Assembly: GCA_013043005.1 (NCBI GenBank)
Contig: JABDOZ010000177.1
Location: 1-53,527 of the forward strand
From: Flavobacteriaceae bacterium
Lineage (GTDB): Bacteria > Bacteroidota > Bacteroidia > Flavobacteriales > Flavobacteriaceae
Length of the DNA stretch: 53,527 nt
Direction: 5' to 3'
Of this stretch, positions 1-53,527 are shown in pieces; within the stretch, counting starts at the first letter, position 1; every line of letters starts with the position of its first letter. The notes beneath the pieces are model-generated. The model was given only the letters and a program-made list of their open reading frames with translations, had not been told where the DNA came from and searched no databases. Position numbers and translations under genes: made by a program.

Positions 1-315
1 GGTTGTGAAAAAGGAAATAATGCTAAGAAAAAAGCATGCATGTCCGAAAAGATAAGCAAGTTTGTTCAAAAGAAATTTAATACAGAATTGGCAGGTGAAT
101 TAGGATTAACAGGAAGACAGCGCATAAACGTAATATTCAAAATAGATAAAAATGGTAATATTACAGGAGTACGTTCTAGAGCACCACATCCAAGATTAGA
201 AAAAGAAGCAGCAAGGGTTATAAACATGTTGCCGAAAATGAAACCAGGTATGCAAAGAGGAAAGGCGGTAATTGTTCCGTATTCGTTACCTATTGTTTTT
301 CAGGTACAGGACTAG
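1..315 (+). CDS. TonB C-terminal-like domain protein, 5' end cut by window
   Basis: The reading frame is open from base 1 to the stop at 313-315, so the gene begins before the window; the ATG at 40 is probably internal because the codons before it (GCEKGNNAKKKAC) fit the cysteine-containing entry of this family. The visible 104 residues match the compact TonB C-terminal-like domain found in many Bacteroidota proteins: a central F-K-I-D-K-N-G strand, then P-H-P-R-L-E-K-E-A-A-R-V and L-P-K-M-K-P-G. Such domains normally sit in the periplasm and are often annotated as 'energy transducer TonB', although many copies have no proven energising role. A strong terminator follows 24 bases later. The missing N-terminus prevents deciding whether it has a membrane anchor. 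Confidence 0.75.
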   Translation, partial: GCEKGNNAKKKACMSEKISKFVQKKFNTELAGELGLTGRQRINVIFKIDKNGNITGVRSRAPHPRLEKEAARVINMLPKMKPGMQRGKAVIVPYSLPIVFQVQD

Positions 316-338
316 TAAAATACTATTTATATAATTTA

Positions 339-370
339 AACCGTTGGCTCTATTTGCCAACGGTTTTTTT
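339..370 (+). terminator. Rho-independent terminator
   Basis: A perfect 10-bp stem (AACCGTTGGC / GCCAACGGTT) with a 6-base loop is followed by a run of T. It closes the transcript of the TonB-domain gene. Confidence 0.9.
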
Positions 371-391
371 ATGGCATTATAAAAAATGTAG

Positions 392-399
392 TATCTTTC
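392..399 (+). promoter_or_regulatory. Possible -7 box before remB-like gene
   Basis: TATCTTTC differs by one base from the Bacteroidota -7 consensus TAnnTTTG and lies between the preceding terminator and the start at 425. No convincing TTTG -33 element is seen, so this is a weak call. Confidence 0.3.
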
Positions 400-424
400 G
401 GCTTGTAAAACTCATCTTAAAATA

Positions 425-2530
425 ATGAAGAAATTATTCCTACTAATAATTCTTATTGTATTTCACATAAACCTTTTTGCTCAAGACTTAACCAACTATG
501 AAAAACCACCTGTTTTTCCGGAGTGTGATTCTGTTCAAATTCAACAAACAAAACTTTGTTTCAACAATAAATTGTATCAATTCATTTCTGAAAATTTCAA
601 GACTCCTCAAAATGTCATAGATGAAAATTATAAGGGTGAGGTAGCTGTACTTTTTGAAGTAAACAAAAAAGGAATATTTAATGTCTTGTTCGTGGACGCT
701 ATGTATAACGAATTAAAAGATGAAGTTAAAAAGGTTTTTTCTGAATTACCACAGGTAATCCCAGCAACGTATAATGGTAATCCAACCTACGCAAAATATT
801 CGATCTCAATTAAAATACCATTAGTAGATCAAACTTCTGGGAGTAATGCATACGTTGCACAGGAATCAGTAGAAACTATTAATCCTGTTAAGAAAGAGAT
901 TGACAATTTAAATGAGAGCTTGAAAACATTTGAAGATTTGGAATATTCAAGTGGACTCAACATACCTTTTACCCATAGTTTTTATTCGGTATTCGATCAA
1001 AAAATAAATCTCATCGGAACGAATAATCATACAGCCTCAAAACCTTATAGATATTCAGAGGTAGCTCCATATTATGATTTAAAGGAAAGGCGGGATAAAA
1101 TGATTAAGGGATCAGGTTCCTGGTGGAATAGAAAGTTATTCAATGAGCATTTAGTGAAGTTGCAAGGGAAAGACTATTGGTTTACAGTAAATCCAATTTT
1201 TGATCTGTCTGTAGGCGAAGATACCGATGCAGATTTTAATTCTACATTCAATAATACAAGAGGGATTATGTTTCAGGGTGGAATAGGTAAAAAATTGAAT
1301 TTTTACACTTCTGTTTTTGAGAGTCAGGGACGTTTTGCTCAGTATTATAATCAATATGCAGAAAGCATTGGGAAGCCGAGTTCTGATACTGAGGTTGGGA
1401 TTGTTCCAGGTAGAGGAATAGCCAAACGCTTCAAGGATGACGCTTACGATTATCCAGTTGCGGAAGCTTATTTGTCTTTTACACCAAGTAAATTCATGAA
1501 TATTCAGTTTGGACATGCTAAAAATTTTATAGGAGATGGATACAGATCATTGTTATTAAGTGATGTTGCTAGTCCGCACACTTTTTTCAAATTAAATACT
1601 AATTTCTGGAAGATCCAGTACACCAATACATGGATGTGGTTGAGAGATGTTAGACCGGAAGTACAGGAAGATGGTGCCTTTTTAACCAAGTATATGGCTA
1701 ATCATTATTTAAGCTTGAATGTCTCCAAAAGACTAAATATTGGTTTATTTGAATCTGTTTTATGGGTTGACAGCAATGGAAGAGGATTTGATATCAACTA
1801 TCTTAATCCAGTGATTTTTTATCGTGCTATTGAGTTTGAATCTGGTCAGGATGCAGGTAATGCCGTATTAGGCGCTACGGCAAAATACAAGTGGAATGAT
1901 AATTTAAATTTTTATGGACAATTTATCTTAGACGAGTTTTCATTGGAAGATATTCGTGATGGTAACAAAAGCTACAAGAATAAGTTTGGTTATCAAATAG
2001 GCGCTAAATATTATAATGCATTCAAAGTAAATAACTTAATGCTCCAAATTGAATACAATCAGGTAAGACCGTACACCTATTCTCATCCATCAATTGTCCT
2101 GAATTATGGGCATAGTAACCAATCAATGGCGCATCTTTGGGGATCAAATTTTAAGGAAGTAGTATTGATAGGCAGGTATAACTATAAAAGATGGTTTGGA
2201 GACGCAAAAATTATAATTGGTAAGCGTGGATTTGATTTTAATACTTCAGAAGATGATGGAAATTACGGTGGTGACATCTACAAAGATTATTTTGAAAGGA
2301 TAAGTGACGTTAATAATGAGATCGGTCAGGGAAATACAACTGATTCCTTTTATTTAGAGTTTGAAGCCGGTTACCTCGTTAATCCGACAACCAATCTTAA
2401 ACTTTTTTTAAATTTAAAAAATAGAAATTTTGTTCCTGATGTGGATACTGCTACCACATTTGACAACAGTACCGTTTGGTTTAATTTAGGAATAAGGACA
2501 GAACTTTTTAATTGGTATTTTGATCAATAG
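425..2530 (+). CDS. remB: RemB/Wzi-like outer-membrane protein with TonB-C-like N-terminal domain
   Basis: A 701-aa protein with a signal peptide (residues 1-20, ending FAQ). Residues about 28-135 form a TonB C-terminal-like domain resembling the product of the gene just upstream, with P-V-F-P-E-C, a V-L-F-E-V-N-K-K-G strand and L-P-Q-V-I-P-A. The rest (about 180-701) is rich in aromatic alternating strands typical of a beta barrel and resembles capsule-assembly Wzi-type proteins and the flavobacterial gliding protein RemB. RemB is known as a cell-surface motility protein of Flavobacterium johnsoniae; the assignment here is by overall resemblance, so the symbol is tentative. It is probably transcribed alone, lying between a terminator and the cyoE promoter. 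It could instead be a Wzi-like polysaccharide anchoring protein. Confidence 0.65.
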   Translation: MKKLFLLIILIVFHINLFAQDLTNYEKPPVFPECDSVQIQQTKLCFNNKLYQFISENFKTPQNVIDENYKGEVAVLFEVNKKGIFNVLFVDAMYNELKDEVKKVFSELPQVIPATYNGNPTYAKYSISIKIPLVDQTSGSNAYVAQESVETINPVKKEIDNLNESLKTFEDLEYSSGLNIPFTHSFYSVFDQKINLIGTNNHTASKPYRYSEVAPYYDLKERRDKMIKGSGSWWNRKLFNEHLVKLQGKDYWFTVNPIFDLSVGEDTDADFNSTFNNTRGIMFQGGIGKKLNFYTSVFESQGRFAQYYNQYAESIGKPSSDTEVGIVPGRGIAKRFKDDAYDYPVAEAYLSFTPSKFMNIQFGHAKNFIGDGYRSLLLSDVASPHTFFKLNTNFWKIQYTNTWMWLRDVRPEVQEDGAFLTKYMANHYLSLNVSKRLNIGLFESVLWVDSNGRGFDINYLNPVIFYRAIEFESGQDAGNAVLGATAKYKWNDNLNFYGQFILDEFSLEDIRDGNKSYKNKFGYQIGAKYYNAFKVNNLMLQIEYNQVRPYTYSHPSIVLNYGHSNQSMAHLWGSNFKEVVLIGRYNYKRWFGDAKIIIGKRGFDFNTSEDDGNYGGDIYKDYFERISDVNNEIGQGNTTDSFYLEFEAGYLVNPTTNLKLFLNLKNRNFVPDVDTATTFDNSTVWFNLGIRTELFNWYFDQ

Positions 2531-2543
2531 AAATCTATTTGTT

Positions 2544-2575
2544 TAGACTTTGTAAAAAGAAAGTCTAATTTCTTT
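2544..2575 (+). terminator. Probable terminator after remB-like gene
   Basis: An 8-bp stem TAGACTTT / AAAGTCTA with an 8-base loop is followed by a broken T-rich tract (ATTTCTTTC). It is weaker than the other terminators in this window. Confidence 0.45.
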
Positions 2576-2649
2576 CAATTTAATCCATTCAAAAGTGCAA
2601 AATCATTTTTCATAAAATCTGATTAACAAAAATTTAGCCAAAAAAAGGA

Positions 2650-2680
2650 TTGCTCAAATTACTTGAATAAAGTATCTTTG
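2650..2680 (+). promoter_or_regulatory. Bacteroidota promoter for cyoE/cox cluster
   Basis: TTG at 2650-2652 is followed after 20 bases by a perfect TAnnTTTG box (TATCTTTG, 2673-2680). Transcription would start near 2686, about 20 bases before the TTG start of cyoE. Confidence 0.6.
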
Positions 2681-2705
2681 CTCGCTCAATTGAGTAATTC
2701 TAAAA

Positions 2706-3599
2706 TTGAATAGCGTAGAAACTTCCATAGCACGAGTATCCTTTATTTCTAATTTTAAGGAAATAACAAAATTTAGATTGTCTCTTAGTGTAGTATTTTC
2801 ATCTCTTGCAGGATATTTATTAGGAGCCGGTTCTGTAGATGTTAAGACCTTACTTCTATTAGCTGTTGGAGGGTATTGCATGGTTGGAGCATCAAACGCT
2901 TACAATCAAATCATAGAAAAAGATTTGGATTCCTTAATGTTAAGGACGCAGAACAGACCTATTCCTGCTGGAAGAATGTCTGTGAATCAAGCTTTTATAA
3001 TCGCAGTATTGTTAACCTTAGTTGGGATAGCAATTTTATACAGTATTAATCCTAAAACAGCAATGTTCGGAGCTGTTTCAATATTTATTTATACCAGTAT
3101 TTACACGCCTTTAAAAATAAAAACACCTTTTTCTGTATTTGTTGGGGCGATTCCTGGTGCCATACCATTTATGTTAGGTTGGGTGGCAGCTACCAACGAC
3201 TTCGGCATTGAACCCGGAACCTTATTCATGATTCAATTCTTCTGGCAATTCCCTCATTTTTGGTCTATTGGATGGTTTTTATATGAGGACTATGAAAGAG
3301 CAGGATTTTTTATGTTACCAACAAAAAAGAAAGATAAAGGTACTGCAGTACAAATTATTGCTTACACGGTTTGGACCATTCTAGCGTCAATAATCCCTGT
3401 TTTTGGCTATACGGGTAGTTTAGAATTGTCAATAGTATCAGCCACAATTGTTTTTTTATTAGGTTTAGTTATGTTGTATTTTGCTGTTTTGTTGTTTAAA
3501 AAGATGACTGCAAAGGCAGCAAGAGAGTTGATGCTTGCAAGCGTCTCTTATATAACTTTACTTCAAATAGTATATGTTTTAGATAAATTTATAAGATAA
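2706..3599 (+). CDS. cyoE: Protoheme IX farnesyltransferase (heme O synthase)
   Basis: This 297-aa integral membrane protein transfers a farnesyl group from farnesyl diphosphate to protoheme to make heme O, the precursor of heme A for cytochrome oxidases. It shows the UbiA-superfamily aspartate-rich motif in the form N-A-Y-N-Q-x5-D-x-D-x3-M-x-R-T-x2-R-P, a second conserved region around F-P-H-F-W and D-Y, and about eight hydrophobic helices. Length is normal for the family. The only start that keeps the N-terminal part is TTG at 2706, supported by the promoter placed about 20 bases upstream. Its stop overlaps the ATG of the next oxidase gene (TAATG), indicating translational coupling. Confidence 0.95.
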   Translation: MNSVETSIARVSFISNFKEITKFRLSLSVVFSSLAGYLLGAGSVDVKTLLLLAVGGYCMVGASNAYNQIIEKDLDSLMLRTQNRPIPAGRMSVNQAFIIAVLLTLVGIAILYSINPKTAMFGAVSIFIYTSIYTPLKIKTPFSVFVGAIPGAIPFMLGWVAATNDFGIEPGTLFMIQFFWQFPHFWSIGWFLYEDYERAGFFMLPTKKKDKGTAVQIIAYTVWTILASIIPVFGYTGSLELSIVSATIVFLLGLVMLYFAVLLFKKMTAKAARELMLASVSYITLLQIVYVLDKFIR

Positions 3600-4180
3600 T
3601 GGATTTAACAGAAGGAACCATACAGGAAAAGAAGATTAGAGCAAAAAAAATGATGCTTTGGTTTGGTATTATTTCTCTGATCATGTCCTTTGCAGGCTGG
3701 ACCAGTGCTTTTGTTGTGAGCAGTTCAAGAGAAGACTGGCTGAAGGATTTTGTGCTCCCTGATGCCTTCTTGATAAGTACATTAATTATTATAATAAGCA
3801 GTATTACATTTATTCTGGCAAAAAAGGCCATTCAAAAAAATAACAGGTCTCAGACTACATTATTTCTATTCCTGACCTTTTTTCTAGGTCTTTTCTTTAT
3901 AGCAAATCAGTTAAAAGGGTTTCAGCAAATTTTAGATCTGGGTTACAATTTTACAGGTCCAACAAGTAATGTGACTATGTCCTATATTTACTTGATTGCA
4001 GTAGTACATATAATCCATATCGTTGTAGCTCTGATAAGCGTGTTAGTAGTAATTTACAATCATTTTAAACAACGATATAGTGCTAACAATTTGCTGGGTT
4101 TAGACTTGTCGGCTACCTTTTGGCATTTTGTTGACATTTTATGGATTTATCTGTTTTTATTCTTATATTTTGTCAGATAA
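3599..4180 (+). CDS. Cytochrome c oxidase subunit III family protein (short form)
   Basis: A 193-aa membrane protein with five predicted transmembrane segments. The end of the protein carries the subunit III signature: V-H-I-I-H-I-V-V-A-L and W-H-F-V-D-I-L-W-I-Y. Subunit III stabilises the catalytic core of heme-copper oxidases in the inner membrane and does not itself bind heme or copper. It overlaps cyoE by one base and is followed, after its own internal promoter, by a second and longer subunit III-family gene. Such tandem subunit III genes are common in Bacteroidota oxidase clusters. The start is fixed by the TAATG overlap. Subunits I and II are not in this window. Confidence 0.85.
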   Translation: MDLTEGTIQEKKIRAKKMMLWFGIISLIMSFAGWTSAFVVSSSREDWLKDFVLPDAFLISTLIIIISSITFILAKKAIQKNNRSQTTLFLFLTFFLGLFFIANQLKGFQQILDLGYNFTGPTSNVTMSYIYLIAVVHIIHIVVALISVLVVIYNHFKQRYSANNLLGLDLSATFWHFVDILWIYLFLFLYFVR

Positions 4181-4198
4181 AATAATTGTTTATTTTTG
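4169..4198 (+). promoter_or_regulatory. Internal promoter before second subunit III gene
   Basis: TTTG (4169-4172), an 18-base spacer and a perfect TAnnTTTG box (TATTTTTG, 4191-4198) overlap the end of the preceding gene. Transcription would begin about 20 bases before the ATG at 4225. Confidence 0.65.
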
Positions 4199-4224
4199 TT
4201 CAACTTTTTAATTAAACACATCAT

Positions 4225-5205
4225 ATGGATACATCTGTAGTTAATACCGGAACAGAAGGCAAAGCTTGGGGAGGAGGGCAAAGACCTCTAAAGGCAAGTT
4301 ATGGGAAACTAATGATGTGGTTTTTCATTGTTTCTGATGCCTTGACTTTTTCAGGTTTCTTAGCGGCATATGGTTTCTCCAGATTTAAGTTTATTGATGC
4401 GTGGCCAATTGCAGATGAAGTATTTACACACGTTCCTTTTTTACATGGCCAGGAGTTACCAATGATTTATGTAGCATTTATGACGTTTATCCTAATTATG
4501 TCATCGGTAACAATGGTATTAGCAGTAGATGCCGGGCATAAATTAAATAAATCAAAAGTTACTTTATATTTATTCTTAACTATTATTGGTGGTCTAATAT
4601 TCGTGGGTTCTCAAGCTTGGGAATGGGCAACCTTTATTAAGGGAGATTTTGGAGCAGTACAAACAAAAGGGGGCAATATTCTACAGTTTGTTGATTCAGA
4701 TGGAAAACGAGTGGCTCTAGGTGATTTTGTAGTTGCTGGTGAAAGAGAGCGTGTCGCTCAGGAACGCAAAAATGGAATATGGTATATGGAAGAGGCTGCT
4801 TTACCAACCTACACGGTAGAAGAAGTAGTTAGTGGTTTTGAAGCAAATTCTGAATTGTTAGTAAGAACGCAATTTATAGATGAACATGGTGAGAAGACAA
4901 TTCTTTCAAGGGAAGAATCTTTGAAAAGACTAAAAACTAATGGCAGAGAAGTTATAGAAGGTGCAAATTTGAGGGCAAATGAATATGGCTCACCACTTTT
5001 TGCTGATTTCTTTTTCTTCATTACAGGATTTCACGGTTTTCATGTGTTTTCTGGTGTAGTAATAAATATTATCATTTTCTTCAATGTTATTTTAGGCACT
5101 TATGAAAGAAGAAAAAATTATGAAATGGTAGAAAAAGTAGGTCTCTACTGGCACTTTGTAGATTTAGTATGGGTATTTGTATTTACATTTTTTTACCTCG
5201 TTTAA
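4225..5205 (+). CDS. Cytochrome c oxidase subunit III with large soluble insertion
   Basis: A 326-aa subunit III homologue of a heme-copper oxidase. The family pattern is clear: M-M-W-F-F-I-V-S-D at about 30-38, G-S-Q-A-W-E-W at 128-134, Y-G-S-P-L-F-A near 254, H-G-F-H-V at 270-274 and W-H-F-V-D-L-V-W at the C-terminus. Between the helix carrying Q-A-W-E-W and the helix of H-G-F-H-V lies an extra hydrophilic stretch of about 105 residues (roughly 144-250), which ordinary bacterial subunit III lacks. The gene has its own promoter, is followed after 20 bases by a subunit IV-like gene, and is probably expressed with it. The role of the insertion is unknown. Confidence 0.9.
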   Translation: MDTSVVNTGTEGKAWGGGQRPLKASYGKLMMWFFIVSDALTFSGFLAAYGFSRFKFIDAWPIADEVFTHVPFLHGQELPMIYVAFMTFILIMSSVTMVLAVDAGHKLNKSKVTLYLFLTIIGGLIFVGSQAWEWATFIKGDFGAVQTKGGNILQFVDSDGKRVALGDFVVAGERERVAQERKNGIWYMEEAALPTYTVEEVVSGFEANSELLVRTQFIDEHGEKTILSREESLKRLKTNGREVIEGANLRANEYGSPLFADFFFFITGFHGFHVFSGVVINIIIFFNVILGTYERRKNYEMVEKVGLYWHFVDLVWVFVFTFFYLV

Positions 5206-5225
5206 TTTAGATAACAGAAATCAAA

Positions 5226-5606
5226 ATGGCACACGATCATAAATTAGAAATATTCAGAGGATTAATTAAGTTCAAGTCTAATACAGAAAAGATTTGGGGA
5301 GTATTAATATTTCTTACCATAGTTACAGGAATTGAAGTTGTTTTGGGTATATATAAACCAGAAAGCCTTTATGTTAATTTTCTTGGGATGAAAGCACTCA
5401 ACTGGATATTCATAATTCTTACCATAGTGAAAGCATATTACATTACCTGGGATTTCATGCATATGCGAGATGAGACACCAGCATTAAAGCGTATGGTAGT
5501 ATGGACAGCAATATTCCTAATTTGTTATTTACTATTCATTCTATTGCAAGAAGGCGGATATGTTTTTGATGTATATAAAGATGGATACATTAAACGAGAT
5601 TTCTAG
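5226..5606 (+). CDS. Cytochrome c oxidase subunit IV-like protein
   Basis: A 126-aa small membrane protein of the prokaryotic cytochrome c oxidase subunit IV family, with three hydrophobic helices (about 23-43, 55-75, 91-111). The W-D-F-M-H-M-R-D-E segment between the second and third helices fits this family in Bacteroidota. It lies 20 bases after subunit III and directly before a strong terminator, so it is the last gene of this transcript. Subunit IV proteins are accessory components that help stabilise the oxidase. The identification rests on position and membrane pattern as much as on sequence. Confidence 0.8.
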   Translation: MAHDHKLEIFRGLIKFKSNTEKIWGVLIFLTIVTGIEVVLGIYKPESLYVNFLGMKALNWIFIILTIVKAYYITWDFMHMRDETPALKRMVVWTAIFLICYLLFILLQEGGYVFDVYKDGYIKRDF

Positions 5607-5623
5607 TAAAGTTAAATTATAAT

Positions 5624-5654
5624 AAAAGGCGGTTTTTTAAACCGCCTTTTTTTA
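5624..5654 (+). terminator. Rho-independent terminator ending the cox subunit transcript
   Basis: A long perfect stem (AAAAGGCGGTTT / AAACCGCCTTTT) followed by a T tract. Its T tract runs straight into the -7 box of the next transcription unit. Confidence 0.9.
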
Positions 5655-5660
5655 TTTTTG
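5653..5660 (+). promoter_or_regulatory. -7 box abutting the terminator, four bases before the next start
   Basis: TATTTTTG matches TAnnTTTG exactly. The following ATG is at 5665, so the mRNA would be leaderless or nearly so. No TTTG is found at the usual -33 distance because the terminator stem occupies that place. Confidence 0.45.
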
Positions 5661-5664
5661 CACT

Positions 5665-6390
5665 ATGAATTTTAAGTCCTTAAAAAATAGAATTATTCTA
5701 GGAATTCTTTTCCTTCTTCCAGTTATTTTTTTGTTGTTTTTATATCCCTCTACAAATAATTATAATGCTCTTGATATAGTAAAAACAAATGTGTCAGAAA
5801 TATCAAACTTCAAATCAGATGTGGATGGTGGTATTAAACTAGAAGGCAATTTGACGGTTTTGGGATTTCTTGGTAAAAATCCAAATGAAAGAGCATTGCC
5901 AGCCTTAAACCTTAAGGAGGTAATCTATGATAAGTTCAAAGGCTTTAAAAGGTTTCAAGTGGTTATTCTAGTACCCAATGGAAGCGAAAGCCAGGTCAAT
6001 TTATTAGAAAAAGAATTATATCAGTTTGATGAATTAAAATATTGGCGTTTCGCTTATGGACATGAAGAGGAAATTTTAAATGTGTTTAAAAGTTTAAATT
6101 CTAATGCAGAAATAAATAAAGACCTTGCCACGGATCATGTTTTTATTATTGATAAGGAAAGGAATCAAAGAGGCAGATTAGATGATAGAGATAATAAAGA
6201 AAAAGAAAAAAATAGTCCTGTATATCCACTATACTCATATGATTGCATAGAAGTTGCTATTTTAAAGAATAAAATGGCAAGTGAAGATATGCGTGTATTA
6301 TTTACCGAATACAGACAAAAGCGGAAAGGGAACTTCAATACAGATTCAAGAAGAGAACAAGATTTAAAAGGCAAAAATGAAGAAATCTAA
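5665..6390 (+). CDS. Membrane-anchored protein of the SCO operon, unknown function
   Basis: A 241-aa protein with one N-terminal transmembrane segment (about 10-28) and a soluble, presumably periplasmic domain. The segment G-N-L-T-V-L-G-F-L-G near 61-70 followed by F-Q-V-V-I-L-V-P-N-G resembles the core strands of a thioredoxin-like fold such as SCO, but the copper-binding C-x3-C is absent and only one cysteine is present, near residue 195. The C-terminal 80 residues are highly charged. It overlaps the following SCO gene by 14 bases, so the two are almost certainly translated together. I infer an accessory role in oxidase copper-centre assembly; the sequence alone does not prove it. Confidence 0.6.
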   Translation: MNFKSLKNRIILGILFLLPVIFLLFLYPSTNNYNALDIVKTNVSEISNFKSDVDGGIKLEGNLTVLGFLGKNPNERALPALNLKEVIYDKFKGFKRFQVVILVPNGSESQVNLLEKELYQFDELKYWRFAYGHEEEILNVFKSLNSNAEINKDLATDHVFIIDKERNQRGRLDDRDNKEKEKNSPVYPLYSYDCIEVAILKNKMASEDMRVLFTEYRQKRKGNFNTDSRREQDLKGKNEEI

Positions 6391-7129
6391 TTATTCATAT
6401 ATAGGCATATCATTCATAATTTTGGTGTTTGGTATCATTTTTATACCACGTATCATTGAAAGACTTCAAAGTGGAGATATTGCTCGAAACAAAAGAATAA
6501 GCAAAGATAATGTTGAAGACAATAGGGTGAAAACTGAGGAGAAATTAACCTTCTTAGAGATCAACGGAAACCCTAAAAAGGTGCCTGAATTCAGTTTTAT
6601 AGATCAATATGGAAAATCCATCACAAACAATGATTATTTTGGAAAAGTTTATGTAGTAGAATTCTTTTTCACAACATGCCCCACTATATGCCCGAGAATG
6701 AATGCCAATATGGTTGACATTCAGAATCATTTTAACGAATTCAATGAAGATTTCGGGATTGCCTCATTTACTATTAACCCAAAATACGATACACCAGAAG
6801 TCCTCAAGGCATATGCAGATAAGTATGGGGTAACTAATCCAAACTGGCATTTTCTGACTGGAGACCAGGAATCTATATATGTATTGGCTAATCAGGGATT
6901 CAATATTTATGCTGGCCAAAACGATGAAGTTGAAGGAGGTTTTGAACATTCGGGTAATTTTGCTTTAATAGATAAAAATGGCTATATCAGGTCCAGAATG
7001 GATGCTTTTGGAAATCCAAAGATATTCTACAAAGGCATTGTTAGTGAAGCAGAAAAAGTAGATGAAGATGGTGAGAAAGAGGAAATTAGTATGCTGAAAG
7101 AAGACATTAAAAAATTGCTCGATGAGTAA
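6377..7129 (+). CDS. SCO family copper chaperone for cytochrome oxidase
   Basis: A 250-aa SCO1/SenC/PrrC family protein with an N-terminal membrane anchor (about 8-25) and a periplasmic thioredoxin-like domain (about 68-225). The copper ligands are visible: C101 and C105 in T-T-C-P-T-I-C-P and H191 in F-E-H-S-G-N-F. SCO proteins deliver copper to, or keep reduced, the CuA site of cytochrome c oxidase subunit II. The gene overlaps the preceding anchored protein by 14 bases and the following DUF420 gene by 8 bases, so all three form a tightly coupled unit. The C-terminal charged tail of about 30 residues is an extra. The start at 6377 is the first one that includes the full anchor. Confidence 0.92.
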   Translation: MKKSNYSYIGISFIILVFGIIFIPRIIERLQSGDIARNKRISKDNVEDNRVKTEEKLTFLEINGNPKKVPEFSFIDQYGKSITNNDYFGKVYVVEFFFTTCPTICPRMNANMVDIQNHFNEFNEDFGIASFTINPKYDTPEVLKAYADKYGVTNPNWHFLTGDQESIYVLANQGFNIYAGQNDEVEGGFEHSGNFALIDKNGYIRSRMDAFGNPKIFYKGIVSEAEKVDEDGEKEEISMLKEDIKKLLDE

Positions 7130-7655
7130 TGAACCAACTATTTTAAACGAAAAGAAATATAACAAGTGGATTGTTATTTTATCAATAGTTATCCCAATTG
7201 TTGTGGCTGTTCTGTTTGGTGTAAAAATAGATGTTAAATTGCCATTATTTCTCCCACCAGTTTACGCAACAATTAATGGAATCACGGCCATGGTATTGAT
7301 TCTGGCTGTTTGGGCTATTAAAAACAAAAACAAAGAACTTCATGAAAGGCTGATGAAATTAGCAATCCTGCTATCAATTGCTTTCTTGATTATGTATGTG
7401 GCATATCACATGACAAGTGATTCTACTAAATTTGGCGGTGAAGGAACTATTAAATATTTCTATTATTTTATATTATTAACCCATATTTTATTATCAATAG
7501 TAGTTATCCCGTTTGTTCTCATAACTTATGCCAGAGCCATTACCAATAATTTTGAAAGGCATAAAAGAATAGCAAAAATCACATTTCCTCTTTGGTTATA
7601 TGTTGCAGTTTCCGGGGTTATAGTTTATTTGATGATATCGCCTTATTATATCTAA
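7122..7655 (+). CDS. DUF420 (YozB/CtaM-like) membrane protein
   Basis: A 177-aa protein with five hydrophobic segments and conserved histidines in helices, including the Y-H-M region and L-T-H-I-L-L-S. This is the pattern of the DUF420 family. In Firmicutes a member of this family (CtaM of Staphylococcus aureus) is needed for maturation of a heme-copper oxidase; the same role here is an inference supported by its position. It overlaps SCO by 8 bases and is followed by a tiny CxxC protein after 3 bases. Confidence 0.8.
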   Translation: MSNEPTILNEKKYNKWIVILSIVIPIVVAVLFGVKIDVKLPLFLPPVYATINGITAMVLILAVWAIKNKNKELHERLMKLAILLSIAFLIMYVAYHMTSDSTKFGGEGTIKYFYYFILLTHILLSIVVIPFVLITYARAITNNFERHKRIAKITFPLWLYVAVSGVIVYLMISPYYI

Positions 7656-7658
7656 ACA

Positions 7659-7892
7659 ATGAATAAACGATCAATTTTTATATTGTTTTTTGCTCTTTTA
7701 ATCTTCTCGGTTTCAGCCGAAGCGCAATGTGCCATGTGTCGTGCCGTGCTGGAAAACGAAGAAGGTCAAAATGCGGCTAAAGGTATTAATGATGGCATTG
7801 TTTATCTTATGATGATTCCGTACATATTAATCGGCGGTCTTGGCTACATAATTTATTATAAATTCTTTAAAACAAAAAAAGAATTAAAATAA
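7659..7892 (+). CDS. Small CxxC membrane protein at end of oxidase-assembly operon
   Basis: A 77-aa protein with a signal peptide (about 1-23) followed at once by C24-A-M-C27 and, later, one transmembrane helix (about 47-68) with a lysine-rich cytoplasmic tail. The exported CxxC in a cluster devoted to heme and copper handling suggests a metal, heme or thiol-redox role, but I do not recognise a named family. The residue before the first cysteine is Q, so this is not a classical lipobox. It lies 3 bases after the DUF420 gene and is the last gene before a 128-base gap, so it ends this operon. Confidence 0.7.
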   Translation: MNKRSIFILFFALLIFSVSAEAQCAMCRAVLENEEGQNAAKGINDGIVYLMMIPYILIGGLGYIIYYKFFKTKKELK

Positions 7893-8020
7893 ACGCTTGT
7901 TACTGTAACAAAATGTCTTTTTATTAGTCTTAATCATGTGCAGGTTTAAGTTATCTTAACAGTTTTTTAGGACAAAAAAAGGCTCGATTTCCTTATCATT
8001 GCACGTACAACCGTCGGCTA

Positions 8021-8722
8021 ATGATAACTATTAAAGATCTGCATAAATCTTATTTCATGGGAAGTAATTCCCTCCATGTTTTAAAAGGCATCAATTTTAA
8101 TGTTGAAGAAGGAGAAATGGTATCTATCATGGGTTCTTCAGGATCGGGTAAATCTACCTTATTAAATATTCTTGGAATACTGGACGAAGCCGATTCGGGC
8201 TCCTACACACTGGATGGTGTTCCAATTAAGAATTTGAACGAAAAACTTGCTGCAAAATACAGGAATGAATTTTTAGGTTTTGTTTTTCAATCTTTTAATC
8301 TCGTTAATTATAAGTCTGCTCTGGATAACGTCGCCTTACCGTTGTATTATAAAGGTTTGAAACGACGAGAAAGAATGGATCTGGCACTTCATTATTTGGA
8401 TAAAGTTGGCTTAGCGGATTGGTCCCACCATCTGCCTAGTGAATTATCAGGAGGGCAAAAGCAAAGAGTTGCTGTTGCCAGAGCTTTGGTCACAGATCCA
8501 AAGGTTCTTTTAGCAGATGAACCTACTGGAGCATTGGATTCAACTACATCTTATGAGGTTATGGAGCTAATACAGTCAATAAATGATGAAGGAAAAACAA
8601 TTTTAATTGTCACTCATGAAACCGACATTTCAAATATGACTAAGCGAATTGTGAATTTGAAAGATGGAGTTATTATAGACGACAATAGTGTAGAACAGGT
8701 TAGAATTAAACAACATGTTTAG
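8021..8722 (+). CDS. ABC transporter ATP-binding protein, MacB/LolD type
   Basis: A 233-aa cytoplasmic ATPase. It contains Walker A G-S-S-G-S-G-K-S-T near 39-47, the Q-loop in F-V-F-Q-S-F-N-L-V, the signature L-S-G-G-Q-K-Q-R, Walker B V-L-L-A-D-E-P-T-G-A-L-D and the switch histidine in V-T-H-E. The spacing and sequence fit the lipoprotein-release/MacB group, which powers FtsX-type permeases acting on periplasmic substrates rather than pumping through the membrane directly. It overlaps the first permease gene by 8 bases and heads a six-gene tripartite cluster. The substrate cannot be read from sequence. Confidence 0.93.
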   Translation: MITIKDLHKSYFMGSNSLHVLKGINFNVEEGEMVSIMGSSGSGKSTLLNILGILDEADSGSYTLDGVPIKNLNEKLAAKYRNEFLGFVFQSFNLVNYKSALDNVALPLYYKGLKRRERMDLALHYLDKVGLADWSHHLPSELSGGQKQRVAVARALVTDPKVLLADEPTGALDSTTSYEVMELIQSINDEGKTILIVTHETDISNMTKRIVNLKDGVIIDDNSVEQVRIKQHV

Positions 8723-9959
8723 TATAGAGCGTTGGCAGGAAATATTTGATACTTTAAGTAAAAATAAGCTCCGCACCATTTTAACAGGTGTGTCCGTTGC
8801 ATCAGGTATTTTTATTTTGGTTATTCTTCTGGGTTTTAGCTCTGGTATTGAAAATGGAGTTCGATCGGAATTTGAGCAAGATGCTACCAATAAAATAAGT
8901 ATTTGGACACGGAGAACTACTAAAGGTTATAAAGGTTTGAATCCAGGCAGGTATATTCAATTGAAAAATGATGATTACAGTTCAATTTCTCAAAATTATG
9001 ATGAACATATAGAATATGAATCAGCAAATTACAGTCTTTGGGGTGGACAAATTGTCTACAAAAATGAATCTGGGAATTTTAGAGTTCAAGGGGTTTTGCC
9101 AGATTACCAATTTATTGAGAATGCAGATATTGGATCCGGAAGGTTTATAAATCAATCGGATGTTAATGAGGCTAAAAAGGTTGTTGTAATTGGCAATAAA
9201 GTTAAAACGGATCTTTTTAAAGGCCAAAATCCAATCGGGAAAAGTGTTTCAATTTATGGTATAAGTTTTAAAGTAATTGGGGTCTATTTTGATCCTGGAG
9301 GAGAAAGGGAGGAAAGCAATGTTTACATGCCTTTACCAACAGTTCAAAACGCATTTCATGGAGATGACAACTTGAGGAGTATGACATTTACAGTTCAAAT
9401 GTCAAATAGCTTCAAAGAAGCAGTAGAATTATCAAAAAACCTATCCTTAACAATTGAAAACAATCTCAAAGAAAAACATATCGTAGCACCTAATGATGAG
9501 GCAGCAATTCGAGTTTGGAATACTTTAGAAGAAGCAAAGAAAATATACTCTTTAATAGATACAATTAAGGCAGTTTTTTGGTTTATTGGTATTGGAACTA
9601 TAATAGCAGGAGTTGTTGGAGTAGGTAATATAATGATCATAATTGTAAAGGAACGAACCAAAGAAATAGGAATAAGAAAAGCCGTTGGAGCAAGACCTAA
9701 TTCAATAATAGGAATGATTCTTCAAGAAGCAATTTTTGTTACTATGTTTTCGGGTTTATTTGGTTTAATTGCTGGTTTAACATTACTGGAGTTAGTGGGT
9801 CCTCAAGTAGATAGTCCTTTTATAAAATTTCCTCAGGTGGATTTTAGAACGGCATTAACAACCGTTATAGTGCTAGTTATTGCAGGAGCATTTGCCGGAT
9901 TTATTCCTGCTTACAGGGCTGCTAAAATAAAACCAATTGAAGCTTTAAGAGACGAATAA
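8715..9959 (+). CDS. MacB/FtsX-type ABC transporter permease (first copy)
   Basis: A 414-aa permease with the MacB layout: one N-terminal transmembrane helix (about 20-45), a periplasmic domain of about 220 residues, then three C-terminal helices (about 285-400). The conserved V-K-E-R-T-K-E-I-G-I-R-K-A-V-G-A coupling motif lies after the second helix, and the protein ends I-P-A-Y-R-A-A-K-I-K-P-I-E-A-L-R. It overlaps the ATPase gene and is followed after one base by a paralogous permease, so the working transporter is probably a heterodimer of the two. Its start M-F-S-I-E-R-W-Q-E-I parallels that of its paralogue. Confidence 0.92.
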   Translation: MFSIERWQEIFDTLSKNKLRTILTGVSVASGIFILVILLGFSSGIENGVRSEFEQDATNKISIWTRRTTKGYKGLNPGRYIQLKNDDYSSISQNYDEHIEYESANYSLWGGQIVYKNESGNFRVQGVLPDYQFIENADIGSGRFINQSDVNEAKKVVVIGNKVKTDLFKGQNPIGKSVSIYGISFKVIGVYFDPGGEREESNVYMPLPTVQNAFHGDDNLRSMTFTVQMSNSFKEAVELSKNLSLTIENNLKEKHIVAPNDEAAIRVWNTLEEAKKIYSLIDTIKAVFWFIGIGTIIAGVVGVGNIMIIIVKERTKEIGIRKAVGARPNSIIGMILQEAIFVTMFSGLFGLIAGLTLLELVGPQVDSPFIKFPQVDFRTALTTVIVLVIAGAFAGFIPAYRAAKIKPIEALRDE

Positions 9960-9960
9960 T

Positions 9961-11223
9961 ATGTTTAGTAACGATCGTTGGACAGAAATAGTTGAAGCTT
10001 TGAATGCTAATAGAATGAGAACCACTTTAACAGCATTTGGAGTATTTTGGGGTATCGCTATATTAGTTTTACTTCTAGCTTTAACTAATGGTTTACGAAA
10101 GGGTGTTTCTTCTTCTGAATTAGCCAACTTTGCTACTAACTCCATGTTTATGTGGACCCAAGGAACCTCAATGCCTTACAAGGGGTTACCTAGAAGAAGA
10201 AGATTTAATTATAAAATTGATGATGTAGCCGCTCTAAAAAGTCAGTTTCCGGAATTAAAATATGTGTCTCCAAGAAATCAATTGGGAGGATATCAGGGTG
10301 CCAATAATGTAATTAGAGGTATGAAAACAGGAGCTTTTCAGGTTAATGGAGATTATCCGGAGTTCATCAAGCAAAAACCTATGGATATTCTTCAAGGTCG
10401 TTTTTTGAGTTATTCGGATATAAATGAAAATCGTAAAATTTGTGTGATTGGACCAGATGTGGTAAAAAGCTTGTATGATAGAAATGAAGATATAATAGGC
10501 TCATATATCAAGATCAATGGAGTGAATTTTTTGGTAGTTGGTACATTTAAGATTAGTAATAGCCAGGGAGATTCAGAGGAAGAAGCAAACACAATATTTA
10601 TACCGTTTACAACTTTCAATCAGGCATTCAATTACGGTGATATTGTAGGCTGGATGGCAATTACAGCAAAAGATGAAACAAGTATAACCGAACTTAAGGA
10701 AGGTATTTTTTCATTAATGCGCAGAAGACACACGATCCATCCTGAAGATAAAAGGGCAATAGGGCACTATGATCTAGCCGCGGAATTTGAACGATTTAAT
10801 GGATTATTCGACATCTTAACTATCGTTGGATATTTTGTTGGAGCCTTAGTTTTAATGTCAGGAATAATTGGGATTAGCAATATAATGCTTATAGTAGTAA
10901 AAGAACGAACCAAAGAAATTGGTGTAAGACGTGCCGTAGGCGCAACACCTTTTACAATTAAAGCACAAATCCTTCAAGAAAGTTTAATTCTAACAATACT
11001 ATCAGGTATGGCAGGTATCTCATTTGCTGCAGGTGTTATTTGGATATTGAATTATATATTGGATCTTCAAGGTCCTGTTGAGAATTTCGCTAATCCAAGT
11101 GTGAGTATGACTGTAGTATTTGCAGCGTTAATTATATTAGTTGGTTCAGGTCTCTTAGCAGGTCTTATTCCAGCCAACAGTGCAACAAAAATGAAACCGG
11201 TAGACGCTTTAAGAATAGAATAA
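9961..11223 (+). CDS. MacB/FtsX-type ABC transporter permease (second copy)
   Basis: A 420-aa paralogue of the preceding permease, with the same order of one N-terminal helix, a large periplasmic domain and three C-terminal helices, and the same V-K-E-R-T-K-E-I-G-V-R-R-A-V-G-A motif and K-P-V-D-A-L-R ending. The N-terminus M-F-S-N-D-R-W-T-E-I matches its neighbour, but the periplasmic domains have diverged, which suits a heterodimer with distinct contacts to substrate or adaptor. One base separates it from the first permease and 16 bases from the adaptor gene. Confidence 0.92.
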   Translation: MFSNDRWTEIVEALNANRMRTTLTAFGVFWGIAILVLLLALTNGLRKGVSSSELANFATNSMFMWTQGTSMPYKGLPRRRRFNYKIDDVAALKSQFPELKYVSPRNQLGGYQGANNVIRGMKTGAFQVNGDYPEFIKQKPMDILQGRFLSYSDINENRKICVIGPDVVKSLYDRNEDIIGSYIKINGVNFLVVGTFKISNSQGDSEEEANTIFIPFTTFNQAFNYGDIVGWMAITAKDETSITELKEGIFSLMRRRHTIHPEDKRAIGHYDLAAEFERFNGLFDILTIVGYFVGALVLMSGIIGISNIMLIVVKERTKEIGVRRAVGATPFTIKAQILQESLILTILSGMAGISFAAGVIWILNYILDLQGPVENFANPSVSMTVVFAALIILVGSGLLAGLIPANSATKMKPVDALRIE

Positions 11224-11239
11224 ATCTCTAACTATAAAA

Positions 11240-12403
11240 ATGAAAAGAACAAGAACCGTCATTATTTTAATACTAATAGTAGTGGCATTTACAACTGCGT
11301 TAGTTTATTTATGGAAAAAGAATCAGGAAGACCCGGTCACTTATACAAGTGAATCTCCTAGCGAAAGAGACATTGTGGTGCAAACTGTTGCAACAGGAAG
11401 TATAGTACCCAAGGAAGAAATTCTTATAAAACCAAATATTTCAGGTGTTATTGAAGAGGTTTTTATAGAAGCTGGAGAATATGTTAAGTCTGGTGATCTG
11501 ATTGCCAAAATTAGAGTGATACCGAATGTGTCGTCACTAACAAGTGCAAAAAACAATATTGCATCAAACCAAACGGCCTTAAGGACAGCAGAAATTAATT
11601 TCCAAACACAAAAGGCTAGTTATGAAAGACAAAAAGCACTATTTGAAAAAGGAGTAATATCGGCTAATGATTTTGAAGCTATAAGTAATACTTACTTGCA
11701 AGCAAAACAAAACGTAGAACAGTCTAGAATTTCGCTTACGTCGGCCAGACAAAATTATGATATTATAAAGACTGGCACCACTAGCGGACTTGGTTCTATT
11801 GCTCAAACTCAGGTAAGAGCAACTGTATCTGGAATGGTACTTGACATTCCGGTAAAGGAAGGAAATCAAGTGATTGAAGCCAATAATTTTAATGAAGGCA
11901 CCTCAATTGCATCTCTAGCAGATGTAAAGAAGATGATTTTTGAAGGTAAAGTTGATGAAAGTGAAGTGGGCAAAATCAAAGAAGGCCTGCCTCTAGAGAT
12001 AACTATTGGAGCTATAGAGAATAAGAAATTTGATGCTATTTTAGATTATATTGCTCCAAAGGGAGTGGAAGAGAATGGAGCAATTCAGTTTGAGATTAAA
12101 GGATCGTTAAAACAAATAGATTCTACATTTATCAGAGCGGGTTTAAGTGCCAATGCCTCAATTATATTGGATAAAGCTGAAAAAGTATTAGCAATAAAAG
12201 AAGCTTTAGTGCAATATGATTCTAAAACTAAAGAACCATTTGTTGAAATTGAAGTAGGTGATCAAAAATTTAAAAGAAAAGATGTTGAACTTGGGATAAG
12301 TGATGGTATTTTTGTGGAGGTAAAAAATGGAATATCTGAAGATGATAAAATTAAAGTGTGGAATCAGTTACAAGGAATGCCGAATTATGGAAGAGGCAAT
12401 TAA
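11240..12403 (+). CDS. Periplasmic adaptor (MacA/HlyD type), first copy
   Basis: A 387-aa membrane-fusion protein with one N-terminal membrane anchor (about 5-25), a biotinyl-lipoyl-like half motif near 58-95 (G-E-Y-V-K-S-G-D-L-I-A), a coiled-coil hairpin of about 90 residues centred on 95-185, and a beta-barrel region after it. Adaptors of this kind bridge a MacB-like permease in the inner membrane and a TolC channel in the outer membrane. It directly follows the second permease by 16 bases and precedes the TolC gene, as expected for a complete efflux assembly. Confidence 0.88.
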   Translation: MKRTRTVIILILIVVAFTTALVYLWKKNQEDPVTYTSESPSERDIVVQTVATGSIVPKEEILIKPNISGVIEEVFIEAGEYVKSGDLIAKIRVIPNVSSLTSAKNNIASNQTALRTAEINFQTQKASYERQKALFEKGVISANDFEAISNTYLQAKQNVEQSRISLTSARQNYDIIKTGTTSGLGSIAQTQVRATVSGMVLDIPVKEGNQVIEANNFNEGTSIASLADVKKMIFEGKVDESEVGKIKEGLPLEITIGAIENKKFDAILDYIAPKGVEENGAIQFEIKGSLKQIDSTFIRAGLSANASIILDKAEKVLAIKEALVQYDSKTKEPFVEIEVGDQKFKRKDVELGISDGIFVEVKNGISEDDKIKVWNQLQGMPNYGRGN

Positions 12404-12454
12404 ATACTTATTTATTGTAACAATCAGCAACTAAAACAGACATATATTTATATC

Positions 12455-13783
12455 ATGAAAAAACTAATCATCTTTTTATTCATTATAGCAGGATTCTCTG
12501 CGAATTCACAAGTAAAAGAATGGACACTCAAAGAATGTGTGGATTATGCTATTGAAAATAATATCAGTATTAAGCAAGCTGAGCTTGATTTGGACCAGTC
12601 AATAATAAATAAAAAGGATGCAGTTGGAAATTTTCTTCCGAATTTAAATGCACGGGTATCGCAGTCATGGAATAATGGTCTCGCTCAAAACCCTGTGACG
12701 TTTGATGCTGTGACCTCTACTACCCAGAATTCATCTGGAGGAATTAGTTCCAGTATTGACCTTTATACAGGATTAACCAGATTAAATGAATTGCATAAAT
12801 CAAAATTGGCAATGTTAGCCAGTGATTATCAATTGGAAAATATGCAGCAAGATATTTCTCTGTTTGTGGCTAATTCATTCCTGCAAATATTATTTAATAA
12901 GGAACAAATCAAGGTGCTCTCTTCGCAAATAGATGTTACAAAAAATGAATTGCAACAAACTCAGGAATTAATAGATGCTGGAGTAGTACCTGAAGGAGAC
13001 CTATTGGAAGTTCAGGCTAATCTGGCAGGTCAAGAACAACAGTTGGTAGCAGCGGAAAATGCACTGTACATCTCAAAAGTATCACTAGCACAATTATTAC
13101 TAATCACAGACTATGATAATTTTGATATAGTAGATATGGACTATTTAGCACCATTACCGGAAATACTAAATAATCCAGCAGAAGTTATTTTTGGTAAAGC
13201 CAAAGAAAACAGAAAGGAAATTTTGATTGCTGAAACTAATGCAAAAATTGCTGAATATGATTTAAAAATTGCAAGAGGTAATTTACAACCATCTTTAACC
13301 GGGAATTACTCATTTAGTTCAAATTATTTCAAATCAGACTTGTTTGACACAGATGATTTTGAAACCCAGATGACAGATAATAAGCAGCATAATTATTTTC
13401 TCCAATTAAACATTCCAATATTTAACAGGTTTTCTGGCCGAAATAATATTAAAAGAAACAAACTGAATGTTGAACGTGCCAAGTATCAGGTTGAACAAGA
13501 AAAATTAGATTTACAAACTACAGTATATCAGGCTTATAATGATGCAAAAGGAGCGGGAAAAGCCTATGAAGCAGCAGTTAAAACTTTAAAAGCCAGAGAA
13601 TTGGCTTATAATTTTTCTCAGGAACGTTACAATGTTGGACTTTTAAATTCATTTGATTTTAGTCAGTCACAAAATCAATATGTGGCAGCACAAAGTGAAG
13701 TTGTTAGAACTAAATACGATTTTATCTTTAAAATAAAAGTATTGGAGCTATATTTCGGAATTCCAATAACAGATATAAATTAA
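12455..13783 (+). CDS. TolC family outer-membrane efflux protein
   Basis: A 442-aa exported protein with a signal peptide (1-18, ending ANS) and two repeats of the outer-membrane-efflux-protein fold. Typical entries W-T-L-K-E-C-V-D-Y-A-I-E-N-N-I near residue 23 and long amphipathic helices rich in Q, N and A are visible. TolC trimers form the outer-membrane channel and periplasmic tunnel of tripartite pumps. The gene is flanked on both sides by adaptor genes of the same cluster, 51 bases after the first and 5 bases before the second. Confidence 0.92.
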   Translation: MKKLIIFLFIIAGFSANSQVKEWTLKECVDYAIENNISIKQAELDLDQSIINKKDAVGNFLPNLNARVSQSWNNGLAQNPVTFDAVTSTTQNSSGGISSSIDLYTGLTRLNELHKSKLAMLASDYQLENMQQDISLFVANSFLQILFNKEQIKVLSSQIDVTKNELQQTQELIDAGVVPEGDLLEVQANLAGQEQQLVAAENALYISKVSLAQLLLITDYDNFDIVDMDYLAPLPEILNNPAEVIFGKAKENRKEILIAETNAKIAEYDLKIARGNLQPSLTGNYSFSSNYFKSDLFDTDDFETQMTDNKQHNYFLQLNIPIFNRFSGRNNIKRNKLNVERAKYQVEQEKLDLQTTVYQAYNDAKGAGKAYEAAVKTLKARELAYNFSQERYNVGLLNSFDFSQSQNQYVAAQSEVVRTKYDFIFKIKVLELYFGIPITDIN

Positions 13784-13788
13784 CCATC

Positions 13789-15081
13789 ATGAGTAAAAAA
13801 ACACTGTATATTGTAATTATTGTTTTTGTCGCATTACTTGCTGTACTAGTAATAGGTAAGAAGGCAGGTTGGTTTGGTAAACAAGGCAATTTTAAACAAA
13901 TAGAAACTAAGGAGATTGCCAGAATTGATATTGTAGAAACCGTTTCTGCAACGGGAAAAATTCAACCCGAAGTTGAGGTTAAACTGTCAAGTGAGGTATC
14001 TGGTGAAATTATTGAACTTCCGGTAGTTGAAGGGCAGCAAGTTAAAAAAGGTGATTTACTGGTAAGGGTGAATCCCGATATTTATCAATCTAGTTTAAGT
14101 CGATCACAGGCAACTTTACAAAACACAAGAGCAGGATTAAATCAAGCCGAGGCTACATTAAAAGAAGCTAAGGCAAATTATGAAAGAAATAAACAACTTT
14201 TTGAAAAAGGAATTATTTCGAAAGCAGATTGGGATAGAGCCGTTTCATCCTTTGAGGTTGCTCAGGCCAACCAGCAATCCGCTTATTACGGAGTAAAAAG
14301 CGCCAGTGCAACGGTTAACGAAGCACGTGATAATTTAAATAGGACTGAAATATATGCACCAATGAGTGGGACAATTTCTAAGCTATCAGTGGAGTTGGGA
14401 GAGCGAGTTGTTGGTACACAGCAAATGGCAGGAACAGAGATATTAAGAGTTGCAAACTTGAACAATATGGAGGTGGAAGTGGATGTAAATGAAAATGATA
14501 TTGTTAAGGTCTCAATTAGTGATTCGGCAATAGTAGAGGTAGATGCTTATCTTAAAAAAGAATTCAAGGGAATTGTTACTGAGATTGCAAATTCGGCAGA
14601 TGGTGTTTTAACTTCAGATCAGGTAACAAATTTTAAAGTAAAAGTTAGAATATTAGAAGAATCGTACAAGGATTTAGTTGAAGGAAAACCTGATTATTAC
14701 TCACCATTCAGACCAGGAATGACTGCTACTGTTGATATAATTTCTGACAAAAGAGAGCAAATTATTGGTGTACCAATCAGTGCAATAGTCATAAAAACTG
14801 ACACATCATCAAAAAAGAAATCTAAAAGTAAGGAGAAGAAAATAGAAACTGATGAGGAAACAAAGTTTGAATGTGTTTTTGTAAAAGAAGGTGATAAAGC
14901 AAAGTTAAAGGTGGTAGAGACAGGAATTCAGGATGATACCAATATAGAGATCCTTACGGGTTTAAGTGAAGAGGATGAGGTCATTACTGGACCATATAAT
15001 ACAGTTACCAAGTCTCTCAAAAATGGAGATAGTGTAGAGTATAAAGAAGAAGAAAAAGAAGAAAAGGAAGAAGACTCGTAA
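13789..15081 (+). CDS. Periplasmic adaptor (MacA/RND type), second copy
   Basis: A 430-aa membrane-fusion protein with an N-terminal anchor (about 5-25), a lipoyl-like half motif (G-Q-Q-V-K-K-G-D-L-L-V-R-V), a coiled-coil hairpin (about 100-185) and barrel domains. It is closer in style to MacA than the first adaptor (V-S-A-T-G-K-I-Q-P-E-V-E-V near 45). A lysine-rich insertion follows at about 340-360 and the last 15 residues are almost all E and K. Two adaptors with one ATPase pair may mean a heteromeric adaptor ring or alternative use. It ends 4 bases before tsaB, so tsaB is probably carried on the same mRNA. Confidence 0.88.
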   Translation: MSKKTLYIVIIVFVALLAVLVIGKKAGWFGKQGNFKQIETKEIARIDIVETVSATGKIQPEVEVKLSSEVSGEIIELPVVEGQQVKKGDLLVRVNPDIYQSSLSRSQATLQNTRAGLNQAEATLKEAKANYERNKQLFEKGIISKADWDRAVSSFEVAQANQQSAYYGVKSASATVNEARDNLNRTEIYAPMSGTISKLSVELGERVVGTQQMAGTEILRVANLNNMEVEVDVNENDIVKVSISDSAIVEVDAYLKKEFKGIVTEIANSADGVLTSDQVTNFKVKVRILEESYKDLVEGKPDYYSPFRPGMTATVDIISDKREQIIGVPISAIVIKTDTSSKKKSKSKEKKIETDEETKFECVFVKEGDKAKLKVVETGIQDDTNIEILTGLSEEDEVITGPYNTVTKSLKNGDSVEYKEEEKEEKEEDS

Positions 15082-15085
15082 AACC

Positions 15086-15757
15086 TTGGCCTTAATACTT
15101 AATATAGAAACGGCTACAACTAATTGTTCGGTTTCTTTGGCAAAAGATGGTAAGACCATATCTCTGGCTGAAGATAATGACAAGAGTTATTCCCATTCTG
15201 AACGACTGCATATTTACATTCAGGAAGTCTTAGATAAATCCAAAATACAATTAAAAGATTTGGATGCTGTTGCTGTGAGCAAAGGACCCGGATCATACAC
15301 GGGTTTAAGAATAGGAGTTTCAGCAGCAAAGGGATTATGTTATTCTTTAGACATTCCTTTAATTTCGATTCTTACTTTAGAATCTTTGGTAAATCAAGTT
15401 AAAGCGGAAAAAGGCTATATTGTTCCCATGTTAGATGCGCGAAGGATGGAAGTTTACTCATCTGTTTACAATTTTAGACATGAGTTAGTTAGAGATATTG
15501 AAGCTCAAATATTAGACGAGCAATCTTTTCAAAAAATATTAAATGATACCAAAGTTAGGTTTATTGGAAGTGGTGTTGTAAAAACAAAAAGTCTTATTGG
15601 GCATAAAAACGCAATATTTATAGACGGGAAATTACCCTCTGCCAATGAAATGAGTTTATTGTCTTATGAAAAGTATAAAAAAAGCGACACGGAAGATGTC
15701 GCTTATTTTGAACCTTTTTATTTAAAAGACTTCGTTGCTTTAAAATCTAAAAATTAA
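15086..15757 (+). CDS. tsaB: tRNA N6-threonylcarbamoyladenosine synthesis protein TsaB
   Basis: A 223-aa protein of the ASKHA fold, starting at TTG, with I-L-N-I-E-T-A-T-T-N-C at 4-14 and the family hallmark K-G-P-G-S-Y-T-G-L-R-I-G near 65-76. TsaB is the scaffold partner of TsaD and TsaE in making t6A37, the modification next to the anticodon of tRNAs reading ANN codons. No ATG exists near the required N-terminus; TTG at 15086, four bases after the adaptor stop, is the natural start. Its stop codon overlaps that of the opposing mscS-type gene inside the sequence TTAA. Confidence 0.93.
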   Translation: MALILNIETATTNCSVSLAKDGKTISLAEDNDKSYSHSERLHIYIQEVLDKSKIQLKDLDAVAVSKGPGSYTGLRIGVSAAKGLCYSLDIPLISILTLESLVNQVKAEKGYIVPMLDARRMEVYSSVYNFRHELVRDIEAQILDEQSFQKILNDTKVRFIGSGVVKTKSLIGHKNAIFIDGKLPSANEMSLLSYEKYKKSDTEDVAYFEPFYLKDFVALKSKN

Positions 15758-16560
15758 GCATTTTTTCTTATTTCTACTTGATGCGGATAAGGGATCTCTA
15801 TTCCAGCTTTATCCAATGCCAATTTACATTCTTCTGTAATTCCAAAATATACATCCCAGTAATCAGCAACAGTACTCCATGGTCTAACTGCAAAATTAAC
15901 TGAACTATCTGCCAATTCACTGACATTAATCGTTGGCTCCGGGTCTTTAAGCACTTTAGAATTAGACTTTAATACATTCATTAAAACATCTTTTGTTTGT
16001 TTAATATCTGAATCATAACTCACTCCCATAGTGAGGTCAACACGTAAAATACCTTCAGTGGAATAATTGGTTATGTTTCCGTTAGATAATGCACCATTAG
16101 GAATAATGACTAGCTTGTTGTTTGGAGTATTTATTTGAGTTGTAAATATTTGAATTTCTTTTACCACCCCTAGTTCACCCTGAGCTTCAATAAGATCACC
16201 AACTTTAAAAGGTTTAAATATCATTATGAGGGCACCACCAGCAAAATTGGATAGAGATCCTTGTAAAGCTAAACCAATAGCTAAACCGGCAGCAGCTAAT
16301 ATTGCAGCAAACGATGTGGTTTCAACTCCCAGTTTTGCCACAACTGTAACAAACAATAATATTTTAAGTGTCCAGCCTAATAAATTGCCAAGAAACTTTT
16401 GAAGTGTTTCATCAACACCTCGTTTATGCATTAATTTTTTGGTCATTCTTATTATCAAACCAATAATAAAAAGCCCAACAATTAAAATTGCCAAAGCGGT
16501 TAATACTTTCGGCGAATATTCTATTAAAAGATCTTTTAAGGCAGTTAAATATTTTTCCAT
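15754..16560 (-). CDS. mscS: Small-conductance mechanosensitive channel (MscS family)
   Basis: A 268-aa channel with an N-terminal region of helices (about 10-30, 55-75, 80-105), the pore-lining helix rich in G and A (A-A-A-G-L-A-I-G-L-A-L-Q-G-S-L-S-N-F-A), then the conserved beta domain (P-F-K-V-G-D) and a C-terminal alpha/beta domain. MscS channels open on membrane tension to release solutes during osmotic downshock. I chose the ATG at 16560 (M-E-K-Y-L-T); a longer frame would need a TTG at 16611 and gives an atypical N-terminus. The gene converges on tsaB with overlapping stop codons. Confidence 0.92.
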   Translation of the reverse strand: MEKYLTALKDLLIEYSPKVLTALAILIVGLFIIGLIIRMTKKLMHKRGVDETLQKFLGNLLGWTLKILLFVTVVAKLGVETTSFAAILAAAGLAIGLALQGSLSNFAGGALIMIFKPFKVGDLIEAQGELGVVKEIQIFTTQINTPNNKLVIIPNGALSNGNITNYSTEGILRVDLTMGVSYDSDIKQTKDVLMNVLKSNSKVLKDPEPTINVSELADSSVNFAVRPWSTVADYWDVYFGITEECKLALDKAGIEIPYPHQVEIRKNA

Positions 16561-16630
16561 TAGAAATTGTATTAATTTGTGTAAATTTAAAGAATACTCT
16601 ACTATAGGCAAAGTAAAATGTATGCAAAAA

Positions 16631-16987
16631 TCAAATAAAAATAGTTGCCAAAAGTGCTATTATTGCAGGAATAGATTGAAAATAAAATAATTTAATTTTT
16701 TTTGTAGAAAATGCTCCATATATACCTGCAACTATCACACAAATTAAAAAGAAAATTGAAATATTTTTATCTTCTTGAATTATAGAAACTATTAATCCTG
16801 CAGCAAGAAAGCCATTATAAAGTCCTTGGTTTGCAGCAAGAACTTTTGTTTTTTCGGCAAAATCTTTGCTTTCTAATCCAAAAGTTCTAATGCCTTTTTT
16901 GGTTGTCCATAAGAACATTTCAAGGATTAAAAAATAAAAATGTTCTATTGCAACAATTGATATTAAGATTACCTGAGATGTCGTCAT
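16631..16987 (-). CDS. DUF1304 family membrane protein
   Basis: A 118-aa protein with four hydrophobic helices and the DUF1304 pattern: [14 protein letters not shown] near the N-terminus and [14 protein letters not shown] in the middle. The family has no established function. Its start ATG overlaps the stop of the upstream YyaL-type gene by 4 bases, so it is translationally coupled to it. It lies 70 bases upstream of the channel gene on the same strand and may share a transcript with it. Confidence 0.85.
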
Positions 16988-19092
16988 TCTGCAATTAATT
17001 TTAAGGCTTTAACAATAGATTCAGCAGGTAATTGGCAAGAATTGTTGACGCAAACATAAATAAAGGTTTTATCTTCAATAAATCTACCTTTAATCAAAGG
17101 TAATTCACCTCTAGTTTGACTATTTGCAACTAATATATTTGGTAAATAATATTGATTTAATTCATTTGTTTTTTGCATAGCATCCTTACCGACAATGGCA
17201 ACTTCAAAATAAGGATTGGAATAGTTTAACATAAGATCAAGCCAATTAGAAAAACCAGAACCGTAGGTCGCCATTTCTGGTTTTACATTATTTAACATTG
17301 AGGTTGCAGTCTTTAAATAATTGGTGTTTTCGAAATAGTGAGAAAGCTTGAATAAATTCTTAGCCATAATTGAATTACTTGATGGTATTACATTATCTCT
17401 AAAATCAATATTTCTGGTTACCAGCTTTGGGTCTTTGATAGATGTAAAAAAGAACATGTTACTTGATTCATCATAGTAATTATCAAATGAATAATTGCTT
17501 AAATTTCTTGCAGAATAGAGCCATTTTTCATCTGATGTTGCCTGATATAGACTAATAAAAGCTTCTATAGTGGTTGCGTAATCAATTAAATAGGCGTTTA
17601 TACTACTTGTTCCTTCTTTATAGTTTCTAAATAGTGATCCATCACTATTAATTTGTTTTGTGAGTATAAAATTCGCGTTTTTCATTGCGATGTTTAAAAA
17701 TGACCTATCTTGAAAAACTCTATAGGCATCCAGATAACCTTTAATCATTAATGAATTCCAGGATGTGAGAGTTTTATCATCTAATCTTGGTTTAGACCGC
17801 TTTTCTCTTTCTTGTAAAAGAATTTGTTTCCATTCTTTTTTCTTTGCTTTAAATTTTTCAATATTTAATTTATGATTTCTTACGAACTCCTCATCTTCTT
17901 GATTCCGAATTAGCACATAATTATCGTGTTCCCAATAACCGTAATTATTGATATTATAATAATTGGAGAATACTTCATAGTCATCCTTTAACAGGTTTTT
18001 CAGTTCTTCTTTCTGCCAAACATAAAAAGCACCTTCTACCAATTCATTATTTTTATTAAGACTGTCTGCATCTAAAGATGAATAGAATACGCCTTCTGCG
18101 GATGTCAATTCCTTTTCAATGAAACCAAGAGTTTCATAAACAACTTGTTTATATAATTCATTTTTTGTAATTAAATAAGCATCAGAATACAAACTGACTA
18201 GTTGTGCGTTGTCATATAACATTTTTTCAAAATGTGGGACATGCCATTTATTATCAACAGAGTATCTTGAAAAGCCACCACCTAACTGATCATAAATCCC
18301 TCCCAAAGCCATTTTAGTTAATGTGAGATTCACAAATTCTTGTAATTCTGTATCATCATTTTGATAAGCATGCCTTAATAGAAATTGGTAATTGTTAGGC
18401 ATCATGAATTTTGGAGCACGTTTAGAACCACCTTTTTTATGATCAAATGATTTGCTCCACTCACTAACAACATTATCTATAAAACCAATTTTAAAAACAG
18501 GCTCTTCTTTATTCAAAACCACCATGTCCATGCTTTTAATACCTTGCTCCAGTTTACTAGCGTAGTCTAATAGTTTATCTGGGTCCTTCTCATGCAAGTT
18601 TGCAAGTTGCTCCAGCACATTTATCCATTGGTCTTTCTTAAAATAAGTGCCACCCCAAACAGGTCTACCGTCTGGCAGAGCTACAACGTTTAAGGGCCAA
18701 CCGCCTCTACCAGTCATTAGTTGCACCGCATTCATATAAACCTGATCGATATCAGGACGCTCTTCTCTGTCTACTTTTATATTTACAAAGTTTGTATTCA
18801 TGGTTTGAGCAACCAAGGTGTCTTCAAAACTTTCATGCTCCATCACATGGCACCAATGACACGAAGCATATCCAATACTTATCAGGATCAGTTTGTTTTT
18901 GTTTTTTGCATGTTCTAAGGTTTTATCATTCCAGGGCATCCAATTAACTGGATTATGTGCATGCTGCAGTAAATAAGGACTGGTTTCGTTTACTAGCTGA
19001 TTTGTAAATTTGTGAGACATGTTTTTTGATGTTTGACCGTTACAGTTTAATAGCAATATGGAAGAAATGAAAAATATAATATTAAATTTCAT
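16984..19092 (-). CDS. YyaL/DUF255 thioredoxin-domain protein, predicted lipoprotein
   Basis: A 702-aa protein with an N-terminal thioredoxin-like DUF255 domain (about 30-195) and a C-terminal six-hairpin glycosidase-like domain (about 200-690). Family motifs are clear: N-x-L-x2[16 protein letters not shown], C78-H-W-C81, and V-D-R-E-E-R-P-D. The family (YyaL in bacteria, SPATA20 in animals) lacks a firm biochemical function. Unlike the usual cytoplasmic form, this one begins with a signal sequence and lipobox L-L-N-C17, which predicts a lipid-anchored protein on the periplasmic side. It overlaps the DUF1304 gene by 4 bases. Confidence 0.88.
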
Positions 19093-19121
19093 GATGTCTC
19101 AAAGTTAAACAATAAAGCATA

Positions 19122-19150
19122 AAAAAAGCGTTCTGAGTTAGAACGCTTTT
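19122..19150 (-). terminator. Rho-independent terminator of the dodecin gene
   Basis: An 11-bp perfect stem (AAAAGCGTTCT / AGAACGCTTTT) with a 5-base loop and, on the minus strand, a T run. It lies 18 bases after the dodecin stop and before the YyaL-type gene. Confidence 0.88.
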
Positions 19151-19168
19151 AAAACTTTCAGGATGAGT

Positions 19169-19369
19169 TTACTTGACTTCAAAAGTCAATTTTACATTTA
19201 CTCTGAATTCTGTAACATCATCACCTTTTACCATAGCACTTTGATCCTGAATGTAAACGGATTTGATATTTTTTACAGTTTTTGATGCATGTTTAACCGC
19301 ATTTTTTGTTGCGTCTTCCCAACTTTTCTCTGAATTTGCTAATACTTCAATTACTTTTAATACTGCCAT
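19169..19369 (-). CDS. Dodecin flavin-binding protein
   Basis: A 66-aa protein of the dodecin family, which assembles into hollow dodecamers that store flavins and damp free flavin levels. The signature S-W-E-D-A with the flavin-stacking tryptophan at residue 17 is present, followed by A-V-K-H-A-S-K-T-V and a final F-R-V-N-V-K-L-T-F-E-V strand. Length is normal. It has its own terminator and a 136-base upstream gap, so it is probably a single-gene unit. Confidence 0.93.
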   Translation of the reverse strand: MAVLKVIEVLANSEKSWEDATKNAVKHASKTVKNIKSVYIQDQSAMVKGDDVTEFRVNVKLTFEVK

Positions 19370-19505
19370 AATAATGTGTTATAGTTTTTAATTATTTTTT
19401 ATTCACTTAAAATTACAAATAATTGGTTTAATGAGTATGGCGCAAAATATATTTAATTATTTTAAATTTCGATGAATTACTCTTTTAGGAGACAAAAAGT
19501 ACGAC

Positions 19506-20408
19506 TCAACCATTAATAGCCTCTACTGCACTAATTTTATCTTTAAGCATTTCTTTCAACATATTTTCTATGCCATTTTTTAATGTAAAAGTAGAAGAAG
19601 GACATCCACTGCATGCGCCTTGCAATATAACTTTAACAATTTTACTATTCTTATCGTAAGATTTAAATTCGATATTGCCTCCATCGCTGGCCACGGCTGG
19701 TCGAATATACTCTTCAAGAATATTAATGATCTCTTTTGAAACATCATCTAGGTCATCAAATTTTCTATCCAGCTCTTCTTGTTTTTGCTCTACCGTTTTA
19801 GAAGAATTGTCACTTATAATTACTTTCCCATTCTCTAAATAGTTTCTAATGAATTCTCTTAATTCCATTGTAATATCATTCCACTCAGCTACATTATATT
19901 TTGTGATAGAAACATAATTTTGATCAATAAAAACAGATTTTACAAATGGAAAATGAAATAATTCTGAAGCTAAGGGTGATGAGCTTGCTTCATCAATTGA
20001 AGTGAACTCGTAGGTGGAATGAACTAATTTTTTATTTGCAACGAATTTAAGTACCTCCGGATTTGGTGTACTTTCAGCATAGATTGTAACGGGATTTGTT
20101 TTAATTTTTTCTGAGCTATTTACAACAGTACCACTATTTTTCAGATAGTTCTGTATTTGAGTTGCTACTTCATCTTGAACATCACTCCATTCTACAATAT
20201 TATACCGCTCAATTGCTACAAAATTCCCAGATATATATATTTTCTTTACAAAGGGTAGATAAAAGAGTTGTTGAGCTAAAGGTGAGTCTTTGGCCTCATC
20301 GATGTTATTGAACTCAAAACTTTCATAACTGGTTATAAATTCACTTATTTCGAACTTCAGTATAGCAGGATTTGAGGTTTCTTTGGGGTTAACCGATATA
20401 TTTTTCAT
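19506..20408 (-). CDS. Nfu-type Fe-S scaffold/carrier with two N-terminal domains
   Basis: A 300-aa protein. Residues about 1-90 and 107-195 are two copies of an Nfu N-terminal-like domain (each has a P-x-x-L-K-F start, a D-E-A-x-x-S-P-L-A block and an F-V-K-x-x-x-I end). Residues about 220-298 form the NifU C-terminal domain with G-A-C266-S-G-C269-P-S, the pair that holds a bridging [4Fe-4S] cluster in a dimer. Nfu proteins pass Fe-S clusters to client enzymes. Family members with one N-terminal domain are common; two in tandem is the Bacteroidota form. It is divergent from the T9SS cargo gene and starts from a short 75-base shared region. Confidence 0.9.
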   Translation of the reverse strand: MKNISVNPKETSNPAILKFEISEFITSYESFEFNNIDEAKDSPLAQQLFYLPFVKKIYISGNFVAIERYNIVEWSDVQDEVATQIQNYLKNSGTVVNSSEKIKTNPVTIYAESTPNPEVLKFVANKKLVHSTYEFTSIDEASSSPLASELFHFPFVKSVFIDQNYVSITKYNVAEWNDITMELREFIRNYLENGKVIISDNSSKTVEQKQEELDRKFDDLDDVSKEIINILEEYIRPAVASDGGNIEFKSYDKNSKIVKVILQGACSGCPSSTFTLKNGIENMLKEMLKDKISAVEAING

Positions 20409-20424
20409 TACAACTAATTTTTCG

Positions 20425-20432
20425 CAAAAATA
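20425..20432 (-). promoter_or_regulatory. -7 box for the Nfu gene
   Basis: On the minus strand TATTTTTG fits TAnnTTTG exactly and would start transcription about 10 bases before the ATG. No good -33 element was found. Confidence 0.45.
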
Positions 20433-20454
20433 CTAAAAGAAAAATTGAGATGTG

Positions 20455-20462
20455 TATATTTG
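20455..20462 (+). promoter_or_regulatory. -7 box for the T9SS cargo gene
   Basis: TATATTTG fits TAnnTTTG exactly and lies 20 bases before the ATG at 20483. It argues against the alternative upstream ATG at 20450, which would precede the transcription start. Confidence 0.5.
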
Positions 20463-20482
20463 AAATTCTTTATTTCCTCACA

Positions 20483-23400
20483 ATGCAGAAGTATTTATTC
20501 CTTTTATTCTCAATACTGTCTGTTCTATTAAGTTACTCGCAAAATGTAGCAATAGATCAATCAACTTATACTGTTGAGGAATTAGTTACTGATGTTTTAA
20601 TCAATAGTCCTTGTGCTGATGTTTTTAATATAACGTATTCAACTGGAACGAATTTTGGCTCAAGTAATGGAATAGGATATTTTGAAGAACAAATTGGCAA
20701 GTTTCCTTTTAACCAAGGATTAATTATGGCATCTGGAAATGCTGGATTGGGTGGAGGTCCAAATCCTGGACCTGGTCAACCTAATACCGGTACAATGTCT
20801 TGGCCGGGAGATCCAGCTTTAAATGCATTGGTAGGTGAAAGTTCTTTTAATGCAACTATAATTGAATTTGATTTCATCCCAATTGCCTCTCGAATTAGTT
20901 TTAGATTTTTGATGGCTTCTGAAGAGTATGACCAGGGAAATTTTGAATGCCAGTATTCAGATGTTTTTGCTTTTTATTTGACTGACTCGGCAGGGAACAC
21001 ATCTAATTTAGCTGTACTTCCGGGAAGCAATACTCCTATATTGGTTACAAATGTACATTTAGATAATGGAATCTGTGGTGGGCCAAATTCTGAATATTTT
21101 GGCGAATACGTTAGTGTAGGAGGACCACCAGTGGCTTATGATGGATATACGAGGCCTTTTACTGCTTTTTCAAATGTTAATCCAGGTGAGCAATACCACA
21201 TAAAATTGGCAATAGCAGATGCCAGGGATCAACAGTATGATTCTGCAGTTTTTTTGGAAGCCGGTAGTTTTAATATTGGCCTTGAATTAGGTTTAGACTT
21301 TACAGTAGCAAATAACAACGCTGTTTGTACTAATGATAATCAAGTTCTTGATACAGGTTTAAACACCTATGTTCACACCTGGTATTTAGATGGTGTAGTA
21401 ATACCTGGAGAAACTACTTCTGTACTAAATATTGATGCAGAAGGAACATATACCGTTGAGATAACCTTTGCCAATAATTGTCAGGCTACGGATGATATTG
21501 TAGTTGAATTTTCTCAAAGTCCTACGGCAAACACAATACCAGACCAATCTATTTGTGATGTAGATAATGATGGGTTCTTTAGTTTAGACTTAAGCTCCCT
21601 GGATACAATTGTGTTGGGAGGTCAAAATAATACAGATTTTTCGGTTACCTATCACTCTAGTTTAACCGATGCTGAAACCAATATTGATCCATTAACCTCG
21701 CCTTACACCAATCAGGTTGCTTTTCAACAAGAAGAAGTATTTATTCGAATAGAAAATAATATGAGTCCTGCTTGTTTCGAAACAAGCAGTTTTTTATTTA
21801 ACGTTTTTGAAATTCCAACGGCTAATCCTGTTACGTACGGAATATGTGACAATGCAAATGATGGGGATGATAATAACGGACAAGTAGAATTTGATCTAAG
21901 CACCATAAGTAATCAGGTTTTAGGAACTCAAAGTTCGACTTTGTTCATGGTTTCTTATCACAACAATCAATCAGATGCTGATTCAAATACCTCACCTTTG
22001 CCTATGTTATATACAAACACATCGGCAAACAGTCAGCAAATAGTTGCAAGATTAGAAAACATCAATGATCAAAATTGTTACGCTACTTCAGTTGTCGATT
22101 TAGTTGTTAATCCGCTTCCAGTTGTAACACCAATAGTAATTTTAGAGCAGTGTGATGATGATACAGACGGAATCACGCTGTTTAACTTAACAGAAGCTAA
22201 TAGTCTTATATCAAGTAATGCCATCAACGAAGTATTTACATATTATTTGACTCAAGCTGAAGCTGCCAGTGGATTAATAACAGATCAGATAATCAATGAT
22301 ACAGCCTATCAGAATCCAACGCCTTTAACAGGTACTGTTTTTGCTAGGATTGAGACTGCCAATGGTTGTTGGAGAACATCTCAAGTTGATTTACAAGTAG
22401 GTGCCACACAAATTCCGACTGCATTTAATTTAACATACAATGAATGCGATGATGCTACAGTAGATGGTGATAATACTAATGGTATAACTTCATTTAATTT
22501 CAGCGATGCCACTGCACAAATTGAAGCATTGTTTCCTGTTGGACAAAATATTACTATTAGCTATTATACTAATCTATCAAATGCCTTATCTGAAACAAAT
22601 TCGATAGCTAATCCTAGTGATCACAGAAATGATACTTCTCCAAATAATCAAAATATATTTGTTAGAATAGATAGTGATGACATTAACGCATGTTTGGGTC
22701 TGGGAGAACATATAACCTTGGTTGTTGATCCATTACCAGCTGCTAATACAATAGACCCTTATATAGAATGTAGTGATACCAATGAAGCAAGTTTTGACTT
22801 TAGTACTAAAAACTTAGAGGTTATTGGAACCCAAACCCAAGATATACTAATAAGTTATCATTTATCGTTATTAGATGCAGAGAATAACAACAATCCTATT
22901 TTGAGTCCATACACAAATATTAGTAATCCGCAAACAATCTATGTTAGAACACAATTCGACGATAATGCTAATGGAGTTGGAGATGGGAATGAGTGTTATT
23001 CTGCAGATATGTCATTTGAATTACAAGTTATTCCAAATCCTGTTTTAGTCGATCCTGATCCAATACGTATTTGCAGTGATCAAATTCAAACGGTTTATGA
23101 TCTAACTGTTAGAGAAAATCAAATTATCAACGGTGATTCAACTATCACAATTGAATATTTTGAATCTCAAACAGATTTAATTAATGACAATCCAATTAAT
23201 ACACCAAGTACTTACAATAGTCTTACATTAAATAATCAAATTATAGTTGAGGCAACAGGTTTAAATGGATGTACAAGTACGACTACATTGGATTTGATCA
23301 CTATTTTATATGCGCAACTCAATAATACACCAGAAACAATTGAAGAATGTGAGATAGATGGTGATGGATTTGACAATTTTGATTTAACAAGAAGAGAAAT

Positions 23401-24391
23401 TCAAATATTGAATGGACTAAATGCCAGTGATTTTATTTTTACATATTATGAACTGGGAAGTGATGCCGTAGCTGGCAACCTCAATAGTATAGCTAATCCT
23501 TCTAATTATGTAAATACAATATCCATTTCTCAAACAATATTTGTTCGTGTTGATCCGGTCAATAATGAATGTTTCCAGGTAGCACCTGTTGATCTTATCG
23601 TTAACAGAGTGCCGGAAATACAAATAGAAGATGAGTACGTTATTTGTTTAGATAATTCTGAAAATTCTGTCGACCCCGGAATAGATACACTCTTACCTGT
23701 TTTGCCAATAGATACGGAATTAAATGATACAGAGTATGCTTTTGAATGGTATTATGGAGATACAGTGTCAGCGGAAAATTTAATAGTAAATGAAAATGGA
23801 TCAACTTATTTGCCTACCAAGGCAGGGCAATATACTATAATTGCTACTAATTTGCTTACAGGATGCACTATACCTGCTACAACTACAGTAAGAGGTTCGT
23901 ATCCTCCGGAAAGTATAAGCGTTGAAGTTATATCGCCAGCATTTTCAGAAAACAATACCATTGAAATCACAGTAATTGGAAATGGAGAATATGAGTATAA
24001 TGTAGATGGAGGGCCGTGGCAGATAAATAATGTTTTTTCAAATTTGCTGGGTGGTAATCATTTAGTTGGTGTCAGAGATGTCTTAAATTGTAACCTTCTA
24101 AATGAGATTATTGAGATAATTGATTATCCAAAATTCTTTACTCCTAATGGAGATGGTTATAATGATACTTGGAATATAAAAGGAATTGGCAGCCAAGTTG
24201 ATGCAGAAATTTTTATATTTGATAGGTACGGTAAGCTATTAAAACAATTAAGTCCAAGGTCTTTTGGTTGGGATGGGACATTTAATGGTGAAATCTTACC
24301 ATCATCAGATTATTGGTTCGTAGTGCAATACACAGAGCCTAGTGATAATATAAGAAAAGAGTTTAAAGCTCATTTTACGTTAAAAAAATAA
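20483..24391 (+). CDS. Large surface protein with repeats and type B T9SS sorting domain
   Basis: A 1302-aa exported protein. After a signal peptide (1-20, ending S-Y-S-Q) comes a domain of about 30-265 resembling the 'choice-of-anchor L' type (A-D-V-F-N-I-T-Y-S-T-G, F-L-M-A-S-E-E-Y, S-D-V-F-A-F-Y-L). Seven related modules of about 100 residues follow (about 348-1044), then an Ig-like linker and a C-terminal type B sorting domain (about 1213-1302) with F-F-T-P-N-G-D-G-Y-N-D-T-W, F-D-R-Y-G-K and G-W-D-G. Type B domains direct secretion and surface display through the type IX system. The next gene, 4 bases later, encodes the SprF-like partner. An adhesin or matrix role is inferred. Confidence 0.92.
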   Translation: MQKYLFLLFSILSVLLSYSQNVAIDQSTYTVEELVTDVLINSPCADVFNITYSTGTNFGSSNGIGYFEEQIGKFPFNQGLIMASGNAGLGGGPNPGPGQPNTGTMSWPGDPALNALVGESSFNATIIEFDFIPIASRISFRFLMASEEYDQGNFECQYSDVFAFYLTDSAGNTSNLAVLPGSNTPILVTNVHLDNGICGGPNSEYFGEYVSVGGPPVAYDGYTRPFTAFSNVNPGEQYHIKLAIADARDQQYDSAVFLEAGSFNIGLELGLDFTVANNNAVCTNDNQVLDTGLNTYVHTWYLDGVVIPGETTSVLNIDAEGTYTVEITFANNCQATDDIVVEFSQSPTANTIPDQSICDVDNDGFFSLDLSSLDTIVLGGQNNTDFSVTYHSSLTDAETNIDPLTSPYTNQVAFQQEEVFIRIENNMSPACFETSSFLFNVFEIPTANPVTYGICDNANDGDDNNGQVEFDLSTISNQVLGTQSSTLFMVSYHNNQSDADSNTSPLPMLYTNTSANSQQIVARLENINDQNCYATSVVDLVVNPLPVVTPIVILEQCDDDTDGITLFNLTEANSLISSNAINEVFTYYLTQAEAASGLITDQIINDTAYQNPTPLTGTVFARIETANGCWRTSQVDLQVGATQIPTAFNLTYNECDDATVDGDNTNGITSFNFSDATAQIEALFPVGQNITISYYTNLSNALSETNSIANPSDHRNDTSPNNQNIFVRIDSDDINACLGLGEHITLVVDPLPAANTIDPYIECSDTNEASFDFSTKNLEVIGTQTQDILISYHLSLLDAENNNNPILSPYTNISNPQTIYVRTQFDDNANGVGDGNECYSADMSFELQVIPNPVLVDPDPIRICSDQIQTVYDLTVRENQIINGDSTITIEYFESQTDLINDNPINTPSTYNSLTLNNQIIVEATGLNGCTSTTTLDLITILYAQLNNTPETIEECEIDGDGFDNFDLTRREIQILNGLNASDFIFTYYELGSDAVAGNLNSIANPSNYVNTISISQTIFVRVDPVNNECFQVAPVDLIVNRVPEIQIEDEYVICLDNSENSVDPGIDTLLPVLPIDTELNDTEYAFEWYYGDTVSAENLIVNENGSTYLPTKAGQYTIIATNLLTGCTIPATTTVRGSYPPESISVEVISPAFSENNTIEITVIGNGEYEYNVDGGPWQINNVFSNLLGGNHLVGVRDVLNCNLLNEIIEIIDYPKFFTPNGDGYNDTWNIKGIGSQVDAEIFIFDRYGKLLKQLSPRSFGWDGTFNGEILPSSDYWFVVQYTEPSDNIRKEFKAHFTLKK
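21526..23615 (+). repeat. Seven diverged ~100-residue protein modules within the T9SS cargo
   Basis: Each module begins near a C-D or C-E-x-D-x-D-G motif, continues with F-D-L-S/T, then a tyrosine pair (S-Y-H, T-Y-Y), a D-A-E/x-N segment, P-Y-T-N, an I-F-V-R-I/V strand and a final C-[FY] before V-x-P-L-P/V-P. The modules are well diverged at DNA level, so they are old duplications rather than a recent array. Confidence 0.75.
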
Positions 24392-24394
24392 ACC

Positions 24395-25396
24395 ATGAAT
24401 TTAAAAAAGTATTGTTTATTATTTGTTATAGCAGTATTTTCTCAATTCACTTTTTCCCAGGAAGGTCTACCAGTGTATTCAGATTATTTAACCGATAATT
24501 ATTATCTTATTCATCCATCAATGGCTGGAGTCGCCAATTGCTCAAAAGTCAGGTTAACAGGGAGGCAACAATGGTTTGGTCAAGAAGGTGCGCCTAATTT
24601 GCAAACATTAAGTGTAAATGGCAGAATTGATGACTCGCCATCCGGAATCGGAGTCATTTTATATAATGACAAAAATGGTTTTCATTCACAATTAGGAGCT
24701 TATGTTACTTATGCACATCATTTAATGTTTTCTCGAAATGAAATTGATTTAAATATGTTGTCCTTTGGTTTGAGTGTTGGTGCAATTCAATATAAACTTG
24801 ATGAATCTGCTTTTTTAAATGAAGGTTTTGATCCTATTATTTCCGGGGTGGAACAAAGTGCTACGAATATGAATATTGATTTTGGTTTTTCATATCATTT
24901 TATTGATTTTTATGCCCATGTAACAGCCAAAAATATTTTAAAAAATGAAGGTATAAACAATGATATTGAAATCACGAGTAATTTAAGGCGTTATTTAGTG
25001 TCTGTTGGAAACGTATTCAGTAAATTGGATAGTGAGTGGAGTTATGAACCTTCAATAATGTTTCAATATAAGGATGGAACCAAAGAATCATCAATAGACC
25101 TGAATGCAAAGGTTTATAAAGAAACAGACTTTGGGAAAATATGGGGAGGGTTATCATATCGACGAAGCTTTGATGGTGCAGAGTTTTTGGACGGTTCAGG
25201 TATTAGTACTCAGAAACTCCAATATTATACTCCTTTTATTGGTGTTGACTATAACAACTTTTTATTCGCTTATACCTATTCATACCAATCTAATTCTGTA
25301 GTTTTTAATAGTGGCGGATTTCATCAGCTCACGTTAGGTTTCAACTTCAATTGCAGAAGAGAAAAATTTGAATGTAATTGCCCAGCTGTAAATTAA
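24395..25396 (+). CDS. PorP/SprF family type IX secretion membrane protein
   Basis: A 333-aa outer-membrane beta-barrel protein with signal peptide (1-21, ending T-F-S-Q) and the family start P-V-Y-S-D-Y followed by H-P-S-M-A-G. C-R-R-E-K-F-E-C-N-C-P at the end is a cysteine-rich tail. PorP/SprF proteins attach type B-sorted cargo to the cell surface, and each is typically encoded next to its own cargo. Here it follows the 1302-aa cargo by 3 bases, which supports a dedicated pair like SprB/SprF of gliding bacteria. Which of the two functions dominates (anchoring or secretion) is not visible in sequence. Confidence 0.9.
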   Translation: MNLKKYCLLFVIAVFSQFTFSQEGLPVYSDYLTDNYYLIHPSMAGVANCSKVRLTGRQQWFGQEGAPNLQTLSVNGRIDDSPSGIGVILYNDKNGFHSQLGAYVTYAHHLMFSRNEIDLNMLSFGLSVGAIQYKLDESAFLNEGFDPIISGVEQSATNMNIDFGFSYHFIDFYAHVTAKNILKNEGINNDIEITSNLRRYLVSVGNVFSKLDSEWSYEPSIMFQYKDGTKESSIDLNAKVYKETDFGKIWGGLSYRRSFDGAEFLDGSGISTQKLQYYTPFIGVDYNNFLFAYTYSYQSNSVVFNSGGFHQLTLGFNFNCRREKFECNCPAVN

Positions 25397-25436
25397 ATTA
25401 GTCTTGAATTAATTCACAAATTCTTACTTATAATAA

Positions 25437-25952
25437 ATGCCAGTAATCAAAGAAGTAAAAGGGAAGTCCCCTAAAATCCCCGAAGATTGTTACATTTCAG
25501 ACAATGCCACAATAGTTGGAGATGTTACAATAGGTAAGAATTGTAGCATATGGTTTAATGCGGTGCTTCGCGGCGATGTACATTACATAAAATTAGGAAA
25601 TAAAGTCAATGTCCAGGATGGAGCTGTTATTCATGGCACCTATAAAAAATCACCTACTAATGTTGGGAATAATGTTTCTATTGCTCATAATGCTGTTGTA
25701 CATGGTTGCACTATTCACGATAATGTTTTAATTGGTATGGGTAGTATAGTAATGGATAATTGTGTTGTACATAGTAACAGCATAATTGCTGCTGGAGCCG
25801 TTGTTACTCAAAATACTGTAGTTGAATCTGGAAGTATTTACGCGGGTGTTCCCGCTAAAAAAGTTAAGGATATTAGTGAGGATTTGATTTCAGGACAAAT
25901 AGAGAGAATAGCCAACAATTACATAAAATATGCCAGTTGGTTTCAAGAGTAG
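25437..25952 (+). CDS. Gamma-class carbonic anhydrase family protein
   Basis: A 171-aa left-handed beta-helix protein with hexapeptide repeats and the metal-site histidines expected for the gamma class (I-H-G near residue 61, I-A-H-N-A-V-V-H-G-C around 83-92). G-D-V-T-I-G, N-V-Q-D-G and A-G-V-P-A-K-K-V are family hallmarks. The family includes active zinc or iron carbonic anhydrases and YrdA/PaaY-type proteins with little activity, so the enzyme function is probable but not certain. It is 40 bases downstream of the SprF-like gene and ends exactly where the opposing murI ends. Confidence 0.88.
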   Translation: MPVIKEVKGKSPKIPEDCYISDNATIVGDVTIGKNCSIWFNAVLRGDVHYIKLGNKVNVQDGAVIHGTYKKSPTNVGNNVSIAHNAVVHGCTIHDNVLIGMGSIVMDNCVVHSNSIIAAGAVVTQNTVVESGSIYAGVPAKKVKDISEDLISGQIERIANNYIKYASWFQE

Positions 25953-26732
25953 TTAGAAATCTAAATATTCCACTTTATAATTATTGCCTAATAGAGAATT
26001 TAAAATTTTTAGATCAGTATTAGTAAAAAATTGATTTTTAGGATTTGAAATTTGGTTATTTAATAATGCATTTTTCTTTAAAATTGATTTGGTTTGTTTC
26101 GCAACAGCCTCACCAGAATCAATTATTTTGACATGCTTTGGTAACAATTCCAGTAGTTGAGGAATAAGATAAGGATAATGCGTGCAACCTAAAACCAGAT
26201 GATCAATTTTGGCATCTATCATAGGCTGTAAGTAAATTTTTAATAGTGATCTCATTTCATCAGAATCCAGTTTCCCATTTTCTATTAATTGAACGATCCC
26301 ATCTCCGTCCTGTTCAACTACTTTGATTCCACAGGCATATAGAGAACTGGTTTTGCTAAACAATTCGCTACTTAGAGTGCCTTTTGTGGCAAGTATTCCG
26401 ACAGTTTTTGTAGAGCTATGTAGAGCTGCAGGTTTTATGGCAGGCTCTATTCCAATAAACGGTATCATATAGTTAGTCCTCAAATAATTAATAGCATTAG
26501 TAGTAGCTGTATTACACGCAACGACAATTATTTTACAACCTTTTCTTAATAATATCTCGGTGTTTTTAACACAGAGTTCTATTATTCTTTCTTTTCCTTT
26601 GGGACCATATGGTGCATTTAAACTATCAGCCAAATAAATAGTATTTTCATTTGGCAAAAGTGCATGAATTTCTTTCCATATTGAAGTGCCACCTACTCCA
26701 GAATCGAATATACCAATTGGTTGTTTGCTCAT
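25953..26732 (-). CDS. murI: Glutamate racemase
   Basis: A 259-aa enzyme interconverting L- and D-glutamate to supply D-glutamate for peptidoglycan. Both catalytic cysteines are visible: C73 in V-A-C-N-T-A-T and C183 in L-G-C-T-H-Y-P, together with the N-terminal I-F-D-S-G-V-G-G motif. I chose the ATG at 26732 (M-S-K-Q-P-I-G) rather than a TTG nine bases upstream. The gene lies only about 9 bases after an intrinsic terminator that follows ompH, so its expression may depend on readthrough. Its stop abuts that of the opposing carbonic anhydrase gene. Confidence 0.95.
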   Translation of the reverse strand: MSKQPIGIFDSGVGGTSIWKEIHALLPNENTIYLADSLNAPYGPKGKERIIELCVKNTEILLRKGCKIIVVACNTATTNAINYLRTNYMIPFIGIEPAIKPAALHSSTKTVGILATKGTLSSELFSKTSSLYACGIKVVEQDGDGIVQLIENGKLDSDEMRSLLKIYLQPMIDAKIDHLVLGCTHYPYLIPQLLELLPKHVKIIDSGEAVAKQTKSILKKNALLNNQISNPKNQFFTNTDLKILNSLLGNNYKVEYLDF

Positions 26733-26740
26733 TTTAATCA

Positions 26741-26775
26741 AAAATAAAAAAGCTGCCTTATTTTAGGCAGCTTTT
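26741..26775 (-). terminator. Intrinsic terminator between ompH and murI
   Basis: An 11-bp perfect stem (AAAAGCTGCCT / AGGCAGCTTTT) with a short loop and, on the minus strand, a T-rich tract. It ends about 9 bases before the murI ATG and could attenuate murI. Confidence 0.85.
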
Positions 26776-26803
26776 GATAAGTTATTTTAAGACAAGATAT
26801 TGA

Positions 26804-27313
26804 TTAAAATCCTAAATCTTTCTTTACATCAGCTAACAAGTCTTTTCCGTCTGCCATAATTACACCACCACCTTGTGATGAATCAAGGACATAATCAAAA
26901 CCTTGTGCTCTGGCAATTTTAAGAATGGCCTCTTTGGCTTTTTCTGTAATTGGTTTTAAAAGATCTAATTCCTTCTGTTGCATATCTTTTTGAGCATTCG
27001 CTTGATATTGACGAATGTTTTGTTCCATGGACTGTACTTCTTGAACTCGTTTAGCATTTTCCTCATCGGTTTGGGATGCTGCTTCGGCATCATAAACCTT
27101 CATTTTATTTTGTAAGGCAGTCGCTAGTTCTTTAATTTCTGCCTCATAGGTCTTACCAAGCTGCTCCATTTGTGACTGAGCTGCTTTCATTTCAGGCATA
27201 GATGCTACTAGATCCTGTGTATTAATATGTGCAACTTTGCTCTGTGCTTGCGAAAAATTTACCGCTCCAAAGAATAATGCCGCTGCAAATAATAGGGTTT
27301 TAAATTGTTTCAT
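26804..27313 (-). CDS. OmpH/Skp family periplasmic chaperone
   Basis: A 169-aa Skp/OmpH-type protein with a signal peptide (1-23, ending S-Q-A). It has the family start V-A-H-I-N-T-Q-D-L, a long charged helical hairpin (about 40-115) and a conserved end with A-K-E-A-I-L-K-I-A-x2-Q-G-F-D-Y-V-L-D. Skp trimers hold unfolded outer-membrane proteins in the periplasm and pass them to BamA. It follows a longer paralogue by 29 bases and sits downstream of bamA, a conserved arrangement, so it belongs to the outer-membrane biogenesis operon. Confidence 0.93.
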   Translation of the reverse strand: MKQFKTLLFAAALFFGAVNFSQAQSKVAHINTQDLVASMPEMKAAQSQMEQLGKTYEAEIKELATALQNKMKVYDAEAASQTDEENAKRVQEVQSMEQNIRQYQANAQKDMQQKELDLLKPITEKAKEAILKIARAQGFDYVLDSSQGGGVIMADGKDLLADVKKDLGF

Positions 27314-27342
27314 TTTTAATAGTATTAAGTGTTATAAAATTA

Positions 27343-28437
27343 TTAATTATTTTCTTTTTGTCCTTCTTCAGGTTTTGTTTTGTTCTCTTCTCTTTGTTTT
27401 AGTTTTTCTTGACGTGCTTTTTCCCGTTCTTCTAATATTTTTTTCTTTTTTTCTTCAAGAGCCTTTTTTCTTTCTTCTCTATCCTTTAATTTTTGTTGTC
27501 TATTTTCTTCAAGTATTTGTTCAGGTGTTTTATCTAAAGATTCATCTTTATCAAGAACCGCTTCTTCTTCATTCATTTTTATAACATTTTCGTTATCAGT
27601 TGCCTTAACAATATCTTCTGTTGCTTCCTTGACATCCTCTTGTTCTACATTTCCAGATCGTTTATTTAACTTCTCTTGTTTAGCCTTTTCACGTTCCTCT
27701 ATTATCTTTTGTCTTCTTTCTAAAGCAGCTTTCTTTTTGGCCTCTCTGTCTTCCAATATTTTCTGTCTTCTTTCTTCTGCCTCTGTTGCTCGTTTTACTT
27801 TATTTTCTTCGATTTCTTTTTGTCTTGCTTCCAGTTCTAAATTTACTTCAGGTACAACATCTTCTTGCTCAACTTTTTTCTTTTCTTGTCTACTTGTTAA
27901 TTGCTTACGTTTCGAAGCTCTTGTAATAGTTCTCAATACTTGATCACTCATATCAAATCGTTCGGCTGAAAACAACATGACTACATCTGCTGATTTATCA
28001 AAAATAAAGTCATATTTTTTGTTTTTAGCAATATCCTGAACGGCAGCAAATATTTGATCCTGAACAGGTTGAATCAATTGCTTTTTTTGGATCATTAAAT
28101 CACCATTGGGTCCAAAACGTTTTTGCTGGTAATCAAGAATTTCGTTTTCTTCAATTAAAATATCCTCTTCACGCTCTTTAATTAACTCATTTGTAAGCAA
28201 AACACTTTCATTTCGTAAATCATTTTTCTTTTTTTCGATCTCAGTAAGTTTTTTTTCGATCTCAACTTTCCACTTCTGAACTTTACTTTCTAATTGAGAG
28301 GATGCTTCCTGGTATTCCGGTACGTTCTCTAGAATGTACTCTGTGTCAATATATCCAATTCTTACACCTCTTTGAGCTTGAATGGCAAGACTAAGTAAAA
28401 AAGCTATTGCCAGTAAAAAAAGAACTTTTGTTTTCAT
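27343..28437 (-). CDS. OmpH/Skp family protein with long charged helical tail
   Basis: A 364-aa protein. The first 170 residues form a normal Skp-like unit with signal peptide (1-22), G-Y-I-D-T-E-Y-I-L-E-N-V-P-E and a terminal K-K-Y-D-F-I-F-D-K-S. Residues about 175-364 are an extension almost wholly of K, E, R, Q and D, with repeated blocks such as R-Q-K-I-L-E-D-R-E and E-E-R-E-K-A-K-Q-E-K-L, predicted to form a long single helix or coiled coil. A 177-base gap separates it from bamA. It probably still binds unfolded outer-membrane proteins; the tail's role is unknown. Confidence 0.88.
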   Translation of the reverse strand: MKTKVLFLLAIAFLLSLAIQAQRGVRIGYIDTEYILENVPEYQEASSQLESKVQKWKVEIEKKLTEIEKKKNDLRNESVLLTNELIKEREEDILIEENEILDYQQKRFGPNGDLMIQKKQLIQPVQDQIFAAVQDIAKNKKYDFIFDKSADVVMLFSAERFDMSDQVLRTITRASKRKQLTSRQEKKKVEQEDVVPEVNLELEARQKEIEENKVKRATEAEERRQKILEDREAKKKAALERRQKIIEEREKAKQEKLNKRSGNVEQEDVKEATEDIVKATDNENVIKMNEEEAVLDKDESLDKTPEQILEENRQQKLKDREERKKALEEKKKKILEEREKARQEKLKQREENKTKPEEGQKENN

Positions 28438-28614
28438 TCTATATCTTTTAAAAAATTCATTGACCTAATAATCGATAAATATATAATATTGACGAATGAA
28501 CTGTAACAACTTCGCCATTAGTCTTATCCGTATCAAATTAACGAAAATTAATTCGAAAAATTTTAACCAAGGTTACTTGTTGTTCACTTGTCTATTGAAA
28601 ATATCGTGCCAAAA

Positions 28615-31230
28615 TTAAAATTGTTGCCCAATAATGAAATGTGTTTCCCATCCATTTTTAGTTGTTTCTCCAGGAATAGCATCAAACCCATATCCAAAAT
28701 CAATACCCAACAATCCAAAGGCAGGCATAAAAATTCTAATTCCAGCTCCTGCCGAACGATTTAGGTTAAATGGATTGTAATCTCTAAACGCATCATAAGA
28801 AGCACCACCTTCTAAAAATGTCAACGCGTAAATTGAGGCAGATTGTGCCAATGTTATTGGATAACGCAATTCTAATGAGAATTTGTTGTAAATAGCTCCT
28901 CCATCTTGTGACGATAATGATTGGTTTGGATATCCTCTAAGTGCTATAGCTTCTCTACCATCTAAACTATAAGTACCTAAACCATCACCTCCAACAAAGA
29001 ATCTTTCAAAAGGAATGATCCCTCTGTCATTATTATAAGCACCTAAAAACCCAAATTCTAATTTTGGTCTTAATACTAATTTATCAACTATTCTGGTAAA
29101 CCACTCACCACTAAATTTAATCTTATAGAATTCTAACCACTTATATCGTTCTTGGTCTATTTCTGCTATTCTATCACTCGCTGCATTCGCATTATTTACG
29201 CTGATATTTGGATCTGTAAGCGTTTCTGTCAAATTATCTCGCTCCTGCTTTAATGCTGCATAATCAACATCATTAAACAATGAATATGGAATAGATAATT
29301 TTGCACTAACACTAAAGTTTGAACCTACAAGCGGATAAATTGGCCCAGGACCCGAACTATTTCTACTTAAACCTACTGTATACGATAAGTTGTTGGAATA
29401 ACCGTCTCCAAAAGTGAATAGGCCAGTGTTGTAATTATTTAAATCATAATGTTGATAACCAATTGATTGAGATAGTGTAAAATAGTCATCGGGAACAGTC
29501 AATCTTTTGGCTAACCCAAAAGAAACACCAGTAATATTAAAACTTCTGCTTTTATCTGCATTTCTCGTCAATGGGTTATATAAAAATTGTTTGGTATGAG
29601 ATATTGAGGATGAGAACTGAACCGGTTTCTTACCTCCAAACCATGGTTCTGCAAATGAGAAACTATAAGTTTGAAAAAATCTACTTGCTTGTAAACGTAA
29701 TGAAAGTTTTTGCGCATCTCCCATTGGAACAGGTTTATAGGCTTCTTTATTAAACAAATCCTTGATAGCGAAATTGTTAAATGATAAGCCTAAAGTACCA
29801 ATGAATCCGCCGCCGCCATAACCACCTTGTAATTCTATTTGACTTGAACCACGTTCTACTACAGAATACTCCATATCCAGAGTTCCATCAGTTGGGTTTG
29901 GGTTTTTGAAATTAGGAGAGATCTGTTCCGGATCGAAAAAGCCCAACTGACTAAGTTCTCTAACGGTTCGCACAACATTTTCTTTACTATATAGTTGACC
30001 AGGTCGTGTCCTTAGTTCTCTATAAATAACATGATCGTTAGTTTTATCGTTACCAACTACGGAAACATTATTGAAATAAGCAGGTTTCCCTTCGGTTATT
30101 CTTATCTCCATATCAATAACATTACCATCAGCACTTACTTCTACCGGGTTTATTGTAGAGAATAAGTAGCCATTATTCTGATAAAGATTCGTTAAATCAT
30201 CTCCATCTGGTTTCGTATCGTCCGCTATTCGTTTTTTTAATAGAACACCATTGTAAGTATCCCCTTCTTTCAGTCTTAAAACACTTGATAACTGTTTATC
30301 TGTATAAATGCTATTACCTACAAAATCTATTTTTCCAAAGGTGTATTTTTCACCTTCTTCAATATTAATATTAATGCTAATTGTGCTATCATCATTAATA
30401 AAAATTGAATCACCTAGTATACGAGCATCCCTAAATCCTTTTTCCTTGTACTTATCAACAACACTTTCAAGGTCTTCTTTAAAATCTCCTTCTATATATT
30501 TGGAACGTTTTAAAAATCGGATAGGATTCTTTTTTTTGGTATTCTTCATGGCCTTCCGTAGCTTTTTGCCTTTAAGCACTTTGTTGCCACTAAAAACTAT
30601 ATCTTTTACTTTTATTTTATTACCTTTATTAATATTAACAACCATATCTACTCGTGTCTTTTGAATGGAGTCGATTACTTCTGAGGTTGAAATATTGATT
30701 TTAGAATTTAAATACCCTTCTTTTTTATATTTATTAGCTAGGTAGTTTTTTGTTGTTGTAATAAGGTTTTCTGTTACTTTAACGCCTTTTTGAAGATTAT
30801 TATCCTTAATAACTCCTTCTTTTTTTGACTTCTTTATTCCGTTAATAGTCAATTTATTGAGTTCCGGAAGATCTGAAAGCTGAATTTCTAAAAAAGCCGT
30901 ATCACCTTCAATTTTAATAATATAAAGCTCTATGTCGCTGAATAAATTAGATTTCCAGAGTTTTTTGATAGCATTACTAATCTTTTCTCCAGGAACAAAG
31001 ATTTCATCACCTTTGGTTAATCCAGAATAGGTTACAATAGTTTGAGAGCTGAAACTTGTATTACCTTTAACCGAAATATCTCCAATAGTATATTTTTTAC
31101 CATTATCAAATGAAATTTCCTGAGCCTGTAGCACAGAGCAAATAAATATGAAGAATACTGGGATTACTTTGAACAGTAATTTTTTGGATAGTAACTTATT
31201 GTTTACTAAGCTGGTCACTTGTTTTTCCAA
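28615..31230 (-). CDS. bamA: Outer-membrane protein assembly factor BamA
   Basis: An 871-aa Omp85 protein. After a signal peptide (ending V-L-Q-A-Q near 37) come five POTRA domains (about 45-450) and a C-terminal 16-stranded barrel (about 480-871) ending in a beta-signal-like F-I-I-G-Q-Q-F. BamA folds and inserts beta-barrel proteins into the outer membrane. The N-terminus needs a TTG start at 31230, overlapping uppS by 35 bases; a GTG four codons later is an alternative and no ATG is available before the signal peptide. Neighbours uppS, porG-like and two ompH genes complete an envelope operon. Confidence 0.95.
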   Translation of the reverse strand: MEKQVTSLVNNKLLSKKLLFKVIPVFFIFICSVLQAQEISFDNGKKYTIGDISVKGNTSFSSQTIVTYSGLTKGDEIFVPGEKISNAIKKLWKSNLFSDIELYIIKIEGDTAFLEIQLSDLPELNKLTINGIKKSKKEGVIKDNNLQKGVKVTENLITTTKNYLANKYKKEGYLNSKINISTSEVIDSIQKTRVDMVVNINKGNKIKVKDIVFSGNKVLKGKKLRKAMKNTKKKNPIRFLKRSKYIEGDFKEDLESVVDKYKEKGFRDARILGDSIFINDDSTISININIEEGEKYTFGKIDFVGNSIYTDKQLSSVLRLKEGDTYNGVLLKKRIADDTKPDGDDLTNLYQNNGYLFSTINPVEVSADGNVIDMEIRITEGKPAYFNNVSVVGNDKTNDHVIYRELRTRPGQLYSKENVVRTVRELSQLGFFDPEQISPNFKNPNPTDGTLDMEYSVVERGSSQIELQGGYGGGGFIGTLGLSFNNFAIKDLFNKEAYKPVPMGDAQKLSLRLQASRFFQTYSFSFAEPWFGGKKPVQFSSSISHTKQFLYNPLTRNADKSRSFNITGVSFGLAKRLTVPDDYFTLSQSIGYQHYDLNNYNTGLFTFGDGYSNNLSYTVGLSRNSSGPGPIYPLVGSNFSVSAKLSIPYSLFNDVDYAALKQERDNLTETLTDPNISVNNANAASDRIAEIDQERYKWLEFYKIKFSGEWFTRIVDKLVLRPKLEFGFLGAYNNDRGIIPFERFFVGGDGLGTYSLDGREAIALRGYPNQSLSSQDGGAIYNKFSLELRYPITLAQSASIYALTFLEGGASYDAFRDYNPFNLNRSAGAGIRIFMPAFGLLGIDFGYGFDAIPGETTKNGWETHFIIGQQF

Positions 31231-31942
31231 ATCGTCTTTCTCTATTTTGATAACTATACAGGGCTAAATACAATTCTTCTTTTGAAAAATCAGGCCAAAG
31301 CGTATCTGTAAAATACAGTTCGGCATAGGCTATTTGCCATAATAAAAAATTACTTATTCGTTGCTCACCACTTGTCCTGATAAGCAAATCTACATCAGGT
31401 AAATTTTGCGTGTAAAGATGCTGATTTATTATGGTTTCATCAATTTTTTCAGGGGAAATTATATTATTTTTAACGTTATTCGCAATTTCTTTCATTACAT
31501 GGACTAATTCTTCTCTTGAACCATAACTAAGAGCTAGTGTTAGAATCATTCTTGAGTTATTTTTCGTGCTTTCAATTACTTCAAGTAATTCATCTAAAAC
31601 TTTAGAGGGTAACAATTCTAGGTTCCCAATTGCATTGAGTTTGATATCATTATCCTGTAATCTATGAATTTCTTTACGTAATGAGGAAACAAGAAGTTTC
31701 ATTAAAGTATCAACTTCATACTTTGGTCTTCTCCAGTTTTCTGTAGAAAATGCATATAGTGTTAAATATTTTAATCCAAGTTCTGCTGAGGCTTCTACAA
31801 CTTCACGCACCGCTCTTGAACCTTTTTCATGACCAATTGTACGAAGTAATCCTTTCTGTTTTGCCCATCTTCCATTACCATCCATTATCACAGCAATGTG
31901 TTTTGGTAATTGTTTAGATTTAATTTGATTTTTATAGTCCAC
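31196..31942 (-). CDS. uppS: Isoprenyl transferase (undecaprenyl diphosphate synthase)
   Basis: A 248-aa cis-prenyltransferase that builds the C55 lipid carrier for peptidoglycan and O-antigen synthesis. The catalytic motif I-M-D-G-N-G-R-W-A-K is near residues 17-26, followed by G-H-E-K-G, L-T-L-Y-A-F-S-T-E-N-W-x-R-P and the R-T-S-G-E-Q-R-I-S-N substrate motif. I chose the GTG at 31942, four bases after the upstream stop, because it gives the usual family length; a TTG at 31978 would overlap the previous gene by 32 bases. Its end overlaps the start of bamA. Confidence 0.95.
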   Translation of the reverse strand: MDYKNQIKSKQLPKHIAVIMDGNGRWAKQKGLLRTIGHEKGSRAVREVVEASAELGLKYLTLYAFSTENWRRPKYEVDTLMKLLVSSLRKEIHRLQDNDIKLNAIGNLELLPSKVLDELLEVIESTKNNSRMILTLALSYGSREELVHVMKEIANNVKNNIISPEKIDETIINQHLYTQNLPDVDLLIRTSGEQRISNFLLWQIAYAELYFTDTLWPDFSKEELYLALYSYQNRERRFGKTSDQLSKQ

Positions 31943-31946
31943 GTAG

Positions 31947-32639
31947 TTAAAAATTACAGTAACAAGGTTTTCTGCCAAAAGTATAAGTTAGGGTTGCCCC
32001 TGTAAAAACATACCAGTCGTTATTATTGGTATTACCAAAACTTAAATTCTCTCTTAAGGGTTTGGAGTCCGGTATACTTCCGTCTAACTCATCTGTGGAA
32101 GTATATCTCGCCCCAACTTCTACCGCAAAAATAAGCTTTTCTGTTATAGTAGTTTTAAAACCTAAGACCATTGGTATACCAAAGGCATTACTTTTTGTGT
32201 TTTCATTGATTCTAATACCACTATTATTAAAATAATAATTATCAAATGTAGCAAAAGATATGCCAGTGTATAAATAAGGTGTTGACTTATTTCCCTCTTC
32301 ATGTAAATTAAAATCTAAGAAGGTAAACTCTATGCCTCCAGACAGCTCTATAAAATTATTTTTAAAACTGTAATTCCTTTGCTTTCTTCTTGGATCATCA
32401 GATTGGGAATCCATACCTTCAATATCAGCTATAATTAATGAAATTCTTAAGGTATGTCTTGGACTTCTGTTCCATTTGTAAATACCACCAAACGCTGTTT
32501 TATTTGGTGCAATATATCTACTGGATCCAATGTCTCCTATAAAATTAGTCCCTCCGGCAAAAATACCTATTTCATGAATTTGCCCAATACAATGAGAAGT
32601 GCTAAAAATAAGAATAATTAATATTGTAAAATACCTCAT
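31947..32639 (-). CDS. porG: PorG-like outer-membrane protein (DUF6089)
   Basis: A 230-aa protein with a signal peptide (1-19, ending C-I-G-Q) and eight to ten amphipathic strands, starting E-I-G-I-F-A-G-G-T-N-F-I-G-D-I-G and ending T-L-T-Y-T-F-G-R-K-P-C-Y. It fits the DUF6089/PorG family; PorG of Porphyromonas gingivalis is an outer-membrane component of type IX secretion. Its place directly before uppS and bamA is conserved in flavobacteria and supports the call. The next gene starts 4 bases after its stop. Confidence 0.75.
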   Translation of the reverse strand: MRYFTILIILIFSTSHCIGQIHEIGIFAGGTNFIGDIGSSRYIAPNKTAFGGIYKWNRSPRHTLRISLIIADIEGMDSQSDDPRRKQRNYSFKNNFIELSGGIEFTFLDFNLHEEGNKSTPYLYTGISFATFDNYYFNNSGIRINENTKSNAFGIPMVLGFKTTITEKLIFAVEVGARYTSTDELDGSIPDSKPLRENLSFGNTNNNDWYVFTGATLTYTFGRKPCYCNF

Positions 32640-32737
32640 TAATTCTAAAAAGTTTGCAAATATAACAATTAACCCGAGCCTTTTTCATTTTGGGTAGAAT
32701 TGTATTTGAGATAACAACTATTCTTAAATTTTATTGC

Positions 32738-33622
32738 CTAATTTCGTTTGTCTTCTCCCCAAAGAAGTTTTTTTCGAAGTGTTCTTAAAAAGCTCTCGTT
32801 TTTTAATTCGATCATTTTAATTTTGAAATTTGCTTTTTTAATCAGAACTGACGTATTATTTTGTAATGTAGCTATTCTTGAATCTAAAGAAACCAAATAA
32901 TTATCTTCTCTACCACTTACTGTTAACTTTATTTCGGTAATATCAGGAATGACCAATGGCCGAGCGTTAAGATTATGAGGGGCTATTGGCGTAAGTACGA
33001 TGCTGTTTGCTCCAGGTGTAATGACTGGCCCACCACAACTTAGTGAATATCCGGTTGATCCGGTTGGTGTAGAAATGATTAGACCATCAGCCCAATATGA
33101 AGTTAAATACTCGTCGTCTAATAAGGTTTCTACCGTAATCATAGATGTAGTATTCTTTCTGCTTACAGCTATTTCATTTAGTGCAAAATTTAGTTCTTCC
33201 AGATCCTTATTTTTTGAGGATGTTTCAATTTGTAACAAGGTTCGCTCAGATATTCTATACTCCTTATTAAATATGCTAACTAAAGCATCTTCAATTTGGT
33301 CGTCTTGAATTGTAGCTAGAAAGCCCAACCTTCCTGTGTTAATTCCCACTATAGGAATATCAGAGTCTTTGACGTATGTGATAGCCCGTAAAATTGTACC
33401 ATCACCACCAATACTTATCAAAAGATCAAAGGTGCTATCTAATTCCGTGTAAAACTTAAAATCTTTATAGTTTCTTAATACAACTTTATTTTTTTTGAGG
33501 AGAGAGAAAAATTCTTTTTCAATGTAAATAGAAGCATCTGCTTTATCCAAAAAATCGCAAAGAGTAGTAATAGATTCAGCTGAGGTATTATGATAGAACT
33601 GACCAAAAATTGCAATCTTCAT
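32738..33622 (-). CDS. nadK: NAD kinase
   Basis: A 294-aa enzyme that phosphorylates NAD to NADP using ATP. The hallmark G-G-D-G-T at 72-76, the N-T-G-R-L-G-F-L-A block near 95-103, N-E-I-A-V-S-R and the glycine-rich T-P-T-G-S-T-G-Y motif are all present. It lies 4 bases after the CBS-domain gene and begins a minus-strand run that leads into porG-like, uppS and bamA; a 98-base gap before the porG-like gene may contain a promoter but I see none that is convincing. Confidence 0.96.
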   Translation of the reverse strand: MKIAIFGQFYHNTSAESITTLCDFLDKADASIYIEKEFFSLLKKNKVVLRNYKDFKFYTELDSTFDLLISIGGDGTILRAITYVKDSDIPIVGINTGRLGFLATIQDDQIEDALVSIFNKEYRISERTLLQIETSSKNKDLEELNFALNEIAVSRKNTTSMITVETLLDDEYLTSYWADGLIISTPTGSTGYSLSCGGPVITPGANSIVLTPIAPHNLNARPLVIPDITEIKLTVSGREDNYLVSLDSRIATLQNNTSVLIKKANFKIKMIELKNESFLRTLRKKLLWGEDKRN

Positions 33623-33626
33623 ACAA

Positions 33627-34283
33627 TTAAATATTAAGATATTTATTTAAATAATCAGATCGCTCTTTTAAATTTTCTATAAAAGTATCATTCTCATGAT
33701 CTGAAACAATATTGTAACTGTAACGCCTAAATGATTGCATTATATCATTTAAAGGTACGTTTGCAATTTTTAATGTTATTTGAGTAACGTCATTTTTCAT
33801 TTTTGATATAAAACAACCCAAAACCTTCCCGTCATTGGATTCAACTATTTGACATACCTCACTGAATGAATAATCATGTATTCCTTTTTCAACAATAAGC
33901 ACACCACCTGCCTCAGAAAAGAATGGGGTTTCCCCAAATAAATTAATGATATCATTCAACTCATAATAACCCAGGTACTCATTTTTATCATTTAAAACAG
34001 GCATAATGTTAGATGAGTTTTCTGCAAAGGAATCCAACACATCAAGCCAGTTGGTCTTCTGTCTCACAAAAAATCCTTCTAAAGCGTATTTATATTCGTC
34101 AATGACTTTATCAGAATCAAAGCAATAAGTATCGGTTTCAGACAAGCAACCTACATAAATTCCATCATATTCAACAGGAACGTGAGAATAGGTAAGTTGA
34201 TTAAATAGCAATTGTAGCTCTTTGCAAAGCGACTTACTATTTATAGGTTTAATATCGTTAATTACGTACTGAGAAAGATTCAT
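33627..34283 (-). CDS. CBS-domain protein
   Basis: A 218-aa cytoplasmic protein with two CBS-like halves (about 1-60 and 65-120), the second marked by S-N-I-M-P-V-L-N-D-K-N-E-Y-L-G. The remaining 95 residues have an ACT-like look (L-I-V-E-K-G-x3-Y-S-F-S-E-V). CBS pairs usually bind adenine nucleotides and regulate another protein. It sits 4 bases before nadK, so an adenylate-sensing link to NAD phosphorylation is possible but not shown. It is divergent from pdxJ and is a conserved member of this flavobacterial cluster. Confidence 0.8.
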   Translation of the reverse strand: MNLSQYVINDIKPINSKSLCKELQLLFNQLTYSHVPVEYDGIYVGCLSETDTYCFDSDKVIDEYKYALEGFFVRQKTNWLDVLDSFAENSSNIMPVLNDKNEYLGYYELNDIINLFGETPFFSEAGGVLIVEKGIHDYSFSEVCQIVESNDGKVLGCFISKMKNDVTQITLKIANVPLNDIMQSFRRYSYNIVSDHENDTFIENLKERSDYLNKYLNI

Positions 34284-34345
34284 AATTGAATTTAATAATA
34301 TGCAAATTAATCAAAAAAATAGGACAAAAAGCGTTCCTTACTTTG

Positions 34346-34353
34346 TATTTTTG
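34346..34353 (+). promoter_or_regulatory. -7 box for pdxJ
   Basis: TATTTTTG fits TAnnTTTG exactly, 14 bases before the pdxJ ATG. No strong -33 element is visible. Confidence 0.45.
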
Positions 34354-34367
34354 GCAAAAAATAATTC

Positions 34368-35081
34368 ATGACAAAATTAAGTGTCAATATTAATAAAATT
34401 GCAACACTGCGTAATTCCCGGGGAGGCGATGTTCCAAATTTGATTCAATTTGCAAGGGATGTGCAGAGTTTCGGCGCAGAGGGAGTTACAATTCATCCAC
34501 GACCAGATGAAAGGCATATTCGTTACAAGGATGCTTTTGATCTAAAATCAGAAGTTTACACAGAATATAATATTGAGGGAAATCCAATAAATAAATTTAT
34601 CGAATTAGTTTTAGATATAAAACCAACTCAGGTGACTTTAGTGCCAGATTCTGAGGATGCTATTACAAGCAATGCGGGTTGGGACACCATTAATAATAAA
34701 GACTTTTTAGTAGATGTAATTAAAGAATTTCGACAAAACAACATTAGAACTTCTATTTTTGTGGATCCTGAAATATCTCAAATTGAGGGAGCAAAAGAAA
34801 CAGGAACAGATAGAATAGAGTTATATACAGAAGACTTTGCAAATCAATTTAAATTAGGTAATAAAAAAGGCATTAAACCATATGCCAAATGTGCTGCATT
34901 AGCCAATAGTTTAGGCTTGGGAGTTAATGCAGGGCATGATCTGTCCTTAGATAATATTAAATTCTTCAAAGATAATATTCCAGGTTTATTGGAAGTTTCT
35001 ATTGGCCATGCACTTATTGTTGAGAGTTTGTATTTAGGGATAGAGAATGTGGTGAACTTGTATTTACATAAATTAAAATAA
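34368..35081 (+). CDS. pdxJ: Pyridoxine 5'-phosphate synthase
   Basis: A 237-aa TIM-barrel enzyme joining 1-deoxy-D-xylulose 5-phosphate and 3-amino-2-oxopropyl phosphate to make pyridoxine 5'-phosphate (vitamin B6). Motifs seen include L-S-V-N-I-N-K-I-A-T-L-R-N-S-R-G, G-V-T-I-H-P-R-P-D-E-R-H-I, V-T-L-V-P-D-S and L-G-V-N-A-G-H-D-L-S near the end. Length is normal. Its stop overlaps the ATG of the following hydrolase gene by one base (TAATG), so the two are coupled. Confidence 0.96.
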   Translation: MTKLSVNINKIATLRNSRGGDVPNLIQFARDVQSFGAEGVTIHPRPDERHIRYKDAFDLKSEVYTEYNIEGNPINKFIELVLDIKPTQVTLVPDSEDAITSNAGWDTINNKDFLVDVIKEFRQNNIRTSIFVDPEISQIEGAKETGTDRIELYTEDFANQFKLGNKKGIKPYAKCAALANSLGLGVNAGHDLSLDNIKFFKDNIPGLLEVSIGHALIVESLYLGIENVVNLYLHKLK

Positions 35082-35851
35082 TGCAGATACTGCATTCCAT
35101 TATACATGGTCAGGGTCAGCCCTTCATAATTCTTCATGGCTTTTTAGGCATGAGCGATAACTGGAAATCACTTGGAACAAGATTTAGTGATGAAGGATTT
35201 GAAATGCACTTAATAGACCAGCGAAACCACGGAAAAAGCTTTCATAGTGATGAATTTAGTTACGAAATTCTAGTTGAAGATCTAAAGTCATATTGTGACG
35301 AACATGATTTAAATGATATTATTTTGTTAGGTCATTCAATGGGAGGCAAAACGGCAATGCTGTTTGCAGCCACATACCCAGGCTATATGTCTAAATTAAT
35401 TATTGCTGACATAGCTCCTCGATTTTATCCAAGGCATCATCAAGATATTCTTAATGGATTATCTGCTTTAGATTTTAGTATTACTAAATCAAGGATGCAA
35501 GCTGAAGAGGTGTTGAGCAATTACGTAACACATGTTCCTACAAGAAAATTTTTATTGAAGAATGTTTATTGGAAAGAGAAGGGGCAATTGGCTTTACGAA
35601 TTAACTTGGAAGCATTAATTGAAAACATTGATGAGATAGGAGAAGGGTTACCAAATTTTTTAAAGTTTGAAGGTGATGCCTTGTTTTTAAAAGGAGATAG
35701 ATCTGAATATATTAATGATGATGATGAAAGATCAATTAAGGCACAATTTGAAAATGCCATCATTTTTACAATTAAAGAGGCTGGACACTGGTTGCATGTT
35801 GAAAATCCCGATGGCTTTTTTGAAGCAGTTATGAATTTTGTTTATTTTTAA
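35081..35851 (+). CDS. Alpha/beta-fold hydrolase (YbfF-like)
   Basis: A 256-aa esterase-type hydrolase with the oxyanion motif H-G-F at 19-21, L-I-D-Q-R-N-H-G-K-S, the nucleophile S86 in L-G-H-S-M-G-G and a C-terminal catalytic histidine in A-G-H-W-L-H-V-E-N-P. The style matches YbfF-type esterases of E. coli, whose physiological substrates are uncertain. It overlaps pdxJ by one base and precedes a small membrane protein by 18 bases. A role tied to B6 metabolism is only suggested by position. Confidence 0.85.
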   Translation: MQILHSIIHGQGQPFIILHGFLGMSDNWKSLGTRFSDEGFEMHLIDQRNHGKSFHSDEFSYEILVEDLKSYCDEHDLNDIILLGHSMGGKTAMLFAATYPGYMSKLIIADIAPRFYPRHHQDILNGLSALDFSITKSRMQAEEVLSNYVTHVPTRKFLLKNVYWKEKGQLALRINLEALIENIDEIGEGLPNFLKFEGDALFLKGDRSEYINDDDERSIKAQFENAIIFTIKEAGHWLHVENPDGFFEAVMNFVYF

Positions 35852-35869
35852 TCAAACAAAATAAAAAAT

Positions 35870-36223
35870 ATGAAACTCATCATTCGCTTACTACTAAATG
35901 CCTTGGCGGTCGTTGTTCTTGCAAAGATACTTAACGGAGTGACAGTAGACACTTATCTTACCGCAATAATTGTAGCAGTAGTTCTATCTGTTTTAAACTT
36001 ATTTGTAAAACCTTTTTTAATAATTTTAACATTACCAATTACAATTATAACGCTAGGACTATTTCTGTTGGTGATTAATGCCTTAATTATACTATTGGCA
36101 GATAAATTGATTGATGGATTTTCAGTTAGTAGCATTTGGACTGCCGTTTTGTTTAGTATTCTTTTGTCTTTGTTACAGTCCTTATTGCATTCATTTCTTA
36201 AAGAAGATAGAAAACGTACTTAA
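35870..36223 (+). CDS. Four-helix membrane protein ('phage holin family IV' type)
   Basis: A 117-aa protein consisting of four hydrophobic helices with the motif F-V-K-P-F-L-I-I-L-T-L-P-I-T-I-I-T-L-G-L-F that marks the widespread membrane family often labelled phage holin family. Despite that name most members are chromosomal and of unknown role, and nothing phage-like surrounds it. It lies 18 bases after the hydrolase gene and before the strong tig promoter, so it ends the pdxJ unit. Confidence 0.85.
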   Translation: MKLIIRLLLNALAVVVLAKILNGVTVDTYLTAIIVAVVLSVLNLFVKPFLIILTLPITIITLGLFLLVINALIILLADKLIDGFSVSSIWTAVLFSILLSLLQSLLHSFLKEDRKRT

Positions 36224-36240
36224 ATAGTGTGTGTTAAAAC

Positions 36241-36271
36241 TTTGTAAGGTTTATAAAATGTTGTAATTTTG
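36241..36271 (+). promoter_or_regulatory. Consensus Bacteroidota promoter of tig
   Basis: TTTG (36241-36244), a 19-base spacer and TAATTTTG (36264-36271) match the Bacteroidota consensus exactly. Transcription would begin about 20 bases before the ATG. Confidence 0.8.
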
Positions 36272-36297
36272 CAGGCTAAAATTTAAGTCAATTAATA

Positions 36298-37629
36298 ATG
36301 AATATTACAAGAGAAAACATTGATGCTTTAAACGCTGTTGTAAAGGTTGATATAGAGAAAAAGGACTATAGCGATAAAGTTGAAAAAATATTATCTGATT
36401 ATAGAAAAACGGCAAACATTCCAGGTTTTAGAAAAGGTCATGTGCCAATGGTAATGGTCAAAAAGCAATATGGAAAAGCAGTATTAGTAGATGAGGTTAA
36501 CAAATTATTGCAGGATGCATTAAACAAATATCTTACTGAGGAAAAGCTGGATGTATTGGGTAATCCATTGCCAAAAGCACAAGATGATCTCGATTGGGAT
36601 TCTGATGCATTTTCATTTGAATTCGAATTAGGATTAGCACCAGAATTCAATGTTAATTTGAAAGGGAAAAAAGCAATCACTCATTACAATATCGTTGCAG
36701 ATAAGAAAATGATCGATGATCAAGTAGAAAACATGCAAAAACAGTATGGTAAATTGTCTTCTCAAAAAGTAATTGAAAAGGATAGCGAAATTACGGGAAC
36801 TTTCAAAAATGAGGAAAAGGAGATAGAAAACTCTGTGACTTTGACATTAGATAAGTTTAAAGGTAAAACAACTGCGAAGAAGTTTGTTGGAGCCAAAGTA
36901 GGTGATAGTATTGAACTTAAAACAAAAGGGTTGTACAGCGATGATCACGACTTAATGCACGCATTAAAAGTATCACATGACGATGTGCATGGCTTAGATA
37001 TTGATGTGGCATTTACAATTAGCGAAATTAACAAGCGTGAATTGGCGGACTTAGACCAAGAATTGTTTGATAAGCTATTTGGCAAAGGAGTAGTTACTTC
37101 AGTAACTGAATTAAAAGCTAAGATAAAAGAAGATGCAGAAAAACAGTTTGTACAGCAATCAGATCAGAAACTATTAAATGATGTCACGGAGTATTTAGTG
37201 GAATCTACAAAATTTGATCTTCCGGCCGAATTCCTGCAAAAATGGATTCAAAATTCAGGAGAGGAACCATTAGATGAGAATCAGGCTAAAGAAGAATATG
37301 AGAAATCAGAAAAAGGTTTGCGCTATCAATTGATAGAAGGGAAATTAATGCAGGAGAATAATATCAAAGTAGATATAGAAGATATAAAAGAAAGCGCCAA
37401 GGCAATGATTAAAGTTCAGATGGCCCAATTTGGTCAAATGAATCCATCAGAAAAGGAGCTTGAAGATATATCTGCAAGAGTACTGTCAAACCAAGATGAG
37501 GTCAAACGAATATCTGAACAAGTTGTAAGTCAAAAGTTACTAGCATTTTACAAGGAAAAGGCAAATATTAAGACTAAAGAAATCACTTATGAAAACTTCG
37601 TCAAAGAAGTTTATGGTGATAAAAAATAA
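36298..37629 (+). CDS. tig: Trigger factor
   Basis: A 443-aa ribosome-associated chaperone. The N-terminal ribosome-binding domain shows the signature G-F-R-K-G-H-V-P near residues 42-49, followed by a PPIase-like middle domain (about 150-245) and a long helical C-terminal domain. Trigger factor meets nascent chains at the exit tunnel. It is transcribed from the consensus promoter just upstream and ends at a good terminator, before clpP and clpX, the classic gene order tig-clpP-clpX. Confidence 0.96.
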   Translation: MNITRENIDALNAVVKVDIEKKDYSDKVEKILSDYRKTANIPGFRKGHVPMVMVKKQYGKAVLVDEVNKLLQDALNKYLTEEKLDVLGNPLPKAQDDLDWDSDAFSFEFELGLAPEFNVNLKGKKAITHYNIVADKKMIDDQVENMQKQYGKLSSQKVIEKDSEITGTFKNEEKEIENSVTLTLDKFKGKTTAKKFVGAKVGDSIELKTKGLYSDDHDLMHALKVSHDDVHGLDIDVAFTISEINKRELADLDQELFDKLFGKGVVTSVTELKAKIKEDAEKQFVQQSDQKLLNDVTEYLVESTKFDLPAEFLQKWIQNSGEEPLDENQAKEEYEKSEKGLRYQLIEGKLMQENNIKVDIEDIKESAKAMIKVQMAQFGQMNPSEKELEDISARVLSNQDEVKRISEQVVSQKLLAFYKEKANIKTKEITYENFVKEVYGDKK

Positions 37630-37660
37630 AAAGTCATTTATAGAATAAATCAGTATATTT

Positions 37661-37694
37661 AGGCGTTAAATTGTATTGGTTTAACGCCTTTTTA
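37661..37694 (+). terminator. Terminator between tig and clpP
   Basis: A perfect 10-bp stem (AGGCGTTAAA / TTTAACGCCT) with a 9-base loop and a T run. It separates the tig transcript from clpP, whose ATG follows at 37721. Confidence 0.85.
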
Positions 37695-37720
37695 ATATCA
37701 ATCATTTTTAAAGAAATAGA

Positions 37721-38395
37721 ATGGATTACGCAAAAGAGTTTGAAAAATTCGCAATAAAAGATCAAGGAATAAGCAGTATGTACTACAATAAAATAATGAG
37801 CAGTATGTACCCAACGAACCTCACTCCAAATATCATTGAAGAACGCCAAATGAACATCGCAATTTTTGATGTATTCTCACGTTTAATGATGGATAGAATC
37901 ATTTTTATGGGTACGGGTATTAATGATCAGGTTGCAAACATAATTCAAGCCCAGTTATTGTTTTTAGAAAGTACTGATTCTTCAAAAGACATTCAAATTT
38001 ATATAAATTCACCAGGTGGTAGCGTTTATGCAGGTCTCGGAATTTATGATACCATGCAGTTTATAAAACCTGATGTGGCAACGATTTGTACAGGCATGGC
38101 GGCATCAATGGGAGCGGTATTATTATGTGCCGGAGCCAAAGGTAAACGAAGTGGGTTGACCCATTCCAGAGTTATGATACATCAACCGTTAGGTGGGGCT
38201 CAGGGTCAAGCAAGTGACATTGAGATTACGGCAAGAGAAATATTGATTTTGAAAGAAGAGTTATATAAAATTATCAGCAAACATACAGGTCAGAAATATG
38301 ATAAAGTGTATGCAGATAGTGATAGAGATTATTGGATGAAGGCAGATAAAGCTAAAGAATATGGTATGATTGACGAAATATTAGTTCGTGAATAG
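37721..38395 (+). CDS. clpP: ATP-dependent Clp protease proteolytic subunit
   Basis: A 224-aa serine protease. The catalytic serine S129 lies in G-M-A-A-S-M-G-A, the histidine H154 in R-V-M-I-H-Q-P and the aspartate in the [10 protein letters not shown] segment near 203. Hallmarks [10 protein letters not shown] are present. ClpP forms two stacked heptamers and degrades substrates unfolded by ClpX, encoded 156 bases downstream. The N-terminal extension of about 30 residues relative to E. coli mature ClpP is within family range. Confidence 0.97.
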
Positions 38396-38410
38396 TAGAA
38401 ATAATAGAAT

Positions 38411-38473
38411 TGTCATTTTGGTTTAAAATAGAACCTCAATTTAAGAGATATTTCGACTACCCTCAATATGACA
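38411..38473. repeat. Degenerate palindromic intergenic repeat
   Basis: This 63-base element opens with TGTCAT and closes with ATGACA. Its right half, A-A-G-A-G-A-T-A-T-T-T-C-G-A-C-T-A-C followed by CCTCAATATGACA, resembles one arm of a palindromic element that I recall as widespread in Bacteroidota genomes (TGTCATTTCGA..GTCGAGAAATCTC in reverse). The left arm has decayed, so the hairpin is imperfect. It occupies most of the clpP-clpX gap. No second copy was noticed in this window. Confidence 0.5.
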
Positions 38474-38551
38474 GTTAATTGATAGAGTAAATACAATTAT
38501 TTAAATTTTGGATTGACATTTAGAATTTAGAGTATTGGAATTCTTAAATAT

Positions 38552-39784
38552 ATGGCAAAAGAAATATTAGAATGTTCATTTTGCGGCAGAAAAAAGCCCG
38601 AGACCAATTTATTAATTGCAGGTCTGGATGCTCATATTTGCGATAGATGCATTGAACAGGCGCATGGTATTGTTTTAGAGGAATCAAAAGATATTACCAG
38701 CAGTGATCTCTCGGCGGAATTAAAACTTAAAAAGCCAAGGAAGATCAAAGACTTTTTGGACGAATACATTATTGGTCAGGAACATACTAAAAGAGTTATG
38801 TCCGTTGCCGTATACAACCACTACAAACGATTATTACAACCACCAACAGATGATGATATTGAAATTCAAAAAAGTAACATCATTATGGTTGGCCAAACAG
38901 GAACGGGAAAAACCTTAATTGCTAAAACCATAGCAAAAATGTTGAATGTGCCTTTAGCAATAGTAGATGCAACAGTATTAACTGAAGCAGGATATGTTGG
39001 TGAAGATGTTGAAAGTATATTGACAAGGTTGCTTCAGGCAGCAGACTACAATCTTGATAAAGCTCAGAAAGGAATAGTATTTATCGATGAAATAGATAAG
39101 ATTGCCCGTAAAAGTGATAATCCTTCAATTACCAGAGATGTTTCAGGGGAAGGTGTACAGCAAGCTTTACTCAAGTTGTTAGAGGGTACTGTTGTTAATG
39201 TACCTCCTAAAGGTGGACGAAAACATCCAGATCAAAAGTTTATAGAGGTAAATACAGAAAACATTCTATTTATTGCAGGTGGAGCTTTTGATGGTATAGA
39301 TCGCCATATAACCAAACGATTAAATATGCAGGCAGTTGGTTATAGTGCTTCCAGAGCAGAGGAAATAGTCGACAAGGATAATTTATTACAATATATCATT
39401 CCAAAGGATCTAAAGGATTATGGTCTTATTCCGGAAATTATAGGACGCTTACCTGTTTTAACTTATATGAATCCGCTTGATACCAATACCTTACGAGCTA
39501 TTCTTACTGAGCCTAAAAATGCCATTATCAAACAATATAAAAAATTGTTTGCAATGGACGAGATCGACTTCACGATTACAGAGGGTGCTTTAGATTTTAT
39601 AGTAAATAAGGCAATAGAATATAAATTAGGAGCACGTGGTTTGCGTTCTCTATGTGAAGAGATATTAACTGATGCCATGTTCGAAATGCCAAGTGGTAAT
39701 AACAAAAAACTAAATGTAACTAAAACATATGCTGAAGGAAAGATTTCTAAAACTACCTTAAAAAAATTAAAAGCAGTTTCTTAG
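38552..39784 (+). CDS. clpX: ATP-dependent Clp protease ATP-binding subunit ClpX
   Basis: A 410-aa AAA+ unfoldase. The N-terminal zinc-binding domain has C8-x2-C11 and C30-x2-C33; the AAA module carries Walker A G-Q-T-G-T-G-K-T, Walker [10 protein letters not shown], the pore loop G-Y-V-G-E-D-V and sensor 2 near G-A-R-G-L-R. ClpX recognises tagged or damaged proteins and feeds them to ClpP. It follows clpP after a gap holding a palindromic repeat and ends at a strong terminator. Confidence 0.97.
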
Positions 39785-39802
39785 AACTATTTAAGAATCA
39801 TA

Positions 39803-39833
39803 AAAAACCACTCAAGATTGAGTGGTTTTTTTT
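39803..39833 (+). terminator. Terminator after clpX, possibly bidirectional
   Basis: A 12-bp stem (AAAAACCACTCA / TGAGTGGTTTTT) with a 4-base loop and T runs on both strands. It can end clpX and also the small lipoprotein gene coming from the right. Confidence 0.9.
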
Positions 39834-39861
39834 ATTTGATTGGTATGCCTTTGCTTGTCAC

Positions 39862-39996
39862 TTAAGTTAACTTCTGATCAAGGAGTTTAATTTGCGTATT
39901 GGACTGTTCATCACAGTATCTTTTTTTACAACTCCAACCACTTTTACAAGCAGTAAATAAAAAAAGTAATCCAATTACAAGAATTAACTTTTTCAT
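39862..39996 (-). CDS. Small predicted lipoprotein (44 aa)
   Basis: A 44-codon frame on the minus strand: a signal sequence M-K-K-L-I-L-V-I-G-L-L-F-L-F, then a lipobox F-T-A-C17, then a short, cysteine-containing mature part (K-S-G-W-S-C-K-K-R-Y-C-D) and a hydrophilic tail. Start ATG and stop TAA are clean, and a bidirectional-looking terminator lies 29 bases downstream. The mature peptide would be only 28 residues with three cysteines including the lipidated one. It is too short for usual gene callers. I do not recognise a named family, but the K-S-G-W-S-C-K-K-R motif looks non-random. Confidence 0.65.
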   Translation of the reverse strand: MKKLILVIGLLFLFTACKSGWSCKKRYCDEQSNTQIKLLDQKLT

Positions 39997-40528
39997 TTTA
40001 TAAATGGTATTGATTAATAGCCTAATTAATACCTAAAACAAGTAGAAGCTGAGGTTTGTTAATTTGGGTAGTTATGTTTGTAACAGACATTTGTTATCAT
40101 TATTCTAAACAATAAATCTGTTACTAAATTACCAAAGAACAAGGGGCAAAATTAATCTAATTAATTTTTACCCACTTAGTTCAATGGATTGATTAATAGC
40201 ACTGTAAATATATGGGTGAAATTATTATTTACCATAGATAAACCAGGCTTTTAGATGAATGAGAAATTAAACTCGACAAACTACAATATTCTATTATGTA
40301 ATTTATCGAAAATCATCAAAAAGACGTAATTTATTGAAAAATAATTATAAAATATTCTATATTTTAATTATATAATAATAATAACTCTATTTCATTAAGA
40401 ATAATATATGAAGGTGATTTTTGAAATTAATTAAAATTAGCCATAATCGTTTAAATTAACTTTTAAACAAGAATTTCAGAAAAGTATTACAAAAAAATAT
40501 CGATGAAAATAAAAAGAAAATTTAATTA
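39997..40528. other. 530-base very AT-rich gap without a clear gene
   Basis: No convincing protein gene is visible. Features seen are an exact TATGTTTG box (40073-40080) running directly into a long imperfect hairpin whose outer 8-bp arms are GTAACAGA (40080-40087) and TCTGTTAC (40117-40124), and a 13-base direct repeat ATTGATTAATAGC (40009 and 40188). From about 40300 to 40520 the DNA is extremely AT-rich and simple. Confidence 0.5.
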
Positions 40529-42040
40529 TTAGTTCAATTCTAATAGATCATCCAAATAATCTCTTGTGTTGGATAGCCTTGGGACTTTATGCTGGCCTCC
40601 TAATTTATTATTGTGTTTTAACCAATCGTAGAATAACTGTTGTCTCGCAACAATTATTTTAGGTTTATTAAGTGTCATATTATTGTATCGTTTAGCTTCA
40701 TAATCAGAATTTATTGATTTTAAGGCATTGTCAAACAGCTCATTGAAGTAATTAATGTCTTCAGGAGGAGTTTTGAATTCTATAAGCCACTCATGGGCTC
40801 CTTTTTCCTTTCCTTTCATAAAAATTGGAGCAGCAGTAAAGTCAACAATTTCTGATTGCGTTTTTTTACAGACTTTTCTAAGAGCATGTTCCGCGTTTTC
40901 GATTATTAATTCTTCACCAAATGCATTGATATGATGTTTAGTGCGTCCGCTTACTTTAATTCTGTATGGGTTTATAGATGTAAACCTAATAGTATCTCCA
41001 ATTTTATATCGCCAAAGTCCAGCATTGGTTGTTATTATAACCGCATAATTTTTATTTTTTTCGACTTCACTAAGAGGAATTACCTTTTCTTTTGAAGTCC
41101 CGTAGAATTCCATATCTATGAATTCATAAAAAATACCATAATCCAGCATTAGTAATAGTTCTGATGAATTATTTTGATCTTGAATTGCAAAAAATCCTTC
41201 AGAAGCATTATATATTTCATAATAGCTAAACTTTTTATTAGGCAGAATTTTTTTATACTGTTCGGTATATGGTACAAAGCTTACGCCTCCATGAAAATAC
41301 ACCTCCAGATTTGGCCAGATATCAAATAAATTTGTCTTTCCAGTTCTATCAAGTACTTGATTTAACAAAACCAACATCCATGAAGGAACTCCTGCCAGGC
41401 TTGTCACATTTTCCTGAATGGTTTCGTTTACTATGGCTTGCATTTTAGATTCCCATTCGCTCATTAAGGATACTTTACTGCTTGGCGTACTGCTGAATTC
41501 CGCCCAGAAAGGCATGTTGTCAATTAATATAGCACTTAAGTCACCAAAAATTGTCCCATTTTCTTTGTACAATTCTTTACTCCCGCCTAGTCTTAAACTC
41601 TTACCTGTAAATAATTGAGAATTTTCGTTGTTATTTAAATACAAACAAAGTAAATCTTTACTAGCGGCATAATGACAATCTTCTAAAGATTCAGGGCTAA
41701 CAGGTATAAATTTACTTTTGGAATTAGTTGTTCCGCTGGATTTTGCAAACCATTTAATAGGAGTGGGCCAAAATATATTGTTTTCACCGCGCCTGGACCG
41801 TTCAATAACGTTTTGATACTCCTCATAATTCGTTACTGGAATAGTATTCGCAAAATCACTGTAATTCTTAATCGAGCCAAAATCGTATTTTTTGCCAATT
41901 TCTGTATCTTTTGCAATATCAATTAAGCTTAACAGCAATTCATTCTGAACTTCATTGGGGTATTTTAAAAACAATTCAATTTGATGAAATCGTTTTTTTA
42001 AAAACCAGGCAGCAATCGAATTAATTAATGGAATTGGCAT
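40529..42040 (-). CDS. GH3 family acyl-acid-amido synthetase-like protein
   Basis: A 503-aa adenylate-forming enzyme of the GH3 family. The ATP-binding motif A-K-S-S-G-T-T-N-S-K-S-K-F-I-P near 95-109, the Y-N-A-S-E-G-F-F-A motif near 295 and the Y-R-I-K-V-S-G-R hinge are visible. In plants GH3 proteins join hormones such as auxin or jasmonate to amino acids; bacterial homologues are common in Bacteroidota but their substrates are not established. I chose the ATG at 42040 (M-P-I-P-L-I-N-S-I); an upstream GTG at 42073 would leave no promoter room. It shares a 43-base divergent region with the DUF2797 gene. Confidence 0.88.
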   Translation of the reverse strand: MPIPLINSIAAWFLKKRFHQIELFLKYPNEVQNELLLSLIDIAKDTEIGKKYDFGSIKNYSDFANTIPVTNYEEYQNVIERSRRGENNIFWPTPIKWFAKSSGTTNSKSKFIPVSPESLEDCHYAASKDLLCLYLNNNENSQLFTGKSLRLGGSKELYKENGTIFGDLSAILIDNMPFWAEFSSTPSSKVSLMSEWESKMQAIVNETIQENVTSLAGVPSWMLVLLNQVLDRTGKTNLFDIWPNLEVYFHGGVSFVPYTEQYKKILPNKKFSYYEIYNASEGFFAIQDQNNSSELLLMLDYGIFYEFIDMEFYGTSKEKVIPLSEVEKNKNYAVIITTNAGLWRYKIGDTIRFTSINPYRIKVSGRTKHHINAFGEELIIENAEHALRKVCKKTQSEIVDFTAAPIFMKGKEKGAHEWLIEFKTPPEDINYFNELFDNALKSINSDYEAKRYNNMTLNKPKIIVARQQLFYDWLKHNNKLGGQHKVPRLSNTRDYLDDLLELN

Positions 42041-42083
42041 ATTTGCTGTATCTTTAAGAACTAAAAATAACACTTTTTTTATT

Positions 42084-42881
42084 ATGAATTATCAAGGTGT
42101 TTTAAGAAAAATGGAAACTGAATTTGCTCACCCGATTCAGTATTTTCTGGTATTTGATAATGATTTTATAAACATGAATCAATTATTAAATAAAAAACTG
42201 ACTATTAAGTTTGTAAAATATCAATGTTTGAACTGTGGTCTGGATTTGACAATTTACAGACAAGGGTTTTGCAGAACTTGTTTTTTTGATATTCCCCAGG
42301 CAGCGGATTGGATAATGAGGCCGGAGCTAAGTACAGCTCATCTCGACAAAGAAGACAGGGATTTGGAGTATGAAAAAAAAGTTCAGTTACAACCTCATGT
42401 GGTCTATTTGGCCAATTCCAGCAATGTAAAAGTTGGAGTAACCAGAAAAAGTCAGGTGCCTACCAGGTGGATAGATCAGGGTGCCCATGAAGCCATAGAA
42501 ATTGTAGAGGTTCCAAACAGGTATCTTGCAGGTATTACGGAAATTGCTCTCAAAGAACATGTTTCCGACAAGACTAACTGGCGAACTATGCTTCAAAATA
42601 AAATTAAAGATGAAGATTTAGTTGAATGGCGAGATAAATTAGAGCAATATATTCCAGATGAAGCTAAGGACTATTTTATTGAGAGCAATTCAGAAACTCA
42701 TTTAGAATTTCCTGTAAAAGATTATCCTGAGAAACCAAAAAGCTTGAATTTAGAAAAGACACTGGCTTATATTGGAATGCTCAAAGGAATTAAAGGACAA
42801 TACCTGATTTTTGAAGATCAAACCGTTTTTAATATTAGAGCCAATGAAGGATTAGTTGTGAATATTGAAGTTGGAATATAA
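42084..42881 (+). CDS. DUF2797 protein, zinc-ribbon plus GIY-YIG-like domain
   Basis: A 265-aa protein matching DUF2797. C48-x2-C51 and C63-x2-C66 form a likely zinc ribbon. The central part reads V-V-Y-L-A-N-S-S-N-V-K-V-G-V-T-R (about 106-121), then R-W-I-D-Q-G-A and later E153 and N165; this order recalls the GIY-YIG nuclease core (paired aromatic/glycine strands, arginine, catalytic glutamate, asparagine). No function is established for the family, so nuclease activity is an inference from pattern. It is divergent from the GH3 gene over 43 bases and its stop abuts that of the opposing SPOR-like gene. Confidence 0.82.
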   Translation: MNYQGVLRKMETEFAHPIQYFLVFDNDFINMNQLLNKKLTIKFVKYQCLNCGLDLTIYRQGFCRTCFFDIPQAADWIMRPELSTAHLDKEDRDLEYEKKVQLQPHVVYLANSSNVKVGVTRKSQVPTRWIDQGAHEAIEIVEVPNRYLAGITEIALKEHVSDKTNWRTMLQNKIKDEDLVEWRDKLEQYIPDEAKDYFIESNSETHLEFPVKDYPEKPKSLNLEKTLAYIGMLKGIKGQYLIFEDQTVFNIRANEGLVVNIEVGI

Positions 42882-43253
42882 CTAATCAATTTCAATTAGT
42901 ATCCTGTCAAATCCACCATCAAGTCCTAATACAAATGCGTCTTGATAGCCTCTTGCCCTTAATTCATCACAATAATCAATAGCATCTCCTATTCTTTTAA
43001 ATAACCCAGAAAAAAACCTGTTAAATCTATCGTCATACCTCTTAGAGAATAGGTTTTCTACACCATCATAATAACCTTTTTTAGGATTTTTTTGCAATTT
43101 AAAAGCCCCAACTTGAACACTGTAAACAATTAACGTTGAAGACTCATCTTTTAAGGTATCCATGAGTTCTTGAAAATTGTCGGAAGTCTGTGCATTTAAA
43201 GAAGAAAATGATAATAAACTAGCTAAGAAAATTATTGAGAAACCAAATTTCAT
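42882..43253 (-). CDS. Exported SPOR-like domain protein
   Basis: A 123-aa protein with a signal peptide (1-21, ending S-L-N-A-Q). The mature part starts V-Y-S-V-Q-V-G-A-F-K and ends R-A-R-G-Y-Q-D-A-F-V-L-G-L, a layout resembling the SPOR fold that binds denuded peptidoglycan glycans. The middle (F-S-G-L-F-K-R-I-G-D-A-I-D-Y) fits the central helix. Unlike most SPOR proteins it has nothing else attached, so it may be a free periplasmic cell-wall-binding protein. It ends directly against the DUF2797 stop. Confidence 0.7.
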   Translation of the reverse strand: MKFGFSIIFLASLLSFSSLNAQTSDNFQELMDTLKDESSTLIVYSVQVGAFKLQKNPKKGYYDGVENLFSKRYDDRFNRFFSGLFKRIGDAIDYCDELRARGYQDAFVLGLDGGFDRILIEID

Positions 43254-43389
43254 TGTTTAAGTAGTTTGTTTAACAATCCTAAATTACGATTTTTTTAAGA
43301 ATTTTCGATTAAATCAAATCAATTATTAATTTTCACGTTTTATTATCTTCTAAAAATCTGATAATTAATATTTTGTAAATAAAAATACT

Positions 43390-43500
43390 ATGAAAATTCC
43401 TGTTATGTTTTATGTTGCAATAACCTCAATTGTGCTAGGAATTGTAACCATCATGGTCTCTATGAATATGCCTTCAATTGGGTATTTCACACAACCTTAG
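43390..43500 (+). CDS. Possible 36-aa membrane micro-protein
   Basis: A 36-codon frame, M-K-I-P-V-M-F-Y-V-A-I-T-S-I-V-L-G-I-V-T-I-M then a polar end, encodes one transmembrane helix. Two in-frame stops in a row (TAG TAG) follow. It sits in a 363-base gap between two minus-strand genes, and the rest of that gap (43254-43389 and 43501-43616) shows no recognisable feature beyond a 26-codon frame at 43525-43605. Without homologues its coding status is uncertain. Confidence 0.4.
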   Translation: MKIPVMFYVAITSIVLGIVTIMVSMNMPSIGYFTQP

Positions 43501-43616
43501 TAGAACAAAATTTTGGTTGCAGTAATGGTGTGTAAGGTATTGACTAACAATTACACTTCAGAAAAAACGTTTCTAGATTTTTATGAAGACCGACCTACAG
43601 AATAGAACGATCAGAA

Positions 43617-46277
43617 TTAATTAACGGTATCTTGCTGCTTTTTCTTATCGCCTAATATACCACCCAATATATTTTTTATTGGGTCTTTTGGCTCTGATTT
43701 AGTTGAGTCTGTTTTAGTTTTGTTCTCACCAATTATATCATCTAGCACATCTTTTACAGGATCTTTTGGTTTAGCTCCGATTGTATCTGTGTTGTCACTT
43801 GCAATGACATCTTTTAATAAATCTTTAATTTTGGTCTTACCTTTATTGATCACCTTTTGCTTTTGTATCTCAATAAGCTTTTTGGTTAGATTGGTAATAC
43901 CAGATGTAAGATCTGTAGAAACATTTGGGTTGGTAACTGAGCCACTAACAGTTGCTGTTACAGGAATAGATATATCATATACTGTACTATCGTCAATTTT
44001 AGAAATTAAATTGTTAACCTCGTTACCCAAATATTTTGCCGGTACATCAAATACAGCCCTATAACTCATAGTTTTATTAAAACTATGAGAGCCATCAACT
44101 TCTATATTAATATCATTATATGTTAGACTAAATGGATTTACGTTGACTTTTCCATTTTCAAAAATCAATTTAGTTTTAAGATCTTTTAATACCAATTCAT
44201 CAAAATCAACAAAATTTAGGGCACCTTTTAATTTATCAAAGATCAGAGCATTTTTGGGTTCAACTTTTGCGGTTAGCAATTCTGCAAATGCATTCCCGGA
44301 AATTGAGTTATAGTTAGGAGTGAATTCATTATTTAGAGTGCCTTCTATATTTAAAGTTGAATTCAGTTTCCCTTGCAAGGCTTTTGCAACTGGAGCGAGA
44401 TTTTGAAAAAGTTCTAAATCTTTGAATGACTGGGAAATATCAAAATTACTAATGCCAATATCCATATTAAAAACGGGTGTCTTTGTTTTTGTAACAACAT
44501 TTCCTGTAAGTGCTAGACTCCCTCCGAAAACACTGGATGTCATATTACTGAAAGTGGCTTTTTCATCTTTAATGATAATTTTACCTTTTACATCTTTAAG
44601 CGTTAAATTATCATAAACAACGGTTTCGGCATCAGCAATAATTGTGCAATCCAGAAAAGCGGGTATTTTAAGAGCTTCTTTTAATTTATTTTCTGTTTTT
44701 GAAAGAGCTTCTTCAACCATAAAATCATTAACCGCAAATGAATTTGAATTTACAACGAAATTCCCCCGCAGATTTTTGTCGCTTAACAGGAAACCCAGTA
44801 AATTATTAATGGTTCCTGTTGCTTTTAAATCACTTGTTCCAGTGGTTGCAGTAAAAGCTTGAAGCGTCACTAATCCGGGTCTAAATTCAATATCTGCTTT
44901 TGAGATATTTATTGGATTCACAATATCTTCAGAAGAAAAGATAAAATTGGTAACACTTACTTGTCCATTGTTTTTTGTTCGCTCATAAGCATTAGTTTCA
45001 ATAGCATTCATATCAAAAACGGTTCGTAATTTTCCTGACAAAACACCACTTAATGAATGCTCTAATTCAATAGGATAAGCTTTGCTGATATTAGCAAGAT
45101 TTATAGTGCCATCAACATTAGCATCCACCAAAATATCTTTAGTAAGGTCTTTAATAGTAGCTGAAGATTTGAATTCATCTTGATCTATTGTAAATTTTAG
45201 ATCGCTAATATTCACGTAGGTATCATCAGGATTTCCTGATTCATTTTTAATACTTGCATTAATAAAAATATCATCAACATGTTTGGGAAGATCAGGATAT
45301 TTGAATGATGCATCACTTGATTTAAAGGTTATATCAAGGGTTGGAATAGTTGTTTCAGTATTAAACCCTTTTATCAGACCGTTTACTCTAAAATTTCCAT
45401 CGGTTTTTACATTTTCAAGGTCTTTAGTATAATCTTGTGGTATGACAGCAAGAAATTCTTTAAAAGAAGATCCTGTATTTTTAAACCTAATATCCATTTC
45501 CTGTCCTTCTTCAAGCAGTTTTACAAATCCTTCAAATTCCAGAGGTAAATGATTTACAGAACCTATGTTATCTTTAAAAGAGTATTTATTTTGATTTAGA
45601 TCCACCTCTATTAATGCATCTAATTTTATGACGATATTTCTTACGTAATTTGTGCTGTCAATACTTAAACTGACATTGGCTGTGCTAAGAGTATTTAGCT
45701 CCGAAATATTTGAAGAAAAAGATCCTTGACCGGAATGATTTACCTCAGTTACATTTAAATTGATATTTGACAACTCATCAAGATAAGTAATTGCACTATT
45801 AATAATATCGTAATCTTCTATATTAAACTTAAAGTCAGGATATCCGCTATTTTCTGAAAAGGATTTTTCAGTTTCTTTAGCAATATCATAGTTGTTGTTA
45901 CCAAATTTGTCGGTTTTAATTGTTAAAAGAGCTTCGTCAATTGCCACAGATTTAACAACAATTGGTTCGTCACTTGCTTTTTTAAACAATTCTTTTATTG
46001 ACATGTCATATGCAATGGACTTAGCTGTTACAAAAGTTTCACCTTCAAAGGGTTTATTATTAAAGATTTTTAAATTATCCACAGTAATATTGGCTTGGGG
46101 AAAACTACTTAAAAGACTTAAGCTGACATCATCAAAATCTACTTTTGCGTTCACATTATTATTTAAAAATGTTTTAACTGTACCTTTTATTTGATTTTGA
46201 AACAAAAATGGGGTGGCTATTAACAGTATCAAGACTATTAATATAGAAATGCCAATAATTTTGAATAGTTTTTTCAA
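43617..46277 (-). CDS. AsmA family protein
   Basis: An 886-aa protein with one N-terminal membrane helix (about 5-25, ending A-T-P-F-L-F) and a very long beta-rich periplasmic part made of AsmA-like repeats (entry A-K-V-D-F-D-D-V-S-L-S-L-L, later a C-terminal AsmA domain near 560-790). AsmA/TamB-like proteins are thought to carry phospholipids between membranes. I chose TTG at 46277, giving M-K-K-L-F-K-I-I-G-I, because a -7-like CATTTTTG box at 46311-46318 places transcription after the alternative TTG at 46313. The lysine/aspartate-rich tail (P-K-D-P-V-K-D repeats) is an unusual low-complexity end. Confidence 0.85.
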   Translation of the reverse strand: MKKLFKIIGISILIVLILLIATPFLFQNQIKGTVKTFLNNNVNAKVDFDDVSLSLLSSFPQANITVDNLKIFNNKPFEGETFVTAKSIAYDMSIKELFKKASDEPIVVKSVAIDEALLTIKTDKFGNNNYDIAKETEKSFSENSGYPDFKFNIEDYDIINSAITYLDELSNINLNVTEVNHSGQGSFSSNISELNTLSTANVSLSIDSTNYVRNIVIKLDALIEVDLNQNKYSFKDNIGSVNHLPLEFEGFVKLLEEGQEMDIRFKNTGSSFKEFLAVIPQDYTKDLENVKTDGNFRVNGLIKGFNTETTIPTLDITFKSSDASFKYPDLPKHVDDIFINASIKNESGNPDDTYVNISDLKFTIDQDEFKSSATIKDLTKDILVDANVDGTINLANISKAYPIELEHSLSGVLSGKLRTVFDMNAIETNAYERTKNNGQVSVTNFIFSSEDIVNPINISKADIEFRPGLVTLQAFTATTGTSDLKATGTINNLLGFLLSDKNLRGNFVVNSNSFAVNDFMVEEALSKTENKLKEALKIPAFLDCTIIADAETVVYDNLTLKDVKGKIIIKDEKATFSNMTSSVFGGSLALTGNVVTKTKTPVFNMDIGISNFDISQSFKDLELFQNLAPVAKALQGKLNSTLNIEGTLNNEFTPNYNSISGNAFAELLTAKVEPKNALIFDKLKGALNFVDFDELVLKDLKTKLIFENGKVNVNPFSLTYNDINIEVDGSHSFNKTMSYRAVFDVPAKYLGNEVNNLISKIDDSTVYDISIPVTATVSGSVTNPNVSTDLTSGITNLTKKLIEIQKQKVINKGKTKIKDLLKDVIASDNTDTIGAKPKDPVKDVLDDIIGENKTKTDSTKSEPKDPIKNILGGILGDKKKQQDTVN

Positions 46278-46352
46278 TTGTAGTGAATTTAAAACTTTGT
46301 TATATGTACGCAAAAATGATGCAAAAAGACGACTCTCTATAAATTATAAAAT

Positions 46353-47057
46353 CTATAATAATTCTATTTCCTCATTTACTTTTAATTTAAAACGCTTTCT
46401 AAAGGCATAAACACCAAGATATAAAAAGGGTGTGTCTGTCATGGCTACCAAAACCTTAAATACGAAACCAGATACCAATAAGCCGCTAAAATTACTCCAT
46501 TCAATTTTGCCGAAGGAGCACAGTAAAAACAATACAGCAAATGTGTCTACGAATTGAGATAAGAAAGTTGAGAAATTATTTCGCAGCCATAAGTGTCTGC
46601 CTTTTGTCAATCGTTTCCAAAAGTGATAAATATGGATATCAATAAATTGAGCCAAAAGATAGGCCATCATACTGGCAAAGACCGCAATTGCTGTACTGCC
46701 AAAAACGGTTTTAAACATATCATCACCAACAGGTGACCATGTTGTTGCAGAAACTGCATTGGCTGTATAAACAATTAGCATTGAAAAAAAAGAAGCAAAA
46801 ATTCCAGCAATCACAACATCATTCGCACGTTTTTTACCATAAATTTCGCTGATAAGATCTGTAATTAAAAAGGTGATAGGATATGGCAAAATACCAACTG
46901 AAATCTCAAATAATTTTGTCCCAAAGATTTCAATATTAAAAGGATACCAATAAAAAAACTTTTGAAAAATTAAATTGGAAACTACCAAGGAAGTTATGAA
47001 TAATGCGCCAAGCAACAGGTAAATTCGTTGGGCTACAAGTTTGTCTTTTGAAGTCAT
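46353..47057 (-). CDS. Queuosine precursor transporter (YhhQ/VUT family)
   Basis: A 234-aa membrane protein with six helices and family motifs V-V-S-N-L-I-F-Q-K near residue 26, L-P-Y-P-I-T-F-L-I-T-D-L-I-S-E-I-Y-G near 58-75 and F-V-D-T-F near 165. YhhQ in E. coli imports queuosine precursors (preQ0/preQ1) for the wobble modification of GUN-anticodon tRNAs. The start ATG at 47057 follows a TTG three bases upstream that is not needed. It is divergent from the folK fusion gene over about 70 bases. Confidence 0.9.
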   Translation of the reverse strand: MTSKDKLVAQRIYLLLGALFITSLVVSNLIFQKFFYWYPFNIEIFGTKLFEISVGILPYPITFLITDLISEIYGKKRANDVVIAGIFASFFSMLIVYTANAVSATTWSPVGDDMFKTVFGSTAIAVFASMMAYLLAQFIDIHIYHFWKRLTKGRHLWLRNNFSTFLSQFVDTFAVLFLLCSFGKIEWSNFSGLLVSGFVFKVLVAMTDTPFLYLGVYAFRKRFKLKVNEEIELL

Positions 47058-47128
47058 CAAAATGGTTAATAAATACTTGTTGTAAATATAATCTAATAAA
47101 ATTTCTTTTAGTTATTTTGCTTACACGA

Positions 47129-48280
47129 ATGAAACCCACTAAAAAAGTCTACATATCACTAGGTAGTAATAAAGGAGACAAATTCCATAATTTACAAAAG
47201 GCAATAAATGCAATTTATCAGAAGATTGGGAATGTTAAAATTATTTCTAAAGTTTACAAAACACCTTCATTTGGCTTTAAAAGTGATGATTTTTTAAATG
47301 TTTGCGCGATAATTGAGACCGATTTTACGGCGAATAGAGTTTTGAAAGAACTTTTAAAAATTGAAAAGAACTTAGGCCGAATACGCTCAAAAACAAGGGG
47401 TTATAAGGACAGAACAATTGATTTGGATATTATTTTTTATGAAGAAGAAATAGTTAATACAAAGTCACTCAAAATCCCACATCCGGAATTGCATAAAAGA
47501 AGGTTTGTTTTAAAACCTTTAAGTAATATTGCTTCAAGTTATATGCATCCTATACTCAAAAAAGAAGTTAAGGATTTACTGCAGGAATGTAATGATAAAA
47601 GTACACTTGAACCTATAAATATTTGGTTAAAAAATCCTAACAGAAAATATCAATTCTCAAAGTTCAATTATATAGCAATCGAGGGTAATATTGGTGCAGG
47701 CAAAACTAGTTTAGCAAATAAAATAGCCAATGATTTCAATGCGAAATTGATATTAGAACGTTTTGCAGATAATCCATTTTTACCCAAATTCTATAAAGAA
47801 CCTCAGCGATATGCTTTTACTTTAGAAATGTCTTTTTTAGCGGATAGATACCAGCAAATCAGCGATGATCTATCACAGCTGGATTTATTTAAGGATTTTA
47901 TTGTCAGTGATTATGATGTTTTTAAATCTTTAATATTTTCAAAAATCACATTGCAAGAAGATGAATTTAAATTATACAGGAAGTTGTTTTATTTAATGTA
48001 TAAAGATATTGCTAAACCCGATATTTATGTATATTTATATCAAAATTCAGAAAGGCTTAAGGAAAACATTAAGCAACGAGGTAGAGAATACGAGCAAAAC
48101 ATAGATACTGATTATTTAGAAAAAATAAACACAGGTTATTTAGACTTTTTGCGAAATCAAACTGAGATAAAAACAACTATTATTGACATCTCAAATAAGG
48201 ATTTTGTTAAGAGTCGGAAGGACTATTTGAAGATAGTGGATGAAATGACTTGTTTAGTCGATAATTTGTCTAATTTATAA
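47129..48280 (+). CDS. folK: Fused HPPK (FolK) and deoxynucleoside kinase
   Basis: A 383-aa bifunctional protein. Residues 1-165 are 6-hydroxymethyl-7,8-dihydropterin pyrophosphokinase with V-Y-I-S-L-G-S-N-K-G-D near 7-17, F-L-N near 55 and D-R-T-I-D-L-D-I at 94-101, a step of folate synthesis. Residues about 175-383 are a deoxynucleoside kinase with P-loop E-G-N-I-G-A-G-K-T-S at 185-194, E-R-F-A-D-N-P-F-L-P-K-F-Y and S-D-Y-D-V-F-K-S-L-I-F. The ATG at 47129 starts the FolK fold exactly; the longer open frame back to 47003 runs over the opposite gene and is not used. A TTATTTTG box at 47112-47119 may be its promoter. Confidence 0.92.
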   Translation: MKPTKKVYISLGSNKGDKFHNLQKAINAIYQKIGNVKIISKVYKTPSFGFKSDDFLNVCAIIETDFTANRVLKELLKIEKNLGRIRSKTRGYKDRTIDLDIIFYEEEIVNTKSLKIPHPELHKRRFVLKPLSNIASSYMHPILKKEVKDLLQECNDKSTLEPINIWLKNPNRKYQFSKFNYIAIEGNIGAGKTSLANKIANDFNAKLILERFADNPFLPKFYKEPQRYAFTLEMSFLADRYQQISDDLSQLDLFKDFIVSDYDVFKSLIFSKITLQEDEFKLYRKLFYLMYKDIAKPDIYVYLYQNSERLKENIKQRGREYEQNIDTDYLEKINTGYLDFLRNQTEIKTTIIDISNKDFVKSRKDYLKIVDEMTCLVDNLSNL

Positions 48281-48296
48281 GAAAATTTTGTAAATA

Positions 48297-48328
48297 TTTG
48301 TTTCTTACAACTTTGTATTGTTAATTTG
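48297..48328 (+). promoter_or_regulatory. Promoter of the OmpA family gene
   Basis: TTTG (48297-48300), a 20-base spacer and TTAATTTG (48321-48328), one mismatch from TAnnTTTG. It places transcription start about 14-20 bases before the TTG start at 48348. Confidence 0.55.
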
Positions 48329-48347
48329 GCATTAAATTAATTAGATT

Positions 48348-49844
48348 TTGATCAAAAACAAGGGATTTTTTTTAGTCTTAATTGCGTTACTTTTTTTTGG
48401 CAATTATTCAATTTCACAAAATACTTCAAATAGAGGCAGATCTAAAATCACTGCTTTATCCAAGGTTAATCCAAATAATTATAATAAATGGTATGCTGGT
48501 TTAGGTGCACAGCACATATTTGTTCATTCAGATCTGCGTAATTTTGGTGTCAATGACAGAAAAGGTGAATTTAGCTATGGTTTTTATGCTTACGGTGGCA
48601 TCATGTTCAATTCTATAATAGGGCTGGAAGCTAAGGTCCATTTCAACGATATTTATGGAGAACCACAACAATGGGCTGACACTTATGATGTAAGATATAC
48701 ACCTCTTGGTTTAGATGAGGTTTATTTTGAAGGTGAATCTGTTGGGATTAGATTATTAGGTGTTTTCAATTTAAGTAATATAGCACCTAGTGGTAAACGT
48801 TATCAGCGAAAATGGAATTTTGCATTTTATGCTGGAATAGGATATCACCAATATACTTCTAAGTTGTATTCTCTGGAAACAGAGGAAGAGCTCTCTGGGC
48901 CTAATTTTCAAACTAATGAATTACGAGAGGATTGGGCAAGCTCATGGTATTTACCTGTAGAATTTGGTGTTAGTTACAGACTTAATAGACGGGTTGATAT
49001 AGAATTTAGACCAGCATTAAACATAAATCATGAGGACGACTTTGATGCTGCAATATCAGATAAACAAAATTTTGAGTTATTCTTTACAACTAGTTTAGGT
49101 GCTGTTTATAAATTTGGTGACAAGAGAAAACACTTAAAATGGACAAATCCTTATGACGAAGCACTGATAGAATTAGGAGATGAAAAAGATGAGTTTGAAA
49201 TTAAAGATATTGATGGTGATGGTGTGATTGATGAATTAGATAAGGACAATTACACGCCTAAAGGAGTTAAGGTTTATGGTGATGGTACTTCTATAGATTC
49301 AGATGGTGACCAAACTCCTGATTATAAAGACAAGTGTCCATTCAAGAAAGGCAAGCCATATCTTGAAGGTTGTCCACCAACTAAAGATACGGATGGAGAT
49401 AGTGTATTTGATGACGTTGATGATTGTCCAACAATTCCAGGTCCAAAATCCAATAATGGATGTCCAACAATTCCAGAATCGGTATTGAAAGAGTTGAACT
49501 ATATTGCGAAAAATATATATTTTGAAACTGCACGAGCTAAGATTAAACCTAGGTCCTATGGAGACTTGACAAGAATTGCTGAAATTTTACAACAATTCCC
49601 TAATGTACGTTTCTACGTAGACGGTCATACAGATAATGTTGGTAACGACACGTATAACTTAGCCTTATCAAGACGTCGTGCAGCGGCTGTAGTTGATTTC
49701 TTAGAAAATAAAGGTGTTGATGGTAGACAGTTAGAATCAAGAGGATTTGGAGAGTCCAGACCTATAGAAGCTAATAGTTCTGCTGGAGGAAGACAATTAA
49801 ACCGTCGTGTTGAAATAAACCTGATTAATCCAGATCAGCAATAG
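48348..49844 (+). CDS. OmpA family protein with thrombospondin type 3-like repeats
   Basis: A 498-aa outer-membrane protein with a signal peptide (1-23, ending S-I-S-Q), an N-terminal eight-strand-like barrel (about 45-265), calcium-type repeats (about 285-370: D-I-D-G-D-G-V-I-D, D-S-D-G-D-Q-T-P-D, D-T-D-G-D-S-V-F-D with C-P-F-K and C-P-T-I) and an OmpA peptidoglycan-binding domain (about 385-495) with D-G-H-T-D-N-V-G and N-R-R-V-E-I. It tethers outer membrane to cell wall. The start is TTG at 48348; no ATG exists before the signal peptide. It is transcribed from its own promoter and ends in a shared terminator. Confidence 0.93.
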   Translation: MIKNKGFFLVLIALLFFGNYSISQNTSNRGRSKITALSKVNPNNYNKWYAGLGAQHIFVHSDLRNFGVNDRKGEFSYGFYAYGGIMFNSIIGLEAKVHFNDIYGEPQQWADTYDVRYTPLGLDEVYFEGESVGIRLLGVFNLSNIAPSGKRYQRKWNFAFYAGIGYHQYTSKLYSLETEEELSGPNFQTNELREDWASSWYLPVEFGVSYRLNRRVDIEFRPALNINHEDDFDAAISDKQNFELFFTTSLGAVYKFGDKRKHLKWTNPYDEALIELGDEKDEFEIKDIDGDGVIDELDKDNYTPKGVKVYGDGTSIDSDGDQTPDYKDKCPFKKGKPYLEGCPPTKDTDGDSVFDDVDDCPTIPGPKSNNGCPTIPESVLKELNYIAKNIYFETARAKIKPRSYGDLTRIAEILQQFPNVRFYVDGHTDNVGNDTYNLALSRRRAAAVVDFLENKGVDGRQLESRGFGESRPIEANSSAGGRQLNRRVEINLINPDQQ

Positions 49845-49861
49845 AATTAGAAAATAAAATT

Positions 49862-49890
49862 AAAAAGGAGCTTTTATAGCTCCTTTTTTT
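49862..49890 (+). terminator. Terminator after ompA-like gene, probably shared
   Basis: Stem AGGAGCT / AGCTCCT extended by A/T pairs, with a T run on the plus strand and an A run (T on minus) on the other side. The opposing methyltransferase gene ends at 49889, so the hairpin can serve both. Confidence 0.85.
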
Positions 49891-50413
49891 ATGAATTAAT
49901 TTTACAGAACAAATCCCAAATAACTACTCCTGCACTTACGGAAATATTCAATGAATGTTTAGTGCCAAATTGAGGTATTTCAATTACTTCATCACTTGCG
50001 TCAACTACTTGTTGAGAAACTCCTTTGACCTCATTACCGAAAACAACTGCATATTTTAAGTTTTTGTCAGGTTTAAAATCATTTAACATAATAGAATTTT
50101 CAGCTTGCTCAATACTTATAATTCTGTAATCATTAAGAGATTCAATAAGATCTAAGGTGTTGTCAATATATTCCCATTCAACACTTTCTGTACTACCTAG
50201 TGCAGTTTTATGAATATCCTTATGTGGCGGACACGCAGTTATTCCACACAAATAGATTTTTTTAACTAAAAATGCATCACAGGTTCTGAAAACACTACCG
50301 ATGTTATTTAGGCTCCTAATATTATCAAGAACTACTATAATAGGAGTTTTGGATGCCTTTTTAAACTCATCGACATTCAATCTATTGAGTTCACTGTTTT
50401 TTAATTTCCTCAT
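49889..50413 (-). CDS. TrmH/SpoU family RNA 2'-O-methyltransferase
   Basis: A 174-aa SPOUT methyltransferase. Motif 1 is N-I-G-S-V-F-R-T-C-D-A-F near residues 37-48, motif 2 is F-G-N-E-V-K-G-V-S and motif 3 is I-P-Q-F-G-T-K-H-S-L-N-I-S-V-S-A-G. Such enzymes methylate ribose 2'-hydroxyls of tRNA or rRNA; the exact target is not visible. The protein lacks the substrate-binding extension of larger members. It is divergent from mutS over 116 bases and convergent with the ompA-like gene. Confidence 0.9.
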   Translation of the reverse strand: MRKLKNSELNRLNVDEFKKASKTPIIVVLDNIRSLNNIGSVFRTCDAFLVKKIYLCGITACPPHKDIHKTALGSTESVEWEYIDNTLDLIESLNDYRIISIEQAENSIMLNDFKPDKNLKYAVVFGNEVKGVSQQVVDASDEVIEIPQFGTKHSLNISVSAGVVIWDLFCKINS

Positions 50414-50529
50414 AAATTGTGGATAATTGTAGATAACTTAGACTATAACCATTTTATAAAAAATCAAATAATAGTTACATTAGCTTTCCTTTCTAATACA
50501 CAAAAATAGTATTAATAAACTAGATAAAG

Positions 50530-53139
50530 TTGGCAAAAAAAGCTAAAAAAATAACACCATTAATGCATCAGTACAATGCTATTAAGGCAAAGTATCCTGA
50601 TGCGCTATTGTTATTCAGGGTTGGTGATTTTTATGAGACTTTTGGCGAAGATGCGATAAAAGCATCAAAGATATTAGATATTATATTAACCAAAAGAGGA
50701 GCGGGTAGCGTGAGCGAGACAGAACTTGCAGGTTTCCCCCATCATTCTATTAATACTTATTTACCTAAATTGGTAAAAGCAGGCGAGCGTGTAGCAATTT
50801 GTGACCAGCTTGAAGATCCTAAGCTCACTAAAAAAATTGTAAAGCGTGGTGTTACTGAGTTGGTAACTCCCGGAGTTGCATTAAATGATGAGGTACTTAA
50901 TTCTAAGTCTAATAATTTCCTCGCATCTGTTTATTTTGGAAAGTATATTGGTGTTTCTTTTTTGGATGTGTCAACTGGTGAATTTTTAACATCACAAGGT
51001 AAGGAGGAGTATATTGATAAACTATTACAGAATTTTAAACCAAGTGAAGTTTTAGTTTCAAAACAAAAACGATCTGAATTTACTAGTACATTCGGAAAGG
51101 ATTTCCATACATTTTATCTGGAAGATTGGGTATATCAAGATGATTATGCGAATGAAACTTTATTAAAACATTTCAACACGAATTCACTAAAAGGATTTGG
51201 TATTCAGGATTTATACGAAGGGATAGTTGCCTCAGGATCTATTTTACATTATCTCAGCGAGACACAACACCATAGGCTTTCTCATATTACATCTATTAAT
51301 CGAATAGCAGAAGATGAATATGTGTGGATGGACAAATTTACCATAAGAAATTTGGAGCTTTATAACTCTCTAAATTTAAACGCAGTTACACTTTTAAATA
51401 TTATTGATAAAACCAGTTCTCCAATGGGAGGACGTTTATTAAAGCGTTGGTTAGCATTACCTCTCAAGAATCTAGATAAAATAAAAAATAGACATGAGGT
51501 GGTAAGTTTTTTATTAAAAAATGAAACCATTCTTAACAAGTTTCAAAATCAAATAAGTCATATTGGAGATATAGAGCGATTGATTTCAAAAGTTGCTACA
51601 GGAAAAATTAATCCAAGGGAAGTAATACATCTTAAAAACTCACTGGAGGCAATAGTGCCAATAAAGTCTTTAGCATCAAATTCTAAAAACGATTCTTTAA
51701 AAATTATTGGCGATAATTTACATGGATGTTCTGTTTTAAAGGAGAAAATTAAAGAGACCTTATACGAAGATGCTCCCGTAAATATTTTAAAAGGACAAAC
51801 AATTTCTTCTGATTTCTCATCAGAACTAAAAGAACTGAGGGATTTAGCTTTTTCAGGGAAAGATTATTTAGATAAAATGCTTCAGCGTGAAAGTGAGCGA
51901 ACAGGAATTCCATCTTTAAAAATAGCATCAAATAATGTTTTTGGATATTATATTGAGGTCAGAAATACCCATAAAGATAAGGTTCCTGAAGAGTGGATTC
52001 GTAAGCAGACCTTGGTAAGTGCGGAGCGTTACATTACAGAAGAATTAAAAGAATATGAATCTAAAATTCTTGGTGCGGAAGAGCGAATCCTTGCAATTGA
52101 ACAGCAATTATTTTCTGAGCTGGTAGGCTGGATGAGTTCCTATATAAAACCAGTTCAAATGAATGCCAGTTTAATTGGTCAGTTAGATTGTTTATCTGGT
52201 TTTACCAAATTAGCAAAAGAAAACACCTATATACGTCCTGAAATGGATGAATCCTATGAATTGGATATAAAAAATGGTCGTCACCCTGTTATTGAGCGAC
52301 AACTACCTTTAGGTGAATCTTATATTCCAAACGATTTGTTTTTGGATAGGGAAACTCAACAAATTATAATGATCACCGGGCCAAACATGTCAGGAAAATC
52401 CGCAATTTTGAGACAAACGGCATTAATTGTGTTATTAGCTCAAATAGGCAGTTTTGTGCCAGCCAAAAAAGCGAGAATAGGTCTTGTAGATAAAATATTT
52501 ACAAGAGTTGGTGCCAGTGATAATATATCTATGGGTGAATCTACTTTTATGGTTGAGATGAATGAAACCGCCTCTATTTTGAATAACATTTCAGAAAGAA
52601 GTTTAGTACTATTAGATGAAATTGGTCGAGGGACAAGTACATATGATGGCATTTCAATAGCATGGGCAATCAGTGAATACTTGCATGAGCATCCATCAAG
52701 AGCAAAAACGCTGTTCGCTACTCACTATCATGAACTAAACGAAATGACCGAAACTTTTGAGCGAATAAAGAATTTCAACGTATCTGTAAAGGAGCTTAAA
52801 GATACTGTATTGTTTATGCGAAAACTGGTTGAAGGAGGAAGTGAGCATAGTTTTGGAATTCATGTAGCTAAAATGGCAGGCATGCCACAACAGGTTATTC
52901 AACGAGCCAATAAGATTCTTAAAAAACTTGAAAAATCACACTCCAGTGAAGAATTGACAGATAAAGTGAAGTCCTTAAAAGATGACATGCAATTGAGTTT
53001 TATTAGCTTGGATGATCCACTTCTTGAGGAAATTAAGGAAGAAATATTGAATATTGATATTGATGTTTTAACGCCGGTTGAAGCCTTAATGAAACTTAAT
53101 GGGATCAAGAGAATGCTGCAAAAAAAGAAAAGAGCTTAA
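50530..53139 (+). CDS. mutS: DNA mismatch repair protein MutS
   Basis: An 869-aa mismatch sensor. The N-terminal mismatch-binding domain carries the F-x-E motif as F-Y-E-T-F near residue 37, and the ATPase domain near 605-780 has Walker [17 protein letters not shown], Walker [15 protein letters not shown] and the H-loop T-H-Y-H-E-L. The start is TTG at 50530 ([12 protein letters not shown]); no upstream ATG fits. It is followed by the tRNA promoter within the next 30 bases. Confidence 0.97.
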
Positions 53140-53164
53140 ATTGAATTCTTTTTATAAAAAAGCC

Positions 53165-53194
53165 TTTGCTTTTGTTAGAAATATTATAAATTTG
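53165..53194 (+). promoter_or_regulatory. Promoter of the tRNA-Gly/tRNA-Leu unit
   Basis: TTTG (53165-53168), 18-base spacer and an exact TAnnTTTG box (TAAATTTG, 53187-53194), about 36 bases before the first tRNA. Confidence 0.75.
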
Positions 53195-53230
53195 CAACCG
53201 CAATCGTGGATTGCATGTTCATTAAAAACT

Positions 53231-53302
53231 GCGAAAGTAGCTCAGGGGTAGAGCATCACCTTGCCAAGGTGAGGGTCGCGGGTTCAAATCCCGTCTTTCG
53301 CT
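53231..53302 (+). tRNA. tRNA-Gly (anticodon GCC)
   Basis: A 72-base cloverleaf: acceptor GCGAAAG / CTTTCGC with discriminator T, D-arm with AGCTCAGGGGTAGAG, anticodon arm CACCTTGCCAAGGTG (anticodon GCC) and T-arm with GGTTCAAATCC. CCA is not encoded. Confidence 0.97.
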
Positions 53303-53326
53303 CTAACTTTAATAATATACCAAGTT

Positions 53327-53410
53327 GCTGAAGTGGTGGAATTGGTAGACACGTTGGACTTAAAATCCAATGCTCTTTGGAGCGTACGGGTTCAAGTCCC
53401 GTCTTCAGTA
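53327..53410 (+). tRNA. tRNA-Leu (anticodon TAA)
   Basis: An 84-base cloverleaf with a long variable arm. The acceptor is GCTGAAG / CTTCAGT (G-U first pair, common in leucine tRNAs) with discriminator A; the anticodon loop CTTAAAA gives anticodon TAA; the T-arm has GGTTCAAGTCC. CCA is not encoded. It lies 24 bases after tRNA-Gly and shares its promoter. Confidence 0.97.
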
Positions 53411-53411
53411 C

Positions 53412-53443
53412 AAAAGCCTCATTTATATAAATGAGGCTTTTTT
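53412..53443 (+). terminator. Terminator of the tRNA unit
   Basis: A perfect long stem (AAAAGCCTCATTT / AAATGAGGCTTTT) followed by T residues directly after tRNA-Leu. The remaining 84 bases of the window show no feature. Confidence 0.93.
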
Positions 53444-53527
53444 GTTTCAAAAGCAATCCATAATTGTTGAAATCATTTGATGAAAAAGAAAATGTTTAAA
53501 TATCTTTACAGGACTGTATTTAAAATC

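Follow-up and report, generated by a model that had tools for sequence, protein, structure and literature searches.

The closest described systems are found among GIY-YIG proteins. Odn (Gp88), a T5orf172 nuclease of phage ICP1, cuts DNA in vitro and loses this activity in the E180A variant, according to the excerpts of its report that were available (PMC8263062). SNIPE is an anti-phage protein that combines DUF4041 with a GIY-YIG domain, and the available portion of its report describes E414 as needed (PMC13190303). For the restriction enzyme Hpy188I, the residues Y63, H76, R84, Y88, K73, and E149 have been proposed to activate water, contact the phosphate, and bind the metal in the accessible sections of the source (PMC11975286). 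The Asn of the last GIY-YIG motif may be absent, as in Slx1, and the portion of the superfamily survey that makes this point does not name DUF2797 (PMC1564403). DUF2797 itself is listed as GH3-linked and Zn ribbon-containing in an excerpt of another report (PMC9425974). Within the texts and excerpts searched, DUF2797 is nowhere called GIY-YIG and PF10977 is not mentioned; likewise, no description of DUF2797 was seen among the listed papers that join GIY-YIG with a zinc ribbon, an OB-fold, SLX1, or AlphaFold.

The window, that is, the whole stretch of DNA that was analyzed, comprises 53,527 nucleotides from a Flavobacteriaceae bacterium. Its DUF2797 gene was located by ORF calling and a Pfam match at 42084–42881 on the forward strand, as are all parts of the protein given below. 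The ORF begins with ATG and encodes 265 amino acids plus a stop codon. Residues 37–259 match PF10977 (DUF2797) with an E-value of 8.4e-91 and 304.3 bits, which exceeds the model cut-off of 25 bits. The initial annotation had read this protein as a zinc-ribbon GIY-YIG protein, and all of the residues that it named are present where it placed them, namely C48, C51, C63, and C66, VVYLA at 106–110, KVGVTR at 116–121, RW at 128–129, E153, and N165. A loose pattern of this motif (Y..[KY][IV]G..R..E..N) is not rare on its own, as it was present in 1,044 of 100,000 shuffles of the DUF2797 protein; at the examined loci, 15 of the 85 matching ORFs were not DUF2797, and the eight such ORFs listed show a motif of the neighboring GH3 protein. 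A strict pattern, Y..K[IV]GxT(x7)R..E, occurred in 11 of 100,000 shuffles. When 660 ORFs of the window and of 80 Flavobacteriaceae-type loci were examined, 70 matched the strict pattern and all 70 were DUF2797; the source loci numbered 81, and the ORF picker is assumed to have dropped the remainder. A chance motif was rejected on these strict-pattern counts together with conservation over 132 homologues, and it is this conservation and the predicted fold that lead us to place the GIY-YIG-like motif above chance.

Conservation was assessed in 132 homologues, and 30 non-redundant sequences (<70% identity) were aligned separately. The set consists mainly of Bacteroidota; other phyla contribute 8 of the 132 rows, two of which (L101 and L107) are near-duplicates. 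The window protein (L013) was excluded from all alignments and a shortened homologue (L087) from two of them. Y108, K116, G118, and T120 were invariant (132/132 each). Y108 (42405–42407) is the Tyr of “GIY” and lies in the predicted strand 105–111, and K116-V117-G118 (42429–42437) constitutes the “YIG” box with Lys replacing Tyr, V117 being found in 30/30. The Arg of helix 1, R128 (42465–42467), and the predicted metal-binding Glu of helix 2 (residues 146–157), E153 (42540–42542), were each found in 131/131 readable rows, as was Q132, which occupies the place of the helix-1 His/Tyr at R+4. In the alignment of 30 sequences, the invariant residues were C48, P80, H105, Y108, K116, V117, G118, T120, R128, W129, Q132, G133, A134, R146, G150, E153, W166, L241, and N250. 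The catalytic-type set is unchanged across Bacteroidota, Gammaproteobacteria, one cyanobacterium, and one haloarchaeon.

The initial annotation had proposed to check the conservation of R, E, and N and had made its reading depend on that of the Glu as well as on the fold. Both R128 and E153 bear this out in every readable homologue; N165 (42576–42578) does not, as it is not strictly conserved (Asn in 119/132), and the adjoining W166 is (132/132). The second Tyr of canonical GIY-YIG, the order of which had been recognized in this protein, is not present either: all 132 homologues have Lys at this place (the KIG variant), with Val-Gly retained. Judged from sequence, this Lys marks a Lys-type variant and not exclusion from the GIY-YIG superfamily, because the Lys form also occurs in T5orf172/MUG113 domains (38/38) and in Hpy188I.

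Structure prediction with AlphaFold2 was applied to the full protein and to the domain 96–208 alone. For the full protein, the alignment held 79 close relatives (80 sequences in all) that are 78–84% identical to the window protein, and the model reached a pLDDT of 73.6 and a pTM of 0.56. The domain alone gave a pLDDT of 80.0 and a pTM of 0.72 with helix 1 resolved, and two of its five models were poor (pLDDT 44 and 39). Both predictions contain the three-strand core on which the initial annotation had staked its claim, with the GIY-YIG core order beta-beta-alpha-beta-alpha over residues 105–157 (b1 105–111, b2 115–121, a1 127–131, b3 136–143, and a2 146–157). In the domain model, each catalytic-type residue falls in the expected element. 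From these models and the structural ranking described below, the predicted GIY-YIG core is placed at residues 105–170 (42396–42593).

The proposed resemblance to known GIY-YIG folds appeared in one of two structural comparisons. Foldseek on PDB gave no GIY-YIG protein among the matches listed for the full or the domain model (best E 0.51 and 0.44, respectively), and the domain model compared with viral models yielded nothing significant, the few listed rows named GIY-YIG or endonuclease having E 0.77 or worse. VIA-align 2 was used for a structural second look at the Foldseek candidates (492 chains for the domain model and 707 for the full model) and ranked Slx1 and HIGLE first. With the domain model, the best 8 listed of 492 were seven Slx1 entries and HIGLE at Z 5.2–5.9 (85–90 residues aligned, rmsd 3.0–3.5), the best other fold had Z 3.6, and the UvrC GIY-YIG domain had Z 3.4–3.6; with the full-length model, Slx1 took ranks 1–3 of 707 (Z 5.3, 5.0, and 4.8) and UvrC GIY-YIG again 3.4–3.6, all Z values for DUF2797 lying below 8, a range that is, per the tool, compatible with a mere common arrangement. 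Overall, the DUF2797 domain very probably has the GIY-YIG fold. The claim of homology rests jointly on motif, conservation, and predicted fold, because profile matches are weak or absent.

For profile comparison, 38 unique T5orf172/MUG113 domains were collected from genomes of the same phylum. These domains have Y, K, G, and R in 38/38, T at K+4 in 34/38, and R at K+12, which is the same spacing as in the DUF2797 motif K-[VI]-G-x-T-x7-R. Alignment of the DUF2797 domain with T5orf172/MUG113 by hhalign gave a score of 21.3 and a probability of 20.7%. None of 200 column shuffles reached this score (mean 10.4, max 17.5). With T5orf172, the long alignment covers both motif boxes, R128, and E153. 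A decoy test comprised 92 windows, in which the L210, L133, and L137 families were counted as positives because these loci had been fetched as T5orf172/MUG113 matches. One true decoy window was left above the T5orf172 score: it reached 22.8 over 14 columns and comes from an unrelated family, FolK-like as we read its sequence. With the canonical GIY-YIG profile, the DUF2797 score was 9.7, equal to that of shuffled controls, and T5orf172 reached a probability of 96.7%. Pfam GIY-YIG models matched none of 30 homologues at E <= 10, NCBIfam likewise gave no GIY-YIG match for the 30, and PDB sequence searches with DUF2797 returned no relevant match.

A four-Cys knuckle, CX2C-X11-CX2C, was identified from homologue conservation at residues 48–66 (42225–42281). 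The two C-x2-C pairs reported ahead of the GIY-YIG-type motif are thus found, and they are conserved with few exceptions, Cys being present at 48, 51, 63, and 66 in 30, 29, 29, and 29 of the 30 non-redundant homologues. Asp replaces C63 in 13 of 95 Flavobacteriaceae rows, and one homologue (L019) retains one of the four Cys, the other three being lost, with its catalytic-type residues intact. Because the Cys change or decay while the catalytic-type set stays, the putative active site is more tightly constrained than the presumed zinc ligands. Pfam zinc models gave E 0.03 or worse on the homologues, and AlphaFold2 places no zinc.

The two ends of the chain are predicted to contribute to a small beta-barrel. 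AlphaFold2 places strands 2–6, 11–13, 19–23, 28–30, and 38–46 in the N-terminal half (residues 1–46; 42084–42221) and strands 228–237, 240–243, 247–250, and 257–263 in the C-terminal half (residues 225–265; 42756–42878), the latter having the conserved motif LxGIKGQYLxF..VxNIR. Since VIA rows that span both chain ends are weak matches (Z 2.0–3.7) to Sm/LSm, OB, and SSB proteins, the strands 2–46 and 228–263 probably form one barrel around an insert made up of the GIY-YIG domain and the knuckle. The barrel halves (residues 1–47 and 222–265; 42084–42224 and 42747–42878) also look alike, with G.L.. followed by QY.L.F; in a profile comparison, this internal N/C repeat was weak, its score being reached by 9/200 shuffles.

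DUF2797 belongs to the core genes of Flavobacteriaceae; elsewhere, its distribution is patchy. Searches with the Pfam model found it in 119/120 Flavobacteriaceae genomes, including 99/99 good ones, and in a single copy in all but one. G322 is the sole two-copy genome of the 120, and its second copy is diverged (E 4e-89 and 2.9e-75). The gene was present in 45/149 genomes of the class sample, 19/148 of the phylum sample, and 1/14 named control genomes (Haloferax volcanii), so that its earlier description as part of the core genome is right for the family and not for the phylum. Fourteen PLSDB records carry DUF2797, from Acaryochloris, Acinetobacter, Photobacterium, Salinivibrio, Pseudomonas, Alteromonas, and Halocatena, and a renewed PLSDB search with the Halocatena protein returned the same 14. 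Two scans of viral contigs detected no DUF2797 relative, and PADLOC gave no match in 30 DUF2797 homologues at E <= 1. Two records labeled “Acinetobacter phage” contain DUF2797, and the one examined (H15) has porin, HIT, and ABC-transporter neighbors, like a bacterial contig; three DUF2797 “plasmid” records of 3.7–4.1 Mb look like chromosomes. The “phage” and multi-Mb “plasmid” records are likely mislabels of the collection.

Next to DUF2797 lies a GH3-family gene (40529–42073, reverse strand), which is divergent from it with few bases between the starts. It is kept at 77/80 close-relative loci and at 19/43 loci from the phylum and class samples, and was found at 0/8 plasmid or phage-collection loci. 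The GH3-DUF2797 link suggests that the two genes are controlled together rather than that their products have a chemistry in common. Outside Flavobacteriaceae, no consistent repair genes were seen among 28 upstream and 45 downstream ORFs taken with a crude ORF picker; the upstream set was 28 of 48 ORFs, after removal of GH3 neighbors and one ambiguous ORF (L104). In Acaryochloris, an RNB ribonuclease gene lies upstream of DUF2797 (one case). Halocatena salina carries DUF2797 on a 532-kb plasmid, where a Piwi-domain (Argonaute-like) gene comes directly after it (L106, 3815–7455).

The reading that we favor, with fair but not full confidence, is that DUF2797 is a housekeeping Lys-type GIY-YIG endonuclease, metal-dependent and with a zinc knuckle between barrel halves. 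As modeled, the two halves would flank the Lys-type GIY-YIG domain (Y108, K116, R128, E153) and the four-Cys knuckle. A single Mg or Mn ion would be bound by E153, water would be activated by Y108 together with K116, the scissile phosphate would be contacted by R128, and the barrel and knuckle may bind the nucleic acid. Because the gene is core, mostly single-copy, and was not found in the viral sets searched, the target would be the cell's own nucleic acids, probably its damaged or branched DNA and not invading DNA. Branched DNA is suggested as a substrate because Slx1 is the nearest structure. More tentatively, DUF2797 might be a vertically kept and so far unrecognized structure-specific endonuclease, in which a Lys-type GIY-YIG module resembling T5orf172, as met in phage and anti-phage proteins, became inserted together with a zinc knuckle into a split OB/Sm-like barrel and which now serves as a housekeeping enzyme for branched or damaged DNA.

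The same fold could instead belong to a catalytically retired protein or to a non-nuclease nucleic-acid binder, such as a sensor of structured DNA or RNA, with a pocket for phosphate or a ligand. This would fit the replacement of the second Tyr by Lys and of the helix-1 His/Tyr by Gln132, the variable Asn, and the additional invariant residues H105, W129, Q132-G-A, R146, W166, and N250, which suggest a specialized pocket and are, to our knowledge, not standard GIY-YIG positions. However, Glu and Arg would be free to be lost in a retired domain, and none of the readable rows among the 132 has lost either; moreover, the available text describes cleavage by a T5orf172 protein that lacks the helix-1 His/Tyr (PMC8263062). 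We regard retirement as unlikely, and an active Lys-type nuclease as likelier than a dead domain because of the parallels with Hpy188I, Odn, and SNIPE.

A nuclease of this fold might also act on RNA (tRNA, rRNA, or mRNA) rather than on DNA. An OB/Sm-like barrel and a zinc knuckle would suit RNA, both chain ends weakly match Sm/LSm and OB proteins in VIA, and the core gene is without linkage to repair genes, the single RNB ribonuclease neighbor in Acaryochloris being in line with such a role. Against this, the cited GIY-YIG enzymes (Hpy188I, Odn, and SNIPE) act on DNA in the portions of their reports available, and no RNA-related neighbor recurs, which makes an RNA target a decidedly unlikely reading. 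An unrelated alpha/beta fold that carries the motif by chance and is not GIY-YIG at all would accord with Foldseek, Pfam, and the canonical profile having given no significant match; the motif, its conservation, the order of the strands, and the ranking by VIA nevertheless agree on GIY-YIG, and we consider this improbable. A nuclease that serves defence or a mobile element, as other T5orf172/MUG113 proteins do, is very improbable. In the excerpts at hand, those proteins include Odn, from a phage, and, judged by architecture, the anti-phage SNIPE, and one haloarchaeal plasmid copy of DUF2797 adjoins a Piwi gene; but DUF2797 is in 99/99 good Flavobacteriaceae genomes, with GH3 beside it at 77/80 loci. 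A phage or defence gene was rejected on the lack of a viral relative in two scans and of a PADLOC match in 30 homologues, and on the bacterial-type neighbors of the “phage” record H15.

With the housekeeping Lys-type endonuclease as the favored reading, a domain of unknown function found throughout a large bacterial family, and also in cyanobacteria and haloarchaea, gains a biochemical prediction that can be tested on named residues. If true, it would add a housekeeping member to the Lys-type GIY-YIG branch, the compared examples of which are proteins of phages, of anti-phage defence, and of restriction, and would indicate a step of DNA or RNA processing in Flavobacteriaceae that has yet to be charted. 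Should the structure-specific version hold, the enzyme would play, in Flavobacteriaceae as well as in some Gammaproteobacteria, cyanobacteria, and haloarchaea, a role like that of Slx1 in eukaryotes.

Compared with known systems, DUF2797 shares individual features with each. It has the Y, K, R, and E set of Hpy188I with Lys in the second box, as far as the accessible sections describe it (PMC11975286), but equivalents of H76 and Y88 are missing, Q132 stands at R+4, and, unlike Hpy188I, DUF2797 shows no restriction/methylase context. Odn, in the available text, also lacks the helix-1 His/Tyr and is yet active (PMC8263062). With the 38 T5orf172/MUG113 domains (PF10544, PF13455), DUF2797 has the Y..K[IV]GxT..R order, the spacing, and the later Glu in common; these domains end in E-[FW]-F, whereas DUF2797 has the invariant W166 13 residues past the Glu, and their Pfam models give no match to DUF2797. 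We know of no zinc knuckle or split barrel in T5orf172/MUG113. A locus from a genome of the same family (L133, 472–1920) encodes DUF4041 with MUG113/T5orf172, the SNIPE architecture, with a KIG box, and a nuclease domain very similar to it is found at several more loci of the phylum. Elsewhere, eight small GIY-YIG matches lie in tandem about 360 bases apart (G053, C34:6991–9748), with smaller runs in G132 C1. The N-terminal GIY-YIG domain of UvrC has the core fold in common with DUF2797 (Z 3.4–3.6); in DUF2797, however, the second Tyr is Lys, the helix-1 Tyr is Gln, the Asn is not strictly conserved, and all UvrC domains following GIY-YIG are absent. Slx1 and HIGLE remain the top structural matches to the DUF2797 core, with 13–18% identity in the aligned part. 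Slx1 carries a zinc RING/PHD-type domain after its nuclease domain, whereas the Cys knuckle of DUF2797 stands before the GIY-YIG core.
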